From the IMG/VR virus record IMGVR_UViG_3300046524_000102, positions 1 through 44,710 of that record: a stretch of DNA of 44,710 bases. One strand, given 5' to 3'. Position numbers and translations under genes: made by a program. Origin of the DNA: a virus. Each line of letters begins with the position of its first letter. Position 1 is the stretch's first letter. The notes under the pieces were generated by a model. It was not told the origin of the DNA. It searched no databases and saw nothing but the letters and a program-made list of their open reading frames with translations. Positions 1-44,710 of the stretch are shown here, in pieces.

Positions 1-224
1 AATACCACCGGGCAATCAAGCAGCAAAGGCAATGCAACCAATTGCGTCGAGCCGTCAGGCGCACGCACCTCGGCCTTGATTGCGGGCTGTGCGACGCACG
101 TCACGGCGCCAGGATCGAAACTCTCTATAATCGCCGGCAGCGCTGTCCAGACTTGTGCCTGATGCCCGTCCAGAACAAGGCGCAACGCTTCCTGCGAATC
201 ATTAACGCGTTCTAACTGGAGCAT
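1..224 (-). CDS. Baseplate spike protein, gp138-like N-terminus (partial, runs off the window)
   Basis: The reading frame opens at an ATG (224-222) and stays open to the window edge, about 74 codons. The translation begins MLQLERVNDSQEAL and continues with VWTALPAIIESFDP, VAQPAIKAEV and LPLLLDCPVV. This matches the N-terminal OB-fold of gp138-type spike proteins, which tip the tail tube and pierce the outer membrane. It follows the hub gene in late-operon order, as expected. The start lacks a good Shine-Dalgarno sequence, and an in-frame stop lies seven codons upstream. The C-terminus is outside the window. Confidence 0.75.
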   Translation of the reverse strand, partial: MLQLERVNDSQEALRLVLDGHQAQVWTALPAIIESFDPGAVTCVAQPAIKAEVRAPDGSTQLVALPLLLDCPVV

Positions 225-236
225 TGGAGGTAATCT

Positions 237-839
237 ATGAAAGCACTAGTTTTAGTCTTATCGATGGCGCTATGCGCATGCACTAGTCAGCAATACGCAC
301 AGTTCAATCAACGAGTGAATGATTCAATTGCAAAAACACTTCACACCCAGACTGAGCCGCCTCCACCCTTGGAATGGAAATCAGAAACGGCCACCGATTA
401 CGTGCCGGCTCCAGCGCCAAGCCCGCAAGAGCGGGCTGATGCGACTTACGCCAACCACATCGCCAGCATGGGCTCCGTGCCAAAGGTAACGTTCACGCCA
501 GCGCCGGCGCCGAAACAACCGACAGCCGGAAGTTTTGATCTGGTCGATGGAGCCGTTGTCTGCCCGTCGTTCGATCTGGCGGATTTTCTTGCCGGGGAAA
601 TCAATAAGGCTCGACATGCCCGCCAGTCGCTATCGCCCGAACTTAGGCGACAGGCGGAGCTAATAAACGGCTATGACTATGGCGCCGAGCCGCGACCGTC
701 CGACTATGGGTGTGTTCTCGCGCCGACTGGGACGACACTGACGGTCGAGCAGGGGAACTACGTGCCAGTCGTGTCTGGTGTTCTGCCGGATGGGAGGAAG
801 TTCAAGGGAGTCACGATCCCGAACATGGTCGACCGTTAG
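237..839 (+). CDS. Putative lipoprotein, opposite orientation to the tail operon
   Basis: A 200-residue protein with an N-terminal signal (MKALVLVLSMALCAC) whose Cys fits a lipobox, so it is probably a lipoprotein. The body is Pro-rich (PPPPLEW, APAPSPQ, APAPKQP) followed by a compact C-terminal part with two further Cys (VVCPSF, YGCVLA). A strong GGAGGT lies 5 nt before the ATG. It sits on the plus strand between the minus-strand spike and hub genes, and its stop overlaps the hub stop by 4 nt. I do not recognise the family. A cargo (moron) gene such as a surface-exclusion lipoprotein is an inference from signal and orientation only. Confidence 0.7.
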   Translation: MKALVLVLSMALCACTSQQYAQFNQRVNDSIAKTLHTQTEPPPPLEWKSETATDYVPAPAPSPQERADATYANHIASMGSVPKVTFTPAPAPKQPTAGSFDLVDGAVVCPSFDLADFLAGEINKARHARQSLSPELRRQAELINGYDYGAEPRPSDYGCVLAPTGTTLTVEQGNYVPVVSGVLPDGRKFKGVTIPNMVDR

Positions 840-1789
840 CCAGTCGCGGCGACCGATTGATTCTGGTTGCTAGCAGAAACATCGACCGCCAGGCAAACCA
901 GATCGACATACCAATCCTGTCCGCGATTATCCCCACTGAATTCGCAGACCATGACTCTGTAAAATCCGGCCGCCGTGACGACAGTCGCAATCGCTGGGCT
1001 ATAAGTCAACCCCTGCTGCTGCGTCGTGATCTGGTTGATGTCGGACTTGGCAATCTGTACCAAGCATCCGATCCGGATTAGTGGGTTGAGCAGGGCTCGC
1101 GCCCGAACCCCGTCTTGTGTCGCCTCTGGCACGCCGACTAGACCTGTAGTCGACGACAGCGCGACAGCCTCGCCGGGTCGATAGCCGGCAATCGGAACGA
1201 CCACGAATTGACCGTTCTGAATGGACCATCGGAACCCATACTTGTTTGCCCAGTCCCTGGCATAGTCTCGAGTCATGCCGAACATGACCTTACCGCGGGA
1301 AAGCGCTTGAGCAGTGCCTGCTGCCGATCCGGCAATCAGGCCACTCGTGTCATCGGCAAACTTGACGGGCGGCGTCCCGTTGGCCGATGTGGCGCCAGCG
1401 ATGGACGATATAACCTGTTGCGGAGTTTGCCCTGCCGCTATTGACTGTCTGATGACAGAGAAGTTGTAGAACTCGTCACCATCGGCGCCCCAGATGTCAA
1501 CATAGCTATCGACGTTTCGCTCACGCCCCGTCGCGGTTTGCTTGATCGAACCCTGGAAGATGATGCCGAAGTTACCACCCCCGTAGCCGGCCTGCAGCGT
1601 CACAGTGCCGAACTCGGTTCCGATCTTCGCGACAGTCTGCGGCGAAAGGTTATATACCCGCACATACAGGGTGTTCGGAGTTTGCGCATCCGAGTTAGTC
1701 GTCCGGAACGTGAACCTGAACTGAGAGAGGTCAAGCCCCTGCGCACCAGTCGAGACGATCAGGCTCGCTTTCCGTCCGAACTGGTTCAT
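836..1789 (-). CDS. Baseplate hub protein
   Basis: A 317-residue structural protein. The N-terminal half (FRFTFRTTNSDAQTPNTL, VRVYNLSP, VTLQAGYGG, IFQGSIKQ) has the beta-rich pattern of tail hub proteins that continue the tail tube into the baseplate. It lies directly after the plug gene, with a 4-nt ATGA overlap at 1786-1789, and before the spike gene, matching Pam3-like baseplate order. Its 3' end overlaps the convergent lipoprotein gene by 4 nt. Assignment rests on gene order plus the recognisable tail-protein beta pattern; no catalytic role is implied. Confidence 0.72.
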   Translation of the reverse strand: MNQFGRKASLIVSTGAQGLDLSQFRFTFRTTNSDAQTPNTLYVRVYNLSPQTVAKIGTEFGTVTLQAGYGGGNFGIIFQGSIKQTATGRERNVDSYVDIWGADGDEFYNFSVIRQSIAAGQTPQQVISSIAGATSANGTPPVKFADDTSGLIAGSAAGTAQALSRGKVMFGMTRDYARDWANKYGFRWSIQNGQFVVVPIAGYRPGEAVALSSTTGLVGVPEATQDGVRARALLNPLIRIGCLVQIAKSDINQITTQQQGLTYSPAIATVVTAAGFYRVMVCEFSGDNRGQDWYVDLVCLAVDVSASNQNQSVAATG

Positions 1790-2097
1790 GGCGTTATGGC
1801 GTACAGGTGACTAGTCTGACCTAGCGTTGCAAAGGTGGGCACGACATCAGGAGAATTGTCGGTTTGCGCAACCAATGCGAAGCCGAAATTCAAATACCCG
1901 AACTGCTCCAAAAGGTCTGCACCAGTCACCATCGGAATGCCCGAGACGATTGGATTTCCGCTCGCGTCAGAAATGTTGATGATCCACGACGCATTCGGCA
2001 AATTCCATGTGGTTGTGAATCCGTAGGTAGTGCCGGCAAGCGCGATGGTGAATGTCTCCGGTTCTGCCGACAGCGGGATTTCAAAGTAGGTCGTCAT
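1786..2097 (-). CDS. Phage baseplate plug protein (Pam3 gp18-like)
   Basis: A 103-residue protein. The sequence IPLSAEPETFTIALAGTTY, then SWIINISDASGNPIVSGIP, GADLLEQFGYLNFGFALV and TFATLGQTSHLYAITP, is the signature of the baseplate plug family. In cyanophage Pam3 this domain closes the central channel of the baseplate. The length is typical of a complete plug. Start and stop both overlap neighbouring genes by 4 nt, which indicates translational coupling within the late operon. Confidence 0.85.
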   Translation of the reverse strand: MTTYFEIPLSAEPETFTIALAGTTYGFTTTWNLPNASWIINISDASGNPIVSGIPMVTGADLLEQFGYLNFGFALVAQTDNSPDVVPTFATLGQTSHLYAITP

Positions 2098-2807
2098 ACC
2101 TGCTGGCCCGCAGAATTGAACTGAGGCAACGCCGAGGTATTAATGTTCGGCGACGGCAGCGGATATTTGACGCCGCTATTCACGATTGCCCCGTTCTGCT
2201 CAGGATTCTTCATGTTTGCCGAATCAGGCACAGTAACAGTCTGCGTCTGCGCCATCAGGATCTGCCGGCAGCCGATACGGATGATGAGACTGTTCTCCGT
2301 CCTCGCGTCTGTCGTGGTGGCCAGAGACTTGACAAGCATGTTCTGGTAGATGCGCTTGCCGGTGAAGATCGTGAATAGGAGACGATTGTTCTGCATGTCC
2401 AGCAACTGCTGATAGGCAGCCTGCGACAGCGAGCCAGAACCGTTGCTCGCGAACATATTCAAGATCCCGCCGATCGTCCGCGTCGCACCGAGGATTGCTT
2501 GTAGTGCAGGGCTTGCGTTTGCAGCCGCACCGACGATCTGGTTAGCCAGCCCGGAATTGTTCGGGCTGTCCGACCAACCGGCCGTAATGACCAGTTCCGA
2601 AGGACGCTTGAACGCATGATCGGAAATCACAGTCCCCTGTTCTACAGGATGGTCCGTGATCTCCAGATCGTCCGTGTGCACCTCTTCGATCGTCGCATCC
2701 GGGATGAACAACGTACCCGATCCATCATCAAAGCCGCGCTTCGGTTTATGGGTCAGCAGTTGAATCAGGATCTGTCCTGCTGCAACCGCGTTTCCCAATA
2801 TGCTCAT
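2094..2807 (-). CDS. Dit-like baseplate protein
   Basis: A 237-residue protein immediately downstream of the tape measure gene (ATGA overlap at 2804-2807). Residues FIPDATIEEVHTDDLEITD and HAFKRPSELVITAGWSD resemble the N-terminal barrel of Dit-like baseplate proteins, which ring the tail tip around hub and tape measure. The segment YQQLLDMQNNRLLFTIFTG and the Gln-rich C-terminus are usual for these myophage versions. The call depends on this domain pattern and on position between tape measure and plug. Confidence 0.7.
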   Translation of the reverse strand: MSILGNAVAAGQILIQLLTHKPKRGFDDGSGTLFIPDATIEEVHTDDLEITDHPVEQGTVISDHAFKRPSELVITAGWSDSPNNSGLANQIVGAAANASPALQAILGATRTIGGILNMFASNGSGSLSQAAYQQLLDMQNNRLLFTIFTGKRIYQNMLVKSLATTTDARTENSLIIRIGCRQILMAQTQTVTVPDSANMKNPEQNGAIVNSGVKYPLPSPNINTSALPQFNSAGQQV

Positions 2808-4537
2808 CTAAATGCTCCAGCGAAGTTTCTTACGAGGTCGCCATTGATGCGGCTTTGTTCGCCACTGACTGCGCGAGCCGTACCTTGTGGATCGGAAGAT
2901 CCGAGGATATGGAACGTGTTCTGCTGCTGGATGTTGATGCCCGGGGATGAACTGCCACCAGCGCCGAGACGTGCACCACTCATCGCGTTGACATTCCCCA
3001 AGGCCCGACCGTTCTCATGCTGGAAGATGGCTTGCGCCACGCCTCCGAGTTGATCTCCGCTGAGTTTTGCATCTGCGGAGATGCCCAGCTTTTTGGCGAC
3101 AGCATCGACATACGCAGATGTGTTGTTCTCACCGGGAGGTGCCCAACGGGTGATGATCGACCGAACCGTGTCATATCCCTTGGCAACATAGCCTTCGAGC
3201 AGTTTGACGGCTGCCTTGATACCGTCTTCCATAGATTGGAATACGGCGAAGCCTTTATCGTCCCTGCCGGTGGCGCCTGATTGCTGCGCGAATTTCCCGA
3301 ACCGGATATTGCCGGGATTGTTGTTCCGGATGCCGCGGGGGGCAGCAGTGGAACCGCCTTCAGGAGGCAATTCAATGATCGTGCCGAAGGTATCGTCGTT
3401 TCCGGCAGACTGCGAACTCTGAGGAGCCGCTTTCCCGCCACGATTCGCAGGTCCGTTAAAATTAAACGTCGATGGATCGATCGCTCCTGAGGCAGCCTGG
3501 TTCTGCGCGATCGTGGCGTCTTCCCCCCGGTTCAGATCCTCGCTGTGGAACATCAGCGCGATCGGGCCAAGCACTTTCAGCAGACCGCCAATAGCGCCAC
3601 CAGCGGCAACCGCTCCAAGTCTTGTGACGGCCGCCACCAGGTTGAGGATGCCCGTCACCAGCGGCATCAACTGGATTGCCGCCATTGCGATCAACACGCC
3701 TTTAAGGCCGCCGATCGCATGGTAGACACTGGCGATGTCGTCGCCGACCTTCTTCCAGTTGACGCTCTGAATCCAGTTTGCGAGGCTCTGGACTGCATCA
3801 GCGATTCCCTGCGCCACCTCGCCAGCGTGATTCTCGGCGAACTTTTCGAACTCGTTGACTAACGGCGTGAGAACCGGCGCAAGCTTGGACTCGATGACGA
3901 TCCACAGATCGCTAAATGTGTCCTTGACTGACCGGAGCGAATTATTGAAATCGACGCCGGCTTGTGCTGCCTGATCCGGATCGATTCCGAATGCCGCAAG
4001 CTTCTGGTGATACTGCTGCTCGGCGGCAAGACGTTTGTCCTGCCCCTGCTCGAGCATCAGCAGCGTGTCGGGGTCGATGCCGAATAATTGCGCATAGGCG
4101 GCAGCCACATAAGGCTGCATCGTCTTCGCTTTCGCGATGAAACTATCGAACTTCTCGGCCGGGTCTTTCCCGGTAACTCCCAGCGAATCTAGCAGGCTAT
4201 TTGAGCCCGGATTGAGGCGCAGCGTGCGAGCGAAGTTCTCGAGCGCACCTTGCGCCTGATCCGCCGTAAGGCCAATCTGACCCGCAGCGTACCGCAAGGC
4301 CATGATATTTCCGACCGTAGCGCCGGTCCGCTGCGAGGCATAGTAAAGGTTCTCCATCTGATTGGAGATGATCTTTACACCTGCAACGATACCGGTTGCC
4401 GCAGCAGCAACACCCGCGCCAACTTGCATCACCGATTTGGTGACGCTTTCGACCGAGGTCGTGAATTTCTTCATCGAGGCTTCGTCAACCTTGAAGCCAA
4501 GGCTGACAAGAAACTCTCGAAGGACGTTATCGCTCAC
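2804..4537 (-). CDS. Tail tape measure protein with C-terminal muralytic domain
   Basis: A 577-residue protein. Residues 1-300 are Ala-rich and helical (coiled start SMKKFTTSVESVTKS, hydrophobic stretches near 35-58 and 280-330), as in tape measures that set tail length and sit inside the tube. Residues 400-515 carry a distinct domain starting RGIRNNNPGNIRFG, followed by FAVFQSMEDGIKAAVKLL and IITRWAPPGENNTSAYVD. This is the phage peptidoglycan-degrading domain also found in structural lytic enzymes, presumably for local cell-wall opening during DNA entry. The start overlaps the chaperone stop by 4 nt. A tape measure this short implies a short contractile tail. Confidence 0.88.
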   Translation of the reverse strand: MSDNVLREFLVSLGFKVDEASMKKFTTSVESVTKSVMQVGAGVAAAATGIVAGVKIISNQMENLYYASQRTGATVGNIMALRYAAGQIGLTADQAQGALENFARTLRLNPGSNSLLDSLGVTGKDPAEKFDSFIAKAKTMQPYVAAAYAQLFGIDPDTLLMLEQGQDKRLAAEQQYHQKLAAFGIDPDQAAQAGVDFNNSLRSVKDTFSDLWIVIESKLAPVLTPLVNEFEKFAENHAGEVAQGIADAVQSLANWIQSVNWKKVGDDIASVYHAIGGLKGVLIAMAAIQLMPLVTGILNLVAAVTRLGAVAAGGAIGGLLKVLGPIALMFHSEDLNRGEDATIAQNQAASGAIDPSTFNFNGPANRGGKAAPQSSQSAGNDDTFGTIIELPPEGGSTAAPRGIRNNNPGNIRFGKFAQQSGATGRDDKGFAVFQSMEDGIKAAVKLLEGYVAKGYDTVRSIITRWAPPGENNTSAYVDAVAKKLGISADAKLSGDQLGGVAQAIFQHENGRALGNVNAMSGARLGAGGSSSPGINIQQQNTFHILGSSDPQGTARAVSGEQSRINGDLVRNFAGAFR

Positions 4538-5123
4538 CGGTTACGCTCCGCTTGCTGTCTTAGGATTTCTTCGTTTGCCGAGCGAACGGCGATTGCGTCG
4601 TTAAGAAGCGCCACATCTTCGAGCGCTAGTGTCCCGTCGATCAGGGACTCGTACTTGCATAGACCTTCCATGACCGGTTGAAGAAGCCAGTCTTCCCCAT
4701 CGGGCAGAGAGAGCAGGGCGACGTTCTGCGATTGACTCGCGCTTACGCCGCTGCCGCGCCGAGAAAAAAACCGCCCAGGTTCTCCTGAATCACCTTCACC
4801 GCGAGCTGGATCATCTGGCCCATGTCGATGTCTTCGAACATGAGGCCGCCACGCACCATGACGGCAGCCGGATGACCATTCGACTGGATGCGCTGGCAAA
4901 CGCCGAGGCAAATGTCCAGCACGTAGTCCACGTCCTCGTCCGACATTCCCGAGAGTGCGTCAGTGAGCGGACCCAGAAACGCGGCAAATCCCGCGGTCTT
5001 ATCCGGAACGCCGCTCATGCCGGCCAGCAACGGAGCCAGTCGACGTGCGACGTGGAACTGTTTGCGTGCGTCGATGCGGCCGATCCGATACTTCTGGCCG
5101 CCGACTTCTACGATGTCATTCAT
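4534..5123 (-). CDS. Tail assembly chaperone, frameshifted long form (G-T type fusion, about 196 aa)
   Basis: Joins residues 1-120 of the short chaperone to 76 residues of the -1 frame by slippage at 4764-4770. The downstream part reads SRRGSGVSASQSQNVALLSL and ends LRQQAERNR at 4534. That stop overlaps the tape-measure start by 4 nt, and the T-frame has no good start codon of its own. Long tail phages commonly make such G and GT chaperones to load the tape measure during tube assembly. The gene order tube, chaperone, tape measure fits. The fusion is inferred from frame, slip site and position. Confidence 0.75.
4743..5123 (-). CDS. Tail assembly chaperone, short form
   Basis: A 126-residue protein starting MNDIVEVGGQKYRIGRID with a helical body (FHVARRLAPLLAGMSG, LGPLTDALSGMSDEDVDYV) and ending FFLGAAAA at 4743. 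It is the zero-frame product of the G/GT pair. It lies between the tail tube gene and the tape measure, the normal place for the chaperone that coats the tape measure before tube polymerisation. The last codons before the stop contain the slippery T7 run. Confidence 0.78.
   Translation of the reverse strand: MNDIVEVGGQKYRIGRIDARKQFHVARRLAPLLAGMSGVPDKTAGFAAFLGPLTDALSGMSDEDVDYVLDICLGVCQRIQSNGHPAAVMVRGGLMFEDIDMGQMIQLAVKVIQENLGGFFLGAAAA
4764..4770 (-). other. Programmed -1 frameshift site (U UUU UUU)
   Basis: On the coding (minus) strand the codons GGT TTT TTT CTC contain the heptamer T TTT TTT, which fits the X XXY YYZ slip pattern. A -1 shift after residue 120 continues into an open frame that ends exactly at the tape-measure start overlap. 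Downstream GC-rich sequence (CTCGGCGCGGCAGCGGCG) could act as a stimulator. Not tested experimentally. Confidence 0.75.
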
Positions 5124-5126
5124 GGG

Positions 5127-5570
5127 TTAAACCCCGATACTGAGCGCCGGATCCATCACGCCGATGTCAAAAACCCATTCGATCGTGCCGGCTTCCATCG
5201 CGTAGGTGTTGTTCGGGAACTTCGAAAACGCGACCTGTTGGCAGGAATACTGCTCGCCGCGGACGATGTCCGAGCCAGCCAAGACGTTCTGCGCCCAGTT
5301 GGCCGACGACGTACGCTGAAAGTTGTACATCGCCGAGAGCTTGCCGTTGGTCGGCGAGGTCTTCAGAAGGCGCACCGTGGCGCGGCCGCCTTTGCCGGGG
5401 TTCAGACTGTGCATGGCGGTGCCGTCTGCGCCGATGACCATCGTGTTGGCGTTTTCGACGAATTCGAAGGTGACGCCTTCTTTTGCATCACCAGCGCCGT
5501 CGCCCAACGTGATCGAACCGCCAGGGCCCGTCAGCGTGAGCGCAAAGTCTTGAAAGCTATACGTGCTCAT
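5127..5570 (-). CDS. Tail tube protein (DUF3277-like)
   Basis: A 147-residue protein beginning STYSFQDFALTLTGPGGSI, with KEGVTFEFVENANTMVIGAD and IEWVFDIGVMDPALSIGV near the ends. This is the pattern of the DUF3277 family, the inner tube subunit of myophages with DUF3383 sheaths. It lies 12 nt downstream of the sheath gene and just before the chaperone gene. The inner tube is what the contracting sheath drives through the envelope. Confidence 0.85.
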   Translation of the reverse strand: MSTYSFQDFALTLTGPGGSITLGDGAGDAKEGVTFEFVENANTMVIGADGTAMHSLNPGKGGRATVRLLKTSPTNGKLSAMYNFQRTSSANWAQNVLAGSDIVRGEQYSCQQVAFSKFPNNTYAMEAGTIEWVFDIGVMDPALSIGV

Positions 5571-5582
5571 GTGTTATCTCGC

Positions 5583-7397
5583 TTATTGGTTGACGGTCAC
5601 TGCGAAGTCGATCGTGTGCACTGCGCCCGCCAGCTTCACAGCGATCTGGAACGGCACCGACTTGCGCGCAGCGCGATCGGCCTGGCTCTGCGACGCAACC
5701 GGGGGTTGAAATACGTAGTAGCCCTTCGGCAGGAAGTCGCCCTGGTTCAGCGTGCCAAATCCGCCGCTATTCCAGACGCCCGGAGCAAACAGGCCGTTGT
5801 TGACGTACTGCTGACAGACGCCTTCGATGTCGGTAGCGAGGATGTGCATCCCCGGATCGGTTTGCGGAATCTTTGTCGTGCTGGTGAAGAGGCGATTGAA
5901 CAGCGCCGTCTGCACATCGATACAGAACGCATCCATGCCGACGATCGTGTCGATAAATTCGCCCGATGCAACCTTGGCCGGCTCGATGATCGTCGTACCG
6001 TTGTTGTAGGCGACGAACACATTGCAGTTCTTGCCCTCGAGCGCCGACATCTGTGTGGCGTTGAGCGTTTCAGCCGCGACGCCAGGCTCCTGCTTGTACA
6101 TCAGAGTGATCACCGTATTGTTGCCGGTGTAATCCACCGTCAACTGGCGACCGATAAGCGAATTCACTGCATACGCGCTATTGCTCGAGAACTGCGTGCA
6201 CGTCTTGTTGAAGCCAAGCGCCTGAAGCTGGGATGCGATGTCGGTCGTCGTGACCGAGTTGAGCACGCCCGCTTCCTGCGTGGTGACGCCGTAGAAGTGC
6301 TTGTTGTTCGTCGACTCGATGAACGCTGCGAGCGCGAGGTGATCGGCGTCCGCCGCTTGCGGGACGGTCAGGCCATACCATTGCTGGCCGAACTGGTTAT
6401 CGAACAGCGCAGCGGCTTGAACTGCCGTTTCTGCCGCGACGCCGTTGGCGACAAACGCACCCGACGAGGTCGACGTCATGCCGAGCATGGCAGAAATGTC
6501 CGTACCGCTGCCGCCGCTCAGCGTGGCGCCGGAAGGCGTTGCTACCGATGCAGCCAGCGTGAACGTGTTGCCTGCCGTGCCGGGCGTCTTGTAGACGATC
6601 TGGAGCGCCGTGCCAGCCTGATTGACCGAGTAGGTTGCCTTCGACAGGTTGACGTCCGCCGACTGGTTCAGGAACGTGACGGCGTTGGCCAGCGTCGCGG
6701 CGAGGTTCGCGCCGATCAGGATCTGATTGCCGGTCGTCAGCGCAGAGACGAACGTAACGACCGTGCCGCCGATGGTGATCGTGGCCGCCCCACTCGGGTT
6801 CAGTGCGAAAGTGAGCGAGCCGAACGCAGTCGGGGCCGAGGCGAAGCTGAGCGTCGACGTCGCGCCCGTCGTGCCGTCCGTGATCTGGAATTGTGCGAAG
6901 CTCGAATTCCAGACGCAGGTCGAGCCTGCAACGGCGGCGGCGAGGGCGGTCTGGATCAGCGCAGCGATGCCGTTCAGGTTGACCGACGAACCGAAGCTGG
7001 CCGGCGAGATCGTGAACGGGGAACCGTTGATCGTGATCGAGAAAGCGGGCGCCGTGATAGGCGTGAAATTGCCGATAGCCTGCTGCGCAACCGAAAGCGT
7101 AGCGCCGAACAATTGCGCGTTCGTAGCCGTCTGCGCCCAGCGTCCAATCAGAACGTTGGCCGGCTGCGGCGACTGGCCGAACCACGCCTGAGCGGCGAGG
7201 AATTCAGGCGCCGTCGTGCCGAAGTCCGCGGCGACAGACGTCGAACTGAAGTATTCGCGCATCCGCGACGCAACGTCGATTACAGGCGACGAGCCCAGAA
7301 TCAACTCAGTGTTCAGGTTCTGCGCCTGCGCTGCGTTCGGAGACAGGTTCACGGTCCCCTGAATCAGCCGGGAGATAGGCAGTTGACTCGTCGTCAT
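5583..7397 (-). CDS. Contractile tail sheath protein (DUF3383)
   Basis: A 604-residue sheath subunit. The sequence after the chosen start, MTTSQLPISRLIQGTVNLSP, then FLAAQAWFGQSPQPANVLIGRW, is the DUF3383 N-terminus. The C-terminal half has HFYGVTTQEAGVLN, VTLMYKQEPGVAAE and VWNSGGFGTLNQGDFLPKGYYV. The frame is open 10 codons further upstream, but that extension would run through the terminator at 7410-7437, so the ATG at 7397 is preferred. Contraction of this protein around the tube powers DNA delivery. Confidence 0.92.
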   Translation of the reverse strand: MTTSQLPISRLIQGTVNLSPNAAQAQNLNTELILGSSPVIDVASRMREYFSSTSVAADFGTTAPEFLAAQAWFGQSPQPANVLIGRWAQTATNAQLFGATLSVAQQAIGNFTPITAPAFSITINGSPFTISPASFGSSVNLNGIAALIQTALAAAVAGSTCVWNSSFAQFQITDGTTGATSTLSFASAPTAFGSLTFALNPSGAATITIGGTVVTFVSALTTGNQILIGANLAATLANAVTFLNQSADVNLSKATYSVNQAGTALQIVYKTPGTAGNTFTLAASVATPSGATLSGGSGTDISAMLGMTSTSSGAFVANGVAAETAVQAAALFDNQFGQQWYGLTVPQAADADHLALAAFIESTNNKHFYGVTTQEAGVLNSVTTTDIASQLQALGFNKTCTQFSSNSAYAVNSLIGRQLTVDYTGNNTVITLMYKQEPGVAAETLNATQMSALEGKNCNVFVAYNNGTTIIEPAKVASGEFIDTIVGMDAFCIDVQTALFNRLFTSTTKIPQTDPGMHILATDIEGVCQQYVNNGLFAPGVWNSGGFGTLNQGDFLPKGYYVFQPPVASQSQADRAARKSVPFQIAVKLAGAVHTIDFAVTVNQ

Positions 7398-7409
7398 GAA
7401 GGATTTCCC

Positions 7410-7437
7410 AAAAGAAAAACCCCGCACTCGGCGGGGT
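7410..7437 (-). terminator. Rho-independent terminator between connector genes and sheath gene
   Basis: Read on the minus strand: stem CCCCGC / GCGGGG (7420-7425 with 7431-7436), loop CGAGT, flanked by an extra A-T pair, then TTTTTCTTTT. It lies inside the late operon just upstream of the sheath start. It may be a partial terminator that is passed by antiterminated polymerase. Confidence 0.8.
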
Positions 7438-7458
7438 CAGAATTCGTTGCGTGAGGTG

Positions 7459-8037
7459 TTACTGAGTGACGTTGATCGGCTCGGTCTGCGTTTCAGACTT
7501 CGCTGTCGCCTGTGCGGAAAGGACGGTGAGGATCTGATAGGTACGGACGACGCGTCGGCGGATTCGTATGGTCAGGTCAAAGCGGCGAACCCATTGCTGA
7601 TTGATCAGCGCCGGAGCCGGAGTAATTCGGCTAGCCTCCACCAGACCCATCTCATGCTGATCAAGCATCGCGTTATTCTGCGAAACATAGATACCGTCTC
7701 GCGCCTGCGCTGCGTAACTCATGGCGGTAGGGCCGTAGAAACTGCACAGAACTGGAAGAATTTCATGGCGGATAAAGGAATACGATCCGTCAGCGTTCTG
7801 CTGTTCGTATGGGTTGGCGTCTGGCTCTATGTCCATCATGCCGACTGCGCACCAGTTGACATTCGGCTCTGGCTGCTTTGGCACTGTCGGCTGCCACCTT
7901 GGGCGAACCATATTTCCAGGTAGCCCAGTCAGTCCGACGATCATCTGCTGAAATATCGCATCCAGCACTGCATCTTCTGGTGGTGGCGTTCCGGTGGGCT
8001 GTAGATATCCGCCAGTGCTTGAATCGTTAGCTGCCAC
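7459..8037 (-). CDS. Tail terminator / neck protein (gp12-like)
   Basis: A 192-residue protein. EDAVLDAIFQQMIVGLTGLPG followed by VRPRWQPTVPKQPEPNVNW, then FIRHEILPVLCSFYGPTAM and WVRRFDLTIRIRRRVVRTY, matches the phage neck terminator family with a gp12-like domain. These proteins cap the tail tube and join it to the head connector. The position between connector genes and the sheath agrees. Its start overlaps the preceding gene by 11 nt. Confidence 0.78.
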   Translation of the reverse strand: MAANDSSTGGYLQPTGTPPPEDAVLDAIFQQMIVGLTGLPGNMVRPRWQPTVPKQPEPNVNWCAVGMMDIEPDANPYEQQNADGSYSFIRHEILPVLCSFYGPTAMSYAAQARDGIYVSQNNAMLDQHEMGLVEASRITPAPALINQQWVRRFDLTIRIRRRVVRTYQILTVLSAQATAKSETQTEPINVTQ

Positions 8038-8410
8038 TGGAACCCCCCGACAGCGGAATCAGTTCACAGTTCGCCGCGGTGAATCCGATCCCGAACCGGG
8101 ACCAGTCGCCTACGTTGGTGACCGTATAGGAACGGCCATTCCACGTCACGATGTCCGCGTCCTGACCGTCGCTGCCGGCTTGCAGCAGGAAGCGGCTATG
8201 CACGGTGATAGAACCGTTGATGCGCGATCCTTCGGCCAGCCGCATCAGGAGGTCGCCAGTGTTGTTCGTCACCACGCCGTAGAACGGCGTGCTTGTCGGC
8301 GTATCAGCCGCGATGCCGTTATCGTCAACGACTTGTGTCATGCGTGCGCAGACGAGGCTATCCACGAAATCCGGATCGAGCAGGATTTCGGAGACGTCAA
8401 GTAATGGCAT
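8027..8410 (-). CDS. Head closure / stopper-type connector protein
   Basis: A 127-residue protein, MPLLDVSEILLDPDFVDSL onward, with a beta-rich C-terminal half (RINGSITVHSRFLLQAG, VTWNGRSYTVTNVGDWSRFG). Homologous genes in DUF3383 myophages occupy this position between the DUF4054 adaptor and tail terminator, and small beta-barrel proteins there usually close the portal channel. The specific role is inferred from gene order; no motif decides it. Confidence 0.6.
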   Translation of the reverse strand: MPLLDVSEILLDPDFVDSLVCARMTQVVDDNGIAADTPTSTPFYGVVTNNTGDLLMRLAEGSRINGSITVHSRFLLQAGSDGQDADIVTWNGRSYTVTNVGDWSRFGIGFTAANCELIPLSGGSSGS

Positions 8411-8412
8411 GG

Positions 8413-8979
8413 CTAGTCTTTGTCGCGAACGACGTGGGTAATGGAATTGCGCAAACTTCCGGTATTTATAAGCGGAATGATCCCCGCCTCAGTCTGAGCC
8501 TGCGCCGGATCGGTGCCGGAATCGACCGCTTTCAGATATGCCTTCTCGTCGTCGCGCATGCTCTGCGTCTGGCGCGAACGATGACGGTTGCGGATTGTTT
8601 CTGGCGAGAGTGCAGGGGGGATATTGCTGCCAATCTTTTTCTTGACCGATGATTCGGCGATCAGGCCAGCCGCCGTCATCTGCCGCTCCGCGCCGGCAAG
8701 GTTGCCACTCAGCGCTGCGTCTGCGGCTTTCCCAAGCCGATCGGCGCATTGGTCCTGCACATCGGCGACGCCAGGGACCAGAAAGGGACGCGCCGGCACG
8801 TTATGCTCAGGGGAGCCGGTCTCCATCACATAGCCGATCTGCGCGTTGGTGATTGGTGTATCGGTGCGCTCGGGAGCGCTATCGGGGATGCCGACCAGCA
8901 CATCCTTGTTTGTCAGCTTGTTGATGGCGTCGATGATCGACTGCATCTTGTCAGCCGTCATTGTTGCGCCAGATTTCAT
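8413..8979 (-). CDS. Tail completion / neck protein (HK97 gp10-like)
   Basis: A 188-residue protein. KDVLVGIPDSAPERTDTPITN, AQIGYVMETGSPEHNVPARPF and the C-terminal LINTGSLRNSITHVVRDKD are the familiar elements of gp10-like tail completion proteins: a GIP start, an HNVPARPF motif and a TGxLRNSI end. They act at the head-tail joint. GAGG 5 nt before the first ATG supports the start used. Confidence 0.75.
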   Translation of the reverse strand: MKSGATMTADKMQSIIDAINKLTNKDVLVGIPDSAPERTDTPITNAQIGYVMETGSPEHNVPARPFLVPGVADVQDQCADRLGKAADAALSGNLAGAERQMTAAGLIAESSVKKKIGSNIPPALSPETIRNRHRSRQTQSMRDDEKAYLKAVDSGTDPAQAQTEAGIIPLINTGSLRNSITHVVRDKD

Positions 8980-8985
8980 GTTGCC

Positions 8986-9381
8986 TCAACAGTTGATCTG
9001 CAAACCACCTGCGCCGAACATGCGGGCCAGAGAAAGGTAACGCACGCCGTAGCTGGTAAGGTTCCAGAATCCGGCGCCATCCAACGTCGCAGCGCCTGTG
9101 TCGTAACTCGTGCTGACCTTATCGACAGCCTTAGCCGACGTCGGGCCGGTCATCGTGCCTGGCACACCGCCAACTGCTGCAGCGGTCTGGTCACGCATCG
9201 ACAGTACCAGATGGTGCGCCGTCACGAGCTCAATGCCGATGTTGGTCAACTCCATCCAGCGGGTCGCATTGACCAGAGATGCCGCCACCGTCAGCCACGT
9301 CTGAATCAGCGAATCCGGATAACGAGTGGGATCGTTGAATTCAGGAAAGTCGGTACGTAGCTGAGCGGGAGTGACGGTCAT
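8986..9381 (-). CDS. Head-tail adaptor (DUF4054)
   Basis: A 131-residue protein starting TVTPAQLRTDFPEFNDPTRY and ending MFGAGGLQINC, with ELVTAHHLVLSMRDQ in the middle. This is the DUF4054 signature: FPEF near the N-terminus, a helical TAHHL segment and a C-terminal GAGG. The family behaves like gp6-type adaptors that extend the portal ring. It overlaps the upstream small gene by 4 nt. Confidence 0.85.
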   Translation of the reverse strand: MTVTPAQLRTDFPEFNDPTRYPDSLIQTWLTVAASLVNATRWMELTNIGIELVTAHHLVLSMRDQTAAAVGGVPGTMTGPTSAKAVDKVSTSYDTGAATLDGAGFWNLTSYGVRYLSLARMFGAGGLQINC

Positions 9382-9560
9382 GATTTAGCAGGGCGGCCGG
9401 GTTTGCGCTGTTCTACTTCGACAGCGGGTGCTTCGTCTGTGTGGTGCAGCACAAACCAGTGAGATTCGTACTCGGCGGGTATTTCATCACCGGCTTTGAA
9501 ATACAGCGGGCGGCAATCGTCGCGGGTCAGGGTGAAATCCTGATTGGCGATACGAGTCAT
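9378..9560 (-). CDS. Small phage protein, STY1053-like
   Basis: A 60-residue protein: DFTLTRDDCRPLYFKAGDEIP, then HWFVLHHTDE, and a basic C-terminal tail RKPGRPAKS. It resembles the small STY1053-type proteins found beside DUF4054 genes in related phages. Function unknown. It overlaps the HNH gene upstream and the adaptor gene downstream by 4 nt each. Confidence 0.65.
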   Translation of the reverse strand: MTRIANQDFTLTRDDCRPLYFKAGDEIPAEYESHWFVLHHTDEAPAVEVEQRKPGRPAKS

Positions 9561-10336
9561 ATTTGTTCCTTGCGCCTTTGATGCTGACGCGTCCGTTCCT
9601 TATATGCAAGCCATTCTTCCATCGTCCGATTGTTCTTTGACGAGTTGCATGTCTTGCAAAGGAGTTGCAGATTGGAAGGCCAGTTAGATCCGCCACGAGA
9701 CAGAGGATTCATATGGTCAACCGTATATTTCTCGCTTATATCGCATGAGCATCCGTTGCATAGACCATTCTGCGAATGAAGCAGGCGTTGAACATCTTCC
9801 GCAAGGTAAGACCCTTCTGCGCCAAGCTTGCGGGAGCGACGCAGGTGAACCTGAGCTATATACGCGTCGGGATTTGCTATGCGCCACGCTTTGACGCGCG
9901 CGCGTGATTGAACGTGCCAATCCTCCTTGGTCGCGCGATATGCTCGGCTTCGATCCGCCACATATTCAGCGTTCTTCTCGCGCCATCGCTTTTCCTTAGC
10001 GAGTCGCTTTTCAGGATTGGCAGTTCGCCAGTCCCTCTCTCGCTCGCGCATCGCCTCTGGATTTTCCGCCCATCGCCTTGCTGAGTAATCACGAGCGCGC
10101 TGGCGAACCGCGTCAATGTGCTTTAGGCGTGATCGAGCATTCCTATCGCGCGTTTTCTGAGGATCGCGGCGCTGCCGGTCCGATGCGCAAATAACACATT
10201 CACCGTTCCGCGTATAGCGCTGCGAAACGTGCCCAATTGGACATGTGCTGCCTTGAAAGTAATGCATCAGCCCATCGGCCTTGGCTTGCTTTCGGGTAAC
10301 TACCGGACCTGCGTATGCAATAATGGCGTCAGCCAT
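9557..10336 (-). CDS. HNH endonuclease (free-standing, within the head gene cluster)
   Basis: A 259-residue protein. The C-terminal nuclease core is CNGCSCDIS, YTVDHMNPLSRGGSNWPSNL and LLCKTCNSSKNNRTMEEW: a treble-clef with two CxxC pairs and the DH catalytic core. The N-terminal half is a highly charged helical repeat region (NPEAMRERERDWRTANPEKR), probably DNA-binding. An upstream CxxG/CxxC pair (STCPIGH, CVICAS) may bind zinc. It lies between the major capsid gene and the connector genes, typical for homing-type nucleases, yet its stop is ATGA-coupled to the next gene. Confidence 0.88.
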   Translation of the reverse strand: MADAIIAYAGPVVTRKQAKADGLMHYFQGSTCPIGHVSQRYTRNGECVICASDRQRRDPQKTRDRNARSRLKHIDAVRQRARDYSARRWAENPEAMRERERDWRTANPEKRLAKEKRWREKNAEYVADRSRAYRATKEDWHVQSRARVKAWRIANPDAYIAQVHLRRSRKLGAEGSYLAEDVQRLLHSQNGLCNGCSCDISEKYTVDHMNPLSRGGSNWPSNLQLLCKTCNSSKNNRTMEEWLAYKERTRQHQRRKEQI

Positions 10337-10430
10337 GCTGTCATCTCCGCAATAGATGATGGAATGGTTAGAGGCCTCAGGGTGTTAGCGCACCTTGGGG
10401 CCTCGCTCATTCTACCGCGGAAATGCAGCC

Positions 10431-11498
10431 TTAAATCGCATCACGATAGGCCAATGTAGTTCCGTACCTAAATTCCACCTGGCCGAAACGCGCCCAATAA
10501 GTGGTGATTTGAAAGAGCGAGCGATACTCGAGCGGCGTGCGTTGCAGTTCCGTCATCGGGTACTGTACGTACTTCTTGCTCTTGTTGTAAGCCACCATGC
10601 GGTCAACCGTGCCAAGCGTACCCGGCGTGCCGCCCACGCCTGCACCGATCAACCACTTCAGCGGCAGGATGTTGAGCTTCTGGCCTTGCTGCGCACAGAT
10701 GTTGTTCTCGATGATGAACGCGAGAATCGTCTTTTGCGCTGCGGTGTTGACCGGTTGGCTTGCGACGAAACCGAGTTGCGCCGGCGGCAGAAGCAGGGTG
10801 TCCGGCAGAACCTTCCATCCCGAAGCTTGCCATGCGCTCGTCAGGATTTCGTTGACGTCCTTCAGGATTTCGAGGGCCGTCTTGGTCGTCCATTGCGGCG
10901 TGCTTGCGGCACCGTTGGCGACGTTCTGGAAGCTGCCGACAGCCGAGTTCGAATTCACGAGGCCCGTAAAGCCCAACGACGCATCGCCGAAGTAGACGAT
11001 GTTGTCGAGGTCCATGTTGCGCTTCAGGTTCATGCCTTCAACCTTCTGCGCGTCGACCGGCTGACCGAGGGCTTGCGCCTTCACCAGTTCAGGCACCGTG
11101 TACTTGACCTCAGCACCCCACAGGCGCATCGGCTGCGGAGTCTTGCCGATGTCCAGCGACGGACCGGCGATCGCGTTGCCTTCGTTCGAAATCCAGTTCA
11201 GGCCGCCGGGGTTGATACCGCCCGACATGGCGAACGCGGAGTTCGTCCACGAAGCGATCTCGTCAGCCGGCGAAACGTCGGTACGAATCTCGATGTCGCG
11301 CGACCAGGTGAATTCGACCAGCGGCTCATTGAGCGTCTGATCCAGACGTTCGAGCTGGCCGACGAGGAACACGCCGGTCGAGTCGACCGTAGCCTTGTCG
11401 TACGTGAATTGCTGGTCAGCCGTGAAGTGGCGGATTGCTTTCCGCGACACTTCAGCGATTTCCCGGCGCTTGAGGAATTTTTGAACAGACATGTCCAT
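10431..11498 (-). CDS. Major capsid protein (DUF2184)
   Basis: A 355-residue capsid protein. Markers are FLKRREIAEVSRKAIRHFTAD at the N-terminus, VYFGDASLGFTGLVN in the middle and GTVDRMVAYNKSKKYVQ, PMTELQRTPLEYRSLFQ near the C-terminus, as in DUF2184 HK97-fold capsid subunits. It lies downstream of the cement gene in the order protease/scaffold, cement, capsid. GGAG about 10 nt upstream of the ATG serves as ribosome binding site. A 95-bp gap then separates it from the HNH gene. Confidence 0.9.
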   Translation of the reverse strand: MDMSVQKFLKRREIAEVSRKAIRHFTADQQFTYDKATVDSTGVFLVGQLERLDQTLNEPLVEFTWSRDIEIRTDVSPADEIASWTNSAFAMSGGINPGGLNWISNEGNAIAGPSLDIGKTPQPMRLWGAEVKYTVPELVKAQALGQPVDAQKVEGMNLKRNMDLDNIVYFGDASLGFTGLVNSNSAVGSFQNVANGAASTPQWTTKTALEILKDVNEILTSAWQASGWKVLPDTLLLPPAQLGFVASQPVNTAAQKTILAFIIENNICAQQGQKLNILPLKWLIGAGVGGTPGTLGTVDRMVAYNKSKKYVQYPMTELQRTPLEYRSLFQITTYWARFGQVEFRYGTTLAYRDAI

Positions 11499-11524
11499 TG
11501 ATTTATTGCTCCAGAAATGCAGAA

Positions 11525-11540
11525 CCCCGCCAAAGCGGGG
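11525..11540 (-). terminator. Hairpin upstream of the capsid gene (no full T tract)
   Basis: On the minus strand CCCCGC-TTTG-GCGGGG forms a perfect 6-bp stem followed by TTCTGC, so it lacks a true U-run. It may be an mRNA-stabilising or processing hairpin before the highly expressed capsid gene rather than a terminator. Confidence 0.5.
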
Positions 11541-11572
11541 CTCTGTGAGGTGCGCTGTTACGCGCCGGGGAC

Positions 11573-12079
11573 TCAGATGTTAAATGCGATTTCCGTCACG
11601 CCATATGCGTCGGCGGGTCCGGTGAAGTAGCAGTTCGACGGCAGCGCGACGGTGTTGGTCGTGTCCGATGCGGCCTCGAAGCCACCGAGCGGCTTGCCAG
11701 CGGACGGCGTAGCAACACGCACATACACGGTGCCGCCCTTGGTGGCGGCAGCAACGCCGCCCAGCGCGACGTTCACATAGCCGCGCTTCAGAATGTCGGT
11801 CACGCCCGAGGTCTGAGGCGTTGACGTGCCAAGCGGGTCGGTGCCGTTCGTCTGGATCGGGAAGACGCGCAGGTTGATACCGTAGACGGAAGCAGCGGTG
11901 TCGGCAGAGTTGTTGATCGGCTGCACCTTGCCAGCAACCAGCTTCACTGCCACGCCGAACACGGTCGGGGGCGCGCTCGAGTCGATCTGCTGCGTTTCGA
12001 TGGTCGCGACTTCAGCGCGCTGAAGGTCACCGGCAAAACCAGCCGGCATGCGGAATGTATAAGCTTGCAACGAGGGCAT
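11573..12079 (-). CDS. Capsid cement / decoration protein
   Basis: A 168-residue protein, PSLQAYTFRMPAGFAGDLQRA then TVFGVAVKLVAGKVQPI and VTDILKRGYVNVALGG. It resembles the structural cement protein family (Gp24-like) encoded just before DUF2184 capsid genes. It would bind the shell exterior and stabilise it. A GGAGCCGAC ribosome site precedes the ATG. The role is inferred from family likeness and order. Confidence 0.72.
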   Translation of the reverse strand: MPSLQAYTFRMPAGFAGDLQRAEVATIETQQIDSSAPPTVFGVAVKLVAGKVQPINNSADTAASVYGINLRVFPIQTNGTDPLGTSTPQTSGVTDILKRGYVNVALGGVAAATKGGTVYVRVATPSAGKPLGGFEAASDTTNTVALPSNCYFTGPADAYGVTEIAFNI

Positions 12080-12088
12080 GTCGGCTCC

Positions 12089-13513
12089 TTACTTACGGTT
12101 CGCCCAAAAATCGGCGTGGATCTGGTTGAGGTCTTTCTTGACGACGACTTGCGCGTCGGTGGTCGCGGTCTTGGCGGACTTGTTCTTCTGCTTCACGAGT
12201 TCCGAGGCAGCGTGGAAGGCCATCTTGGCGGCGTCACACGTCATCTTCGAAACATCAGCATCGCCCACGATGGCGCGCACGAGGTCAGCATTGCTGTTCT
12301 CGAGGCTGGCACGCAGAGCACGACGACGGAGCACGCAGAGTGCATCCGAAGTCTTCTTGCCGTCAGCCTTCGAGTCGAACGTCGGCAGCTTCACGCCGGG
12401 GGCGAGGATTTCGGCTCGTGCCTTGGCATCCTGGAATTCGTCTTTGAACGAAGCGGAATCGTAGGTCTTCTTCTCGTCGTCCTTCTTTTCCTCCGACTCA
12501 TCGGCATCCATGGTTTCGGTGTCGTCCGGATTGTCTTCATCCGCCGGCACGTCATCCTTGGTTTCCTCGTCTTTCTTCTCTTCGTCCGAATCGTTCGTCT
12601 TGCCGGACTCAAGAGCCGCGACGCGCTCTCCGATTGCCGCAACCGACTGCGCAATCGACTCAATGGCCGTCATGCACTTAGCCATCGGATCGGCTTCGCT
12701 TTCGTCGTCCTTCGTGTCTTCCGACGCGTTGGCCTTCTCGGCGCCAGGCATGTGGATGTGGATCGCAGGGACATTCGGTTCCATGCCATCCTCATCCTTC
12801 ATTTCACCAACTGTTTTTTCGAACTCGTCGGCGTCGCGCGTCATGAACGCTTTACGCAGTTTGTCCACGAAGGACGTCGCGCCTTTCTTCACTGCCATGG
12901 GTTGATCTCCCAAAAGTTTTGAACTGTCTTGAACACTACAGACAGGGCCACAGCGGGCGTTCTTCACAAGCGCAACGTGGTTTCCCACAATCGACGTTTG
13001 CCGCGCCCGCCCAGGCGCGATTTGCTCGTACTCGGCGTCATAGCCGCATGAGATTTCCTTGAGTCCGTTGTTGCGGATCTCGTTGATCGCGCCTTTGTCG
13101 GTAATCAGAAGGTCCGCGATAAGCAGATTGCTTTGATCGCCTACCCCGCGCCGGACGTTGTGCGCCGTCCCTTTGGCGAGGTATGACCATGTGTCGGGAT
13201 TTACAGGATCACCAGGATGATTGAGCGTGACGGGCTTACCCAGAAAGCTGGCGATGGTGTCGGGCGAGAAGACCTCGTCTTCCGTTCGCTCAACCTCAAT
13301 CACGCCATCTTTGTCTTCGATTCCATCCAGCTCCATTTCGGCGTAGTCCTGCACACCAGTCCGTGCGATCGGCACTTCCTCGCACAGCAGGTAGCCTTCC
13401 GGCGTGAATGACTGCTTCGGACCAAGCTGTTCGACAGCAAAGAACCCTGAACCAGTGACGGCATCATTCGTGCGCTTCGTCTTGCACGAGTCGCATTGGC
13501 ATGGCTTTGACAT
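12089..13513 (-). CDS. Head maturation protease-scaffold fusion (DUF2213)
   Basis: A 474-residue protein. The N-terminal 200 residues form the DUF2213 domain: FTPEGYLLCEEVPIARTG, FLGKPVTLNHPGD, LKEISCGYDAEY and GNHVALVKNARCG. The His and Ser in these motifs make a prohead-protease fold plausible. From about 230 on, the chain is extremely acidic and helical (ESEEKKDDEKK, DSDEEKKDEETKDD), as expected for an internal scaffold removed at maturation. It sits between head morphogenesis and cement genes. The N-terminal CQCDSC suggests a metal site. Confidence 0.8.
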   Translation of the reverse strand: MSKPCQCDSCKTKRTNDAVTGSGFFAVEQLGPKQSFTPEGYLLCEEVPIARTGVQDYAEMELDGIEDKDGVIEVERTEDEVFSPDTIASFLGKPVTLNHPGDPVNPDTWSYLAKGTAHNVRRGVGDQSNLLIADLLITDKGAINEIRNNGLKEISCGYDAEYEQIAPGRARQTSIVGNHVALVKNARCGPVCSVQDSSKLLGDQPMAVKKGATSFVDKLRKAFMTRDADEFEKTVGEMKDEDGMEPNVPAIHIHMPGAEKANASEDTKDDESEADPMAKCMTAIESIAQSVAAIGERVAALESGKTNDSDEEKKDEETKDDVPADEDNPDDTETMDADESEEKKDDEKKTYDSASFKDEFQDAKARAEILAPGVKLPTFDSKADGKKTSDALCVLRRRALRASLENSNADLVRAIVGDADVSKMTCDAAKMAFHAASELVKQKNKSAKTATTDAQVVVKKDLNQIHADFWANRK

Positions 13514-13515
13514 GG

Positions 13516-13797
13516 TTACTTGGCCGCTGTGATGCGCACCTGGGCCGGATCGCCAGTAGTGATCGCGGCGATGGCCGTATTTGCATTCAGGTTCATGACG
13601 GCCGGCACATTTGGCACCAGAGGATGGCCATTAGCCACGGTCACCGAGGCTCCGTAACCCACATACGCGACGCCGGGTCCAAGGTTCGTCAAAATGACTT
13701 GAGTCGGCGTGCCAGTGGCCGGGACTGTGACGGTCGCAGACGTACCGCTGGCGGATATAACTGTCTCGCCAGTGAAGATGAAATCGGGGAGGGGCAT
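13516..13797 (-). CDS. Small virion-associated protein, function unknown
   Basis: A 93-residue beta-rich protein (VISASGTSATVTVPATG, VILTNLGPGVAYVGYG, QVRITAAK). Its composition, rich in Thr, Ala, Val and Gly, resembles small capsid decoration or fibre-base proteins, and it lies in the head cluster two nucleotides upstream of the DUF2213 gene. No family recognised with certainty. Confidence 0.65.
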   Translation of the reverse strand: MPLPDFIFTGETVISASGTSATVTVPATGTPTQVILTNLGPGVAYVGYGASVTVANGHPLVPNVPAVMNLNANTAIAAITTGDPAQVRITAAK

Positions 13798-13801
13798 TTA
13801 A

Positions 13802-13969
13802 CTAGTCCGATGTGGTTGGTTCGCCGTTCTCGGCTTCGTATTTCAGTTTGCTGGCGTACCACTCGGGCGCAGCATTCATGAACGCGCTAGCCATGGACTG
13901 CACGAAGCTGTTTCCATGCGCTTCAAGCCAGACCACGTACTCTCCGAGTATTTCTTCGTCTGATTTCAT
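13802..13969 (-). CDS. Small conserved-looking ORF in the head cluster (55 aa)
   Basis: The ATG at 13969-13967 opens a 55-residue frame: MKSDEEILGEYVVWLEAHGN, then AFMNAAPEWYASKLKYEAEN, ending TSD. It fills the gap between the head morphogenesis gene (6 nt upstream) and the 93-residue gene (4 nt downstream), so the operon would otherwise have an unexplained hole. Acidic, probably helical. Function unknown. Confidence 0.6.
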   Translation of the reverse strand: MKSDEEILGEYVVWLEAHGNSFVQSMASAFMNAAPEWYASKLKYEAENGEPTTSD

Positions 13970-13975
13970 GTCTAC

Positions 13976-14722
13976 TCAGTCAGGAATGATGGGCTCGGCG
14001 AAGCAGCGACAATTCCAGATACAACCTGGATTTGCGCGCTCGCCCGATCGCTCGTCGGCGACAGGCGGGTTGTTCCACTGGAAGATCTTGCCGTTGAGCT
14101 TCTTGTGATCGCTGCGAACGGTTGAGTCGCCGCTGGTGCGCCAGATGTACGAATCTGCGCCGATCGATTCGGCTCGCGCCTGTGTGAGCGTCGTTGCCGT
14201 GCGGCTGGTCTCGGTGCGCGCGATCAAAACAGCCCGGCTGGTTGTGACTTCCTCGGTCCGCTGAATCTCTTTCGCAATCTCAGTGAATCGCGTTGAGTCT
14301 TCCAGCCCCTCGAGCGTGAGCCGGTGAACGCGCATCGCAGCTTCCCGCGGAATGTTCTGAATCAGATCGACCTGTTCGGCGAGCAACTGGCGCATGACGA
14401 CGCCGGTCGGCGCGTTGCGAATTTCTTCCCGCAGCCCGCGCGACAGGTCTTTGGCGATCGTCTGCCACGTCTGCTCATCGCGGAGGGCAACGTCCATCAA
14501 CATGTTCGATGCCGTTTGCGTCGCCCATCCCTTGAGCATGTCGGAGTAGGCTTTGAGCAACTGCTCGATCGTCGGCACCTGCGACATGTCGCCGGGGGTG
14601 TAGGGCGCGATGATCGAGCCGACTTGCTGAGCCACTTTGCGGAGCTGCAACGCGTACCGCTGCTCAATGCGCTGCGTCTTGACCGGGTTGCGATCACGCT
14701 TGCGGTCGAGAGTGAGGGTCAT
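13976..14722 (-). CDS. Head morphogenesis protein (SPP1 gp7 / Mu F-like)
   Basis: A 248-residue protein. The C-terminal half contains the family hallmarks RAVLIARTETSRTATTLTQA, WRTSGDSTVRSDHKKLNGK and NPGCIWNCRCFAEPIIPD. These minor head proteins are incorporated with the portal during procapsid assembly. The N-terminal 130 residues are helical. The gene lies just downstream of the portal with one small gene between, the standard place. Confidence 0.88.
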   Translation of the reverse strand: MTLTLDRKRDRNPVKTQRIEQRYALQLRKVAQQVGSIIAPYTPGDMSQVPTIEQLLKAYSDMLKGWATQTASNMLMDVALRDEQTWQTIAKDLSRGLREEIRNAPTGVVMRQLLAEQVDLIQNIPREAAMRVHRLTLEGLEDSTRFTEIAKEIQRTEEVTTSRAVLIARTETSRTATTLTQARAESIGADSYIWRTSGDSTVRSDHKKLNGKIFQWNNPPVADERSGERANPGCIWNCRCFAEPIIPD

Positions 14723-14910
14723 TTAATGGCTGCTTCGGCTATTTCGAGGAAGTGCCGCACTGACCTCAGACAATCGACGGCCTGGTCTTTATTCAGTGCG
14801 TGGCGCAGCCTTTCGGCGGCCTTCTCCATGTCCGATGCGTACTGGACGAACGGATTGGCGGGGCGAGGCGGAGTCGGAGGAGGATAGTTGATGCGCCGAT
14901 GACCCATCAC
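14719..14910 (-). CDS. Small protein between portal and head morphogenesis genes
   Basis: A 63-residue protein with a Pro-rich N-terminus (RRINYPPPTPPRPANPF) and a helical rest (MEKAAERLRHALNKDQAVDCL). It overlaps both neighbours by 4 nt, which supports translation. No family recognised. Confidence 0.65.
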   Translation of the reverse strand: MMGHRRINYPPPTPPRPANPFVQYASDMEKAAERLRHALNKDQAVDCLRSVRHFLEIAEAAIK

Positions 14911-16355
14911 TTCCTCCGGAACCGTTTAAGCCATGCGACAGCGCTGCCAGAATCGCCCGTCAACTTCGACACATCGGGCAAGTCCATCTCGCCAGGAGGC
15001 GGGGCGTTCTCTTCCTGCTTCTCGGCTTCGGCGATCGCCTCATCCGTGATTCCGCCAAACATGCCGGTATTCGGCGCGGACGCTTTCAGTTCCTTCATGC
15101 CATCGCTGATCTTCAGCAGATTCGCATCTACCGCAGCGGTGACCGCTTCCACGGTCGACTTGGCGATCGTCGCCTTTTCCGTTTCCGACATTTCCTGAAG
15201 ATTGCGGAACTCGAATCCGAAGTCATCAGGCAACGGCTTGCCGAGCGACGACATCGACATCACTGCGAACAGACGGTGCAGCGGGTTACGGAAACGTCGC
15301 TCCTGGCTCTGCTTTACCTTCTCGTGCCATTGCTTCATCTCACCTTCACCCGTCGCACCGAGCCCCGTAGGGGACTGGCCGAACAGGCGGGTGAACGGCA
15401 TGCCGAGTGATCCGCACAATTGCTGCGCGAACTGAAGCAACATGTCAGACAGACCAGCGAATGCGTATTGATGAGCCTCGAACGTGTCTTTCGCGTCGAT
15501 TACCGTGATGCCTTCGTTCGTCTGAGCCTGGCGGATGAACTCGATTTGCGCCTTAAGACCAGCGAGAGCGGGGCCGCCAGCAGCGATGATGTCCCGCAAC
15601 CCTTCAATCGACATCGTGCGGAGGTGCGCTTTGTAGATCAACTGCCCGGCACCAACAGACGCGCTGTCGAACGCAATCAGCCGGTCCCACATCGGTTCAA
15701 GCACCGACAGGCCCCATCCGTTCTCAGCAACGCGCTGGTAGAACGGCAAATCCATGCCATCCAGGCGGATCACGCGCGAGTAGTGGATCTTCGCCTTTGG
15801 GATCGCAGCGTAGTCCGCAATCACGTTGTAGTAGACCGGCTTTCCCATGTCCGGGCCGAAGTCGGTCACCACTTCGCCGACTGGCGGCGAAACCATCCAG
15901 CGGTCGAGAATCAGCAAACCTTTGAATTGACCTTTTGCGATCGATTCGGTCCGCAGAGGCGTCGAGAAATCCTGCCCCTCAATGAGCATGACAGCCAGGC
16001 TGCCGCCGTACAGATTCGCCCACTTGCCGTTATTACACAGCTCATCCCAGATCGCCAGGCGCATCATGTCCTGCTCGAGCGTCGAAATATCCTCGGGCTC
16101 AAGGCCGGAGAACTCCACGCCAGCGCGGGTCATGTCTTCCGGCAATGCATCGACTGCGGACCTCACCACCCAGGAACCGCGATAGGCCGCCTCCAGATTG
16201 ATCCGGTTGCGGCTCTGGTAGGTGAGGGTATAGGCTGATGCTGACGACTGGTTATTCGTGCCCCAGCCGACGTTCGCAGAAAAATTGGCGAACGAATCGT
16301 TAGTGCGGACCGGTTGCGTCACGCCTGCTTTCACATTTCGACGTGACTTGGACAT
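14907..16355 (-). CDS. Portal protein (DUF1073, HI1409-like)
   Basis: A 482-residue portal. Markers are WANLYGGSLAVMLIEGQDF, LDRWMVSPPV, AKIHYSRVIRLDGMDLPFYQ and the highly characteristic TRLFGQSPTGLGATGEGE, followed by FRNPLHRLFAVMS. These match DUF1073 portals. The protein forms the dodecameric vertex ring through which TerL pumps DNA. Length is normal. It lies 45 nt downstream of TerL. Confidence 0.93.
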   Translation of the reverse strand: MSKSRRNVKAGVTQPVRTNDSFANFSANVGWGTNNQSSASAYTLTYQSRNRINLEAAYRGSWVVRSAVDALPEDMTRAGVEFSGLEPEDISTLEQDMMRLAIWDELCNNGKWANLYGGSLAVMLIEGQDFSTPLRTESIAKGQFKGLLILDRWMVSPPVGEVVTDFGPDMGKPVYYNVIADYAAIPKAKIHYSRVIRLDGMDLPFYQRVAENGWGLSVLEPMWDRLIAFDSASVGAGQLIYKAHLRTMSIEGLRDIIAAGGPALAGLKAQIEFIRQAQTNEGITVIDAKDTFEAHQYAFAGLSDMLLQFAQQLCGSLGMPFTRLFGQSPTGLGATGEGEMKQWHEKVKQSQERRFRNPLHRLFAVMSMSSLGKPLPDDFGFEFRNLQEMSETEKATIAKSTVEAVTAAVDANLLKISDGMKELKASAPNTGMFGGITDEAIAEAEKQEENAPPPGEMDLPDVSKLTGDSGSAVAWLKRFRRK

Positions 16356-16400
16356 GCTTGAGTGAATCCTTGCTCTTGGAGGCGCGAAGGCCGAGTAGAT

Positions 16401-17588
16401 TTATCCTGCTAGCTTCGCCCACACACCCATAGAGCCGCGGCGCTGTATGTACCCGTCCAGGCTGTATCGCAACGCATCTAGGCCATGGTTGTGCTTGTCG
16501 ACGATGATCGGGAGAATGTCTCCAGTCTGTTTGTCGACCTTGTACGAGTACAGGCGGAATTCCTGCCCGATATGCTTGCAGCGCTCGTGGACGATGATCC
16601 GTTTGAACGCCTTCAGGTGGGCGACACCATCTTCGACAGATCCGGGCCACTTCTCGGCGGCATCGATGTTGAATCCATGCCGGCGCATGTAGCTGATCGT
16701 CTCCGGGCGGGCTCCATCAGCCTTGATGGGCCACAGCTCGGATGTGTCGACGCTGCGGAACAGGGCCGGCGTCTCATCAATCTCAACGCCATAGCCGAAT
16801 GCCTCCTGATCCACAAAGAGACATTCGTCCTGAATGAAACTGCGAACCAGCGCAGTAGGGTCAGCGGCAAATCCCCAGTCGGCGCCATGATGGAATCGCA
16901 CACCCGCGGGCGTCTCGAATGTCTCGAAGGACACTCGCTTGCCGAAAATGATTGCCTCACTGATCTTCCGGCAGGAGCCGCCCCAAACGTGCTCATACAC
17001 CTCTGGATCGGTCGCCAGCATATAGCGGCGCTCGGCATCCAGAGTCGACGGGAACCATGGGTTATCTTCCCAGCCAACCTTGACGACTACCCAATCAGGC
17101 TGGGCATTGACGACGAAACGCTGATACGTCGCGTCGTTCTCGTCGTCCGGGTTGAAACTTACCCATATCTCCGAGCCTTCCTTGCGGATGGTCGGGATCA
17201 GAATTTCCCAATTGTTATGGCTGACTGACTGGGCCTCTTCCACCCAGCAGATGTCGATGCCTTCCAGCGACTTGATTTCGCGGATCGACTTCTCGAGACC
17301 CTTGAAGATGAACTCTGAGCCAGTCAGGCTCTCGATGCTCTTGTCCGTGATCTTGAACTGATCGGACAGGCCCATCGCCTCGATCTGGTCACACAGCAGC
17401 CTGTGAACCGAATCTGCAATACTCGTTTGGAACTGACGCGCGCAGAGGATGCGCAGCCGGTTCTGCGCCGCCAGGCGGATCAGTACGCGGGCAATGATCC
17501 ATGACTTGGCGCCGCCACGGCCGCCGTAAAAAACCTTGTACCGCGCCTGCTTCAGAAGCGGGGCGAATTTGTCAGCTCTCTTCCTCAT
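16401..17588 (-). CDS. terL: Terminase large subunit
   Basis: A 395-residue packaging ATPase-nuclease. Walker A GGRGGAKS at residues 22-29, Walker B IDICWVEEA at 111-119 and the coupling motif VSFNP near 143-147 define the motor domain. The C-terminal nuclease region carries HHGADWGFAADPTA, acidic residues around VDQEAFGYG and VDKHNHGLDALRYS. It is of the PBSX-like terminase_3 type. It overlaps terS by 17 nt. It threads concatemeric DNA into proheads at the portal. Confidence 0.94.
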   Translation of the reverse strand: MRKRADKFAPLLKQARYKVFYGGRGGAKSWIIARVLIRLAAQNRLRILCARQFQTSIADSVHRLLCDQIEAMGLSDQFKITDKSIESLTGSEFIFKGLEKSIREIKSLEGIDICWVEEAQSVSHNNWEILIPTIRKEGSEIWVSFNPDDENDATYQRFVVNAQPDWVVVKVGWEDNPWFPSTLDAERRYMLATDPEVYEHVWGGSCRKISEAIIFGKRVSFETFETPAGVRFHHGADWGFAADPTALVRSFIQDECLFVDQEAFGYGVEIDETPALFRSVDTSELWPIKADGARPETISYMRRHGFNIDAAEKWPGSVEDGVAHLKAFKRIIVHERCKHIGQEFRLYSYKVDKQTGDILPIIVDKHNHGLDALRYSLDGYIQRRGSMGVWAKLAG

Positions 17589-18153
17589 CAGACTCTAGCG
17601 CCCCGTAGACCCATATCATGCCGGGCTTGACTTCCCGGATGCGCTTCGTGGCCTCGGGGTGCAAATCCTGACGATTCAGGTCGTCGATCGTTTCCTTGTT
17701 GGCGCGCAGCAGATTGATTGCGATTTCGCTGGACGAATTAGCCATACGAGTCAGCACGGCAATCCCCTTTAGCGATTCGATGCTTTCCTCTGTCAGTGGC
17801 TGCGCATCGTCTATCTCGGCTACCTTGTTGTGAGCTATCCCGGCAAGACGATGGGATGTGGCAGCGCCGAAGCGGGCGGCACCGGCCAGATGCTCACTGA
17901 TCGCCTTCAGATCATCGGCAAGTGAACGCGCCGCGATCTGTTCGGAAACGTTCAGAAACGAAAGCGAACGCTCGACATCAACTATTTGTTTTGCAACGGT
18001 TTTTATCGTCTCGGTGCGTTTTGAAAACCGTGCCGATATGACCGCCTTGCTGACACCATATTCACGCGCTAGCGACGCAGCCGATTCGTTGGCTAGTAAC
18101 CTCTTGCCGATCGCTTCCCACTGCGCGTCAGTGAGTTTGGATGGTCGCCCCAT
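17572..18153 (-). CDS. terS: Terminase small subunit
   Basis: A 193-residue protein. The N-terminal helix-turn-helix (RPSKLTDAQWEAIGKRLLA then SLAREYGVSKAVISARFSKR) recognises packaging DNA; the middle helical region probably oligomerises. Position immediately before TerL and overlap with it support the assignment. The ribosome site (AGAAAGACC) is weak. I see no obvious cos or pac sequence. Confidence 0.85.
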   Translation of the reverse strand: MGRPSKLTDAQWEAIGKRLLANESAASLAREYGVSKAVISARFSKRTETIKTVAKQIVDVERSLSFLNVSEQIAARSLADDLKAISEHLAGAARFGAATSHRLAGIAHNKVAEIDDAQPLTEESIESLKGIAVLTRMANSSSEIAINLLRANKETIDDLNRQDLHPEATKRIREVKPGMIWVYGALESDEEES

Positions 18154-18216
18154 GGTCTTTCTGTGATTGGTGCCGATCTATCGGCTATACCCTGTCATCA
18201 AATGGCGAGGGGTAGG

Positions 18217-19383
18217 TTAGGCGGCTTCGAACATCTCCGGGCACACGATCGTGCGGCCGACTTGCCCATATTTTTCGTGGTACGTGATGAGCGACGCCGC
18301 GCGCTCCGAGATCCAGCCTCCGCGGGCTGAGTGCGCGTCTCGAGCGGCCAGCGTCGGATGTTGCGTGACCGTCATGCCGGCGTATTCTTTCTCGTCGACG
18401 TGGTGCCTGTGCCCGCAATGGGCGTAACGCTTCACGGTGTTTCCCCACATCTTGGGGAATTGTGCGGCGAACAACATCGGCAACTGTTCGTTGGAAACTT
18501 TGTGCCCGTGGTGAAAGGCGAGCATTACCTCGCCGTGCTGGTGTACATAGAACGGGAGTTCCGAGTCATTCACCGTCAGGCGCGGTTCATTCTCAAGCAG
18601 CGCGGCGAACATGTGCCGCAGCCATAGCGAGCCCGACTCGTCGTGGTTGCCCTCGCAGATGATCAGGTGCACCGCCTGATGTTTAGCCAAGGCATGACTG
18701 ATCAGCCGACGAAGAACGCGGATTGCCGCGGCGACGATCTTGGAGAACCGGCCGTCAGTATCCAGGACGTTTTTGTGTGCCGGCGTCAGGGGCAAAAGCC
18801 CATCGCTATGCAGGAAGTCGCCTTGAATCGTCAGCACGCATGCGGCGGCCTGGGGCGCCGATTCGACCATGTGTACGAAACTGGAGAGCAACAGGCTTTC
18901 GGCGATCTTCAGATCCCAGTCAGCGCCGCCTTCGCGATGCCAGCTGAGCTGGCCCATGTGGTAGTCAGTGAAAACTATTAGGTTGCACAGCGCGGCGTCG
19001 ATCTTTGCAGGAGGCGCAACGGCGCTCACGCGCGGCAAAGTCTCGGCGAATGCCGCAGCGGCCGCTTCGAATATCTCGCGCTGCCTGTCGTGGTCAATCT
19101 GATTCTTGACCCACTGCCCAGCAACTACGCCATCCTTGTTGATGTACGTCGATGTGCCGCGCAGGAAGAACCCATCCGGCACCGGATGCGTCATGAAGTG
19201 CTCGGGGCTATAGCCCATCCGGGCCGCCTTCTTTTTCAGCGATGCCAGCGCATTGCTGATCGTGCCGTGAGCCAAACCGAGGTGAGTCGCCGCGGCACAA
19301 AGGCCGCCATGCTCGTCAATAGCATCGAGGAACTGGCACTGCCGCGCTGTCGCCCATTCGCGAAGCTTTGGGTCTACGCTCAT
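18217..19383 (-). CDS. HTH-metallophosphoesterase fusion
   Basis: A 388-residue protein. Residues 1-70 hold a helix-turn-helix (FLDAIDEHGGLCAAATHLGL, AHGTISNALASLKKKA). The rest is a calcineurin-type phosphoesterase with all metal motifs: FTDYHMG (DxH), IQGDFLHSD (GD), CEGNHDE (GNHD), AFHHGHK and CGHRHH. The frame is open 12 codons further upstream, but that passes through a terminator, and AAGGTG precedes the ATG at 19383. It lies next to terS, so a packaging or DNA-processing role is possible but unproven. Confidence 0.85.
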   Translation of the reverse strand: MSVDPKLREWATARQCQFLDAIDEHGGLCAAATHLGLAHGTISNALASLKKKAARMGYSPEHFMTHPVPDGFFLRGTSTYINKDGVVAGQWVKNQIDHDRQREIFEAAAAAFAETLPRVSAVAPPAKIDAALCNLIVFTDYHMGQLSWHREGGADWDLKIAESLLLSSFVHMVESAPQAAACVLTIQGDFLHSDGLLPLTPAHKNVLDTDGRFSKIVAAAIRVLRRLISHALAKHQAVHLIICEGNHDESGSLWLRHMFAALLENEPRLTVNDSELPFYVHQHGEVMLAFHHGHKVSNEQLPMLFAAQFPKMWGNTVKRYAHCGHRHHVDEKEYAGMTVTQHPTLAARDAHSARGGWISERAASLITYHEKYGQVGRTIVCPEMFEAA

Positions 19384-19397
19384 GGGCACCTTGGAAT

Positions 19398-19417
19398 AAA
19401 AAAGCGCCCGAAGGCGC
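19398..19417 (-). terminator. Rho-independent terminator before the late gene block
   Basis: Minus-strand reading: GCGCC TTCG GGCGC stem-loop (19404-19417) followed by six T (19403-19398). It stands between the small-gene group and the metallophosphoesterase/terminase genes, so late transcription must read through it. Confidence 0.85.
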
Positions 19418-19519
19418 AATGTCGAAGGGGAGTCGACGATGAATTAGCGAGAGTTACAGCGTTCGGCCCGCATGGACGTATATCCGCCTATCGGCGCGCG
19501 CGACCTCTTCGGTTCACCC

Positions 19520-19623
19520 TCATTCATGGCTTCGGGATTCGAACCCGAACCGGCTGGCCGTTACGCTCTATGAGCGCCGTTTGCCCGTACTCCCACGTCC
19601 ATTTATGCCTGCGCCATGAATGA
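19520..19623 (-). other. tRNA-like element with 11-bp closing stem
   Basis: On the minus strand a canonical-looking T-arm (6-bp stem TTCGGG/CCCGAA around loop TTCGAAT, 19531-19549) is followed by a strand that pairs perfectly over 11 bp (TCATTCATGGC with GCCATGAATGA). Between them lie CGCTC-ATA-GAGCG and CGG-CCAG-CCG hairpins but no canonical D-arm or 7-nt anticodon loop with U33. It is too irregular for a working tRNA. The flanks, 19418-19519 and 19624-19873, hold no gene I can support. Confidence 0.45.
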
Positions 19624-19873
19624 AGCTCCTCGTTTCGTGAGGAACACGGCTTGATCCGCAAATGTCCTTTCTCTAGGACATACGGCAAGCACCGAATTGC
19701 ACGCCCTTTCGGACTTAGCCGATTACTGTGTTGCTTACGGCCATGGAGTCCGGATGCCCAAAGGCCACCGAATCAGCGCTTTGGCCGATTCGCGTAGCTT
19801 TGCGGCTACATCAGGTGCCTCCCTCGCCCGTGACAAGCTGCCGAGCCGATCGGCTGACGAGGGAAGCGGGGGA

Positions 19874-20215
19874 TCAGCCTGCGGGCGTGAAGTCCACGTA
19901 GAACTTATCGCCGTGCTTGAACTTGCCCCACAGCGCTGGATTAGCGATATGGATGGTGAGATTGGCACCCGGCGACATCCGGGCGAACGTGTTGTCTTCG
20001 TCGAACTCAGAATCAGCGTAGGTCGCCTTGCACACCGCGTGCATGGTCAGAGTTTCGCTGGCCTTTTCCGGTGTCTTGCCAGAGCCTTGTTCGACCCATC
20101 CCATGTGTTCCTGCACCATTCCAACCTGCAGCTTTGCGCGCATCGTCGTCATACTTCTCTCCATTAAGGAATACAGTTCGGGACTGATAGCTATCGGCCG
20201 GAAGCAGGGGATCAT
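19874..20215 (-). CDS. Small protein, paralogue of the 20936-21541 C-terminal half
   Basis: A 113-residue reading frame whose ATG overlaps the preceding stop (ATGA). Residues 22-113 (MTTMRAKLQVGMVQEHMGWV ... KFKHGDKFYVDFTPAG) are nearly identical to residues 110-201 of the neighbour at 20936-21541. An internal ATG (20152) also has a good ribosome site (GGAGAGAAGT), so a 92-residue product is equally possible. The similarity extends slightly upstream of that ATG (SPELYSLM versus SPEIYSQM). Beta-rich, soluble. Function unknown. Confidence 0.7.
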   Translation of the reverse strand: MIPCFRPIAISPELYSLMERSMTTMRAKLQVGMVQEHMGWVEQGSGKTPEKASETLTMHAVCKATYADSEFDEDNTFARMSPGANLTIHIANPALWGKFKHGDKFYVDFTPAG

Positions 20216-20316
20216 TCAGTGGTGTCAATCAGCCAATCCGCCCATTCTGCGTATCCTTGCGCGAGACCGATGTGCACAGTGGACATGAGCAAAAGCCACG
20301 CGGTGATGGGGTTCAT
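20212..20316 (-). CDS. Tiny coupled ORF (34 aa)
   Basis: MNPITAWLLLMSTVHIGLAQ followed by GYAEWADWLIDTTE. The start overlaps the preceding stop (CGATGA) and the stop overlaps the next start (ATGA), the same 4-nt coupling used throughout this phage. The N-terminal 20 residues are hydrophobic, so it could be a small membrane peptide. Function unknown. Confidence 0.5.
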   Translation of the reverse strand: MNPITAWLLLMSTVHIGLAQGYAEWADWLIDTTE

Positions 20317-20435
20317 CGGGTCAATGCCCTCAATTGGTCCAGCCGCGCGATCATCGAAACCCTGAGCGCCGGATCGATGTTGCGCATGCGCTCCAGGTCC
20401 AATTCCAGGCTGTCGATTAACTCTTGAACATTCAT
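20313..20435 (-). CDS. Tiny coupled ORF (40 aa)
   Basis: MNVQELIDSLELDLERMRNI then DPALRVSMIARLDQLRALTR: an amphipathic, coiled-coil-like helix pattern with regular Leu and Met spacing. It ends in an ATGA overlap with the next ORF. The ribosome site is weak. Function unknown. Confidence 0.5.
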   Translation of the reverse strand: MNVQELIDSLELDLERMRNIDPALRVSMIARLDQLRALTR

Positions 20436-20498
20436 TTGATACTCGAATTCTGGCCGGTTGACCGGCAAGAGCGACGTTGCATCGCACCGGCGGGCTTG

Positions 20499-20699
20499 TT
20501 ACGGCACGCGAACGGGCCGCGGCGGGAGATCGAATAATGCTTCTGCTGCCCGGCGCGCGGGGCTCCAACCGTTCTCATCTCGCGGTTTTAGCGAGAGAAT
20601 GGGGCGCTTGGCTTGGCGTGCCTCGGCGGCTTGCTTCTGCTCCAATGCCTTCGCCGGATCGAGCCCGTAGGTGCGCGATTGGAAGGTAATGGATGACAT
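20499..20699 (-). CDS. Small protein after the late leader terminator (66 aa)
   Basis: MSSITFQSRTYGLDPAKALE, then a charged region EQKQAAEARQAKRPILSLKP and ALFDLPPRPVRVP. First reading frame after the terminator at 20714-20742, so it would be the first product of read-through late transcription. No family recognised; start and reality are both uncertain. Confidence 0.45.
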   Translation of the reverse strand: MSSITFQSRTYGLDPAKALEQKQAAEARQAKRPILSLKPRDENGWSPARRAAEALFDLPPRPVRVP

Positions 20700-20713
20700 G
20701 GCGGCCAGAAACG

Positions 20714-20742
20714 AAAAAGCCCCGCCGGGTTAGGGCAGGGCT
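20714..20742 (-). terminator. Terminator of the short late leader (tR'-like)
   Basis: Minus strand: AGCCCTGCC pairs with GGCGGGGCT over 9 bp (one G-T wobble; 20742-20734 with 20726-20718), followed by TTTTT and CGTTTC. It lies about 150 nt downstream of the promoter at 20889-20917, an arrangement like lambda pR'-tR'. Confidence 0.8.
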
Positions 20743-20888
20743 TTGGGAATTTTTGAGCGCACGATCCCATCAAACATCTTTGGGAGCGTTATATGTCGAG
20801 GGCGTCTGCTGGTTTCCGGGGACTCGCGGCTGTCTGCGCTATCCGCTTCCGGCTCGGGCTAAACGTCATTTACTTGCTCTAGGTGCAC

Positions 20889-20917
20889 ACTATATAGAAG
20901 AGTGCAAGGGTTTACAA
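20889..20917 (-). promoter_or_regulatory. Candidate late promoter (pR'-like)
   Basis: Minus strand: -35 TTGTAA (20917-20912), 17-bp spacer, -10 TATAGT (20894-20889). The predicted start near 20882 gives a transcript of about 165 nt ending at the 20714 terminator. The segment 20743-20935 has no gene of its own and contains only this promoter and leader. Confidence 0.6.
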
Positions 20918-20935
20918 CACCCAATGCAAACTTTT

Positions 20936-21541
20936 TTATTCGGCAGGCGTGAAATCGACGTAGAACTTGTCGCCATGCTTGAACTTGCCCCACAGCGCCG
21001 GATTAGCGATATGGATGGTGAGGTTGGCGCCGGGCGACATCTTCGCGTAGGTGTTGTCCTCGTCAAATTCGGAATCTGCATAGGTCGGCTTGCAGACTGC
21101 GTGCATGATCAGCGTTTCGCTCGACTTCTCCGGTGCCTTACCGGAACCCGGCTCGACCCAGCCCATGTGTTCTTGCACCATACCAACCTGCAACTTTGCT
21201 CGCATCGTCGTCATAGGAAGCTCCTTCATCATTTGAGAGTAGATTTCGGGACTGCATGCCATCAAGCCTCCCGGCTCTTCAACGTCTTTGAGCCGATCGA
21301 GGAATTCTCGGGATAGGTAGAACTTATTCGCGCGTTCGCGGAATGCAGGATCGCGCTTCGTATCGCCGTTGTAGAAGATCGGCGGGATGTCCTGTTCCGC
21401 GCAGACCCGATCTAGGGCGGCGTCAAGCTGGCGCTTTTGGTCTTCCGTCATTCGCTTGGGAGTTCCATCAGCATTGAAGCAGTAATGTCCGCCTTCGCAG
21501 CCGATGGACGAACAGCCGCCAAGTTTGCAAGAATCCTTCAT
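20936..21541 (-). CDS. Two-part protein with a C-terminal half duplicated downstream
   Basis: A 201-residue frame starting MKDSCKLGGCSSIGCEGGHY, with a Cys-rich N-terminus (five Cys and a His in the first 21 residues, possible metal site) and a helical stretch. Residues 110-201 are the unit shared with 19874-20215. An internal ATG at 21214 is preceded by AAGGAG with good spacing, so a short 92-residue form may also be made. The start is ATGA-coupled to the Q-like gene. Unknown function. Confidence 0.7.
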   Translation of the reverse strand: MKDSCKLGGCSSIGCEGGHYCFNADGTPKRMTEDQKRQLDAALDRVCAEQDIPPIFYNGDTKRDPAFRERANKFYLSREFLDRLKDVEEPGGLMACSPEIYSQMMKELPMTTMRAKLQVGMVQEHMGWVEPGSGKAPEKSSETLIMHAVCKPTYADSEFDEDNTYAKMSPGANLTIHIANPALWGKFKHGDKFYVDFTPAE

Positions 21542-22074
21542 GCCGCCACCTCCTCAAATGCCCCAAACGCTTTCATTGCGCCGACCGTATGCGAGGATAC
21601 GGCGCCACGAAGGCATTCGAGAACAGTTTCATAGTCGCGCTCGTACTTCTTCCATGAACCGGCCGCCAGGTTAGCCATATGCGCGCGCTCATAGTCGGCA
21701 TATTGATGCAGGCCGGTTCCATTGCACTTGGTGCAAGTCGTCATGTTGCGGAACTTGTCTATCTCCAGTCCTCGGCCGCCGCACTTCTTACAATTCTCAT
21801 CGAGCCATTCACGGATCGCCGTGTGGCAGAGCGCCTTAACAACGTTGCGCTTCTTGCGTTGATAGAAGCGCTCACCGAGCAGATGGACGCAGCGGGCGTA
21901 GGCGCGATGGTCGCTGCCCCACTTCAAGCGCTCAAGCAATGCGCCGAGTGGTTCGCCCGATAGCCCGCGCGCCGCGATGAAATCGGCATCGGTCGGCCCA
22001 GTGTCGCGCCATTGCAAATTGCCCGAGTTGATGGCTCGTGCCTCGCGTCTACGGAAACCAGTGAAACTCGTCAT
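21538..22074 (-). CDS. Zinc-finger protein, probable Q-type late antiterminator
   Basis: A 178-residue protein. Its centre has two DnaJ-type CxxCxGxG knuckles, CKKCGGRGLE and CTKCNGTGLH, followed by QYADYERAHMANLAAGSWKKYER; the N-terminal part is helical and basic. Zinc-finger Q antiterminators of some lambdoid phages have this organisation. Context fits closely: it is the last regulatory gene before a promoter, short leader and terminator that precede the late genes. Start taken at the second Met, with GGGG upstream. A DnaJ-like accessory protein is the alternative. Confidence 0.65.
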   Translation of the reverse strand: MTSFTGFRRREARAINSGNLQWRDTGPTDADFIAARGLSGEPLGALLERLKWGSDHRAYARCVHLLGERFYQRKKRNVVKALCHTAIREWLDENCKKCGGRGLEIDKFRNMTTCTKCNGTGLHQYADYERAHMANLAAGSWKKYERDYETVLECLRGAVSSHTVGAMKAFGAFEEVAA

Positions 22075-22133
22075 GAGAACCCCGCACACGATACATAGTT
22101 AGAACCACCGAACAGGACACAACATATAGCAAA

Positions 22134-22162
22134 ATTATAACAAATATTCAGGACAACTACAA
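22134..22162 (-). promoter_or_regulatory. Promoter of the Q-like gene
   Basis: Minus strand: -10 TATAAT (22139-22134), 17-bp spacer, -35 TTGTAG (22162-22157), in an A/T-rich island at 22090-22194 without genes. The -35 box lies inside a 26-bp inverted repeat. Start would be near 22127, about 50 nt before the Q-like ATG. Confidence 0.65.
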
Positions 22163-22177
22163 TTGTTTGCAGTTGTC
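22152..22177. promoter_or_regulatory. 26-bp inverted repeat, likely operator over the Q-like promoter
   Basis: Arms GACAACTACAA and TTGCAGTTGTC (10 of 11 positions complementary) are separated by TTGT. The repeat covers the -35 box of the promoter at 22134-22162, so binding of a dimeric protein there could repress or activate it. It does not resemble the CI operators. Confidence 0.6.
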
Positions 22178-22194
22178 AATCACCTATTTTGCGA

Positions 22195-22431
22195 TCATTG
22201 CGGGCTTCTCGGAACATCGGGCAACGGCATCCAATGCGTGTGAACTTGCCCTTGTACGAATCGCGGAGCGGCCGGGTATTCCATCCATGCGCCGAACAAC
22301 CAGTAGGCCACACTTATCGCGTAGACGTTTTCGGTCTTGCGCGTGTCTTCATCGTATGTCGGCGTAACGTTGTACGTCAGGATGCGCGTGCCGTCGCTCG
22401 GCGCTGTTTCAATCGATTGCCATTTGCTCAT
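22195..22431 (-). CDS. DUF551 domain protein
   Basis: A 78-residue protein starting MSKWQSIETAPSDGTRILTY and ending HTHWMPLPDVPRSPQ, with VAYWLFGAWMEYP between. This WxSIETAPxDG ... THWMPLP pattern is the DUF551 signature, common in phage accessory regions; its function is unknown. The start at the Met before SKW is supported by ATGA overlap with the upstream gene and GGAGAAGAG. Confidence 0.85.
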   Translation of the reverse strand: MSKWQSIETAPSDGTRILTYNVTPTYDEDTRKTENVYAISVAYWLFGAWMEYPAAPRFVQGQVHTHWMPLPDVPRSPQ

Positions 22432-22760
22432 CTCTCTTCTCCAGTCAAATTGATCCATTCGTATCGGACGACGTCCTCGTGCTGCTTCAGCTTTTGCTCT
22501 GTCTCCCAGACGAACCGGGAGTTGCCGGATTTGCGGGCTGCGGCCAGTATTGCGTCTTGCAGATCGCAGCCTTCCTCCCGCGCCACCTTACACACCGGCA
22601 TCGGCGGAACGTTGCGCACTTCGGGCAAGCGCTCGCGGTTCATCCGCCTCTTCGTCGGCGCCGTGCCCCGTGGCCGATGCATCATAATCAGAGTGCAGAA
22701 GATGCCCCATGCGAAGGTTGCAAGGGAAAAGCCGGCTAGGAAGATGGTTAGGGTGGTCAT
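22428..22760 (-). CDS. Small membrane-anchored protein
   Basis: A 110-residue protein with one N-terminal transmembrane helix (TLTIFLAGFSLATFAWGIF) and a charged cytoplasmic remainder containing CKVAREEGCDLQDAILAAAR. Coupled to both neighbours by 4-nt overlaps. No family recognised. Confidence 0.65.
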   Translation of the reverse strand: MTTLTIFLAGFSLATFAWGIFCTLIMMHRPRGTAPTKRRMNRERLPEVRNVPPMPVCKVAREEGCDLQDAILAAARKSGNSRFVWETEQKLKQHEDVVRYEWINLTGEER

Positions 22761-23284
22761 TTTCCACCTCGCGCGTCATCAATCGCCTTTCGGCAACTCT
22801 CGAAACTCCCTTCTCCGCACTGGGCGTCATTTAAGTCGATATCGCCAACGTATCCGGCCCACTGGCGGCCCGCAGTCAACCTGACGATGTTCGGGCTCAG
22901 GATCACTTTCCATTGGTAGGTCGTGTCGTAGAACTTATTCAACTGGGTATTCATACAGTCCAGATAGTCCAGTCTCGCCTTATCCTCCCGCAGCGCCCGC
23001 ACCTCATCACCCGACTCAGCCGGAAACGCCCCGCATTCGCTCGCATCGACGGGCAGTAGCGCATCAGTCGAAGCTCTCGACCCAATCTCTCCGTTAGCGG
23101 CATCGCTCAGCGCGTCCAGGAAACGCTCGGGAGCGTTCACAACTCCGGCCATCTGGTAAGTAGCGGCGCAGAGTTCTCGCAACGCCCGCACCTCGGCGAT
23201 AAGGGCGAGCACCGTCGCACCAGATACCGGAGCGCCCGGGATTTTGCTGTCCTTGATTAGCCGCTCGATTTCGTCCAGATCCAT
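22757..23284 (-). CDS. Hypothetical phage protein (175 aa)
   Basis: Starts MDLDEIERLIKDSKIPGAPV, contains a helical segment (TVLALIAEVRALRELCAATY) and a C-terminal motif ARLDYLDCMNTQLNKFYDT followed by WKVILSPNIVRLTAG, a type of tail seen in variable phage early proteins. AAGGAGG precedes the ATG, which overlaps the stop of the 23284-24051 frame by one base (TAATG). Function unknown. Confidence 0.68.
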   Translation of the reverse strand: MDLDEIERLIKDSKIPGAPVSGATVLALIAEVRALRELCAATYQMAGVVNAPERFLDALSDAANGEIGSRASTDALLPVDASECGAFPAESGDEVRALREDKARLDYLDCMNTQLNKFYDTTYQWKVILSPNIVRLTAGRQWAGYVGDIDLNDAQCGEGSFESCRKAIDDARGGK

Positions 23285-24051
23285 TACGCTGCCTCCTTAT
23301 TCGTTTGAGAGTAGGGTGAATGCGAGTCGCACCACTCCTGGAATCTGGCCATTTCCAGAGGCCTTAAGTCTGTCCACGCTGAAGGGAACACCATCAGCCA
23401 ATCCTGGAAGTCCGCATTCACTGTGCGCCCCGAGACTACTTGGCCGCCATGATTGAGGCTTAACCAGGCGAGGTAATCCTCTATCTGACTGCGATGATCT
23501 CCGCTCTTTGCGCGCTTCCAGCAGATTCCGTGCGTTCCGACGCTCGCCCTTGGGGTAGGCAAGTATCCAGACTCGTTCTCGACGCTGGGCGGCTCCAATG
23601 TGGTGACCTCCCAGCACTCCCCATCGTGCATCGAGCCCCATCGCGGCCAAGTCACCGAGCACTGTTCCGATGTATCCAGAAACAATGAGGCCTGTGACGT
23701 TTTCCAACAGGACGAATCGCGGTCGAACACGGCGAATGACATCTGCCGTTGCGGGCCACATGTTGCGCTCGTCCGCTTCGCCGAGTTGCTTTCCTCCGAG
23801 TGAAAACGGCTGGCAGGGAAAGCCTGCTGTAACCACGTCCGCAATTCCTCGGTACTGGTCGGCTGCACCGGACTGTGCGAACTGACGCACGTCAGTAAAT
23901 ATTGGGGCGTCTGGCAAGATTCCATCCTTGATGCGTGCGGCGATGACTCGCTGGCAGTAGTCGTTCCACTCGACGTAACCCACAGGGCGCCATCCGAGTA
24001 GATGGGTTCCAAGCAATCCGCCTCCAGCGCCTGTGAAAAGTGACAACTCAT
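23284..24051 (-). CDS. Overprinted ORF on the C5 methyltransferase gene
   Basis: A 255-residue frame, +1 relative to the methyltransferase and coincident with it for 750 bp. Segments RTWLQQAFPASRFHSEES, SSCWKTSQASLF (113-124), TWPRWGSMHDGE (134-145), GYLPTPRAS (162-170) and DWLMVFPSAWTDL (217-229) recall a phage protein family typically reading CSWKTSQ ... TWPRSG ... LPTP ... GFPxGWTDL. Its ATG has GGAGG 8 nt upstream, and its stop overlaps the next gene's ATG (TAATG). Function unknown, possibly tied to the methylase. It could instead be a chance open frame that has entered databases. Confidence 0.55.
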   Translation of the reverse strand: MSCHFSQALEADCLEPIYSDGALWVTSSGTTTASESSPHASRMESCQTPQYLLTCVSSHSPVQPTSTEELRTWLQQAFPASRFHSEESNSAKRTSATCGPQRQMSFAVFDRDSSCWKTSQASLFLDTSEQCSVTWPRWGSMHDGECWEVTTLEPPSVENESGYLPTPRASVGTHGICWKRAKSGDHRSQIEDYLAWLSLNHGGQVVSGRTVNADFQDWLMVFPSAWTDLRPLEMARFQEWCDSHSPYSQTNKEAA

Positions 24052-24055
24052 TCAA
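23297..24055 (-). CDS. DNA (cytosine-5) methyltransferase
   Basis: A 252-residue enzyme that methylates C5 of cytosine using SAM. Motif I FTGAGGG (7-13), EWND (29-32), motif IV GFPCQPFS with catalytic Cys81, motif VI ENV (118-120), motif VIII QRRERVWI (157-164) and motif X ASGNGQIPGVV (232-242) are all present in order. The target recognition region is short (about 65 residues), so the protein is compact. Start is TTG, overlapping the upstream stop as TTGA, with GGAGG 4 nt before. Likely protects phage DNA from host restriction. Confidence 0.9.
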   Translation of the reverse strand: MNELSLFTGAGGGLLGTHLLGWRPVGYVEWNDYCQRVIAARIKDGILPDAPIFTDVRQFAQSGAADQYRGIADVVTAGFPCQPFSLGGKQLGEADERNMWPATADVIRRVRPRFVLLENVTGLIVSGYIGTVLGDLAAMGLDARWGVLGGHHIGAAQRRERVWILAYPKGERRNARNLLEARKERRSSQSDRGLPRLVKPQSWRPSSLGAHSECGLPGLADGVPFSVDRLKASGNGQIPGVVRLAFTLLSNE

Positions 24056-24519
24056 GAGACCTCCAATTCTTGTTGTTCAACCAATCCCATTTTCCGGGCC
24101 CGCAACGGAACCCACCGAGCGAATCCTCTATCGAATGCCGCGAACTTCTCCGCTCGCGGTGCCGGACCCTGATCAAGCCATTGGTGACAAACGAAGCAGC
24201 CCGGCAGCGTTCTTTCGTGACTGGCCTTCAGGCCCATGCCCTTTCCAGCGCTCAGGCGGTTGTCGTGACAGGGAACTACCCTCGGGTCAGCCCAATCCGA
24301 TGCATCACAAAGCACGTTGAGAAAGCACGGCTCCCCGCGGCAAGCCGCCAGATACTTCGATCCCTCGGCGACGGTCGGCCGCTTCGGCTTACTCTTTAGC
24401 GATGACCGCTTGGGGTTGGCCCGCAACTCGGCGCGCCAGTCCTTTGACTCGACAGGTGACGACTTCCACGGCTTGCGTTCCAACGAGCTTTTACGGGGTC
24501 CAAAACCTGTTCTTTTCAT
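24052..24519 (-). CDS. YbcO-like nuclease (DUF1364)
   Basis: A 155-residue protein. After a basic N-terminus (KRTGFGPRKSSLERKPWK) comes the DUF1364 core: CRGEPCFLNVLC, VVPCHDNRLSAGKGMGLKAS and GCFVCHQWLDQG, with conserved Cys and His residues likely to hold a metal. Family members are phage recombination-region nucleases such as YbcO. Start at the Met before KRT is chosen because its ATG overlaps the preceding stop (ATGA) and GGAGG lies upstream. Confidence 0.82.
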   Translation of the reverse strand: MKRTGFGPRKSSLERKPWKSSPVESKDWRAELRANPKRSSLKSKPKRPTVAEGSKYLAACRGEPCFLNVLCDASDWADPRVVPCHDNRLSAGKGMGLKASHERTLPGCFVCHQWLDQGPAPRAEKFAAFDRGFARWVPLRARKMGLVEQQELEVS

Positions 24520-24731
24520 TTGCCGCGCCCTCCCTTCGTGCCGCGGAACCGGAATGCGATCGCCCACGGACCGATAATCAGGCGCCACAGTGAACCGTCG
24601 CTGCACACAATCCTGGAGAGTTCAATCACGTGGTAATGACGCCACCGCTGGCCGGTCGACTTGCTCCTGCAACGGTCGTACCAAACCTTTTTGCCGCCAT
24701 GCCCATCAGCTTTTCTGAACACGATATTCAC
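24516..24731 (-). CDS. Small basic protein, GTG start (71 aa)
   Basis: VNIVFRKADGHGGKKVWYDR followed by KSTGQRWRHYHVIELSRI and a hydrophobic C-terminus (WRLIIGPWAIAFRFRG). The GTG at 24731 overlaps the previous stop as GTGA and has GAGGG upstream. Basic; may bind nucleic acid. No family recognised. Confidence 0.6.
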   Translation of the reverse strand: MNIVFRKADGHGGKKVWYDRCRSKSTGQRWRHYHVIELSRIVCSDGSLWRLIIGPWAIAFRFRGTKGGRGK

Positions 24732-25072
24732 AATGCCCTCGCTTCCGCGCGCCGCGTGCTTTCGATGGTCCGCCACGCCTCTATCTTTGCCTCTGCCGCG
24801 ACCATCAGCCAGCGCAGGCGCTCTTCCTCGGCGGTAGCCGCTTGGAACGCTTCGAGCGTTTCGATATAACTCTGGTCCGCATAGGCTTCGCGCTCCTGCA
24901 TAGCGGCCGTCTTGTGTCCGCGGATCTCCGCCGCCCGCATCAGCAATGCCTTCTTGCTCTTTCGGAAGTTCTCGAGATAGACGCGCTGGGCCTTGGCTTG
25001 GGCGTAGGGCTGGGCGTTATCCCTTATGAAATCAAGGGCGCGGAAGATGTTGATTTCGCCTTCGTCGGTCAC
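24728..25072 (-). CDS. Conserved phage helical protein (114 aa)
   Basis: FRALDFIRDNAQPYAQAKAQ, VYLENFRKSKKALLM, TAAMQEREAYADQSYIETLE and EERLRWLMVAAEAKIEAWR: an all-helical protein of a type often encoded beside phage replication or recombination genes. The name of the family escapes me; no enzymatic motif is visible. ATGA-coupled to the HNH gene upstream. Confidence 0.68.
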   Translation of the reverse strand: MTDEGEINIFRALDFIRDNAQPYAQAKAQRVYLENFRKSKKALLMRAAEIRGHKTAAMQEREAYADQSYIETLEAFQAATAEEERLRWLMVAAEAKIEAWRTIESTRRAEARAL

Positions 25073-25551
25073 GACGCCTCCTCGGCAATTACTTCGTTGA
25101 AGAAGGGATGAAGTTCCGCCTTCTTATCAAGATACGCATTGATCGCCAACTTTTCATCAGGAAACAGCCCGATATAAATGTGTTTCCCATCGACCCTGAT
25201 TTGAGCTTGCCACTTTCTGGTTTGCTTGTGAAAAGTTACGCCCTTGGCCGTTCGGTTCTGCCCGTTTTCACTAACCGTAGCGGGCCTAAGATTCGAAAAT
25301 CTGTTGTCGGCTCGAACCCTGTTCTTATGGTCAATGTCCAATTCCGGAAACTCGCCTTCCATGTACATCCAGGCTAGCCGATGCTCGCGATATGTTTTTC
25401 CGTCGATGCCGATGTCACGATAGCCATCCTTCTTGACAGATCCAGCGCGCTTTCCGGGTCCATTTCTCCCTTGCTTGACTCGCCAGGTGAAAATTCCGGT
25501 CAGCGGATCGTAGTGCAAGACCTCCCGCAGCCGCTCAAGTGTGATTGACAT
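25069..25551 (-). CDS. HNH endonuclease with AP2-like domain (copy 1)
   Basis: A 160-residue protein: YDPLTGIFTWRVKQGRNGPG, HRLAWMYMEGEFPELDIDHK and NRFSNLRPATVSENGQNR form the HNH core (H, DH, N). A C-terminal AP2-like DNA-binding domain follows (VTFHKQTRKWQAQIRVDGKH, YIGLFPDEKLAINAY). It is paralogous to 33436-34002. The start at MSIT has GGGGG upstream and overlaps the preceding gene by 17 nt. Probably a selfish homing-type nuclease. Confidence 0.9.
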   Translation of the reverse strand: MSITLERLREVLHYDPLTGIFTWRVKQGRNGPGKRAGSVKKDGYRDIGIDGKTYREHRLAWMYMEGEFPELDIDHKNRVRADNRFSNLRPATVSENGQNRTAKGVTFHKQTRKWQAQIRVDGKHIYIGLFPDEKLAINAYLDKKAELHPFFNEVIAEEAS

Positions 25552-25771
25552 ACTCAACCCCCATTTCCCGCAGCCAATTTTTTGCCCTCGACGCAAACTC
25601 CCTGGCGGCTTCTTCGCGCCCAACCTGCCGAGCCTCGTTCAGAAGCTGGGCCACTGCGTGGTACTGGGTAAATTCAGCGAACGGGATATCGCGCTTGATC
25701 GTGCCGACTTCGAATGTAGCGATGCCGCTGCGGTCGGTTTCGTTGCCTTTGAATTCGGATTTGAATGTCAC
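25535..25771 (-). CDS. Hypothetical protein (78 aa)
   Basis: MTFKSEFKGNETDRSGIATF, then TQYHAVAQLLNEARQVGREE and a C-terminus WLREMGVEYVNHT. Small, mostly helical after a short beta start. Overlaps the kinase gene by 4 nt. Function unknown. Confidence 0.6.
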   Translation of the reverse strand: MTFKSEFKGNETDRSGIATFEVGTIKRDIPFAEFTQYHAVAQLLNEARQVGREEAAREFASRAKNWLREMGVEYVNHT

Positions 25772-26337
25772 GCTGCCTCCGCATTCAACTCTGCCCGCAG
25801 CGCATCAAACACCTTCAGATGCAGGGCGCAAACGTCGCCATCGTTGACCAGTTCGCGCATGGAGTCGTAGTGAGCGACCAGCGCGCCTTCGCTGCGATGG
25901 GTCGGGATGGACGAGCCAGAGTGATCGGGGCGGGTGATGTGCCAGGCGATTCCACTCATTGCTTGCACCGAGGCGTATTCGTTGGGGAAGCGGCAATCGT
26001 CGACGACGACCCGGCCACCGTGCCACAGAACACCGGCAACTTGGTCGCGCCAGAGACCGGCCCAGAAGTCGTCGCCAATCAAGTCGCGACCCCATTCCGT
26101 GCCCAAGGTGACCATCGCGTGACGAGGCGTCTTGCCGCACAGCAGATCGCAAGGCACTTCCTTGCGTGAGCCTTCGATCTCTTCGTCATCGAGTCCAATC
26201 GCGCGCAGCATGGTCTTCAGCGGGCCGGCGAACTTGACTAGCTTGTAGTTGTGGACTTCCTGAAGGTATTCAGCCACGGTCGACTTGCCGGCGCCAGCGT
26301 TGCCCACCAGGGCGATGATTTGCGGAAGGTCTTTCAT
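25768..26337 (-). CDS. Deoxynucleoside monophosphate kinase-like P-loop protein
   Basis: A 189-residue protein with Walker A GNAGAGKST (12-20), then VKFAGPLKTMLRAIGLD, and a downstream VVVDDCRFPNEYASV segment typical of phage dNMP kinases (lid and DxxF/RFxNE-type motif). It would phosphorylate dNMPs for phage DNA synthesis, perhaps including modified ones. The start at MKDLPQ has GGAGGAAGC upstream and overlaps the previous stop by 4 nt. Confidence 0.85.
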   Translation of the reverse strand: MKDLPQIIALVGNAGAGKSTVAEYLQEVHNYKLVKFAGPLKTMLRAIGLDDEEIEGSRKEVPCDLLCGKTPRHAMVTLGTEWGRDLIGDDFWAGLWRDQVAGVLWHGGRVVVDDCRFPNEYASVQAMSGIAWHITRPDHSGSSIPTHRSEGALVAHYDSMRELVNDGDVCALHLKVFDALRAELNAEAA

Positions 26338-26645
26338 GCTTCCTCCGGAATAAGATCGGCCAGGTGGTAAATCTCCAGTCCCAGCTTGTCGGCAGCCAGG
26401 CGCTCGATCTTGGCGCCAAACGAATTCGTCCAGCCCGGCAACAAACAGATTGCCGTGCAGCCGTCCATCGCCTTCAAATCGGCGGCAATGCAATCGAGCC
26501 ACTTGGCTTCGGGGTCGGGGTTGATCTCGACCGGGTTGACCACCTCCCATCGTTGATTGCGCAGCCGCACAGCTGTCCGGTTGAATAACGGGAAGTTGAG
26601 TCGGTCGATTCCGCTCATGGGCCCGCTGATGTAGATGCGCTTCAC
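26334..26645 (-). CDS. DUF4406 nucleotide-processing protein
   Basis: A 103-residue protein beginning (GTG) VKRIYISGPMSGIDRLNFPL, with VVNPVEINPDPEAKW, CTAICLLPGWTNSFGAKIE and ADKLGLEIYHL. This is the DUF4406 pattern, a Rossmann-like family related to nucleoside 2-deoxyribosyltransferases. It suggests nucleotide salvage or modification. The GTG overlaps the upstream stop (GTGA) and follows GGAGGAAAC. Confidence 0.82.
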   Translation of the reverse strand: MKRIYISGPMSGIDRLNFPLFNRTAVRLRNQRWEVVNPVEINPDPEAKWLDCIAADLKAMDGCTAICLLPGWTNSFGAKIERLAADKLGLEIYHLADLIPEEA

Positions 26646-26824
26646 TCTGTTTCCTCCTTCTCTTCCTTCGTAGTAGTGTGGGCGAGAGCGCGACGCTGGG
26701 CGTCCTGCAAGATGCGGGCGAACTTGTCGACGGAACAGAACACGCCGGCGTCTGCCATGATGTCGACCATTTCGCGGTGGGTCATGCCGGTAACGAGCTG
26801 GGTTGGGGCGAGTAGGGTGGTCAT
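26642..26824 (-). CDS. Small protein (60 aa)
   Basis: MTTLLAPTQLVTGMTHREMV, DIMADAGVFCSVDKFARIL and a charged tail TTTKEEKEETE. Possibly a small helical regulator. Coupled to both neighbours by 4-nt overlaps; AGGAG precedes the ATG. No family recognised. Confidence 0.6.
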   Translation of the reverse strand: MTTLLAPTQLVTGMTHREMVDIMADAGVFCSVDKFARILQDAQRRALAHTTTKEEKEETE

Positions 26825-27576
26825 GCTGCAATCTCCTGTTCGGCGATCTCGCAAAAGAAGCTGCACGCGGGCAGCGGCTCGTCGTGACGGCCAGCTAGCG
26901 GATCGAGCTGGCGCAGGCTGAAGCGCTCGTTGGTATCGCGATCGCGGAACAGGTATGCGCTGGGCCCGATGGCTTCCTCGATCACGGCGATCTCCTCAAA
27001 TCGCTGAGGGAAGTCGCGGCGGATCTTGTTCCAATAGCCCAAGCCACCTTTGACGCAGCCAATACAGTTGGCGTTGTCGTAGCCAAGCCGATACATGGCC
27101 GGCATTTCGATCCCGGCGCGCTCCAGCATGCCGAGGCAATCGCCCTTAGTCAGACCTCGGTCGATAAGCGGCACCATCAGGTCGATCCCGTTGTTTCGGT
27201 CTATGAAGTCGTCGTAGCGGTTCTGTTCCTCGACGGTGTAGCCCAGCACCATTGCGTCGTCTGGCTGACGGAACGAGTCCAGCAGATCGCGCTTCAGTTG
27301 CTTCGAGCATGGCGCACCGCGCTGGCCCTTCAGGTAACGCTTGCGTCGGAACACTTCGAGCGTCGATGCGCCGTATTTCTCGTCGCGTAGCACGGTTATC
27401 TCGCGCCCGAACCACTTCTCGCAGTCGGCCAGAAAGCGCCGATTATCTTCGTGCTCTTCCTGAATGAACGCGTTGACGATCAGGATCTCGCGCGTCGCGC
27501 CGAACTCGGCGAGGATCAGCTTTGTAGCGACCGCTGATGCTGCGCCACAGGAAAACTGGCAAACGATGCGATTCAT
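26821..27576 (-). CDS. PP-loop (PAPS reductase-like) protein
   Basis: A 251-residue protein. The PP-loop near the N-terminus reads QFSCGAASAVATKLI (degenerate SGGxxS), then GAPCSKQLKRDLLDSF, and a Cys pair in NCIGCVKGGLGYWNKIR. These are features of phage phosphoadenosine-phosphosulfate-reductase-family proteins, which adenylate substrates or transfer sulfur. The substrate is unknown; in phages they are sometimes tied to DNA or tRNA modification. It lies with dNMP kinase and DUF4406 genes. Confidence 0.85.
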   Translation of the reverse strand: MNRIVCQFSCGAASAVATKLILAEFGATREILIVNAFIQEEHEDNRRFLADCEKWFGREITVLRDEKYGASTLEVFRRKRYLKGQRGAPCSKQLKRDLLDSFRQPDDAMVLGYTVEEQNRYDDFIDRNNGIDLMVPLIDRGLTKGDCLGMLERAGIEMPAMYRLGYDNANCIGCVKGGLGYWNKIRRDFPQRFEEIAVIEEAIGPSAYLFRDRDTNERFSLRQLDPLAGRHDEPLPACSFFCEIAEQEIAA

Positions 27577-27758
27577 TCCCCACCCCCGATTTCTCTGTAC
27601 CTGTCATACGGCATCACTTCGAGCCCGAAACTTCCTACCCAGCGTCCTTCCCACTTCAGAATCTCCGGCTCCGTCAATGGCTCGCCGTCCGGGAACAAGC
27701 ACTGAACCTCATAGAAGCCGTCGCGCTCTGGCGGATCGCTGCATGGTTTCCAGTTCAT
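27573..27758 (-). CDS. DUF551-like small protein
   Basis: A 61-residue protein: MNWKPCSDPPERDGFYEVQC, ILKWEGRWVGSFGLEVMPYD. It has the W-x5-P-x-DG...W architecture of DUF551-related accessory proteins but is shorter. Coupled by ATGA at both ends. Function unknown. Confidence 0.65.
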   Translation of the reverse strand: MNWKPCSDPPERDGFYEVQCLFPDGEPLTEPEILKWEGRWVGSFGLEVMPYDRYREIGGGE

Positions 27759-28480
27759 GCGGCCTCCGCGTATTCGTCTTCTTTCGAGTCGGTCAGGTGG
27801 ATGTAGACGCGACCCGGATTACCCTTGGGTGCCTCGACTAGACCTAGAGCGGCGGCAAATGGATTCACCTTGACCAGTGAGACTCGATTACGCTGGCGGT
27901 ACTCGCGGTTACACTGCGCCGGAGATTTGGGAGCCGGTTTCGGCGCATCATGCCCAGCGCCAAGCGCCCACTTCATAACGCGGTGATTTGCGTCTGTCTG
28001 GACCCACGACGCGATGTAAAACTCCTTACCGTGAAATGCCTTGATCGTGCTCTGGATGCTTTTGCGATCAATGCCCATCTCATCCGCTATCTCGTTCATC
28101 GACTTATGGGCGCCGCCTTTCAGGAACGCCATGACGGCCCTCAAAACCCATGATCGAGTGCCGGGCTCGGCGGGCGTTTTCTTCCCTAGACCGAGACGAG
28201 CTGCGCGAATCTTTGCTGCCTCGTACGAGCGCCGCTCGAGACGGTGCATGCCTTCTTTGATGTTTCGGGGAGTGGTCCAGATCTCGCGGAGAATCTGGTC
28301 TTCGCCTGGAGTCCACGAACGGTAATCAGCGTGCTCGATACCTACCCGGTCTGCGTGAACTTTGATCGCCTGGTACGTCCGGCCAGGGAAAAGGGAAACG
28401 CACTGAGCGATGTTTTCTCCGCTTTCAAAGATTTCTTTCAACTTTGCGTCTTCAGCCTGCGTCCATGATTTGCCGCCCAT
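27755..28480 (-). CDS. SANT/Myb-like DNA-binding protein
   Basis: A 241-residue protein. Two tandem SANT/Myb-like repeats (SWTQAEDAKLKEIFESGEN, QAIKVHADRVGI and SWTPGEDQILREIWTTP, AAKIRAARLGLG) are followed by a winged helix-turn-helix (KSMNEIADEMGIDRKSIQST). It probably binds DNA, as a regulator or replication helper. Start at MGGKSW is fixed by GGGAGG and by TGATG overlap with the preceding stop; the longer open frame upstream is the neighbour's shadow. Confidence 0.78.
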   Translation of the reverse strand: MGGKSWTQAEDAKLKEIFESGENIAQCVSLFPGRTYQAIKVHADRVGIEHADYRSWTPGEDQILREIWTTPRNIKEGMHRLERRSYEAAKIRAARLGLGKKTPAEPGTRSWVLRAVMAFLKGGAHKSMNEIADEMGIDRKSIQSTIKAFHGKEFYIASWVQTDANHRVMKWALGAGHDAPKPAPKSPAQCNREYRQRNRVSLVKVNPFAAALGLVEAPKGNPGRVYIHLTDSKEDEYAEAA

Positions 28481-28962
28481 CACGCCACCTCCCGCTGCTT
28501 CCAATATTCCCGCTCGACAATCCGCGTTGCCTGATCGACTTCCCCGATCGTTGCCATGCGCAGTTGCTGGCCCCAAATCGAAATCGCTTCTTCGACGATC
28601 GCCTGGTCTGCGTGCGAAGCGAATTGCAGCTTTCCGTTTGCTTCCCAGCCAGGAATCATCCGGCGCATCGCTTCGTGTGCGGCGTTGAACGTTCCCAGCG
28701 CTTCCTCGCCGAGTCCGCCCTTGGCGAAAAGCCAAGCTTGATTGAGGCAGTTCGCCAATGTGTCCCACTGGCTTTTCTGTCCGTATCCGCGCGTGACAGC
28801 ATCGATCGAAGTCAGTGCGGCCATCTCGAATTCGCCAGCGAATGCGTCATTGACGTCTTGACGCAATACCTTGTACCGCTCGAGAGCGATCATGCAGGCG
28901 TTCGGATTGATGCCTTTCGGGCGATATGCCTTTCTTGGCTTTTGTGACTTACTCACGTTCAT
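28480..28962 (-). CDS. Hypothetical phage protein (160 aa)
   Basis: KPRKAYRPKGINPNACMIAL, GYGQKSQWDTLANCLNQAW and IPGWEANGKLQFASHADQAI. The protein is helical; I do not recognise a family, though similar ORFs seem common beside betaproteobacterial phage replication genes. The ATG at 28962 overlaps the previous stop (ATGA), but a GTG two codons later has better spacing from GGGGGA and may be the true start. Confidence 0.65.
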   Translation of the reverse strand: MNVSKSQKPRKAYRPKGINPNACMIALERYKVLRQDVNDAFAGEFEMAALTSIDAVTRGYGQKSQWDTLANCLNQAWLFAKGGLGEEALGTFNAAHEAMRRMIPGWEANGKLQFASHADQAIVEEAISIWGQQLRMATIGEVDQATRIVEREYWKQREVA

Positions 28963-29243
28963 TCCCCCATCAATATGGCAATGGCTTGTTCCGCTGATTC
29001 GACAACGTGAGCCTCGCCTCTCCAATTTCCAAACCAGATAGCCTCGTCATCGGTCAACTTGCGAGCGCTCGGTGGCTTGGTGCCGTCTTTCAATTCAAAC
29101 AAGTAGTTTCTCGATCGGAACCCAACTACAAGATCCACAAAGCCATTTCCGATCTGGTGCGTCGGCGTGACGCTTGCTCCCACCTTGCGAAGTGCTGCAA
29201 CTATTTCCGCCTGGTTGGCATCGACTTTTGCAATTCGCCTCAC
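28959..29243 (-). CDS. VRR-NUC / PD-(D/E)XK nuclease
   Basis: A 94-residue protein beginning (GTG) VRRIAKVDANQAEIVAALRK, with GNGFVDLVVGF and NYLFELKDG: the D37, E50-x-K52 catalytic pattern of PD-(D/E)XK nucleases of the VRR-NUC type. Probably resolves branched DNA or processes replication ends. AAGGAG lies upstream of the GTG, which overlaps the preceding stop as GTGA. Confidence 0.85.
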   Translation of the reverse strand: MRRIAKVDANQAEIVAALRKVGASVTPTHQIGNGFVDLVVGFRSRNYLFELKDGTKPPSARKLTDDEAIWFGNWRGEAHVVESAEQAIAILMGE

Positions 29244-29404
29244 TTGCGCTCCTTCCAATACCCCGTTAGCCCGTCCTTCAGCTGCCTCTCGGCCGGCTCC
29301 CCGAATGCCTTGCGCATGTCTGCCAGATATTTCCGGCGCTGCTGCAATGTCCATTCGGCGATTTCTTCGATTACTTCGCGTAAGCGCGCTGGGTCGTGGA
29401 TCAT
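29240..29404 (-). CDS. Small coupled protein (54 aa)
   Basis: MIHDPARLREVIEEIAEWTL, QQRRKYLADMRKAFGEPAER and LTGYWKERK: charged helical protein. It is in a different frame from the VRR-NUC gene, overlaps it as GTGA, and overlaps the primase stop by 4 nt. Resembles small phage proteins of the DUF7696 kind, uncertain. Confidence 0.62.
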   Translation of the reverse strand: MIHDPARLREVIEEIAEWTLQQRRKYLADMRKAFGEPAERQLKDGLTGYWKERK

Positions 29405-30261
29405 GCATACTCAGCCCGTCTGACTTGAATCAGCTTTTGGCATACAGCCATCAGACCAGCGCGCACATGCAGATCATTCGCATCCTCGCCGACCTGTTCA
29501 CTCATGCAATAGGGCAGACCCGTTTGTTTCGCGGCCTTCTCGCCAGCACCGGAAACATCGTTATCCGCAAACACGAATTTCCGGCCAGTGACGGACGGCG
29601 CAACGAAAGCCATGTTTGAATCCGAGAAGCAAATCAGCACCGAGGTATTGAGGCGCATCTGGCGAATTGCCATTTCGATTGACAGGCCCGTCACATACCC
29701 CTCGCAAAGAACTGTTTCGATTGCGCGGGGAGGGCCGATGCGAAGAACTGCACCCTTGGCGCGCATACCCGACAGCATCTTTTTGTCGTAGCGGCGGTTT
29801 TCGTAATCCCAGCGGATAACCTGGGCGCCTTGGAGGTTTCCAGTCAGCGAGCGCATCGGCACGAAGAGGCCTCCATCTGGGAGAACCAGACCGCGCGCAA
29901 GCGGCAAGCCCTTAAACTGAAAATAGCTATGCTCGTCAAGCTTGGCCGTCTTCAGCAACTCCTGTGCATGCTGGGCGGTACGCTTGTAGCGTTCCACCTT
30001 CTGGCGACGCTCCATCTCCTGCTTGGTTGCGAAGGCACGCTTTTCCTCATCCGTCCACGGCTTCGCGTTCGGATCGTTGAACCACTTCGGTTCTGCGTCA
30101 CCATCCCACGCGAAAACAAAGCCTCGCTGGCCGTCCCACAAATAGGCGCCATTCGTGCTGCGCGGGTGCTCGACGGTCCCGCAACGGCGGATACGGCCGG
30201 AGTCATCCAGGCGGTTGATCAGAACGCCGTGCGATTGAGCAAAACTAACGAAATCAGCCAT
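29401..30261 (-). CDS. Toprim-domain DNA primase
   Basis: A 286-residue protein. The C-terminal Toprim fold has VLCEGYVTGLSIEMA (catalytic E187), CFSDSNMAF and VFADNDVSGAG with the DxD at 233-235, followed by KAAKQTG. The N-terminal region (IRRCGTVEHPRSTNGAYLW) resembles the substrate-binding part of phage primases, without a clear zinc finger. It would lay primers for phage replication with the adjacent helicase. Start at MADF is supported by GAGGGGGAAG. Confidence 0.87.
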   Translation of the reverse strand: MADFVSFAQSHGVLINRLDDSGRIRRCGTVEHPRSTNGAYLWDGQRGFVFAWDGDAEPKWFNDPNAKPWTDEEKRAFATKQEMERRQKVERYKRTAQHAQELLKTAKLDEHSYFQFKGLPLARGLVLPDGGLFVPMRSLTGNLQGAQVIRWDYENRRYDKKMLSGMRAKGAVLRIGPPRAIETVLCEGYVTGLSIEMAIRQMRLNTSVLICFSDSNMAFVAPSVTGRKFVFADNDVSGAGEKAAKQTGLPYCMSEQVGEDANDLHVRAGLMAVCQKLIQVRRAEYA

Positions 30262-31795
30262 TTTTCTTCCCCCTCGCTGCGCGGAATGCAATGTCCATTT
30301 GCTTGATCTTGTTGATCGTGTTGCGCTCAACCTTCACATCGGGAGCGGTGCTCACCTTCCAATCCTTGGGCGGTTCCGTATTGGTGATTGCCTTATACAG
30401 GTGCCATGCTCGACCCTGCTGCTTGTCAGGGTGACTGTGCTCGCGCGCGTAGGATGAGAGCTGTTCCCACAGATGGCGCCTGTCGTCGGCCAGTTTCTTC
30501 TTGCCGAGCATGACTTCGACCATCTCACCGGGCTTCGTCTCGACCAGGGATTGCGTTTTGGTCTCGAAGCCGCAAGCCATGCAGCGACGACCGAACGGCT
30601 TGTACCCACATGAGGGGCACGCAACGATTTCTTTCTCTTCTTCGTCTCTGCGGATCTGCTTGTCGAGCTTCTCTCCAAGATCCAGCGCATCCAAGCCGTT
30701 GAAATAGATATCGGTGTAGTCGTCCAGGAAGCGGATGATGTTGCCGCTATGGTCCAGCAGCAGACAGTCCGTCTTGCCAGTTGCGGGGGATGCGCGCAGA
30801 CCTCGTCCCCACATCTGAATTGCCGTGCTCAAAGACTTGCGTAGCGGACGGCAATCGACCACACAGGACACATCCTTGACGTCAAATCCCTTGGCCAGTG
30901 CCTCGACGCTTATCAATACGCGGATGGCTGAATCCGGCTTGCGATATTCCTCAAGTAGCACCTTGCGCTCTGCGGGCGACGTGCGCGAAGTGAACACGGC
31001 GGACATGACGCCGAACTCGGAAAACTGCCTGCAGATTTCCTCGCAGTGGGCGATGGTTGAGCCGAAAACGATCGTCTTGCGGTTCTCGCCAAACTTGATC
31101 CATTCCGTTACCACATCACCGACGATATCCATTCCTCGTTCGGCTGCGGCTTCGTCAGTCCATTCGCCGCCCGCCGTTGCTGCGCCATTCATGTCCGTCT
31201 TCGTGCAGCTAAAGACGCGCATCGGCACCAACTCACCCGCAAGGGTGATTTCGTTCATGGTTGTGGCGTTGATGAGATTGGAGAACAGCTTCCCCAGTCC
31301 CTTCGAAAATGGCGTGGCCGACAAGCCTACGGCTCTGGCAGGGCTGCTCTGGATATGGTCGACCCACGTCGAAAGCTGCGTGTGCGCCTCATCAACGACG
31401 ATCAGGTTTGCGCGAGGCCATTGACGGCGAGCTAGTGTCTGTGCGCTCGCGATCTGGAACGGCATGTCGTTCTGCCGCCAGTGATCGGCCTGAATCACGC
31501 CGTGATGAATCAGCCCAAAAGCGTCGGCTTGCTGGCTGGTCTGATCAATCAGTGTGGTACGGTCACAAACGAAAACTGCACGCTTACCATTTTGCAGCGC
31601 TCTAGAGATGATCTTCAAACCGAGATAGGTCTTGCCAGCGCCAGTGGGCGCCATGATCATCTGGTTCTTGTGGCCGGCCACCCATCCGTCGCGAAGACGA
31701 TCTTGGGCAACCGTCTGAAAATTCCGCTCGGGCGGAAAGCTCAGCGTCTCATAGTTCGGCTCAAGGTCGAACAGATAGGGTGCGTCGACTATCAC
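30254..31795 (-). CDS. DEAD/DEAH-box SF2 helicase
   Basis: A 513-residue helicase. Motifs: Walker A APTGAGKT (49-56), DEAH (135-138), SATP (159-162), and C-terminal ISVEALAKGFDVKDVSCVV and QMWGRGLRAS. A zinc ribbon follows (CPSCGYKPFGRRCMACG). It is like phage UvsW/RadD-type helicases that remodel replication or recombination forks. Adjacent to primase and ParB-like genes with 8- and 4-nt overlaps. Confidence 0.9.
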   Translation of the reverse strand: MIVDAPYLFDLEPNYETLSFPPERNFQTVAQDRLRDGWVAGHKNQMIMAPTGAGKTYLGLKIISRALQNGKRAVFVCDRTTLIDQTSQQADAFGLIHHGVIQADHWRQNDMPFQIASAQTLARRQWPRANLIVVDEAHTQLSTWVDHIQSSPARAVGLSATPFSKGLGKLFSNLINATTMNEITLAGELVPMRVFSCTKTDMNGAATAGGEWTDEAAAERGMDIVGDVVTEWIKFGENRKTIVFGSTIAHCEEICRQFSEFGVMSAVFTSRTSPAERKVLLEEYRKPDSAIRVLISVEALAKGFDVKDVSCVVDCRPLRKSLSTAIQMWGRGLRASPATGKTDCLLLDHSGNIIRFLDDYTDIYFNGLDALDLGEKLDKQIRRDEEEKEIVACPSCGYKPFGRRCMACGFETKTQSLVETKPGEMVEVMLGKKKLADDRRHLWEQLSSYAREHSHPDKQQGRAWHLYKAITNTEPPKDWKVSTAPDVKVERNTINKIKQMDIAFRAARGKKNG

Positions 31796-32631
31796 GCAGC
31801 CTCCTTCTCAAGTTTCGCCAATTTCTTCTGCAAGCTCTTGACCATACGGATTGCCTCGTTCTTGGCATTCATATGGCTATCGCGTGCCTCTTTGAGAGTT
31901 CGGACTTCAGCCTTCAGACAGCCGATTTCTTCCGCCTGCTGCGCGACCAGTTTCAGCGCTTCGCCCAGTTTGTCGTCAGAGAAGGCGACTTCAACCAATG
32001 CGTCATACGCTTCGCGATCCGATTTCTCCTTCTCTTCTAGGAACGCCATTTCTTCTGCGCTCGGACCGAAGTCGTCGGCGTCGCTTCCGTTTTCCGATAC
32101 AGTAGGTTCCGGATCGGGTGCTTTGGGGGAGATCTGCTCCACGGCTTTGGGGAGGCTAACTTCGCCATGTGCAACCTTCTTAGCGAGTTCTGGACTTGCC
32201 TTCGCAACCTTGTCGGCCATCTTCTGAGTGCGAACGCTTGCCCCAGACTGAGCGGCGCGGTCAGCTGCAGTGGTTAAGGGTGCAACGTTGCACTCTTTAG
32301 AGGGGCGATAGGCGGGCTGTGCCTTCGCCCAGTCCTGAGCGCTCGCCACAATCGCAGCCTGCTGGCCAGGAGAGAGATGCCGGCGATGCAGGTTGGCCGA
32401 CAGAACGTATGAAACGATGTTGTCGCCATCGAATTCAACAGTGCGAGGCTCAACTTCAACATCGACACATGCGCGATAGCGATTACCACCATCCAAGATC
32501 ATGCCCTTATGAACAACAATCGGTTGGCGCAAACCATTGGCTGCGATATCCGATTTAAGAGCCTCAAATTCCGCGCCGGCCATCCTCGGAAACAGAGTAC
32601 AGAGCGGGTGCAACTGCAATTCAGTATTCAA
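31792..32631 (-). CDS. ParB-like nuclease/CTPase domain protein
   Basis: A 279-residue protein (TTG start, GAAGGGG upstream). N-terminal ParB domain: FEALKSDIAANGLRQPIVVH, LDGGNRYRAC (46-55) and NIVSYVLSANLHRRHLSPGQ; a central helix-turn-helix-like part (KVAHGEVSLPKAVEQI) and an acidic coiled-coil C-terminus follow. It may act in segregation of an extrachromosomal prophage, in gene regulation, or with DNA modification. Identical 14-bp palindromes lie inside and just upstream of it. Confidence 0.85.
   Translation of the reverse strand: MNTELQLHPLCTLFPRMAGAEFEALKSDIAANGLRQPIVVHKGMILDGGNRYRACVDVEVEPRTVEFDGDNIVSYVLSANLHRRHLSPGQQAAIVASAQDWAKAQPAYRPSKECNVAPLTTAADRAAQSGASVRTQKMADKVAKASPELAKKVAHGEVSLPKAVEQISPKAPDPEPTVSENGSDADDFGPSAEEMAFLEEKEKSDREAYDALVEVAFSDDKLGEALKLVAQQAEEIGCLKAEVRTLKEARDSHMNAKNEAIRMVKSLQKKLAKLEKEAA
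32280..32293. repeat. Perfect palindrome inside the parB-like gene (site 1)
   Basis: GTGCAACGTTGCAC, followed by TCTT. It repeats exactly at 32846-32859 with the same four flanking bases. Candidate ParB (parS-like) or regulator binding site. Confidence 0.55.
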
Positions 32632-32632
32632 C

Positions 32633-32740
32633 TTACAACCCCTTCAGGTTGAAACGCTCAAACATTCGCGCCACCGTGGTCATGCTCAACAGGCCACGGC
32701 AGTACATCCATATAAGGAACCGCTTCATCATCCTCTTCAC
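32633..32740 (-). CDS. Small protein (35 aa), GTG start
   Basis: VKRMMKRFLIWMYCRGLLSM then TTVARMFERFNLKGL. GGAGG stands 4 nt before the GTG. Amphipathic with a hydrophobic start; its stop is just before the ParB-like TTG start. Short proteins of this look are recurrent in betaproteobacterial phages, function unknown. Confidence 0.55.
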   Translation of the reverse strand: MKRMMKRFLIWMYCRGLLSMTTVARMFERFNLKGL

Positions 32741-33146
32741 AATCCCTCCGTTTCCTGCGGGCGGACCCCGACTAATGCAGGGGTTGGGGTGAAAGCTCCG
32801 ACCGGCCCCTGCGGCGGTGAGGAGTCCTATGCGGGCGGGGAAACAGTGCAACGTTGCACTCTTAACTTCCCCCCTCCCGCACATCCAATGACACTTTTCG
32901 CAAAACCGGTCGATATCGAACGCTGCCCGTCAACTCCAGAAGGCCACTCTGTCTCCACCGTACCCGGCGTCACCCCTTTCTCGCGTCGTTCCTGGCTGGC
33001 GTCTGTGTCCGCCTAACCCCGAGGTCCCCTGCAAGCACCCCGACCCGTCCTGCGCGCTTTTACGGGGCTCGCCACCCGGTTGTTTTCTCGTCTGCCAGCC
33101 CTACAGGCCCAGTTGCATTTATCCGCCCGGACGAAAGGCGATTTAC
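32741..33146. other. Gene-poor gap with palindrome site
   Basis: No gene can be supported in these 400 bases. The sequence is C-rich on the plus strand. It contains the second GTGCAACGTTGCAC palindrome and GC-rich repeats such as CCGACTAATGCAGGGG. Probably the 5' control region of the ParB-like transcription unit. Confidence 0.5.
32845..32860. repeat. 16-bp perfect palindrome upstream of the parB-like gene (site 2)
   Basis: AGTGCAACGTTGCACT, with an 18-bp stretch (32846-32863) identical to 32280-32297. It lies about 215 bp upstream of the ParB-like start in the gene-poor gap, suitable for autoregulation or a centromere-like role. Confidence 0.6.
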
Positions 33147-33326
33147 TTATCGAACCAACCCCTGCTGTGCTTCCATTTTTCGAACTTGCTCGGGCGAGCG
33201 CGCCGCAATTTCAGACTTCAAGCGCCGCCAGAGGGAAGCGCGCTCCGTCAAATCCGTGCTCAACACCATCGCCGCGCCCAGCTCCTCGATACGGCGCTCT
33301 CTTTCCTTATCCGTAACCTCGTTCAC
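33147..33326 (-). CDS. Small charged protein (59 aa), GTG start
   Basis: VNEVTDKERERRIEELGAAM, LSTDLTERASLWRRLKSEIA and EQVRKMEAQQGLVR: helical and highly charged. The GTG overlaps the preceding stop (GTGA) and has GGAGG upstream. Unknown function. Confidence 0.62.
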   Translation of the reverse strand: MNEVTDKERERRIEELGAAMVLSTDLTERASLWRRLKSEIAARSPEQVRKMEAQQGLVR

Positions 33327-33439
33327 AGCACGCCTCCCATAAGAAGTTGAACCACCATGGACGTCGCGACCGCAACGAATGCAATCACGCAAGCCACGAA
33401 CGTCCATGGCGATCGTTTGATGCGTTCAAACAGACTCAT
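33323..33439 (-). CDS. Small single-span membrane protein (38 aa)
   Basis: MSLFERIKRSPWTFVACVIA then FVAVATSMVVQLLMGGVL: short basic N-terminus and one transmembrane helix. Both ends overlap neighbours by 4 nt. Function unknown; perhaps a membrane regulator or inhibitor. Confidence 0.62.
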   Translation of the reverse strand: MSLFERIKRSPWTFVACVIAFVAVATSMVVQLLMGGVL

Positions 33440-34002
33440 GCCGCCCTCTGCGCAATGACTTCTTCCATGATCGTCAAGCCGCTAAGCTTGTACTTGCGGT
33501 ACTTCTTGACGATCGCATTACGCGCAGCGCGCTCAGCGTCATCAATCTCCTTCCGAACCTCCAGATAGGCTTCGTGCGCCTCAATCTCCGTTGCATAGAC
33601 GCCGATGTAGATGTGATGACCATCCACTGTGACGCCTGCCCGGAATCCGCCTGTCGCGAGCTGATATGCACCAAGCAGCTTGTTCTTTGCGGAATCTGCA
33701 GCGCGATTGCGAGCATTAGCCGCCTTGTCTGCGTGGCGAAGATTCGCAAACCGGTTGTCATCGCGAACACCATTGATGTGGTCGATTAGATTCGGCCACT
33801 CGCCAGTCACGTACAGCCAGATGATCTGGTGGGCGCCATACCCCTTGCTGTCGACGTTGACTACGATGTAGCCATGCTTGTGCTTGGCGCCCGCGATGTC
33901 GCCGGCCTTCTTTCTGCCGGCCGACTTGCGCCACGTCAGCACACCCGTCTCCGGGTCGTAAATGAATAGTTCGCGAACGCGACTCAAAGACGGGTGATTC
34001 AT
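33436..34002 (-). CDS. HNH endonuclease with AP2-like domain (copy 2)
   Basis: A 188-residue protein. FIYDPETGVLTWRKSAGRK, HQIIWLYVTGEWPNLIDHIN and NRFANLRHADKAANARN form the HNH core; GAYQLATGGFRAGVTVDGHH and YIGVYATEIEAHEAYLEV form the AP2-like DNA-binding part. Paralogue of 25069-25551. It is ATGA-coupled on both sides (CII-like gene and 38-aa gene), so it behaves as an operon member rather than an obvious insertion. Confidence 0.9.
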   Translation of the reverse strand: MNHPSLSRVRELFIYDPETGVLTWRKSAGRKKAGDIAGAKHKHGYIVVNVDSKGYGAHQIIWLYVTGEWPNLIDHINGVRDDNRFANLRHADKAANARNRAADSAKNKLLGAYQLATGGFRAGVTVDGHHIYIGVYATEIEAHEAYLEVRKEIDDAERAARNAIVKKYRKYKLSGLTIMEEVIAQRAA

Positions 34003-34421
34003 GCCGCCACCTTCGATTTCATCTTGGCCCGCAGTTCGGCCGTACGTTGCTCAAGCTCCCAAAGCTCCCGCATTTCGTCGTCCAGGATCATTTCGCGCTG
34101 ATGCTCGATCCACTGAGTCAACAGCGTATGTCCGACTAAACACTCGAACCGGGCAACTGTCGTAATCGGCAGATGCCAGACCTTGCCGGCGCCATCCTTC
34201 CCGTTCTTGATCTTCGAGAACTGGGACGGCGACAAACCGAGGTAACCGGCGTAGGTTTTTTCCATGAACTTAAATTTGGAAAGTTCGATCGCTTTGAGAA
34301 TCAGCCCTGACTCGCAAGTAATTGATTCGACTACAGAAAGATCCACGCGTTGGGGCCGATTCATACGACACATCAGCGGCAATTCGAACTGAGTGACATC
34401 ACTTGACACTGGAGTGGACAC
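33999..34421 (-). CDS. CII-like transcriptional regulator
   Basis: A 140-residue protein with a helix-turn-helix (YAGYLGLSPSQFSKIKNGK) preceded by ILKAIELSKFKFMEK and followed by a helical tail (LWELEQRTAELRAKMKSK) likely to oligomerise. First gene after the cro-tR1-like arrangement, the place of cII in lambdoid phages. It would activate repressor synthesis or early genes; target promoters are not evident. Confidence 0.7.
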   Translation of the reverse strand: MSTPVSSDVTQFELPLMCRMNRPQRVDLSVVESITCESGLILKAIELSKFKFMEKTYAGYLGLSPSQFSKIKNGKDGAGKVWHLPITTVARFECLVGHTLLTQWIEHQREMILDDEMRELWELEQRTAELRAKMKSKVAA

Positions 34422-34433
34422 TTGAGCCTCACG

Positions 34434-34460
34434 TTAAATAAAAGCGTCAGATCGACGCTT
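34434..34460 (-). terminator. tR1-like terminator between cro and cII
   Basis: Minus strand: AAGCGTC-GATCT-GACGCTT (7-bp perfect stem) followed by TTATTTAA. Lies between the Cro stop and the CII-like start in 34422-34540, which otherwise holds no gene. Would attenuate pR transcription as lambda tR1 does. Confidence 0.7.
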
Positions 34461-34540
34461 AACGACTAACAGGTCCTGAGCGAACTACGAACCCCCAACC
34501 CGATAGATCTATGTTTTTAACTTCAAGTAGTACTAAATCC

Positions 34541-34816
34541 TTACAGGCGACGCTTTTCTTCTTTGGTCTTGCGAACCGACCTGCCTCCGGTAGGTACCTG
34601 GGCATCGTCAATCGACCGAACCTGATCGGCTACAATCTCCGCCTGCTTTTTTGCGAGCAAGTCGCTCAGCCGGACTACCATCTGATATGTCGGCCGCTTC
34701 TGCTTGCCGTTCTCAATATCCGAGATGGTTGCTTGTGAGCAGCCAACGGCGGACGCAATTTCAACCTGCGTTAGGCCGAGGCGCTTCAGTTCGAGGACGA
34801 TGTCTTTAGGTTCCAT
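34541..34816 (-). CDS. Cro-like repressor
   Basis: A 91-residue protein with an XRE helix-turn-helix: LELKRLGLTQVEIASAVGCS, QATISDIENGKQKRP. Basic C-terminus (GGRSVRKTKEEKRRL). Divergent from CI across the three-operator region, as Cro is in lambda. The -10 of its promoter ends only 8 nt before the ATG, so the mRNA is nearly or fully leaderless. Confidence 0.85.
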   Translation of the reverse strand: MEPKDIVLELKRLGLTQVEIASAVGCSQATISDIENGKQKRPTYQMVVRLSDLLAKKQAEIVADQVRSIDDAQVPTGGRSVRKTKEEKRRL

Positions 34817-34824
34817 GAGGAACG

Positions 34825-34852
34825 ATTATAGGCGTTCCGATACGGAATGCAA
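34825..34852 (-). promoter_or_regulatory. pR-like promoter of cro
   Basis: Minus strand: -35 TTGCAT (34852-34847), 16-bp spacer, -10 TATAAT (34830-34825). Operator 1 covers the spacer and part of the -10, so repressor binding would block it. Confidence 0.75.
34827..34842. promoter_or_regulatory. Repressor operator OR-a
   Basis: TATAGGCGTTCCGATA, whose reverse complement TATCGGAACGCCTATA is identical to the operator at 35766-35781. Overlaps the cro promoter. Confidence 0.8.
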
Positions 34853-34866
34853 TAGGCAAACCTATC
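34851..34866. promoter_or_regulatory. Repressor operator OR-b
   Basis: AATAGGCAAACCTATC: 10 of 16 match to OR-a, keeping the ATAGGC and CC.AT half-sites. Exactly 24 bp from OR-a. Confidence 0.6.
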
Positions 34867-34874
34867 CTAATTTG

Positions 34875-34890
34875 CATCAGAATTCCGATA
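34875..34890. promoter_or_regulatory. Repressor operator OR-c
   Basis: CATCAGAATTCCGATA: 11 of 16 match to OR-a, with the TTCCGATA half intact. Exactly 24 bp beyond OR-b and directly before the CI start, so occupancy could repress CI. Confidence 0.6.
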
Positions 34891-34892
34891 TT

Positions 34893-35648
34893 ATGAAAAC
34901 AACCTTTGGAACTCGCCTGAAGCAGGCACGGAAAGATGCGGGGCTAACGCAGAAGGAACTTGCGACCAAGGCGGGCATCAAGCAGGCTACGATCTCCGAG
35001 CTAGAAAACGACAAATACCATGGCTCGTCATTTGCACCTCAACTTGCGGCGGCGCTCCGCGTGAATGCCCTATGGCTCGCCAACGAGAAAGGTCTTAAGC
35101 ACATACCGGACAATTCCGGTGCGTCAATCAGCAGCCCAAATAGCGGCGTTATTACCGGATCGAGACCAACCCAAGAGCCTACGATTGCGGAAAAGAAGCC
35201 CTCCGCGTATGGCAATGTCGAGTCTGTACCTGTGGGGCACAGAAAGATCCCCGTAATCAGTTACGTGCAGGCTGGCATGATGACAGAAGCATTAGACCCA
35301 TTTTCACTGGGCGAAGGTTTTGAGACGATCACCGTGGACCGACCTTGTTCGGAACACACGTTCGGCCTTCGCATCAAAGGCAAGTCGATGTTGCCCAGAT
35401 TTGAAGAGGACGATGTCGTAATCGTTGACCCGATGCAACAGCCAATTCCTGGCTCGTTCGTGGTCGCAAAAAACACGGAGGAAGAAGCAACATTCAAGAA
35501 GTACCGCGCCATCGGCGTGAATGACTATGGCGATGCCGTCTTTGAGCTGGTGCCGCTCAACGACGACTTTGCGACCCTACACAGTGAGCGTGACCACCTA
35601 CGAATCGTCGGCGTCGCTATCGAGCATCGGAAGGGCCTCCTTAGATAA
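34893..35648 (+). CDS. CI-type repressor with S24 peptidase domain
   Basis: A 251-residue LexA-like repressor. XRE helix-turn-helix: RLKQARKDAGLTQKELATKA, QATISELENDKYHG. Linker, then the S24 autocleavage domain: ISYVQAGMM (Ala-Gly cleavage site), FGLRIKGKSMLPRFEEDDVV (catalytic Ser in KGKSM) and GSFVVAKNTEEEATFKKY (catalytic Lys). It would keep lysogeny and be cleaved with RecA on DNA damage. The ATG at 34893 lacks a Shine-Dalgarno sequence; CI may be translated from a leaderless pRM message as in lambda. Confidence 0.92.
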   Translation: MKTTFGTRLKQARKDAGLTQKELATKAGIKQATISELENDKYHGSSFAPQLAAALRVNALWLANEKGLKHIPDNSGASISSPNSGVITGSRPTQEPTIAEKKPSAYGNVESVPVGHRKIPVISYVQAGMMTEALDPFSLGEGFETITVDRPCSEHTFGLRIKGKSMLPRFEEDDVVIVDPMQQPIPGSFVVAKNTEEEATFKKYRAIGVNDYGDAVFELVPLNDDFATLHSERDHLRIVGVAIEHRKGLLR

Positions 35649-35676
35649 AGGGTCCGTACCAGCTAACTGATCTCAC

Positions 35677-35701
35677 AAGCCACCCTCGCGGTGGCTTTTT
35701 T
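35677..35701 (+). terminator. Terminator after the CI gene
   Basis: AAGCCACC-CTCGC-GGTGGCTT stem-loop (8 bp) ending in a T6 run. Ends CI transcription before the pL-like promoter. Confidence 0.88.
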
Positions 35702-35740
35702 GCGTCCTCGCAACACCTCTCGCAAACCCTCATAAAAAAA

Positions 35741-35756
35741 TATCGGCACTCCTATT
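35741..35756. promoter_or_regulatory. Repressor operator OL-a
   Basis: TATCGGCACTCCTATT: 13 of 16 identical to OL-b. It lies 25 bp before OL-b and next to the -35 box. Confidence 0.7.
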
Positions 35757-35783
35757 GCGTCAAAGTATCGGAACGCCTATACT
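35755..35783 (+). promoter_or_regulatory. pL-like promoter of the plus-strand early operon
   Basis: -35 TTGCGT (35755-35760), 17-bp spacer, -10 TATACT (35778-35783). The operator sits over spacer and -10 as at the cro promoter. Start expected near 35790. Confidence 0.75.
35766..35781. promoter_or_regulatory. Repressor operator OL-b
   Basis: TATCGGAACGCCTATA, identical over all 16 bp to the reverse complement of OR-a. Confidence 0.82.
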
Positions 35784-35876
35784 GACTTCATCGCAGCAGA
35801 CAACACCGCAGCGACCTAACCCGGCAGAGCCGGAGTTCGGAATGAACTTTAACAACGTAGCCCGAGTGTTGTCAGT

Positions 35877-35953
35877 GCGGGGATCCTAGTCGGTGGACGC
35901 GGGGCTTGATCGGCCCGTGATCAACGCGACAGGTTCGAATCCTGTTCCCCGCT
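35877..35953 (+). other. tRNA-like element (Gly-like acceptor, odd anticodon arm)
   Basis: 77 nt. Perfect 7-bp acceptor GCGGGGA/TCCCCGC with a U-type discriminator (T953), and a canonical T-arm ACAGG-TTCGAAT-CCTGT. D-loop-like AGTCGGTGGA is present, but the D-stem is short. The best anticodon arm, TTGATC/GATCAA, has loop GGCCCGT: CCC in the anticodon place but G instead of U33. No CCA is encoded. Could be a degenerate phage tRNA or a tRNA mimic. Confidence 0.5.
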
Positions 35954-36180
35954 GTGACGACATTCACGCTACCTCATGGATAAAAGGTGTCACGGCGAAA
36001 GCCCGAGCGCACACATCCCCGTCATGCCGGATGAGAGCTTCATAAAAGGCAGAAATGCAGCGTCAGAGGGCCTGACGTTGTCCCGAAAGGCGCGTAGCGA
36101 TCATCGCGCGGTAATGGTCGCGAACGTCACCGTCCCGGAGCCAGCCAAGCTGGGTGTTGCCGGGCAGTGACGTAAAGCAA

Positions 36181-36227
36181 TGTTCTGGCGTGGTGATTGG
36201 CCTACTCGCAGTCGCCACACCAGAACA
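36181..36227 (+). other. Long hairpin upstream of the HNH gene
   Basis: TGTTCTGGCGTGGTGA pairs with TCGCCACACCAGAACA over 16 positions (one mismatch, one wobble) around a 15-nt loop, 26 nt before the HNH ATG. It may control translation of the nuclease. Confidence 0.55.
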
Positions 36228-36252
36228 ACACGAATTATTGGCGGAGAAACAA

Positions 36253-36675
36253 ATGAGTGATTGTATTGAGTGGGATGGATATAGGAATAAACAGGGATAC
36301 GGGCGTATCCGCCTAACTCGGACGAACGTACTGGCGCATCGCCTTGCGTATTGTCAGCATCACGGAATTTCCCTGGAATCCATTCAAGGATTGGTTGTGA
36401 GGCATCGATGTGATAACCCTCCATGCGTTAATCCAGATCATCTCATGATCGGCTCTCAGATTCAGAATATTAGAGATATGGATGAGCGCGGTCGACGCGC
36501 TGACGGTGATAGGAGCGATTTAGCGAAGCTGACGATTAGCCAAGTTGAGGAGATCCGCGCCAGCTTTATCAATGGATCGCGCGAATTTGGTATTAGGGCG
36601 CTAGCTAGAAAATATGGTGTGGCGCGACCAACAATCAAAGACGTGCTACTACGAAACACTTGGAAATCAGTTTGA
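36253..36675 (+). CDS. HNH homing-type endonuclease (plus-strand copy 1)
   Basis: A 140-residue protein: CIEWDGYRNKQGYGRI, AHRLAYCQHHGISLESI, VRHRCDNPPCVNPDHLMIGS and NIRDMDERGRR form the HNH_3-type core with its zinc Cys. The C-terminal helix-turn-helix LARKYGVARPTIKDVL binds DNA. GGCGGAG precedes the ATG. Paralogous to 38940-39398. Flanked on both sides by tRNA-like structures. Confidence 0.9.
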   Translation: MSDCIEWDGYRNKQGYGRIRLTRTNVLAHRLAYCQHHGISLESIQGLVVRHRCDNPPCVNPDHLMIGSQIQNIRDMDERGRRADGDRSDLAKLTISQVEEIRASFINGSREFGIRALARKYGVARPTIKDVLLRNTWKSV

Positions 36676-36746
36676 AGTCGATGGCCTGGTAATCGATGCA
36701 CCCGCCAGACCGGCCAGATGCACGGTCGGTCTGGATGCAGTTTTGA

Positions 36747-36885
36747 TGGGATGGATTGGCGAAATTGGTAGACGCAGGCGGCTAGGGTGTACGTCGAGGA
36801 CGTTGGTAAGCGGGGCAGCCAGAACCCGGAACCGTAAAACCTGACACTGCCGGCAGTTCTAGGTTCGACTCCTAGATCCATCCCA
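36747..36885 (+). other. Leu-tRNA-like element with about 60-nt insert in the anticodon region
   Basis: Acceptor GATGGAT/ATCCATC, extendable to 10 bp (TGGGATGGAT/ATCCATCCCA). D-arm TTGGCGAAATTGGTAGACGC matches tRNA-Leu. Variable-arm-like ACTG-CCGG-CAGT and a canonical T-arm CTAGG-TTCGACT-CCTAG follow. Between CAGG and CCTG, where the anticodon stem should be, lies a structured insert with hairpins ACGTC-GAG-GACGT and GGCT/AGCC. Far too short for a group I intron. 36676-36746 holds no gene. Confidence 0.6.
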
Positions 36886-36911
36886 TGAGAGTTGCAACGC
36901 CGGATGTTTAG

Positions 36912-37022
36912 GGGATGGGAATGCGCGAGTGGTGATCGCGCGACGAGTGGCAGTGCGGGCAATGCGATTCCGTCACTTAAGGCGGCCCGAAAGCTGGAGT
37001 TAATCACCCCCAGCCCCATCCC
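36912..37022 (+). other. Degenerate tRNA-like fold
   Basis: Ends pair as GGGATGGG (36912-36919) with CCCATCCC (37015-37022). A D-arm-like hairpin GCGCG-AGTGGTGAT-CGCGC lies at 36923-36941. There is no canonical T-loop. It follows the Leu-like element directly. The stretch to the gene at 37139 holds nothing else I can name, apart from GGAG at the end. Confidence 0.35.
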
Positions 37023-37138
37023 TCAAGCACCCAGAACGATCTCTCTTACAGTTGCCGATTCTAGCGAGTCGGTAGCCATAAGGGTGATCAGAGAGTTGGC
37101 GTAATGATAGCAATAAGTACTACTTATCGGAGAAGGTT

Positions 37139-37540
37139 ATGCAAGGCAACCCGTTCGCAAGAGCAAACATGATAATGGCCGCGATTGCTGCGGCAATGAG
37201 CCTGAGCGGTTCATCGCAACGTGAGGCGATGGCCGGTATCGGCCCGTACAAATCACGTGGCCACGGTCGCGGCAATCGCATCCCGTTCGGTTCATCCAAT
37301 CACACCGTCGCGATGGATCGCCGCGGTATTCGCAAGCCGCATGAACCGAAGGCATCGCGCAGCAAGTACACACCGCACATCGGCGCCAAAGAGCAGGAGC
37401 GGGCGAAGCGCTGCTACATGGATTGGACTCACGGCAACGATGGAGCACTGCGTAGCGCGCCGATCGTGGGCCAGATGAGCAAGGCAACGCACGAAGCGTA
37501 TCTCGAAGCCCGCGAGCAGGAATACGAGAGCGTGTTCTAA
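37139..37540 (+). CDS. Hypothetical phage protein (133 aa)
   Basis: MQGNPFARANMIMAAIAAAM, GPYKSRGHGRGNRIPFGSSN, then KQERAKRCYMDWTHGND-like basic segments and EAYLEAREQEYESVF. The N-terminus is hydrophobic but short; the middle is basic and Gly-rich, possibly nucleic-acid binding. GGAGAAGG precedes the ATG. No family recognised. Confidence 0.68.
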   Translation: MQGNPFARANMIMAAIAAAMSLSGSSQREAMAGIGPYKSRGHGRGNRIPFGSSNHTVAMDRRGIRKPHEPKASRSKYTPHIGAKEQERAKRCYMDWTHGNDGALRSAPIVGQMSKATHEAYLEAREQEYESVF

Positions 37541-37549
37541 GGAGCCACC

Positions 37550-37705
37550 ATGCCCGCCCAACGCGCAGTACACCGCCTCATGACGGTAGCACTAGAAAAG
37601 CTCCAGCACCTTGGCTTCGTGTACAGAGTCGACAGAGTCACGCGGACGGGCAGGGTGCTGGATTCGGAATATGTCGATTACGCACATGACGTGTGCTGGT
37701 GCTGA
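37550..37705 (+). CDS. Small protein (51 aa)
   Basis: MPAQRAVHRLMTVALEKLQH, LGFVYRVDRVTRTGRVLDSE and YAHDVCWC. AAGGAGCCACC gives a strong ribosome site directly after the previous stop, and the next gene begins two bases after its stop. Unknown function. Confidence 0.62.
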   Translation: MPAQRAVHRLMTVALEKLQHLGFVYRVDRVTRTGRVLDSEYVDYAHDVCWC

Positions 37706-37706
37706 T

Positions 37707-38084
37707 ATGGACGAACTCTTTTACCTGCAAGACAGCCGCACCTACGTCGGAAATGACGTGATGTGGTGGGCGCTAGGCGGGAACGGGTACACGACGGATT
37801 TGCGGCAAGCGCAGACGTATTCGCGCGAAGAGGCGCAGGCCATGCACAACGCCCGCGAGACCGACATTCCTTGGCCGAAAGAATACATCGACGGCAAGAC
37901 GAGGCCCGCTGTCGATATGCAGTACATCAGCCGCGTAGCCGTCCTGGCTGCGGGAATCACGTTGGCGAAGCCGCAAAAGAAGCGGGCCTACACGCCCAAC
38001 TGCGTCGGGTGCGGCCGGTTTCTGAACGACGAGCGCAGATATTCACAAGACTGCCCGCACTGCGGCGCAGATAACAGACCGTGA
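37707..38084 (+). CDS. Zinc-ribbon phage protein (125 aa)
   Basis: MDELFYLQDSRTYVGNDVMW, WALGGNGYTTDLRQAQTYSR and a C-terminal zinc ribbon CVGCGRFLNDERRYSQDCPHCG. The N-terminal part is a known phage motif (W...GGGYTT.L..A), usually of unknown role. The start lies right after the 51-aa gene. Confidence 0.7.
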   Translation: MDELFYLQDSRTYVGNDVMWWALGGNGYTTDLRQAQTYSREEAQAMHNARETDIPWPKEYIDGKTRPAVDMQYISRVAVLAAGITLAKPQKKRAYTPNCVGCGRFLNDERRYSQDCPHCGADNRP

Positions 38085-38094
38085 GGTGACCAAT

Positions 38095-38220
38095 ATGAAC
38101 AACGTGATTTTGTGGGGCGCAGTCATCCTGCTCGCCGATGTGCTGCTCGTGCTGTTTGTTCGCAGCTCCGACGACCGCCGCCAGGATTCGCGGAAGCGGG
38201 AAACGCGGCTGGCGTCCTAG
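38095..38220 (+). CDS. Small membrane protein (41 aa)
   Basis: MNNVILWGAVILLADVLLVL then FVRSSDDRRQDSRKRETRLA: one transmembrane helix and a basic cytoplasmic tail. GAGGTG upstream. Unknown function. Confidence 0.62.
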   Translation: MNNVILWGAVILLADVLLVLFVRSSDDRRQDSRKRETRLAS

Positions 38221-38229
38221 GGAGGCAAC

Positions 38230-38376
38230 ATGCGAGACAAACACGACGACGGTTGGGATGACTGGGACTACTGGGCTACGGTCGCAAGCCAAGTACTTCG
38301 AGAAGAAGAGAAACAGGCCGATTGGCTGGCATGGCAGAGGTTCCGCGCGAAGTTGCTGGGGCCGTTTGATCAATAA
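38230..38376 (+). CDS. Small Trp-rich protein (48 aa)
   Basis: MRDKHDDGWDDWDYWATVAS then QVLREEEKQADWLAWQRFRA and KLLGPFDQ. Acidic and Trp-rich. GGAGG precedes the ATG. Unknown function. Confidence 0.6.
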   Translation: MRDKHDDGWDDWDYWATVASQVLREEEKQADWLAWQRFRAKLLGPFDQ

Positions 38377-38389
38377 AAGGGGAGTGGAA

Positions 38390-38764
38390 ATGGCTGATAT
38401 CACCGGACCAATCTCGACGTTTCCCGGTGCACATCATTCGGTCCCGGAGGCGCGCACGTGCGACGACCATCCGGACCGGCCGGCGGCATATCGCATCCAG
38501 GGCGAAACCGACTCGTTTGGCAGTGAGTTGCACGACATGTGCGACGAGTGCTACGCCGAACATCGGGCCGCGATGGCTGCTTCTGCAGTCGAGCGTGCCA
38601 CAGGCACCTGCGAATGGTGCGGGAACCATGTAACGACCCTGCGCGCCACGCGCGACTACGAAGAAGGTTCATATGGTCGGCTTTATGAGGTCTGCTTTGC
38701 TTGCCGCAAGCGCGCCAACGACAAGGCTCAGGAAGAACTGGACCGATACGGCTATTACGACTGA
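38390..38764 (+). CDS. Double zinc-finger phage protein (124 aa)
   Basis: MADITGPISTFPGAHHSVPE, CDDHPDRPAAYRIQGETD with CDECYAEHR (first Cys/His cluster), then CEWCGNHVTTLRATRDYEEG with CFACRKR (second). Two metal-binding clusters suggest an adaptor or nucleic-acid contact. GGAG lies before the ATG. Family not recognised. Confidence 0.66.
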   Translation: MADITGPISTFPGAHHSVPEARTCDDHPDRPAAYRIQGETDSFGSELHDMCDECYAEHRAAMAASAVERATGTCEWCGNHVTTLRATRDYEEGSYGRLYEVCFACRKRANDKAQEELDRYGYYD

Positions 38765-38939
38765 TTACCTAAGCCAGCGAGGCTCCATAATCGCCGGCCC
38801 GTGAGAGGCGGACACCTAATTCATGTGCTGGGCACACGTGACCGGATGGGACCGCCCGAATCTTTCGACGGACGTGGGCGATCCCATTCCCCTTGACCCT
38901 GACCGCGGGGAAAGTCCCGCACTTTAACTAGTGACGATA
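38765..38939 (+). other. Structured intergenic stretch before the second plus-strand HNH gene
   Basis: No gene. Hairpins: ATGGGA..GCCC with GGGC..TCCCAT (38846-38887) and GCGGG-GAAAGT-CCCGC (38905-38920), plus GTG-CTGGG-CAC. No tRNA T-loop. Possibly an RNA element linked to the nuclease gene. Confidence 0.4.
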
Positions 38940-39398
38940 ATGGAAGAGTTTTTCGAGAACGTAGAGTTCAGTATCAGCGGATGCTGGCTCTGGCACGGAC
39001 GCACATGGTCTCAGGGCCGATATGGAATGTTTTTATTTGGCGATCGCGGAGTAAGTGCACATCGAATGTCATACCAGATGTTCAATGGTCTCTTGACAAG
39101 CGGAAAAGAAGTTTGTCACGAGTGCGACAACCCTCTTTGCGTCAATCCGAAGCATCTTTTTCTCGGAACTCACGCTGAGAACATGAAGGACGCCGCCCAG
39201 AAAGGAAGAATTCGTGGATTGTCGAGGGACCAGAAGGGCAAAGAGAACGCGAACGCCAAGTACGATGCCGAGTTTGCAGAATCGATTCGAAACTATTACA
39301 GCGTCAACAAATGCAGTTTCCGAGAACTTGCGCGAGTGTTTGGACTTAAATCACATGGTCACGCTCATGCGATCGTAATGCGCAAGATTTGGGCATAG
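38940..39398 (+). CDS. HNH homing-type endonuclease (plus-strand copy 2)
   Basis: A 152-residue protein: [57 protein letters not shown] and [10 protein letters not shown] give the same HNH_3 core as 36253-36675; a C-terminal helix-turn-helix ([18 protein letters not shown]) follows. A GTG at 38931 is an alternative start; neither has a good ribosome site, unlike neighbouring genes, which fits a mobile insertion. Confidence 0.87.
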
Positions 39399-39522
39399 GC
39401 CGGGAAAGACCGGCGCCCTGACGTGTGGCGATGATCGGTAGCGGGCGGGATGCCCTGAAACAGAGCGCCTTTCGTCGTCACCCGCCAGGGCATTCAAATT
39501 CCACACTCTGAGGACTACTGAG
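39399..39522 (+). other. Structured intergenic stretch after the HNH gene
   Basis: No gene. GCCGG-GAAAGA-CCGGC hairpin at its start. ATGCCCTG (39450-39457) pairs with CAGGGCAT (39486-39493), while GCGGG (39441-39445) can pair with CCCGC (39481-39485) in a crossing, pseudoknot-like manner. Confidence 0.4.
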
Positions 39523-39705
39523 ATGCTAGTAGATAAAACCGTTTCAGATGACTGGCGCAACAGCGACGCCGACGCAAGCTTCGACGGATCGCCCGCGCCC
39601 CTAACCCAAGACGAATGGGAGCGCGAGTACTCCGAATTCTGCGACACCGAACTGTTCGGCGGAGTCAATGCCACGTTCGATCAAGTGTTCAAGGTGTTGC
39701 GATGA
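39523..39705 (+). CDS. Small acidic protein (60 aa)
   Basis: MLVDKTVSDDWRNSDADASF, DGSPAPLTQDEWEREYSEFC and ATFDQVFKVLR. Strongly acidic, could be a DNA-mimic or a partner protein; this is only a composition argument. GAGG upstream; ATGA overlap with the next gene. Confidence 0.6.
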   Translation: MLVDKTVSDDWRNSDADASFDGSPAPLTQDEWEREYSEFCDTELFGGVNATFDQVFKVLR

Positions 39706-40019
39706 GCGAGATCAAGCACACAAGCGGACCGTGGCAGTGGGATGACGATGAGGTTTGGCAAGAAGGCTACGACACGGAGCAGCACGCGCCTTGGCTCGTA
39801 GGCCCCGAAGGAGAAAGAATTCTGACTGGGCGGATTCACTGCCTTAGCGAGTCAGATTCCCGTCTGATCGCCGCCGCGCCCGAACTGCTCGAAGCGCTGC
39901 AATGGATGAACAACCTCTGGCAATGCACATGCGCCCTGAACGGATGGGAGCCTGAGCATGCTCGGGAGTACGAGAGGGCGAAAGAAGTACTCGCCAAAGC
40001 CACCGGGAGCCAACCATGA
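39702..40019 (+). CDS. Conserved phage protein with SGPW...SRLIAAAPELLEAL (105 aa)
   Basis: MSEIKHTSGPWQWDDDEVWQ, ILTGRIHCLSESDSRLIAAA and PELLEALQWMNNLWQC. The N-terminal HTSGPW and C-terminal RLIAAAPELLEAL are hallmarks of a very common phage accessory protein family of unknown function. Starts in the ATGA overlap with the 60-aa gene; the longer open frame upstream is not used. Confidence 0.78.
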   Translation: MSEIKHTSGPWQWDDDEVWQEGYDTEQHAPWLVGPEGERILTGRIHCLSESDSRLIAAAPELLEALQWMNNLWQCTCALNGWEPEHAREYERAKEVLAKATGSQP

Positions 40020-40195
40020 CCACCTACCAAGACGGCATCCGTGTCTCAATCAGCGATGAGGGCTATGCCTGCCTCGCATCCGAACAACGCATGAACCACG
40101 CAATCAGCATCCACACCGCGATATTCGCCGGATCGGCTATCGGGCTGATCGTGACATTCGCTGCGCTGGTTATCACCAAAATCCATGGAGCCTGA
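40016..40195 (+). CDS. Small membrane protein (59 aa)
   Basis: MTTYQDGIRVSISDEGYACL, ASEQRMNHAISIHTAIFAGS and IGLIVTFAALVITKIHGA: one C-terminal transmembrane helix. ATGA-coupled to the previous gene. Function unknown. Confidence 0.62.
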   Translation: MTTYQDGIRVSISDEGYACLASEQRMNHAISIHTAIFAGSAIGLIVTFAALVITKIHGA

Positions 40196-40196
40196 A

Positions 40197-40553
40197 ATGA
40201 ACCTCTTTCACCGACTTTTCGCATGGAATGACCGCCGCCGCGCTCGCGACTTTCTGCAGCAAGTTTGCGAGGACCGCGTTGAGGCTCGCCGGAAGCTGGA
40301 CGAACTGGACCGCAAGGTCGATCAAGCGATGCGGGACGCGCAGAGGCTCAACGATGAGCACTTTCGTGAATCGTACTTCGGCAAGCGCGATCCGATTCAA
40401 AGCGGCTTCGTTGAGGGATCTGCCAAGCTGTTCGGAATCATCGATCCGACAATGACGAAGGTCAGCATCACCACTCTGGAAGAAATTCCTCCGACGAAGT
40501 ATCGAGTCTGGCGCAATCGTCAAAATCTGATTCGCCATGCGGAGGCAGCATGA
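40197..40553 (+). CDS. Hypothetical helical protein (118 aa)
   Basis: MNLFHRLFAWNDRRRARDFL, QQVCEDRVEARRKLDELDRK, VDQAMRDAQRLNDEHFRESY: a long charged helix or coiled coil, followed by LEEIPPTKYRVWRNRQNL. GGAG precedes the ATG, one base after the upstream stop. No family recognised. Confidence 0.65.
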   Translation: MNLFHRLFAWNDRRRARDFLQQVCEDRVEARRKLDELDRKVDQAMRDAQRLNDEHFRESYFGKRDPIQSGFVEGSAKLFGIIDPTMTKVSITTLEEIPPTKYRVWRNRQNLIRHAEAA

Positions 40554-40735
40554 ACCAAATCTCCGCCGCCCGTATCGCCCAGGCGGTTGCAGCGATGAAG
40601 GCAATCGACGCCGCCTGGAACGCCGATCCTACCCGAGCAATGGCGTCGTGGTTGATGACTGATCTGGCGATTGCGCGGATTGATCTTGAATCGAGCCTCA
40701 TCCCGATAACACTAACTTTGAAAGAGGCAGCATGA
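40550..40735 (+). CDS. Small helical protein (61 aa)
   Basis: MNQISAARIAQAVAAMKAID, AAWNADPTRAMASWLMTDLA and ARIDLESSLIPITLTLKEAA. ATGA-coupled on both sides. Function unknown. Confidence 0.6.
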   Translation: MNQISAARIAQAVAAMKAIDAAWNADPTRAMASWLMTDLAIARIDLESSLIPITLTLKEAA

Positions 40736-41775
40736 GCACGGCACTTTCAGTGCGCCAGGAATTCGGCGCCCAGCAGACAACGACCGCACTGGTCGAAACG
40801 GCATCGACGGCAGTTGCCGCGCAAGCCAAGGCGATGGTCGAGGCCCGCTACATCATGGCAATGCAGCGCCCGCGGAACTGGGATCAGGTGCGCCAGGACA
40901 TCGTTCGCGAATGCCGGCGCCCGTCCTTCGCCCACAACAAGAGCGCTTACTACCGCAAGCCGATCGGCCAGGGCGTCGAAGGCCTTGGCATCCGCTTCGT
41001 CGAAGTCGCCTTGCGCTGCATGACCAATGTTCTGGTCGAGACGACGATGATCTTCGAGGATGACGCCAAGGAAGTGCACCGCGTCGCCGTGACGGATCTG
41101 GAATCGAACCTGACCTATCCGCTGGACGTCCGCGTGTCCAAGACGGTCGAACGCTCCAAGCCGTCCGACGATGGATCCTACATCGCTGTACGCAAGAACA
41201 GCTACGGAAAGAACGTCTACACCGTGCCGGCGAATGATGACGACCTTCTGAACAAGCGGGCTGCGCTGATCTCGAAGGCCATCCGGACATTGGGTCTGCG
41301 CATCGTGCCTGGCGACTTGCAGGACGAGGCCGAGGAAATCATAAAGACGGTTCGCATGAACGAAGCTGCACGCGATCCGGCTGCCGAGCGCAAGAAGATC
41401 GCGGACGCTTTCGGTGAGATCGGCGTCAAGGTGTCGGAGTTGGTCGCCTACCTGGGCCATTCGCTCGATGCCTGTTCTCCGACTGAGTTGGTCGACCTTC
41501 GCGGCATCTACGGCGCGATCAAGGACGGCGAAGCAACGTGGAAGTCGGTTATGGAGAACAAGGCCGAGCAGGGCGGCGGAGAGCCGGAAGGCGGCAAGGT
41601 CGGCCCATGCACCGACGAGTCATTCGAGAAGAAGAAAGCCGGCTGGAAGGCGACGATCGAGTCGGGCAAGAAGTCTGTCAACGATCTGATCGCCACTATC
41701 CAAACCAAGGAAATTCTCAGCAACGATCAAAAGGTTGAGATCGCGAGCTGGGCGCCGACACAGGAGGGGAATTGA
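40732..41775 (+). CDS. Probable single-strand DNA annealing protein (recombinase)
   Basis: A 347-residue protein. Key stretches are MVEARYIMAMQRPRNWDQVR, RPSFAHNKSAYYRKPIGQG, VEGLGIRFVEVALRC and LLNKRAALISKAIRTLGLRI, then a Lys-rich C-terminal part. Proteins of this kind lie directly before YqaJ/lambda-Exo-like nucleases and are thought to anneal resected strands. Role inferred mostly from that pairing; the family name is not certain. Confidence 0.7.
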   Translation: MSTALSVRQEFGAQQTTTALVETASTAVAAQAKAMVEARYIMAMQRPRNWDQVRQDIVRECRRPSFAHNKSAYYRKPIGQGVEGLGIRFVEVALRCMTNVLVETTMIFEDDAKEVHRVAVTDLESNLTYPLDVRVSKTVERSKPSDDGSYIAVRKNSYGKNVYTVPANDDDLLNKRAALISKAIRTLGLRIVPGDLQDEAEEIIKTVRMNEAARDPAAERKKIADAFGEIGVKVSELVAYLGHSLDACSPTELVDLRGIYGAIKDGEATWKSVMENKAEQGGGEPEGGKVGPCTDESFEKKKAGWKATIESGKKSVNDLIATIQTKEILSNDQKVEIASWAPTQEGN

Positions 41776-41776
41776 G

Positions 41777-43432
41777 ATGCGAGTCATTCATGAACTTGTG
41801 CAGGGCAGCGAAGAATGGGCCCAGTTCCGGCTGACCAAGTTCGGCGCCAGCGAGTGCGCGGCAATGCTGGGCATTTCGACCAAGGCGAAGCGCACGGAAC
41901 TGCTTCATATGAAGCATACCGGCACGGCGAAGGAATTCAGTGACTGGGTTCAGAAAAACATTCTGGACTATGGTCATGAAGTCGAGGCGCTGGCGCGGCC
42001 GATCATCGAAGATCTGATCGGCGAGGATCTGTACCCAGTGACATGCTCGGATGGCGATCTGTCGGCATCATGCGACGGCCTGACGATGAGCGAGGAAATC
42101 GCTTTCGAGCATAAACAGTGGGCTACGGCGCTGGCAGCATCCGTCAAGGCCAAGGTGCTGCCGGACGAATATCAGCCGCAGTGCCAGCAGGTAATGATGG
42201 TAACCGGCGCACAGAAGGTCATCTTCACGGTGTCGGACGGCACGCGGGAAAACATGGAATACATGGAAGTGCTCCCCGATCCTGCCTGGCATGAGCGCAT
42301 CCGTGCGGGCTGGGCGCAGTTCGCGAAGGATCTGGCCGACTACGTTCCGGCAGCCGTCGAAGTGAAGCCTATCGGCCGAACGCCCGAAACTCTGCCGGCG
42401 CTTCGTCTGGAAGTGACTGGCATGGTCACGGCGAGTAATCTTGGCGACTTCAAGGAACATGCTCTGGCCGTGTTTGCTGGCATCAACCGGGAGCTCACGA
42501 CCGACCAACATTTCGCCGACGCCGAGAAGACGGTCAAATGGTGTGGTGAAGTTGAATCACGCCTTGCTGCCGCCAAAGAGCATGCGCTGAGCCAGACGCA
42601 GAGCATTGACGAACTGTTCAAGACCATCGATGACATCAGCGCCGAGGCTCGCACGGTTCGCCTGGAGCTCGACAAGTTGGTCACGAAGCGAAAGGTCGAG
42701 ATCAAGGAATCGATCATCGTCAAAGCGCGGAACGCATACAGTGATCACGTCGACGCCCTGAGAGCCGAAACGGAAGGCGCTTTGGTAGTTATGGCGCAGC
42801 CCGACTTTGCCGGCGCCGCGAAGGGTAAGCGGACGGTCGCCAGCATTCAGGATGCGGTCGACACGGTCCTGGCTAACGCGAAGATCGAAGCTGGTGCGTC
42901 AGCCAAGCGGATTCGCGCAAATCTCGCGTGCATCAAGGAAGATGGGGCCGAGTACGAATTCCTGTTTGCTGACAAGTCGGCGCTGATCGTCAAGCCACTC
43001 GACGATCTCAAGATGCTGATCAAGGTGCGCATCACCGAACACAAGGCGGCAGAGGAAAAGCGGCTCGAAGCGCAACGTGAACAGATCCGCCAGGAGGAGC
43101 AGGCGAAAGCCGCGGCGAAGATTCCTGCACCGGCGCCCATACCGCCCGCACCGATTCCGGCCAAGCAAGAGCAGATTGCTCCGTGGATTGCACCTGTCCA
43201 GACCGCACCGAGTGGAGCGCCCACGCTTCGCCTCGGGCAGATCAACGAGCGCTTGGCGCCGATCGCCTTGTCTGCCGATGGACTGGCAAGCCTTGGCTTT
43301 GCGCATGCCGCCACGGACAAAGCCGCGAAGCTCTACCACGAGGCAATTTTCCCGCAGATCTGCGCGGCGCTGATCCGGCATATCGAAGCGGCTTCCGGCG
43401 ATCAAGCGGTGTTCCGCCAGCAAGCCGCCTAA
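41777..43432 (+). CDS. YqaJ-type exonuclease with long C-terminal extension
   Basis: A 551-residue protein. Residues 1-200 are the YqaJ/lambda-Exo nuclease: QGSEEWAQFRLTKFGASEC, GHEVEALARPIIEDL (66-80), SASCDGL (D100) and IAFEHKQW (E111, K113). The 340-residue extension is helical and coiled (AEARTVRLELDKLVTKRKVE, LIKVRITEHKAAEEKRLEAQ), then Pro-rich (PAPAPIPPAPIPAKQ), then a C-terminal helical piece. It is longer than the usual 200-350 residues. GGAGGGG precedes the ATG. Works with the upstream annealing protein in phage recombination. Confidence 0.85.
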   Translation: MRVIHELVQGSEEWAQFRLTKFGASECAAMLGISTKAKRTELLHMKHTGTAKEFSDWVQKNILDYGHEVEALARPIIEDLIGEDLYPVTCSDGDLSASCDGLTMSEEIAFEHKQWATALAASVKAKVLPDEYQPQCQQVMMVTGAQKVIFTVSDGTRENMEYMEVLPDPAWHERIRAGWAQFAKDLADYVPAAVEVKPIGRTPETLPALRLEVTGMVTASNLGDFKEHALAVFAGINRELTTDQHFADAEKTVKWCGEVESRLAAAKEHALSQTQSIDELFKTIDDISAEARTVRLELDKLVTKRKVEIKESIIVKARNAYSDHVDALRAETEGALVVMAQPDFAGAAKGKRTVASIQDAVDTVLANAKIEAGASAKRIRANLACIKEDGAEYEFLFADKSALIVKPLDDLKMLIKVRITEHKAAEEKRLEAQREQIRQEEQAKAAAKIPAPAPIPPAPIPAKQEQIAPWIAPVQTAPSGAPTLRLGQINERLAPIALSADGLASLGFAHAATDKAAKLYHEAIFPQICAALIRHIEAASGDQAVFRQQAA

Positions 43433-43445
43433 AAAGGAGATCCGA

Positions 43446-43919
43446 ATGGAAACGAAAGAATGGACGTTCGTAGACAAGTCTGGCTGGGGTGACGGTCAAT
43501 GGACAGCCGAACCAGACAAGCTTCAATGGACGGATGAGGCGACTGGCTTACCGTGTCTGATTCATCGCGGGCTGAGCGGCGCGCTGTGCGGCTATGTCGG
43601 AGTGTCAGAGTCGCATCCGCTGTTTCGGCGCGACTATGACGAGGCCGATGTGCGAGTGCATGGTGGCCTGACGTTCTCCGACATGTGCGCCGGCCAGGAG
43701 GGTGCGGGTCACGGCATCTGCCACATCCCCGGTCCCGGTGAACCGGATCACGTCTGGTGGCTCGGTTTCGACTGCGCACATTCAGGTGATGTTTGCCCGG
43801 CATACGATCACCGCCGTTCGTGGAGCTACGAAAGCAGTTATAGGGACCTCGACTACGTGAAGCGGGAATGCGCGAGTCTCGCCGGCCAACTTCAAGAGGC
43901 CGCGAAGCAAGCCGCCTAA
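43446..43919 (+). CDS. Conserved phage protein, unknown function (157 aa)
   Basis: METKEWTFVDKSGWGDGQWT, DEATGLPCLIHRGLSGALCG, GLTFSDMCAGQEGAGHGICH and PDHVWWLGFDCAHSGDVCPA: Cys/His-rich, WGxGxW and WWLGFDCAHxxD motifs well known in phage accessory regions. Possibly metal binding. AAAGGAG upstream. Function unknown. Confidence 0.78.
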   Translation: METKEWTFVDKSGWGDGQWTAEPDKLQWTDEATGLPCLIHRGLSGALCGYVGVSESHPLFRRDYDEADVRVHGGLTFSDMCAGQEGAGHGICHIPGPGEPDHVWWLGFDCAHSGDVCPAYDHRRSWSYESSYRDLDYVKRECASLAGQLQEAAKQAA

Positions 43920-44091
43920 CCCCTCACGCGCCCACCCAGCATCAGATGAAGCCTAACGGCGCGAATCTCTGCTGTCAGCCTGGATGGGCGCGCCCCCTAC
44001 AACACTCTTGAAGGCGCACATTCCAGGCGCCCTTCGAAAGTTGCGTGTGCTTAAGCCGGCCAGTATGTGCGGCTCTTTTTCGAGACCACTC
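43920..44091 (+). other. Intergenic stretch with long-range stem
   Basis: No gene. GCGCCCACCCAG near the start pairs with CTGGATGGGCGC about 40 nt later (11 of 12). Otherwise nothing I can name; a weak start region for the next gene lies at its end. Confidence 0.35.
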
Positions 44092-44343
44092 ATGAGCGAT
44101 CCAATTGTGATGACGTTCGCCGATGTCGGTGATTTTCAGGCCTGCTACGCCGCCGAGCGCTGGTGTGCTGAGAATGGCTATTCGGTCGGGCCTGGTTGTG
44201 TGGGTTCGCCTCGCGGACTGCTACGCGGTGATTGGCTGATCGCCAAATGGCGGAACCTCACCAAGCAGGAGCGCGCAGAACTCGATGGCCAGATGACTGG
44301 CGACATGCGCAACGGGCCGGTGACGATCAGGGTGAAAGCATGA
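44092..44343 (+). CDS. Hypothetical phage protein (83 aa)
   Basis: MSDPIVMTFADVGDFQACYA, AERWCAENGYSVGPGCVGSP and LLRGDWLIAKWRNLTKQERA, with a C-terminal MTGDMRNGPVTIRVKA. GDWxIAKWRNL...ER is a recurring phage motif of unknown meaning. ATG chosen because the following gene is coupled and the family seems to begin here; the ribosome site is weak. Confidence 0.65.
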   Translation: MSDPIVMTFADVGDFQACYAAERWCAENGYSVGPGCVGSPRGLLRGDWLIAKWRNLTKQERAELDGQMTGDMRNGPVTIRVKA

Positions 44344-44710
44344 ATGACGGAGCGATGATGACAGACGACGACGTATTGAGGCTGGCTGCGCAAGTGCTAG
44401 GCAACCCTCTGCTGTTCGAGGACTTGAAGCAGGACTTCACGGTCCATACCGAAGCTGGCGACTGGATCAAGTTCGCCCGCGCCCTGCTATCTGCAAGCAA
44501 ACCTGCCGCGCTTCATCAGCCGACCGAAGCCATGCTGAATGCGGCGCGCGACTGGTCGCTCAAGAAATACGGCCTAGGTATCGGAAGCGATGCGGCTATT
44601 GGTTGCTGGCAGGCGATGCTTGCTGCCGCGCCAGCGCAATCGGGGGAGGCGGTGGAAGCTGACGTAGTGCCGAATGAAATTGCTGAACTTTTGACAGAGC
44701 CCTGCTGGAA
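44340..44710 (+). CDS. Partial phage protein, runs off the window
   Basis: Starts in the ATGA overlap with the previous gene: MNDGAMMTDDDVLRLAAQVL, AGDWIKFARALLSAS, PTEAMLNAARDWSLKKYGLG. At least 123 residues visible, frame still open at the edge. The segment resembles variable phage early proteins (Ea22-like mosaics). Function unknown. Confidence 0.68.
   Translation, partial: MNDGAMMTDDDVLRLAAQVLGNPLLFEDLKQDFTVHTEAGDWIKFARALLSASKPAALHQPTEAMLNAARDWSLKKYGLGIGSDAAIGCWQAMLAAAPAQSGEAVEADVVPNEIAELLTEPCW

Follow-up and report, generated by a model that had tools for sequence, protein, structure and literature searches.

Two open reading frames on one strand of a phage genome

The window, that is, the whole stretch of DNA analyzed here, is a 44,710-base IMG/VR virus record of a tailed phage, carrying portal, terminase, major head, tape-measure, helicase, and RecE-like genes; no match to near relatives of this phage was found in 50,697 records. 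Two long open reading frames (ORFs), referred to as alpha and beta, were located on the same strand with an overlap of 98% of their length (about 770 bases), the start of beta being 4 nt and the stop 13 nt downstream of those of alpha (Table 1). The neighbors are an HNH ORF upstream, of which the TGA overlaps the TTG of alpha, and an ORF of no family downstream, and the TAA of beta overlaps the next ATG as TAATG. No restriction enzyme was recognized next to alpha and beta in the window. The peptide words SSCWKTSQ, TWPRWGSM, GYLPTP, and WLMVFPSAWTDL are present in beta. These features had been pointed out in an initial annotation of the window, and the two overprinted ORFs, their offsets, the quoted words, and the junctions (TTGA, GGAGG at 8 nt, and TAATG) were all found in place. 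The GC content at the third codon position was 54.5% for alpha and 67.6% for beta over the whole gene, and in a 23-codon stretch around PCQPF, the earlier count for beta (17/23) was reproduced, but that for alpha (13/23) came to 12/23 upon recount. The length of ORF alone is unconvincing because the window includes antisense ORFs of 368 and 614 codons, in agreement with the caveat given in the annotation that long chance ORFs are common. The 368-codon antisense ORF illustrates that, at this GC content, long ORFs can be empty.

Table 1. Positions of the alpha and beta frames, their signals and motifs, and other ORFs of the window
Feature	Position	Strand	Remarks
Alpha	23297..24055	(-)	TTG start, 252 aa
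Beta	23284..24051	(-)	+1 frame relative to alpha; ATG start, 255 aa
Ribosome-binding site GGAGG	24060..24064	(-)	8 nt before beta ATG, 4 nt before alpha TTG; from sequence
Staggered double start TTGAATG	24049..24055	(-)	Alpha TTG 24055-24053, beta ATG 24051-24049
Alpha motif IV GFPCQ (catalytic cysteine)	23810..23824	(-)	G78-C81 invariant in 63 alphas
Alpha motif X GNGQIP	23339..23356	(-)	At residue 234; G234, N235, and Q237 invariant in 63 alphas
Beta residues 96-155, conserved block (FAVFDRDSSCWKTSQ...TWPRWGSMHDGECWE)	23587..23766	(-)	Over alpha motifs VI-VIII; conservation well above synonymous-shuffle null
Beta variable region from LPTP on, presumed target-recognition part	23419..23568	(-)	Over disordered linker of alpha
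Beta residues 212-229, motif IX-like NADFQDWLMVFPSAWTDL	23365..23418	(-)	Near-invariant residues, four-fold sites
860-codon ORF	4872-7454	(+)	No PHROG match
614-codon ORF	5583-7427		Antisense to the ORF at 4872-7454
368-codon ORF	10431-11498	(-)	Antisense to major head protein gene, 10395-11501 (+)
Phosphoadenosine phosphosulfate reductase-like gene	26821-27576	(-)	phrog_424, 5e-45
dNMP kinase	25768-26550		Near the phosphoadenosine phosphosulfate reductase-like gene
ParB-like protein	31792-32631		Near the phosphoadenosine phosphosulfate reductase-like gene

Alpha was identified as a cytosine-C5 methyltransferase by PF00145 (1e-30 over profile positions 2-181 of 324) and by phrog_363 (5e-55). 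The profile match corresponds to residues 15-176 of HhaI, ending at motif VIII, and residues 1-172 of alpha were aligned to a profile of single-chain enzymes with an E value of 6e-31. The motif set of alpha consists of motifs I-VIII and X, including the PCQ catalytic cysteine and ENV, and residues G78-C81, E118-N119, R159, and R161 were invariant in 63 alphas. The AlphaFold model of alpha (pLDDT 78) forms the catalytic fold, with the last helix at 239-251 and disorder at residues 192-236, and its best PDB matches were DNMT1, M.HhaI, and M.HaeIII. In these single-chain C5 enzymes, of which the catalytic domain is matched by alpha, the recognition domain and motif IX are carried in the same chain. 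Unlike them, alpha gave neither a motif IX nor a target-recognition region, the profile match stopping at motif VIII, and between motifs VIII and X there is hardly room for a recognition domain. Alpha is not of the single-chain type, its own chain being devoid of both elements, and the earlier description of a full methyltransferase with all the motifs has to be withdrawn.

Beta showed matches to phrog_1008 (6.8e-21, labelled DNA methyltransferase) and phrog_26627 (4.4e-8), and among 80 beta homologues, 79 and 80 matched these two families, respectively. The search against phage databases, as proposed in the annotation, assigned both chains. The library of these families records a protein family, but not its overlap with another methyltransferase gene. 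Beta gave no family in Pfam and nothing significant among solved structures. When modeled alone by AlphaFold, it gave a pLDDT of 60 and a pTM of 0.27, and Foldseek found no known fold for this poor model. Poor folding of beta alone is what a partner-dependent subunit might show, but proves nothing.

Near-invariant residues in the 80 betas (W218, M220, P223, and W226) lie in a C-terminal segment with the family form LNPxWVEWLMGWPxGWTDLKPL. This segment resembles motif IX, and it lies in DNA just upstream of motif X, the expected place of motif IX. Upon comparison of beta with the profile of single-chain enzymes, only this segment was aligned, as the best match, with an E value of 0.45, which is not significant. 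In two loci from Rickettsiales (L172 and L239), the same words (LNPDWVEWLMGYPISWT) are found in the own chain of alpha directly before motif X, and these words are better evidence for the putative motif IX of beta than the profile match. The assignment of this segment to motif IX is based on the position, the near-invariant residues, and these two loci.

The variable region of beta can hold many modules resembling (W/F/L)PTPxAsD, as in L161:2514-4139 and also in L005, L171, and L224. The 541-aa beta of L161 has about seven such modules, and the overlapping linker of alpha is unconserved. The repeats are perhaps tandem recognition modules, by analogy with multispecific phage methylases.

Coding constraint in the two frames

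All of the 80 loci retrieved with alpha patterns only had beta open in the +1 frame, and in all of the 80 loci retrieved with beta from bacterial and archaeal genomes, alpha was found over beta. When the synonymous codons of alpha were permuted in the window, a mean of 6.4 stops appeared in the beta frame and none of 300 permutations left it open, as compared with no stop in the real beta. For a total of 115 distinct nested pairs, beta stops were 0 against a mean expectation of 5.2, with P<0.05 in 112 pairs. The similarity in the beta frame exceeded the alpha-synonymous null in 98-100% of pairs and was well above that in the +2 control frame. This excess peaked at alpha codons 109-144 and 205-240 (1.3 to 4.3 BLOSUM units per codon) and was small over codons 13-60 (0.05 to 0.39 units per codon). 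The controls for coding tests were the +2 and antisense frames and 18 ordinary single-chain C5 methyltransferases from the same genomes, none of which had an open beta frame. Shadow matches were observed in the single-chain L254, L258, and L259, reaching up to 20 bits for beta residues 54-127 in ORFs of 62-95 codons, as compared with about 50 to 360 bits for real betas.

Divergence at each codon position was analyzed for 71 independent close pairs. The divergence at alpha four-fold sites was 43-45% at codons 81-100, 10-14% at codons 111-140, and 2% at codons 211-220, the last being the stretch where beta carries the WLMGWPxGWT motif. Over codons 61-96, alpha third positions changed at 34.7 per 100 codons against 9.5 for first positions; over codons 205-230 the order was reversed (10.1 for third and 19.1 for first positions), and residue changes were 13.7% in beta and 21.2% in alpha. 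The constraint shifts from alpha to beta along the gene. The comparison of the window with its nearest relative, L009, gave the same kind of pattern: at codons 1-60, 23 of the 30 differences fell on the alpha third position, leading to three residue changes in alpha and 24 in beta; at codons 161-205, all eight differences fell on alpha position 1, the wobble position of beta, leading to six changes in alpha and none in beta. Judging from these sequences, the first 60 or so codons of beta look weakly constrained. Because of the little selection detected there, the dual constraint covers about three quarters of the gene and the exact start of beta is uncertain.

Motif partition and distribution of the family

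Two scans with beta as the query yielded 160 loci, in all of which beta overlapped an alpha in the same frame relation, and no beta homologue among them was located away from a methyltransferase gene. Within the initial interpretation, the near-complete overprinting of two conserved coding sequences is upheld, but neither the completeness of the methylase nor the assignment of beta to a separate family is.

The classification of motif positions, in which copies of one contig fetched twice count twice, gave 241 records with motif X in alpha and motif IX in beta. Both motifs are in beta in L097, L098, L224, and L226, and also in L265 (same genome as L226) and, by eye, in L161 and L007. In L172 and L239, motif IX is in alpha and beta has only the recognition part. 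Among the classified records, no intact locus lacked either motif IX or X. Exceptions to the rule of one motif set had an in-frame stop or a frame slip (L067, L199, L200, L216, L150, and L088), and one more, L162, is at a contig end. Some copies are probably broken because four records have an in-frame alpha stop with beta left open (TGA in L067 and L216, TAA in L199, and TAG in L200). In L150 and L088, the frame slips exchange tails between the two frames. In L169:810-1571 on the chromosome of E. coli strain PCP07014, two stops 4 nt apart (TTTGAATAGG) interrupt each of the frames, and the gene is marked as a pseudogene by RefSeq.

On a tree of the alpha catalytic region, for which the outside group was small, the overlapping enzymes formed one side of a branch (97/98), apart from the single-chain enzymes. 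The type with motif IX in alpha is one clade, having changed once, and at least three changes of the label for motif X in beta are forced by starred branches. The members of the clade were found in Pseudomonadota, Bacillota, Actinomycetota, Planctomycetota, Verrucomicrobiota, Spirochaetota, Nitrospirota, Parcubacteria, and one archaeal bin. As genes for integrases, portal proteins, helicases, and further phage functions occur in the flanks, many of these members are probably prophages or binned phages; the matches listed for 95 proteins flanking the genome loci were phage genes and other methylases. We lean toward the view that this clade is an old and widespread class of phage methyltransferases, in which the recognition subunit is overprinted on its own catalytic domain, dual-frame selection extends over about three quarters of the gene, and motifs IX and X have switched frames more than once.

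A probable two-subunit methyltransferase and its alternatives

Selection acts on both frames, each of which holds part of the motifs, and beta is always coupled to alpha. The locus very probably encodes a two-subunit cytosine-C5 methyltransferase resembling M.EcoHK31I, with alpha as the catalytic subunit and beta as the subunit for recognition and motif IX, produced from staggered starts. One enzyme in two parts is the simplest reading because there is a single motif set, beta never occurs without alpha, and the motifs swap chains without loss. Alpha would bind S-adenosylmethionine and hold the catalytic cysteine within motifs I-VIII as well as motif X, and beta, translated in the +1 frame of the same mRNA, would give the target-recognition region and motif IX. 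With the latter two elements on beta, neither chain alone would be a complete enzyme. We infer from the sequences that both proteins are made, form a complex, and methylate DNA. A solitary phage methylase usually serves for protection against host restriction, and by analogy the enzyme may shield the phage DNA in the same way. As to the origin, it is plausible that the frame of a single-chain ancestor changed after motif VIII and that the new frame was later extended upstream over the catalytic domain; the conserved beta block lying over motifs VI-VIII would, on this view, be overprinted sequence.

Ribosomes would begin both chains 4 nt apart behind one ribosome-binding site, of which the spacing appears best for the beta ATG, the alpha TTG being nearer and weaker. 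Among 139 distinct NNN-AATGA-[GA] junctions (NEL in alpha), ATG, GTG, or TTG occupied the place of the alpha start in 123; in the remaining 16, alpha has an in-frame upstream ATG or GTG, and the fourth codon is TTG in 12 of them. The ribosome-binding core was located 7-9 nt before the beta ATG in 81 of the 98 junctions having a core, and therefore 3-5 nt before the alpha start. This spacing suggests that initiation of beta is at least as good as that of alpha. In many distant viral loci, the DNA of alpha codons 2-9 (AATGAGTTGGCTCTTTTCGCAGGC) is the same almost to the letter, perhaps due to dual coding at both N termini and maybe also to a signal for translation initiation.

We regard as unlikely, though not negligible, a variant of the two-subunit enzyme in which beta starts internally, for example at the ATG at 23925, leaving its first 40-60 codons or so untranslated. 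The 24 beta changes against three in alpha between the window and L009 at codons 1-60, the pLDDT of about 50 for beta residues 1-60 in the AlphaFold model, and the betas of L001, L002, and L006, which are open only from inside alpha, all fit an internal start. The ATG at 24051, however, is preceded by GGAGG at the spacing preferred in the family, the N terminus MSWLFSQAL is kept in many relatives, and the internal ATG is without a good ribosome-binding site in the sequence.

It is improbable that beta is a real protein overprinted by chance and engaged in a job unrelated to methylation, such as that of a regulator or an inhibitor. The lack of a Pfam family and of a known fold for the model is in line with such a protein, but the strict association with alpha in the 160 loci, the presence in beta of the motif that alpha lacks, and the trading of motifs IX and X between chains in relatives all argue against it. 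Programmed ribosomal frameshifting from the alpha to the beta frame after motif VIII, yielding a single polypeptide, is highly improbable. The +1 frame indeed continues the enzyme downstream of motif VIII, and one shift would give a complete chain in L097, L098, L224, and L226, which have motifs IX and X in the beta frame; in most loci, however, a second, reverse shift would be required to reach motif X, and beta starts from a conserved ATG of its own with a well-spaced ribosome-binding site. Frameshifting is rejected because beta is conserved over alpha motifs VI-VIII (codons 97-156), where the beta frame would never be read in such a fusion.

That beta is an untranslated shadow, conserved as a by-product of methyltransferase codons, is scarcely credible: the location of all beta homologues over methyltransferase genes, which the initial annotation had named as one sign of a shadow, was indeed found, together with the weak matches in the three single-chain enzymes and the shadow-like behavior of the first 60 or so codons of beta, but the stops and the purifying selection in the methylase frame only that it had named beside it were not, both frames being under purifying selection, and a chance or shadow ORF is ruled out by stop-freeness beyond the synonymous null, by similarity above the same null, and by the divergence at alpha four-fold sites, with the controls, the refutation applying to codons about 97-230, where codons 205-230 are beta-dominant, alpha four-fold sites are least divergent, and motif X itself comes into the beta frame in several relatives.

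The two-subunit reading has precedents among known enzymes. M.EaeI is of the same kind as M.EcoHK31I (E. coli, YGGCCR), the small polypeptide of which was reportedly described by Lee, Kam, and Shaw in 1995 as being encoded inside the gene of the large one in another frame. In M.EcoHK31I, which is made up of two polypeptides, motifs I-VIII and X reside on the large one together with the predicted recognition domain, and motif IX resides on the small one; in M.AquI, the variable region is divided between the chains (PMC3404938). As compared by the described layout, the same partition of motifs over two chains is found in the window. However, M.EcoHK31I is one restriction-modification system, and here a solitary phage gene has almost coextensive frames (98%); in addition, alpha offers hardly any space for a recognition domain, and the variable region is on beta. 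M.AquI (CYCGRG), a two-polypeptide C5 enzyme split between motifs VIII and IX, shares its partition with L097, L098, L224, and L226, but differs from the window, where motif X is on alpha. In the open-licence papers, no overlapping methyltransferase genes were found beyond M.EcoHK31I and M.AquI. The split enzyme itself is known, but the extent of the arrangement, the selection for dual coding, and the frame-swapped variants appear undescribed in this literature.

Long overlaps on the same strand are commonly taken for artefacts, and gene callers retain only one frame. In seven of the eight deposited phage records inspected, only one frame is annotated. In five (L002-L006), only alpha is called, and in two, Stenotrophomonas phage SOVA965 and Pseudomonas phage phPA-G (L001:1696-2196 and L008:1186-1914), only the non-catalytic beta; the catalytic alpha is missing from both of the latter records, one of which names beta a DNA-cytosine methyltransferase. 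An enzyme of this kind, when cloned as annotated, would probably show no activity because one frame is missing. The overlap described here is real, is common to hundreds of phage and prophage loci, and joins what are very probably two parts of one enzyme, and the variants in which motif IX or X has switched frames make up a natural series on dividing an enzyme between frames. If the view of an old and widespread phage class holds, few nested gene pairs of prokaryotes and their viruses would be as widespread as alpha and beta, and most annotations would lack one subunit.
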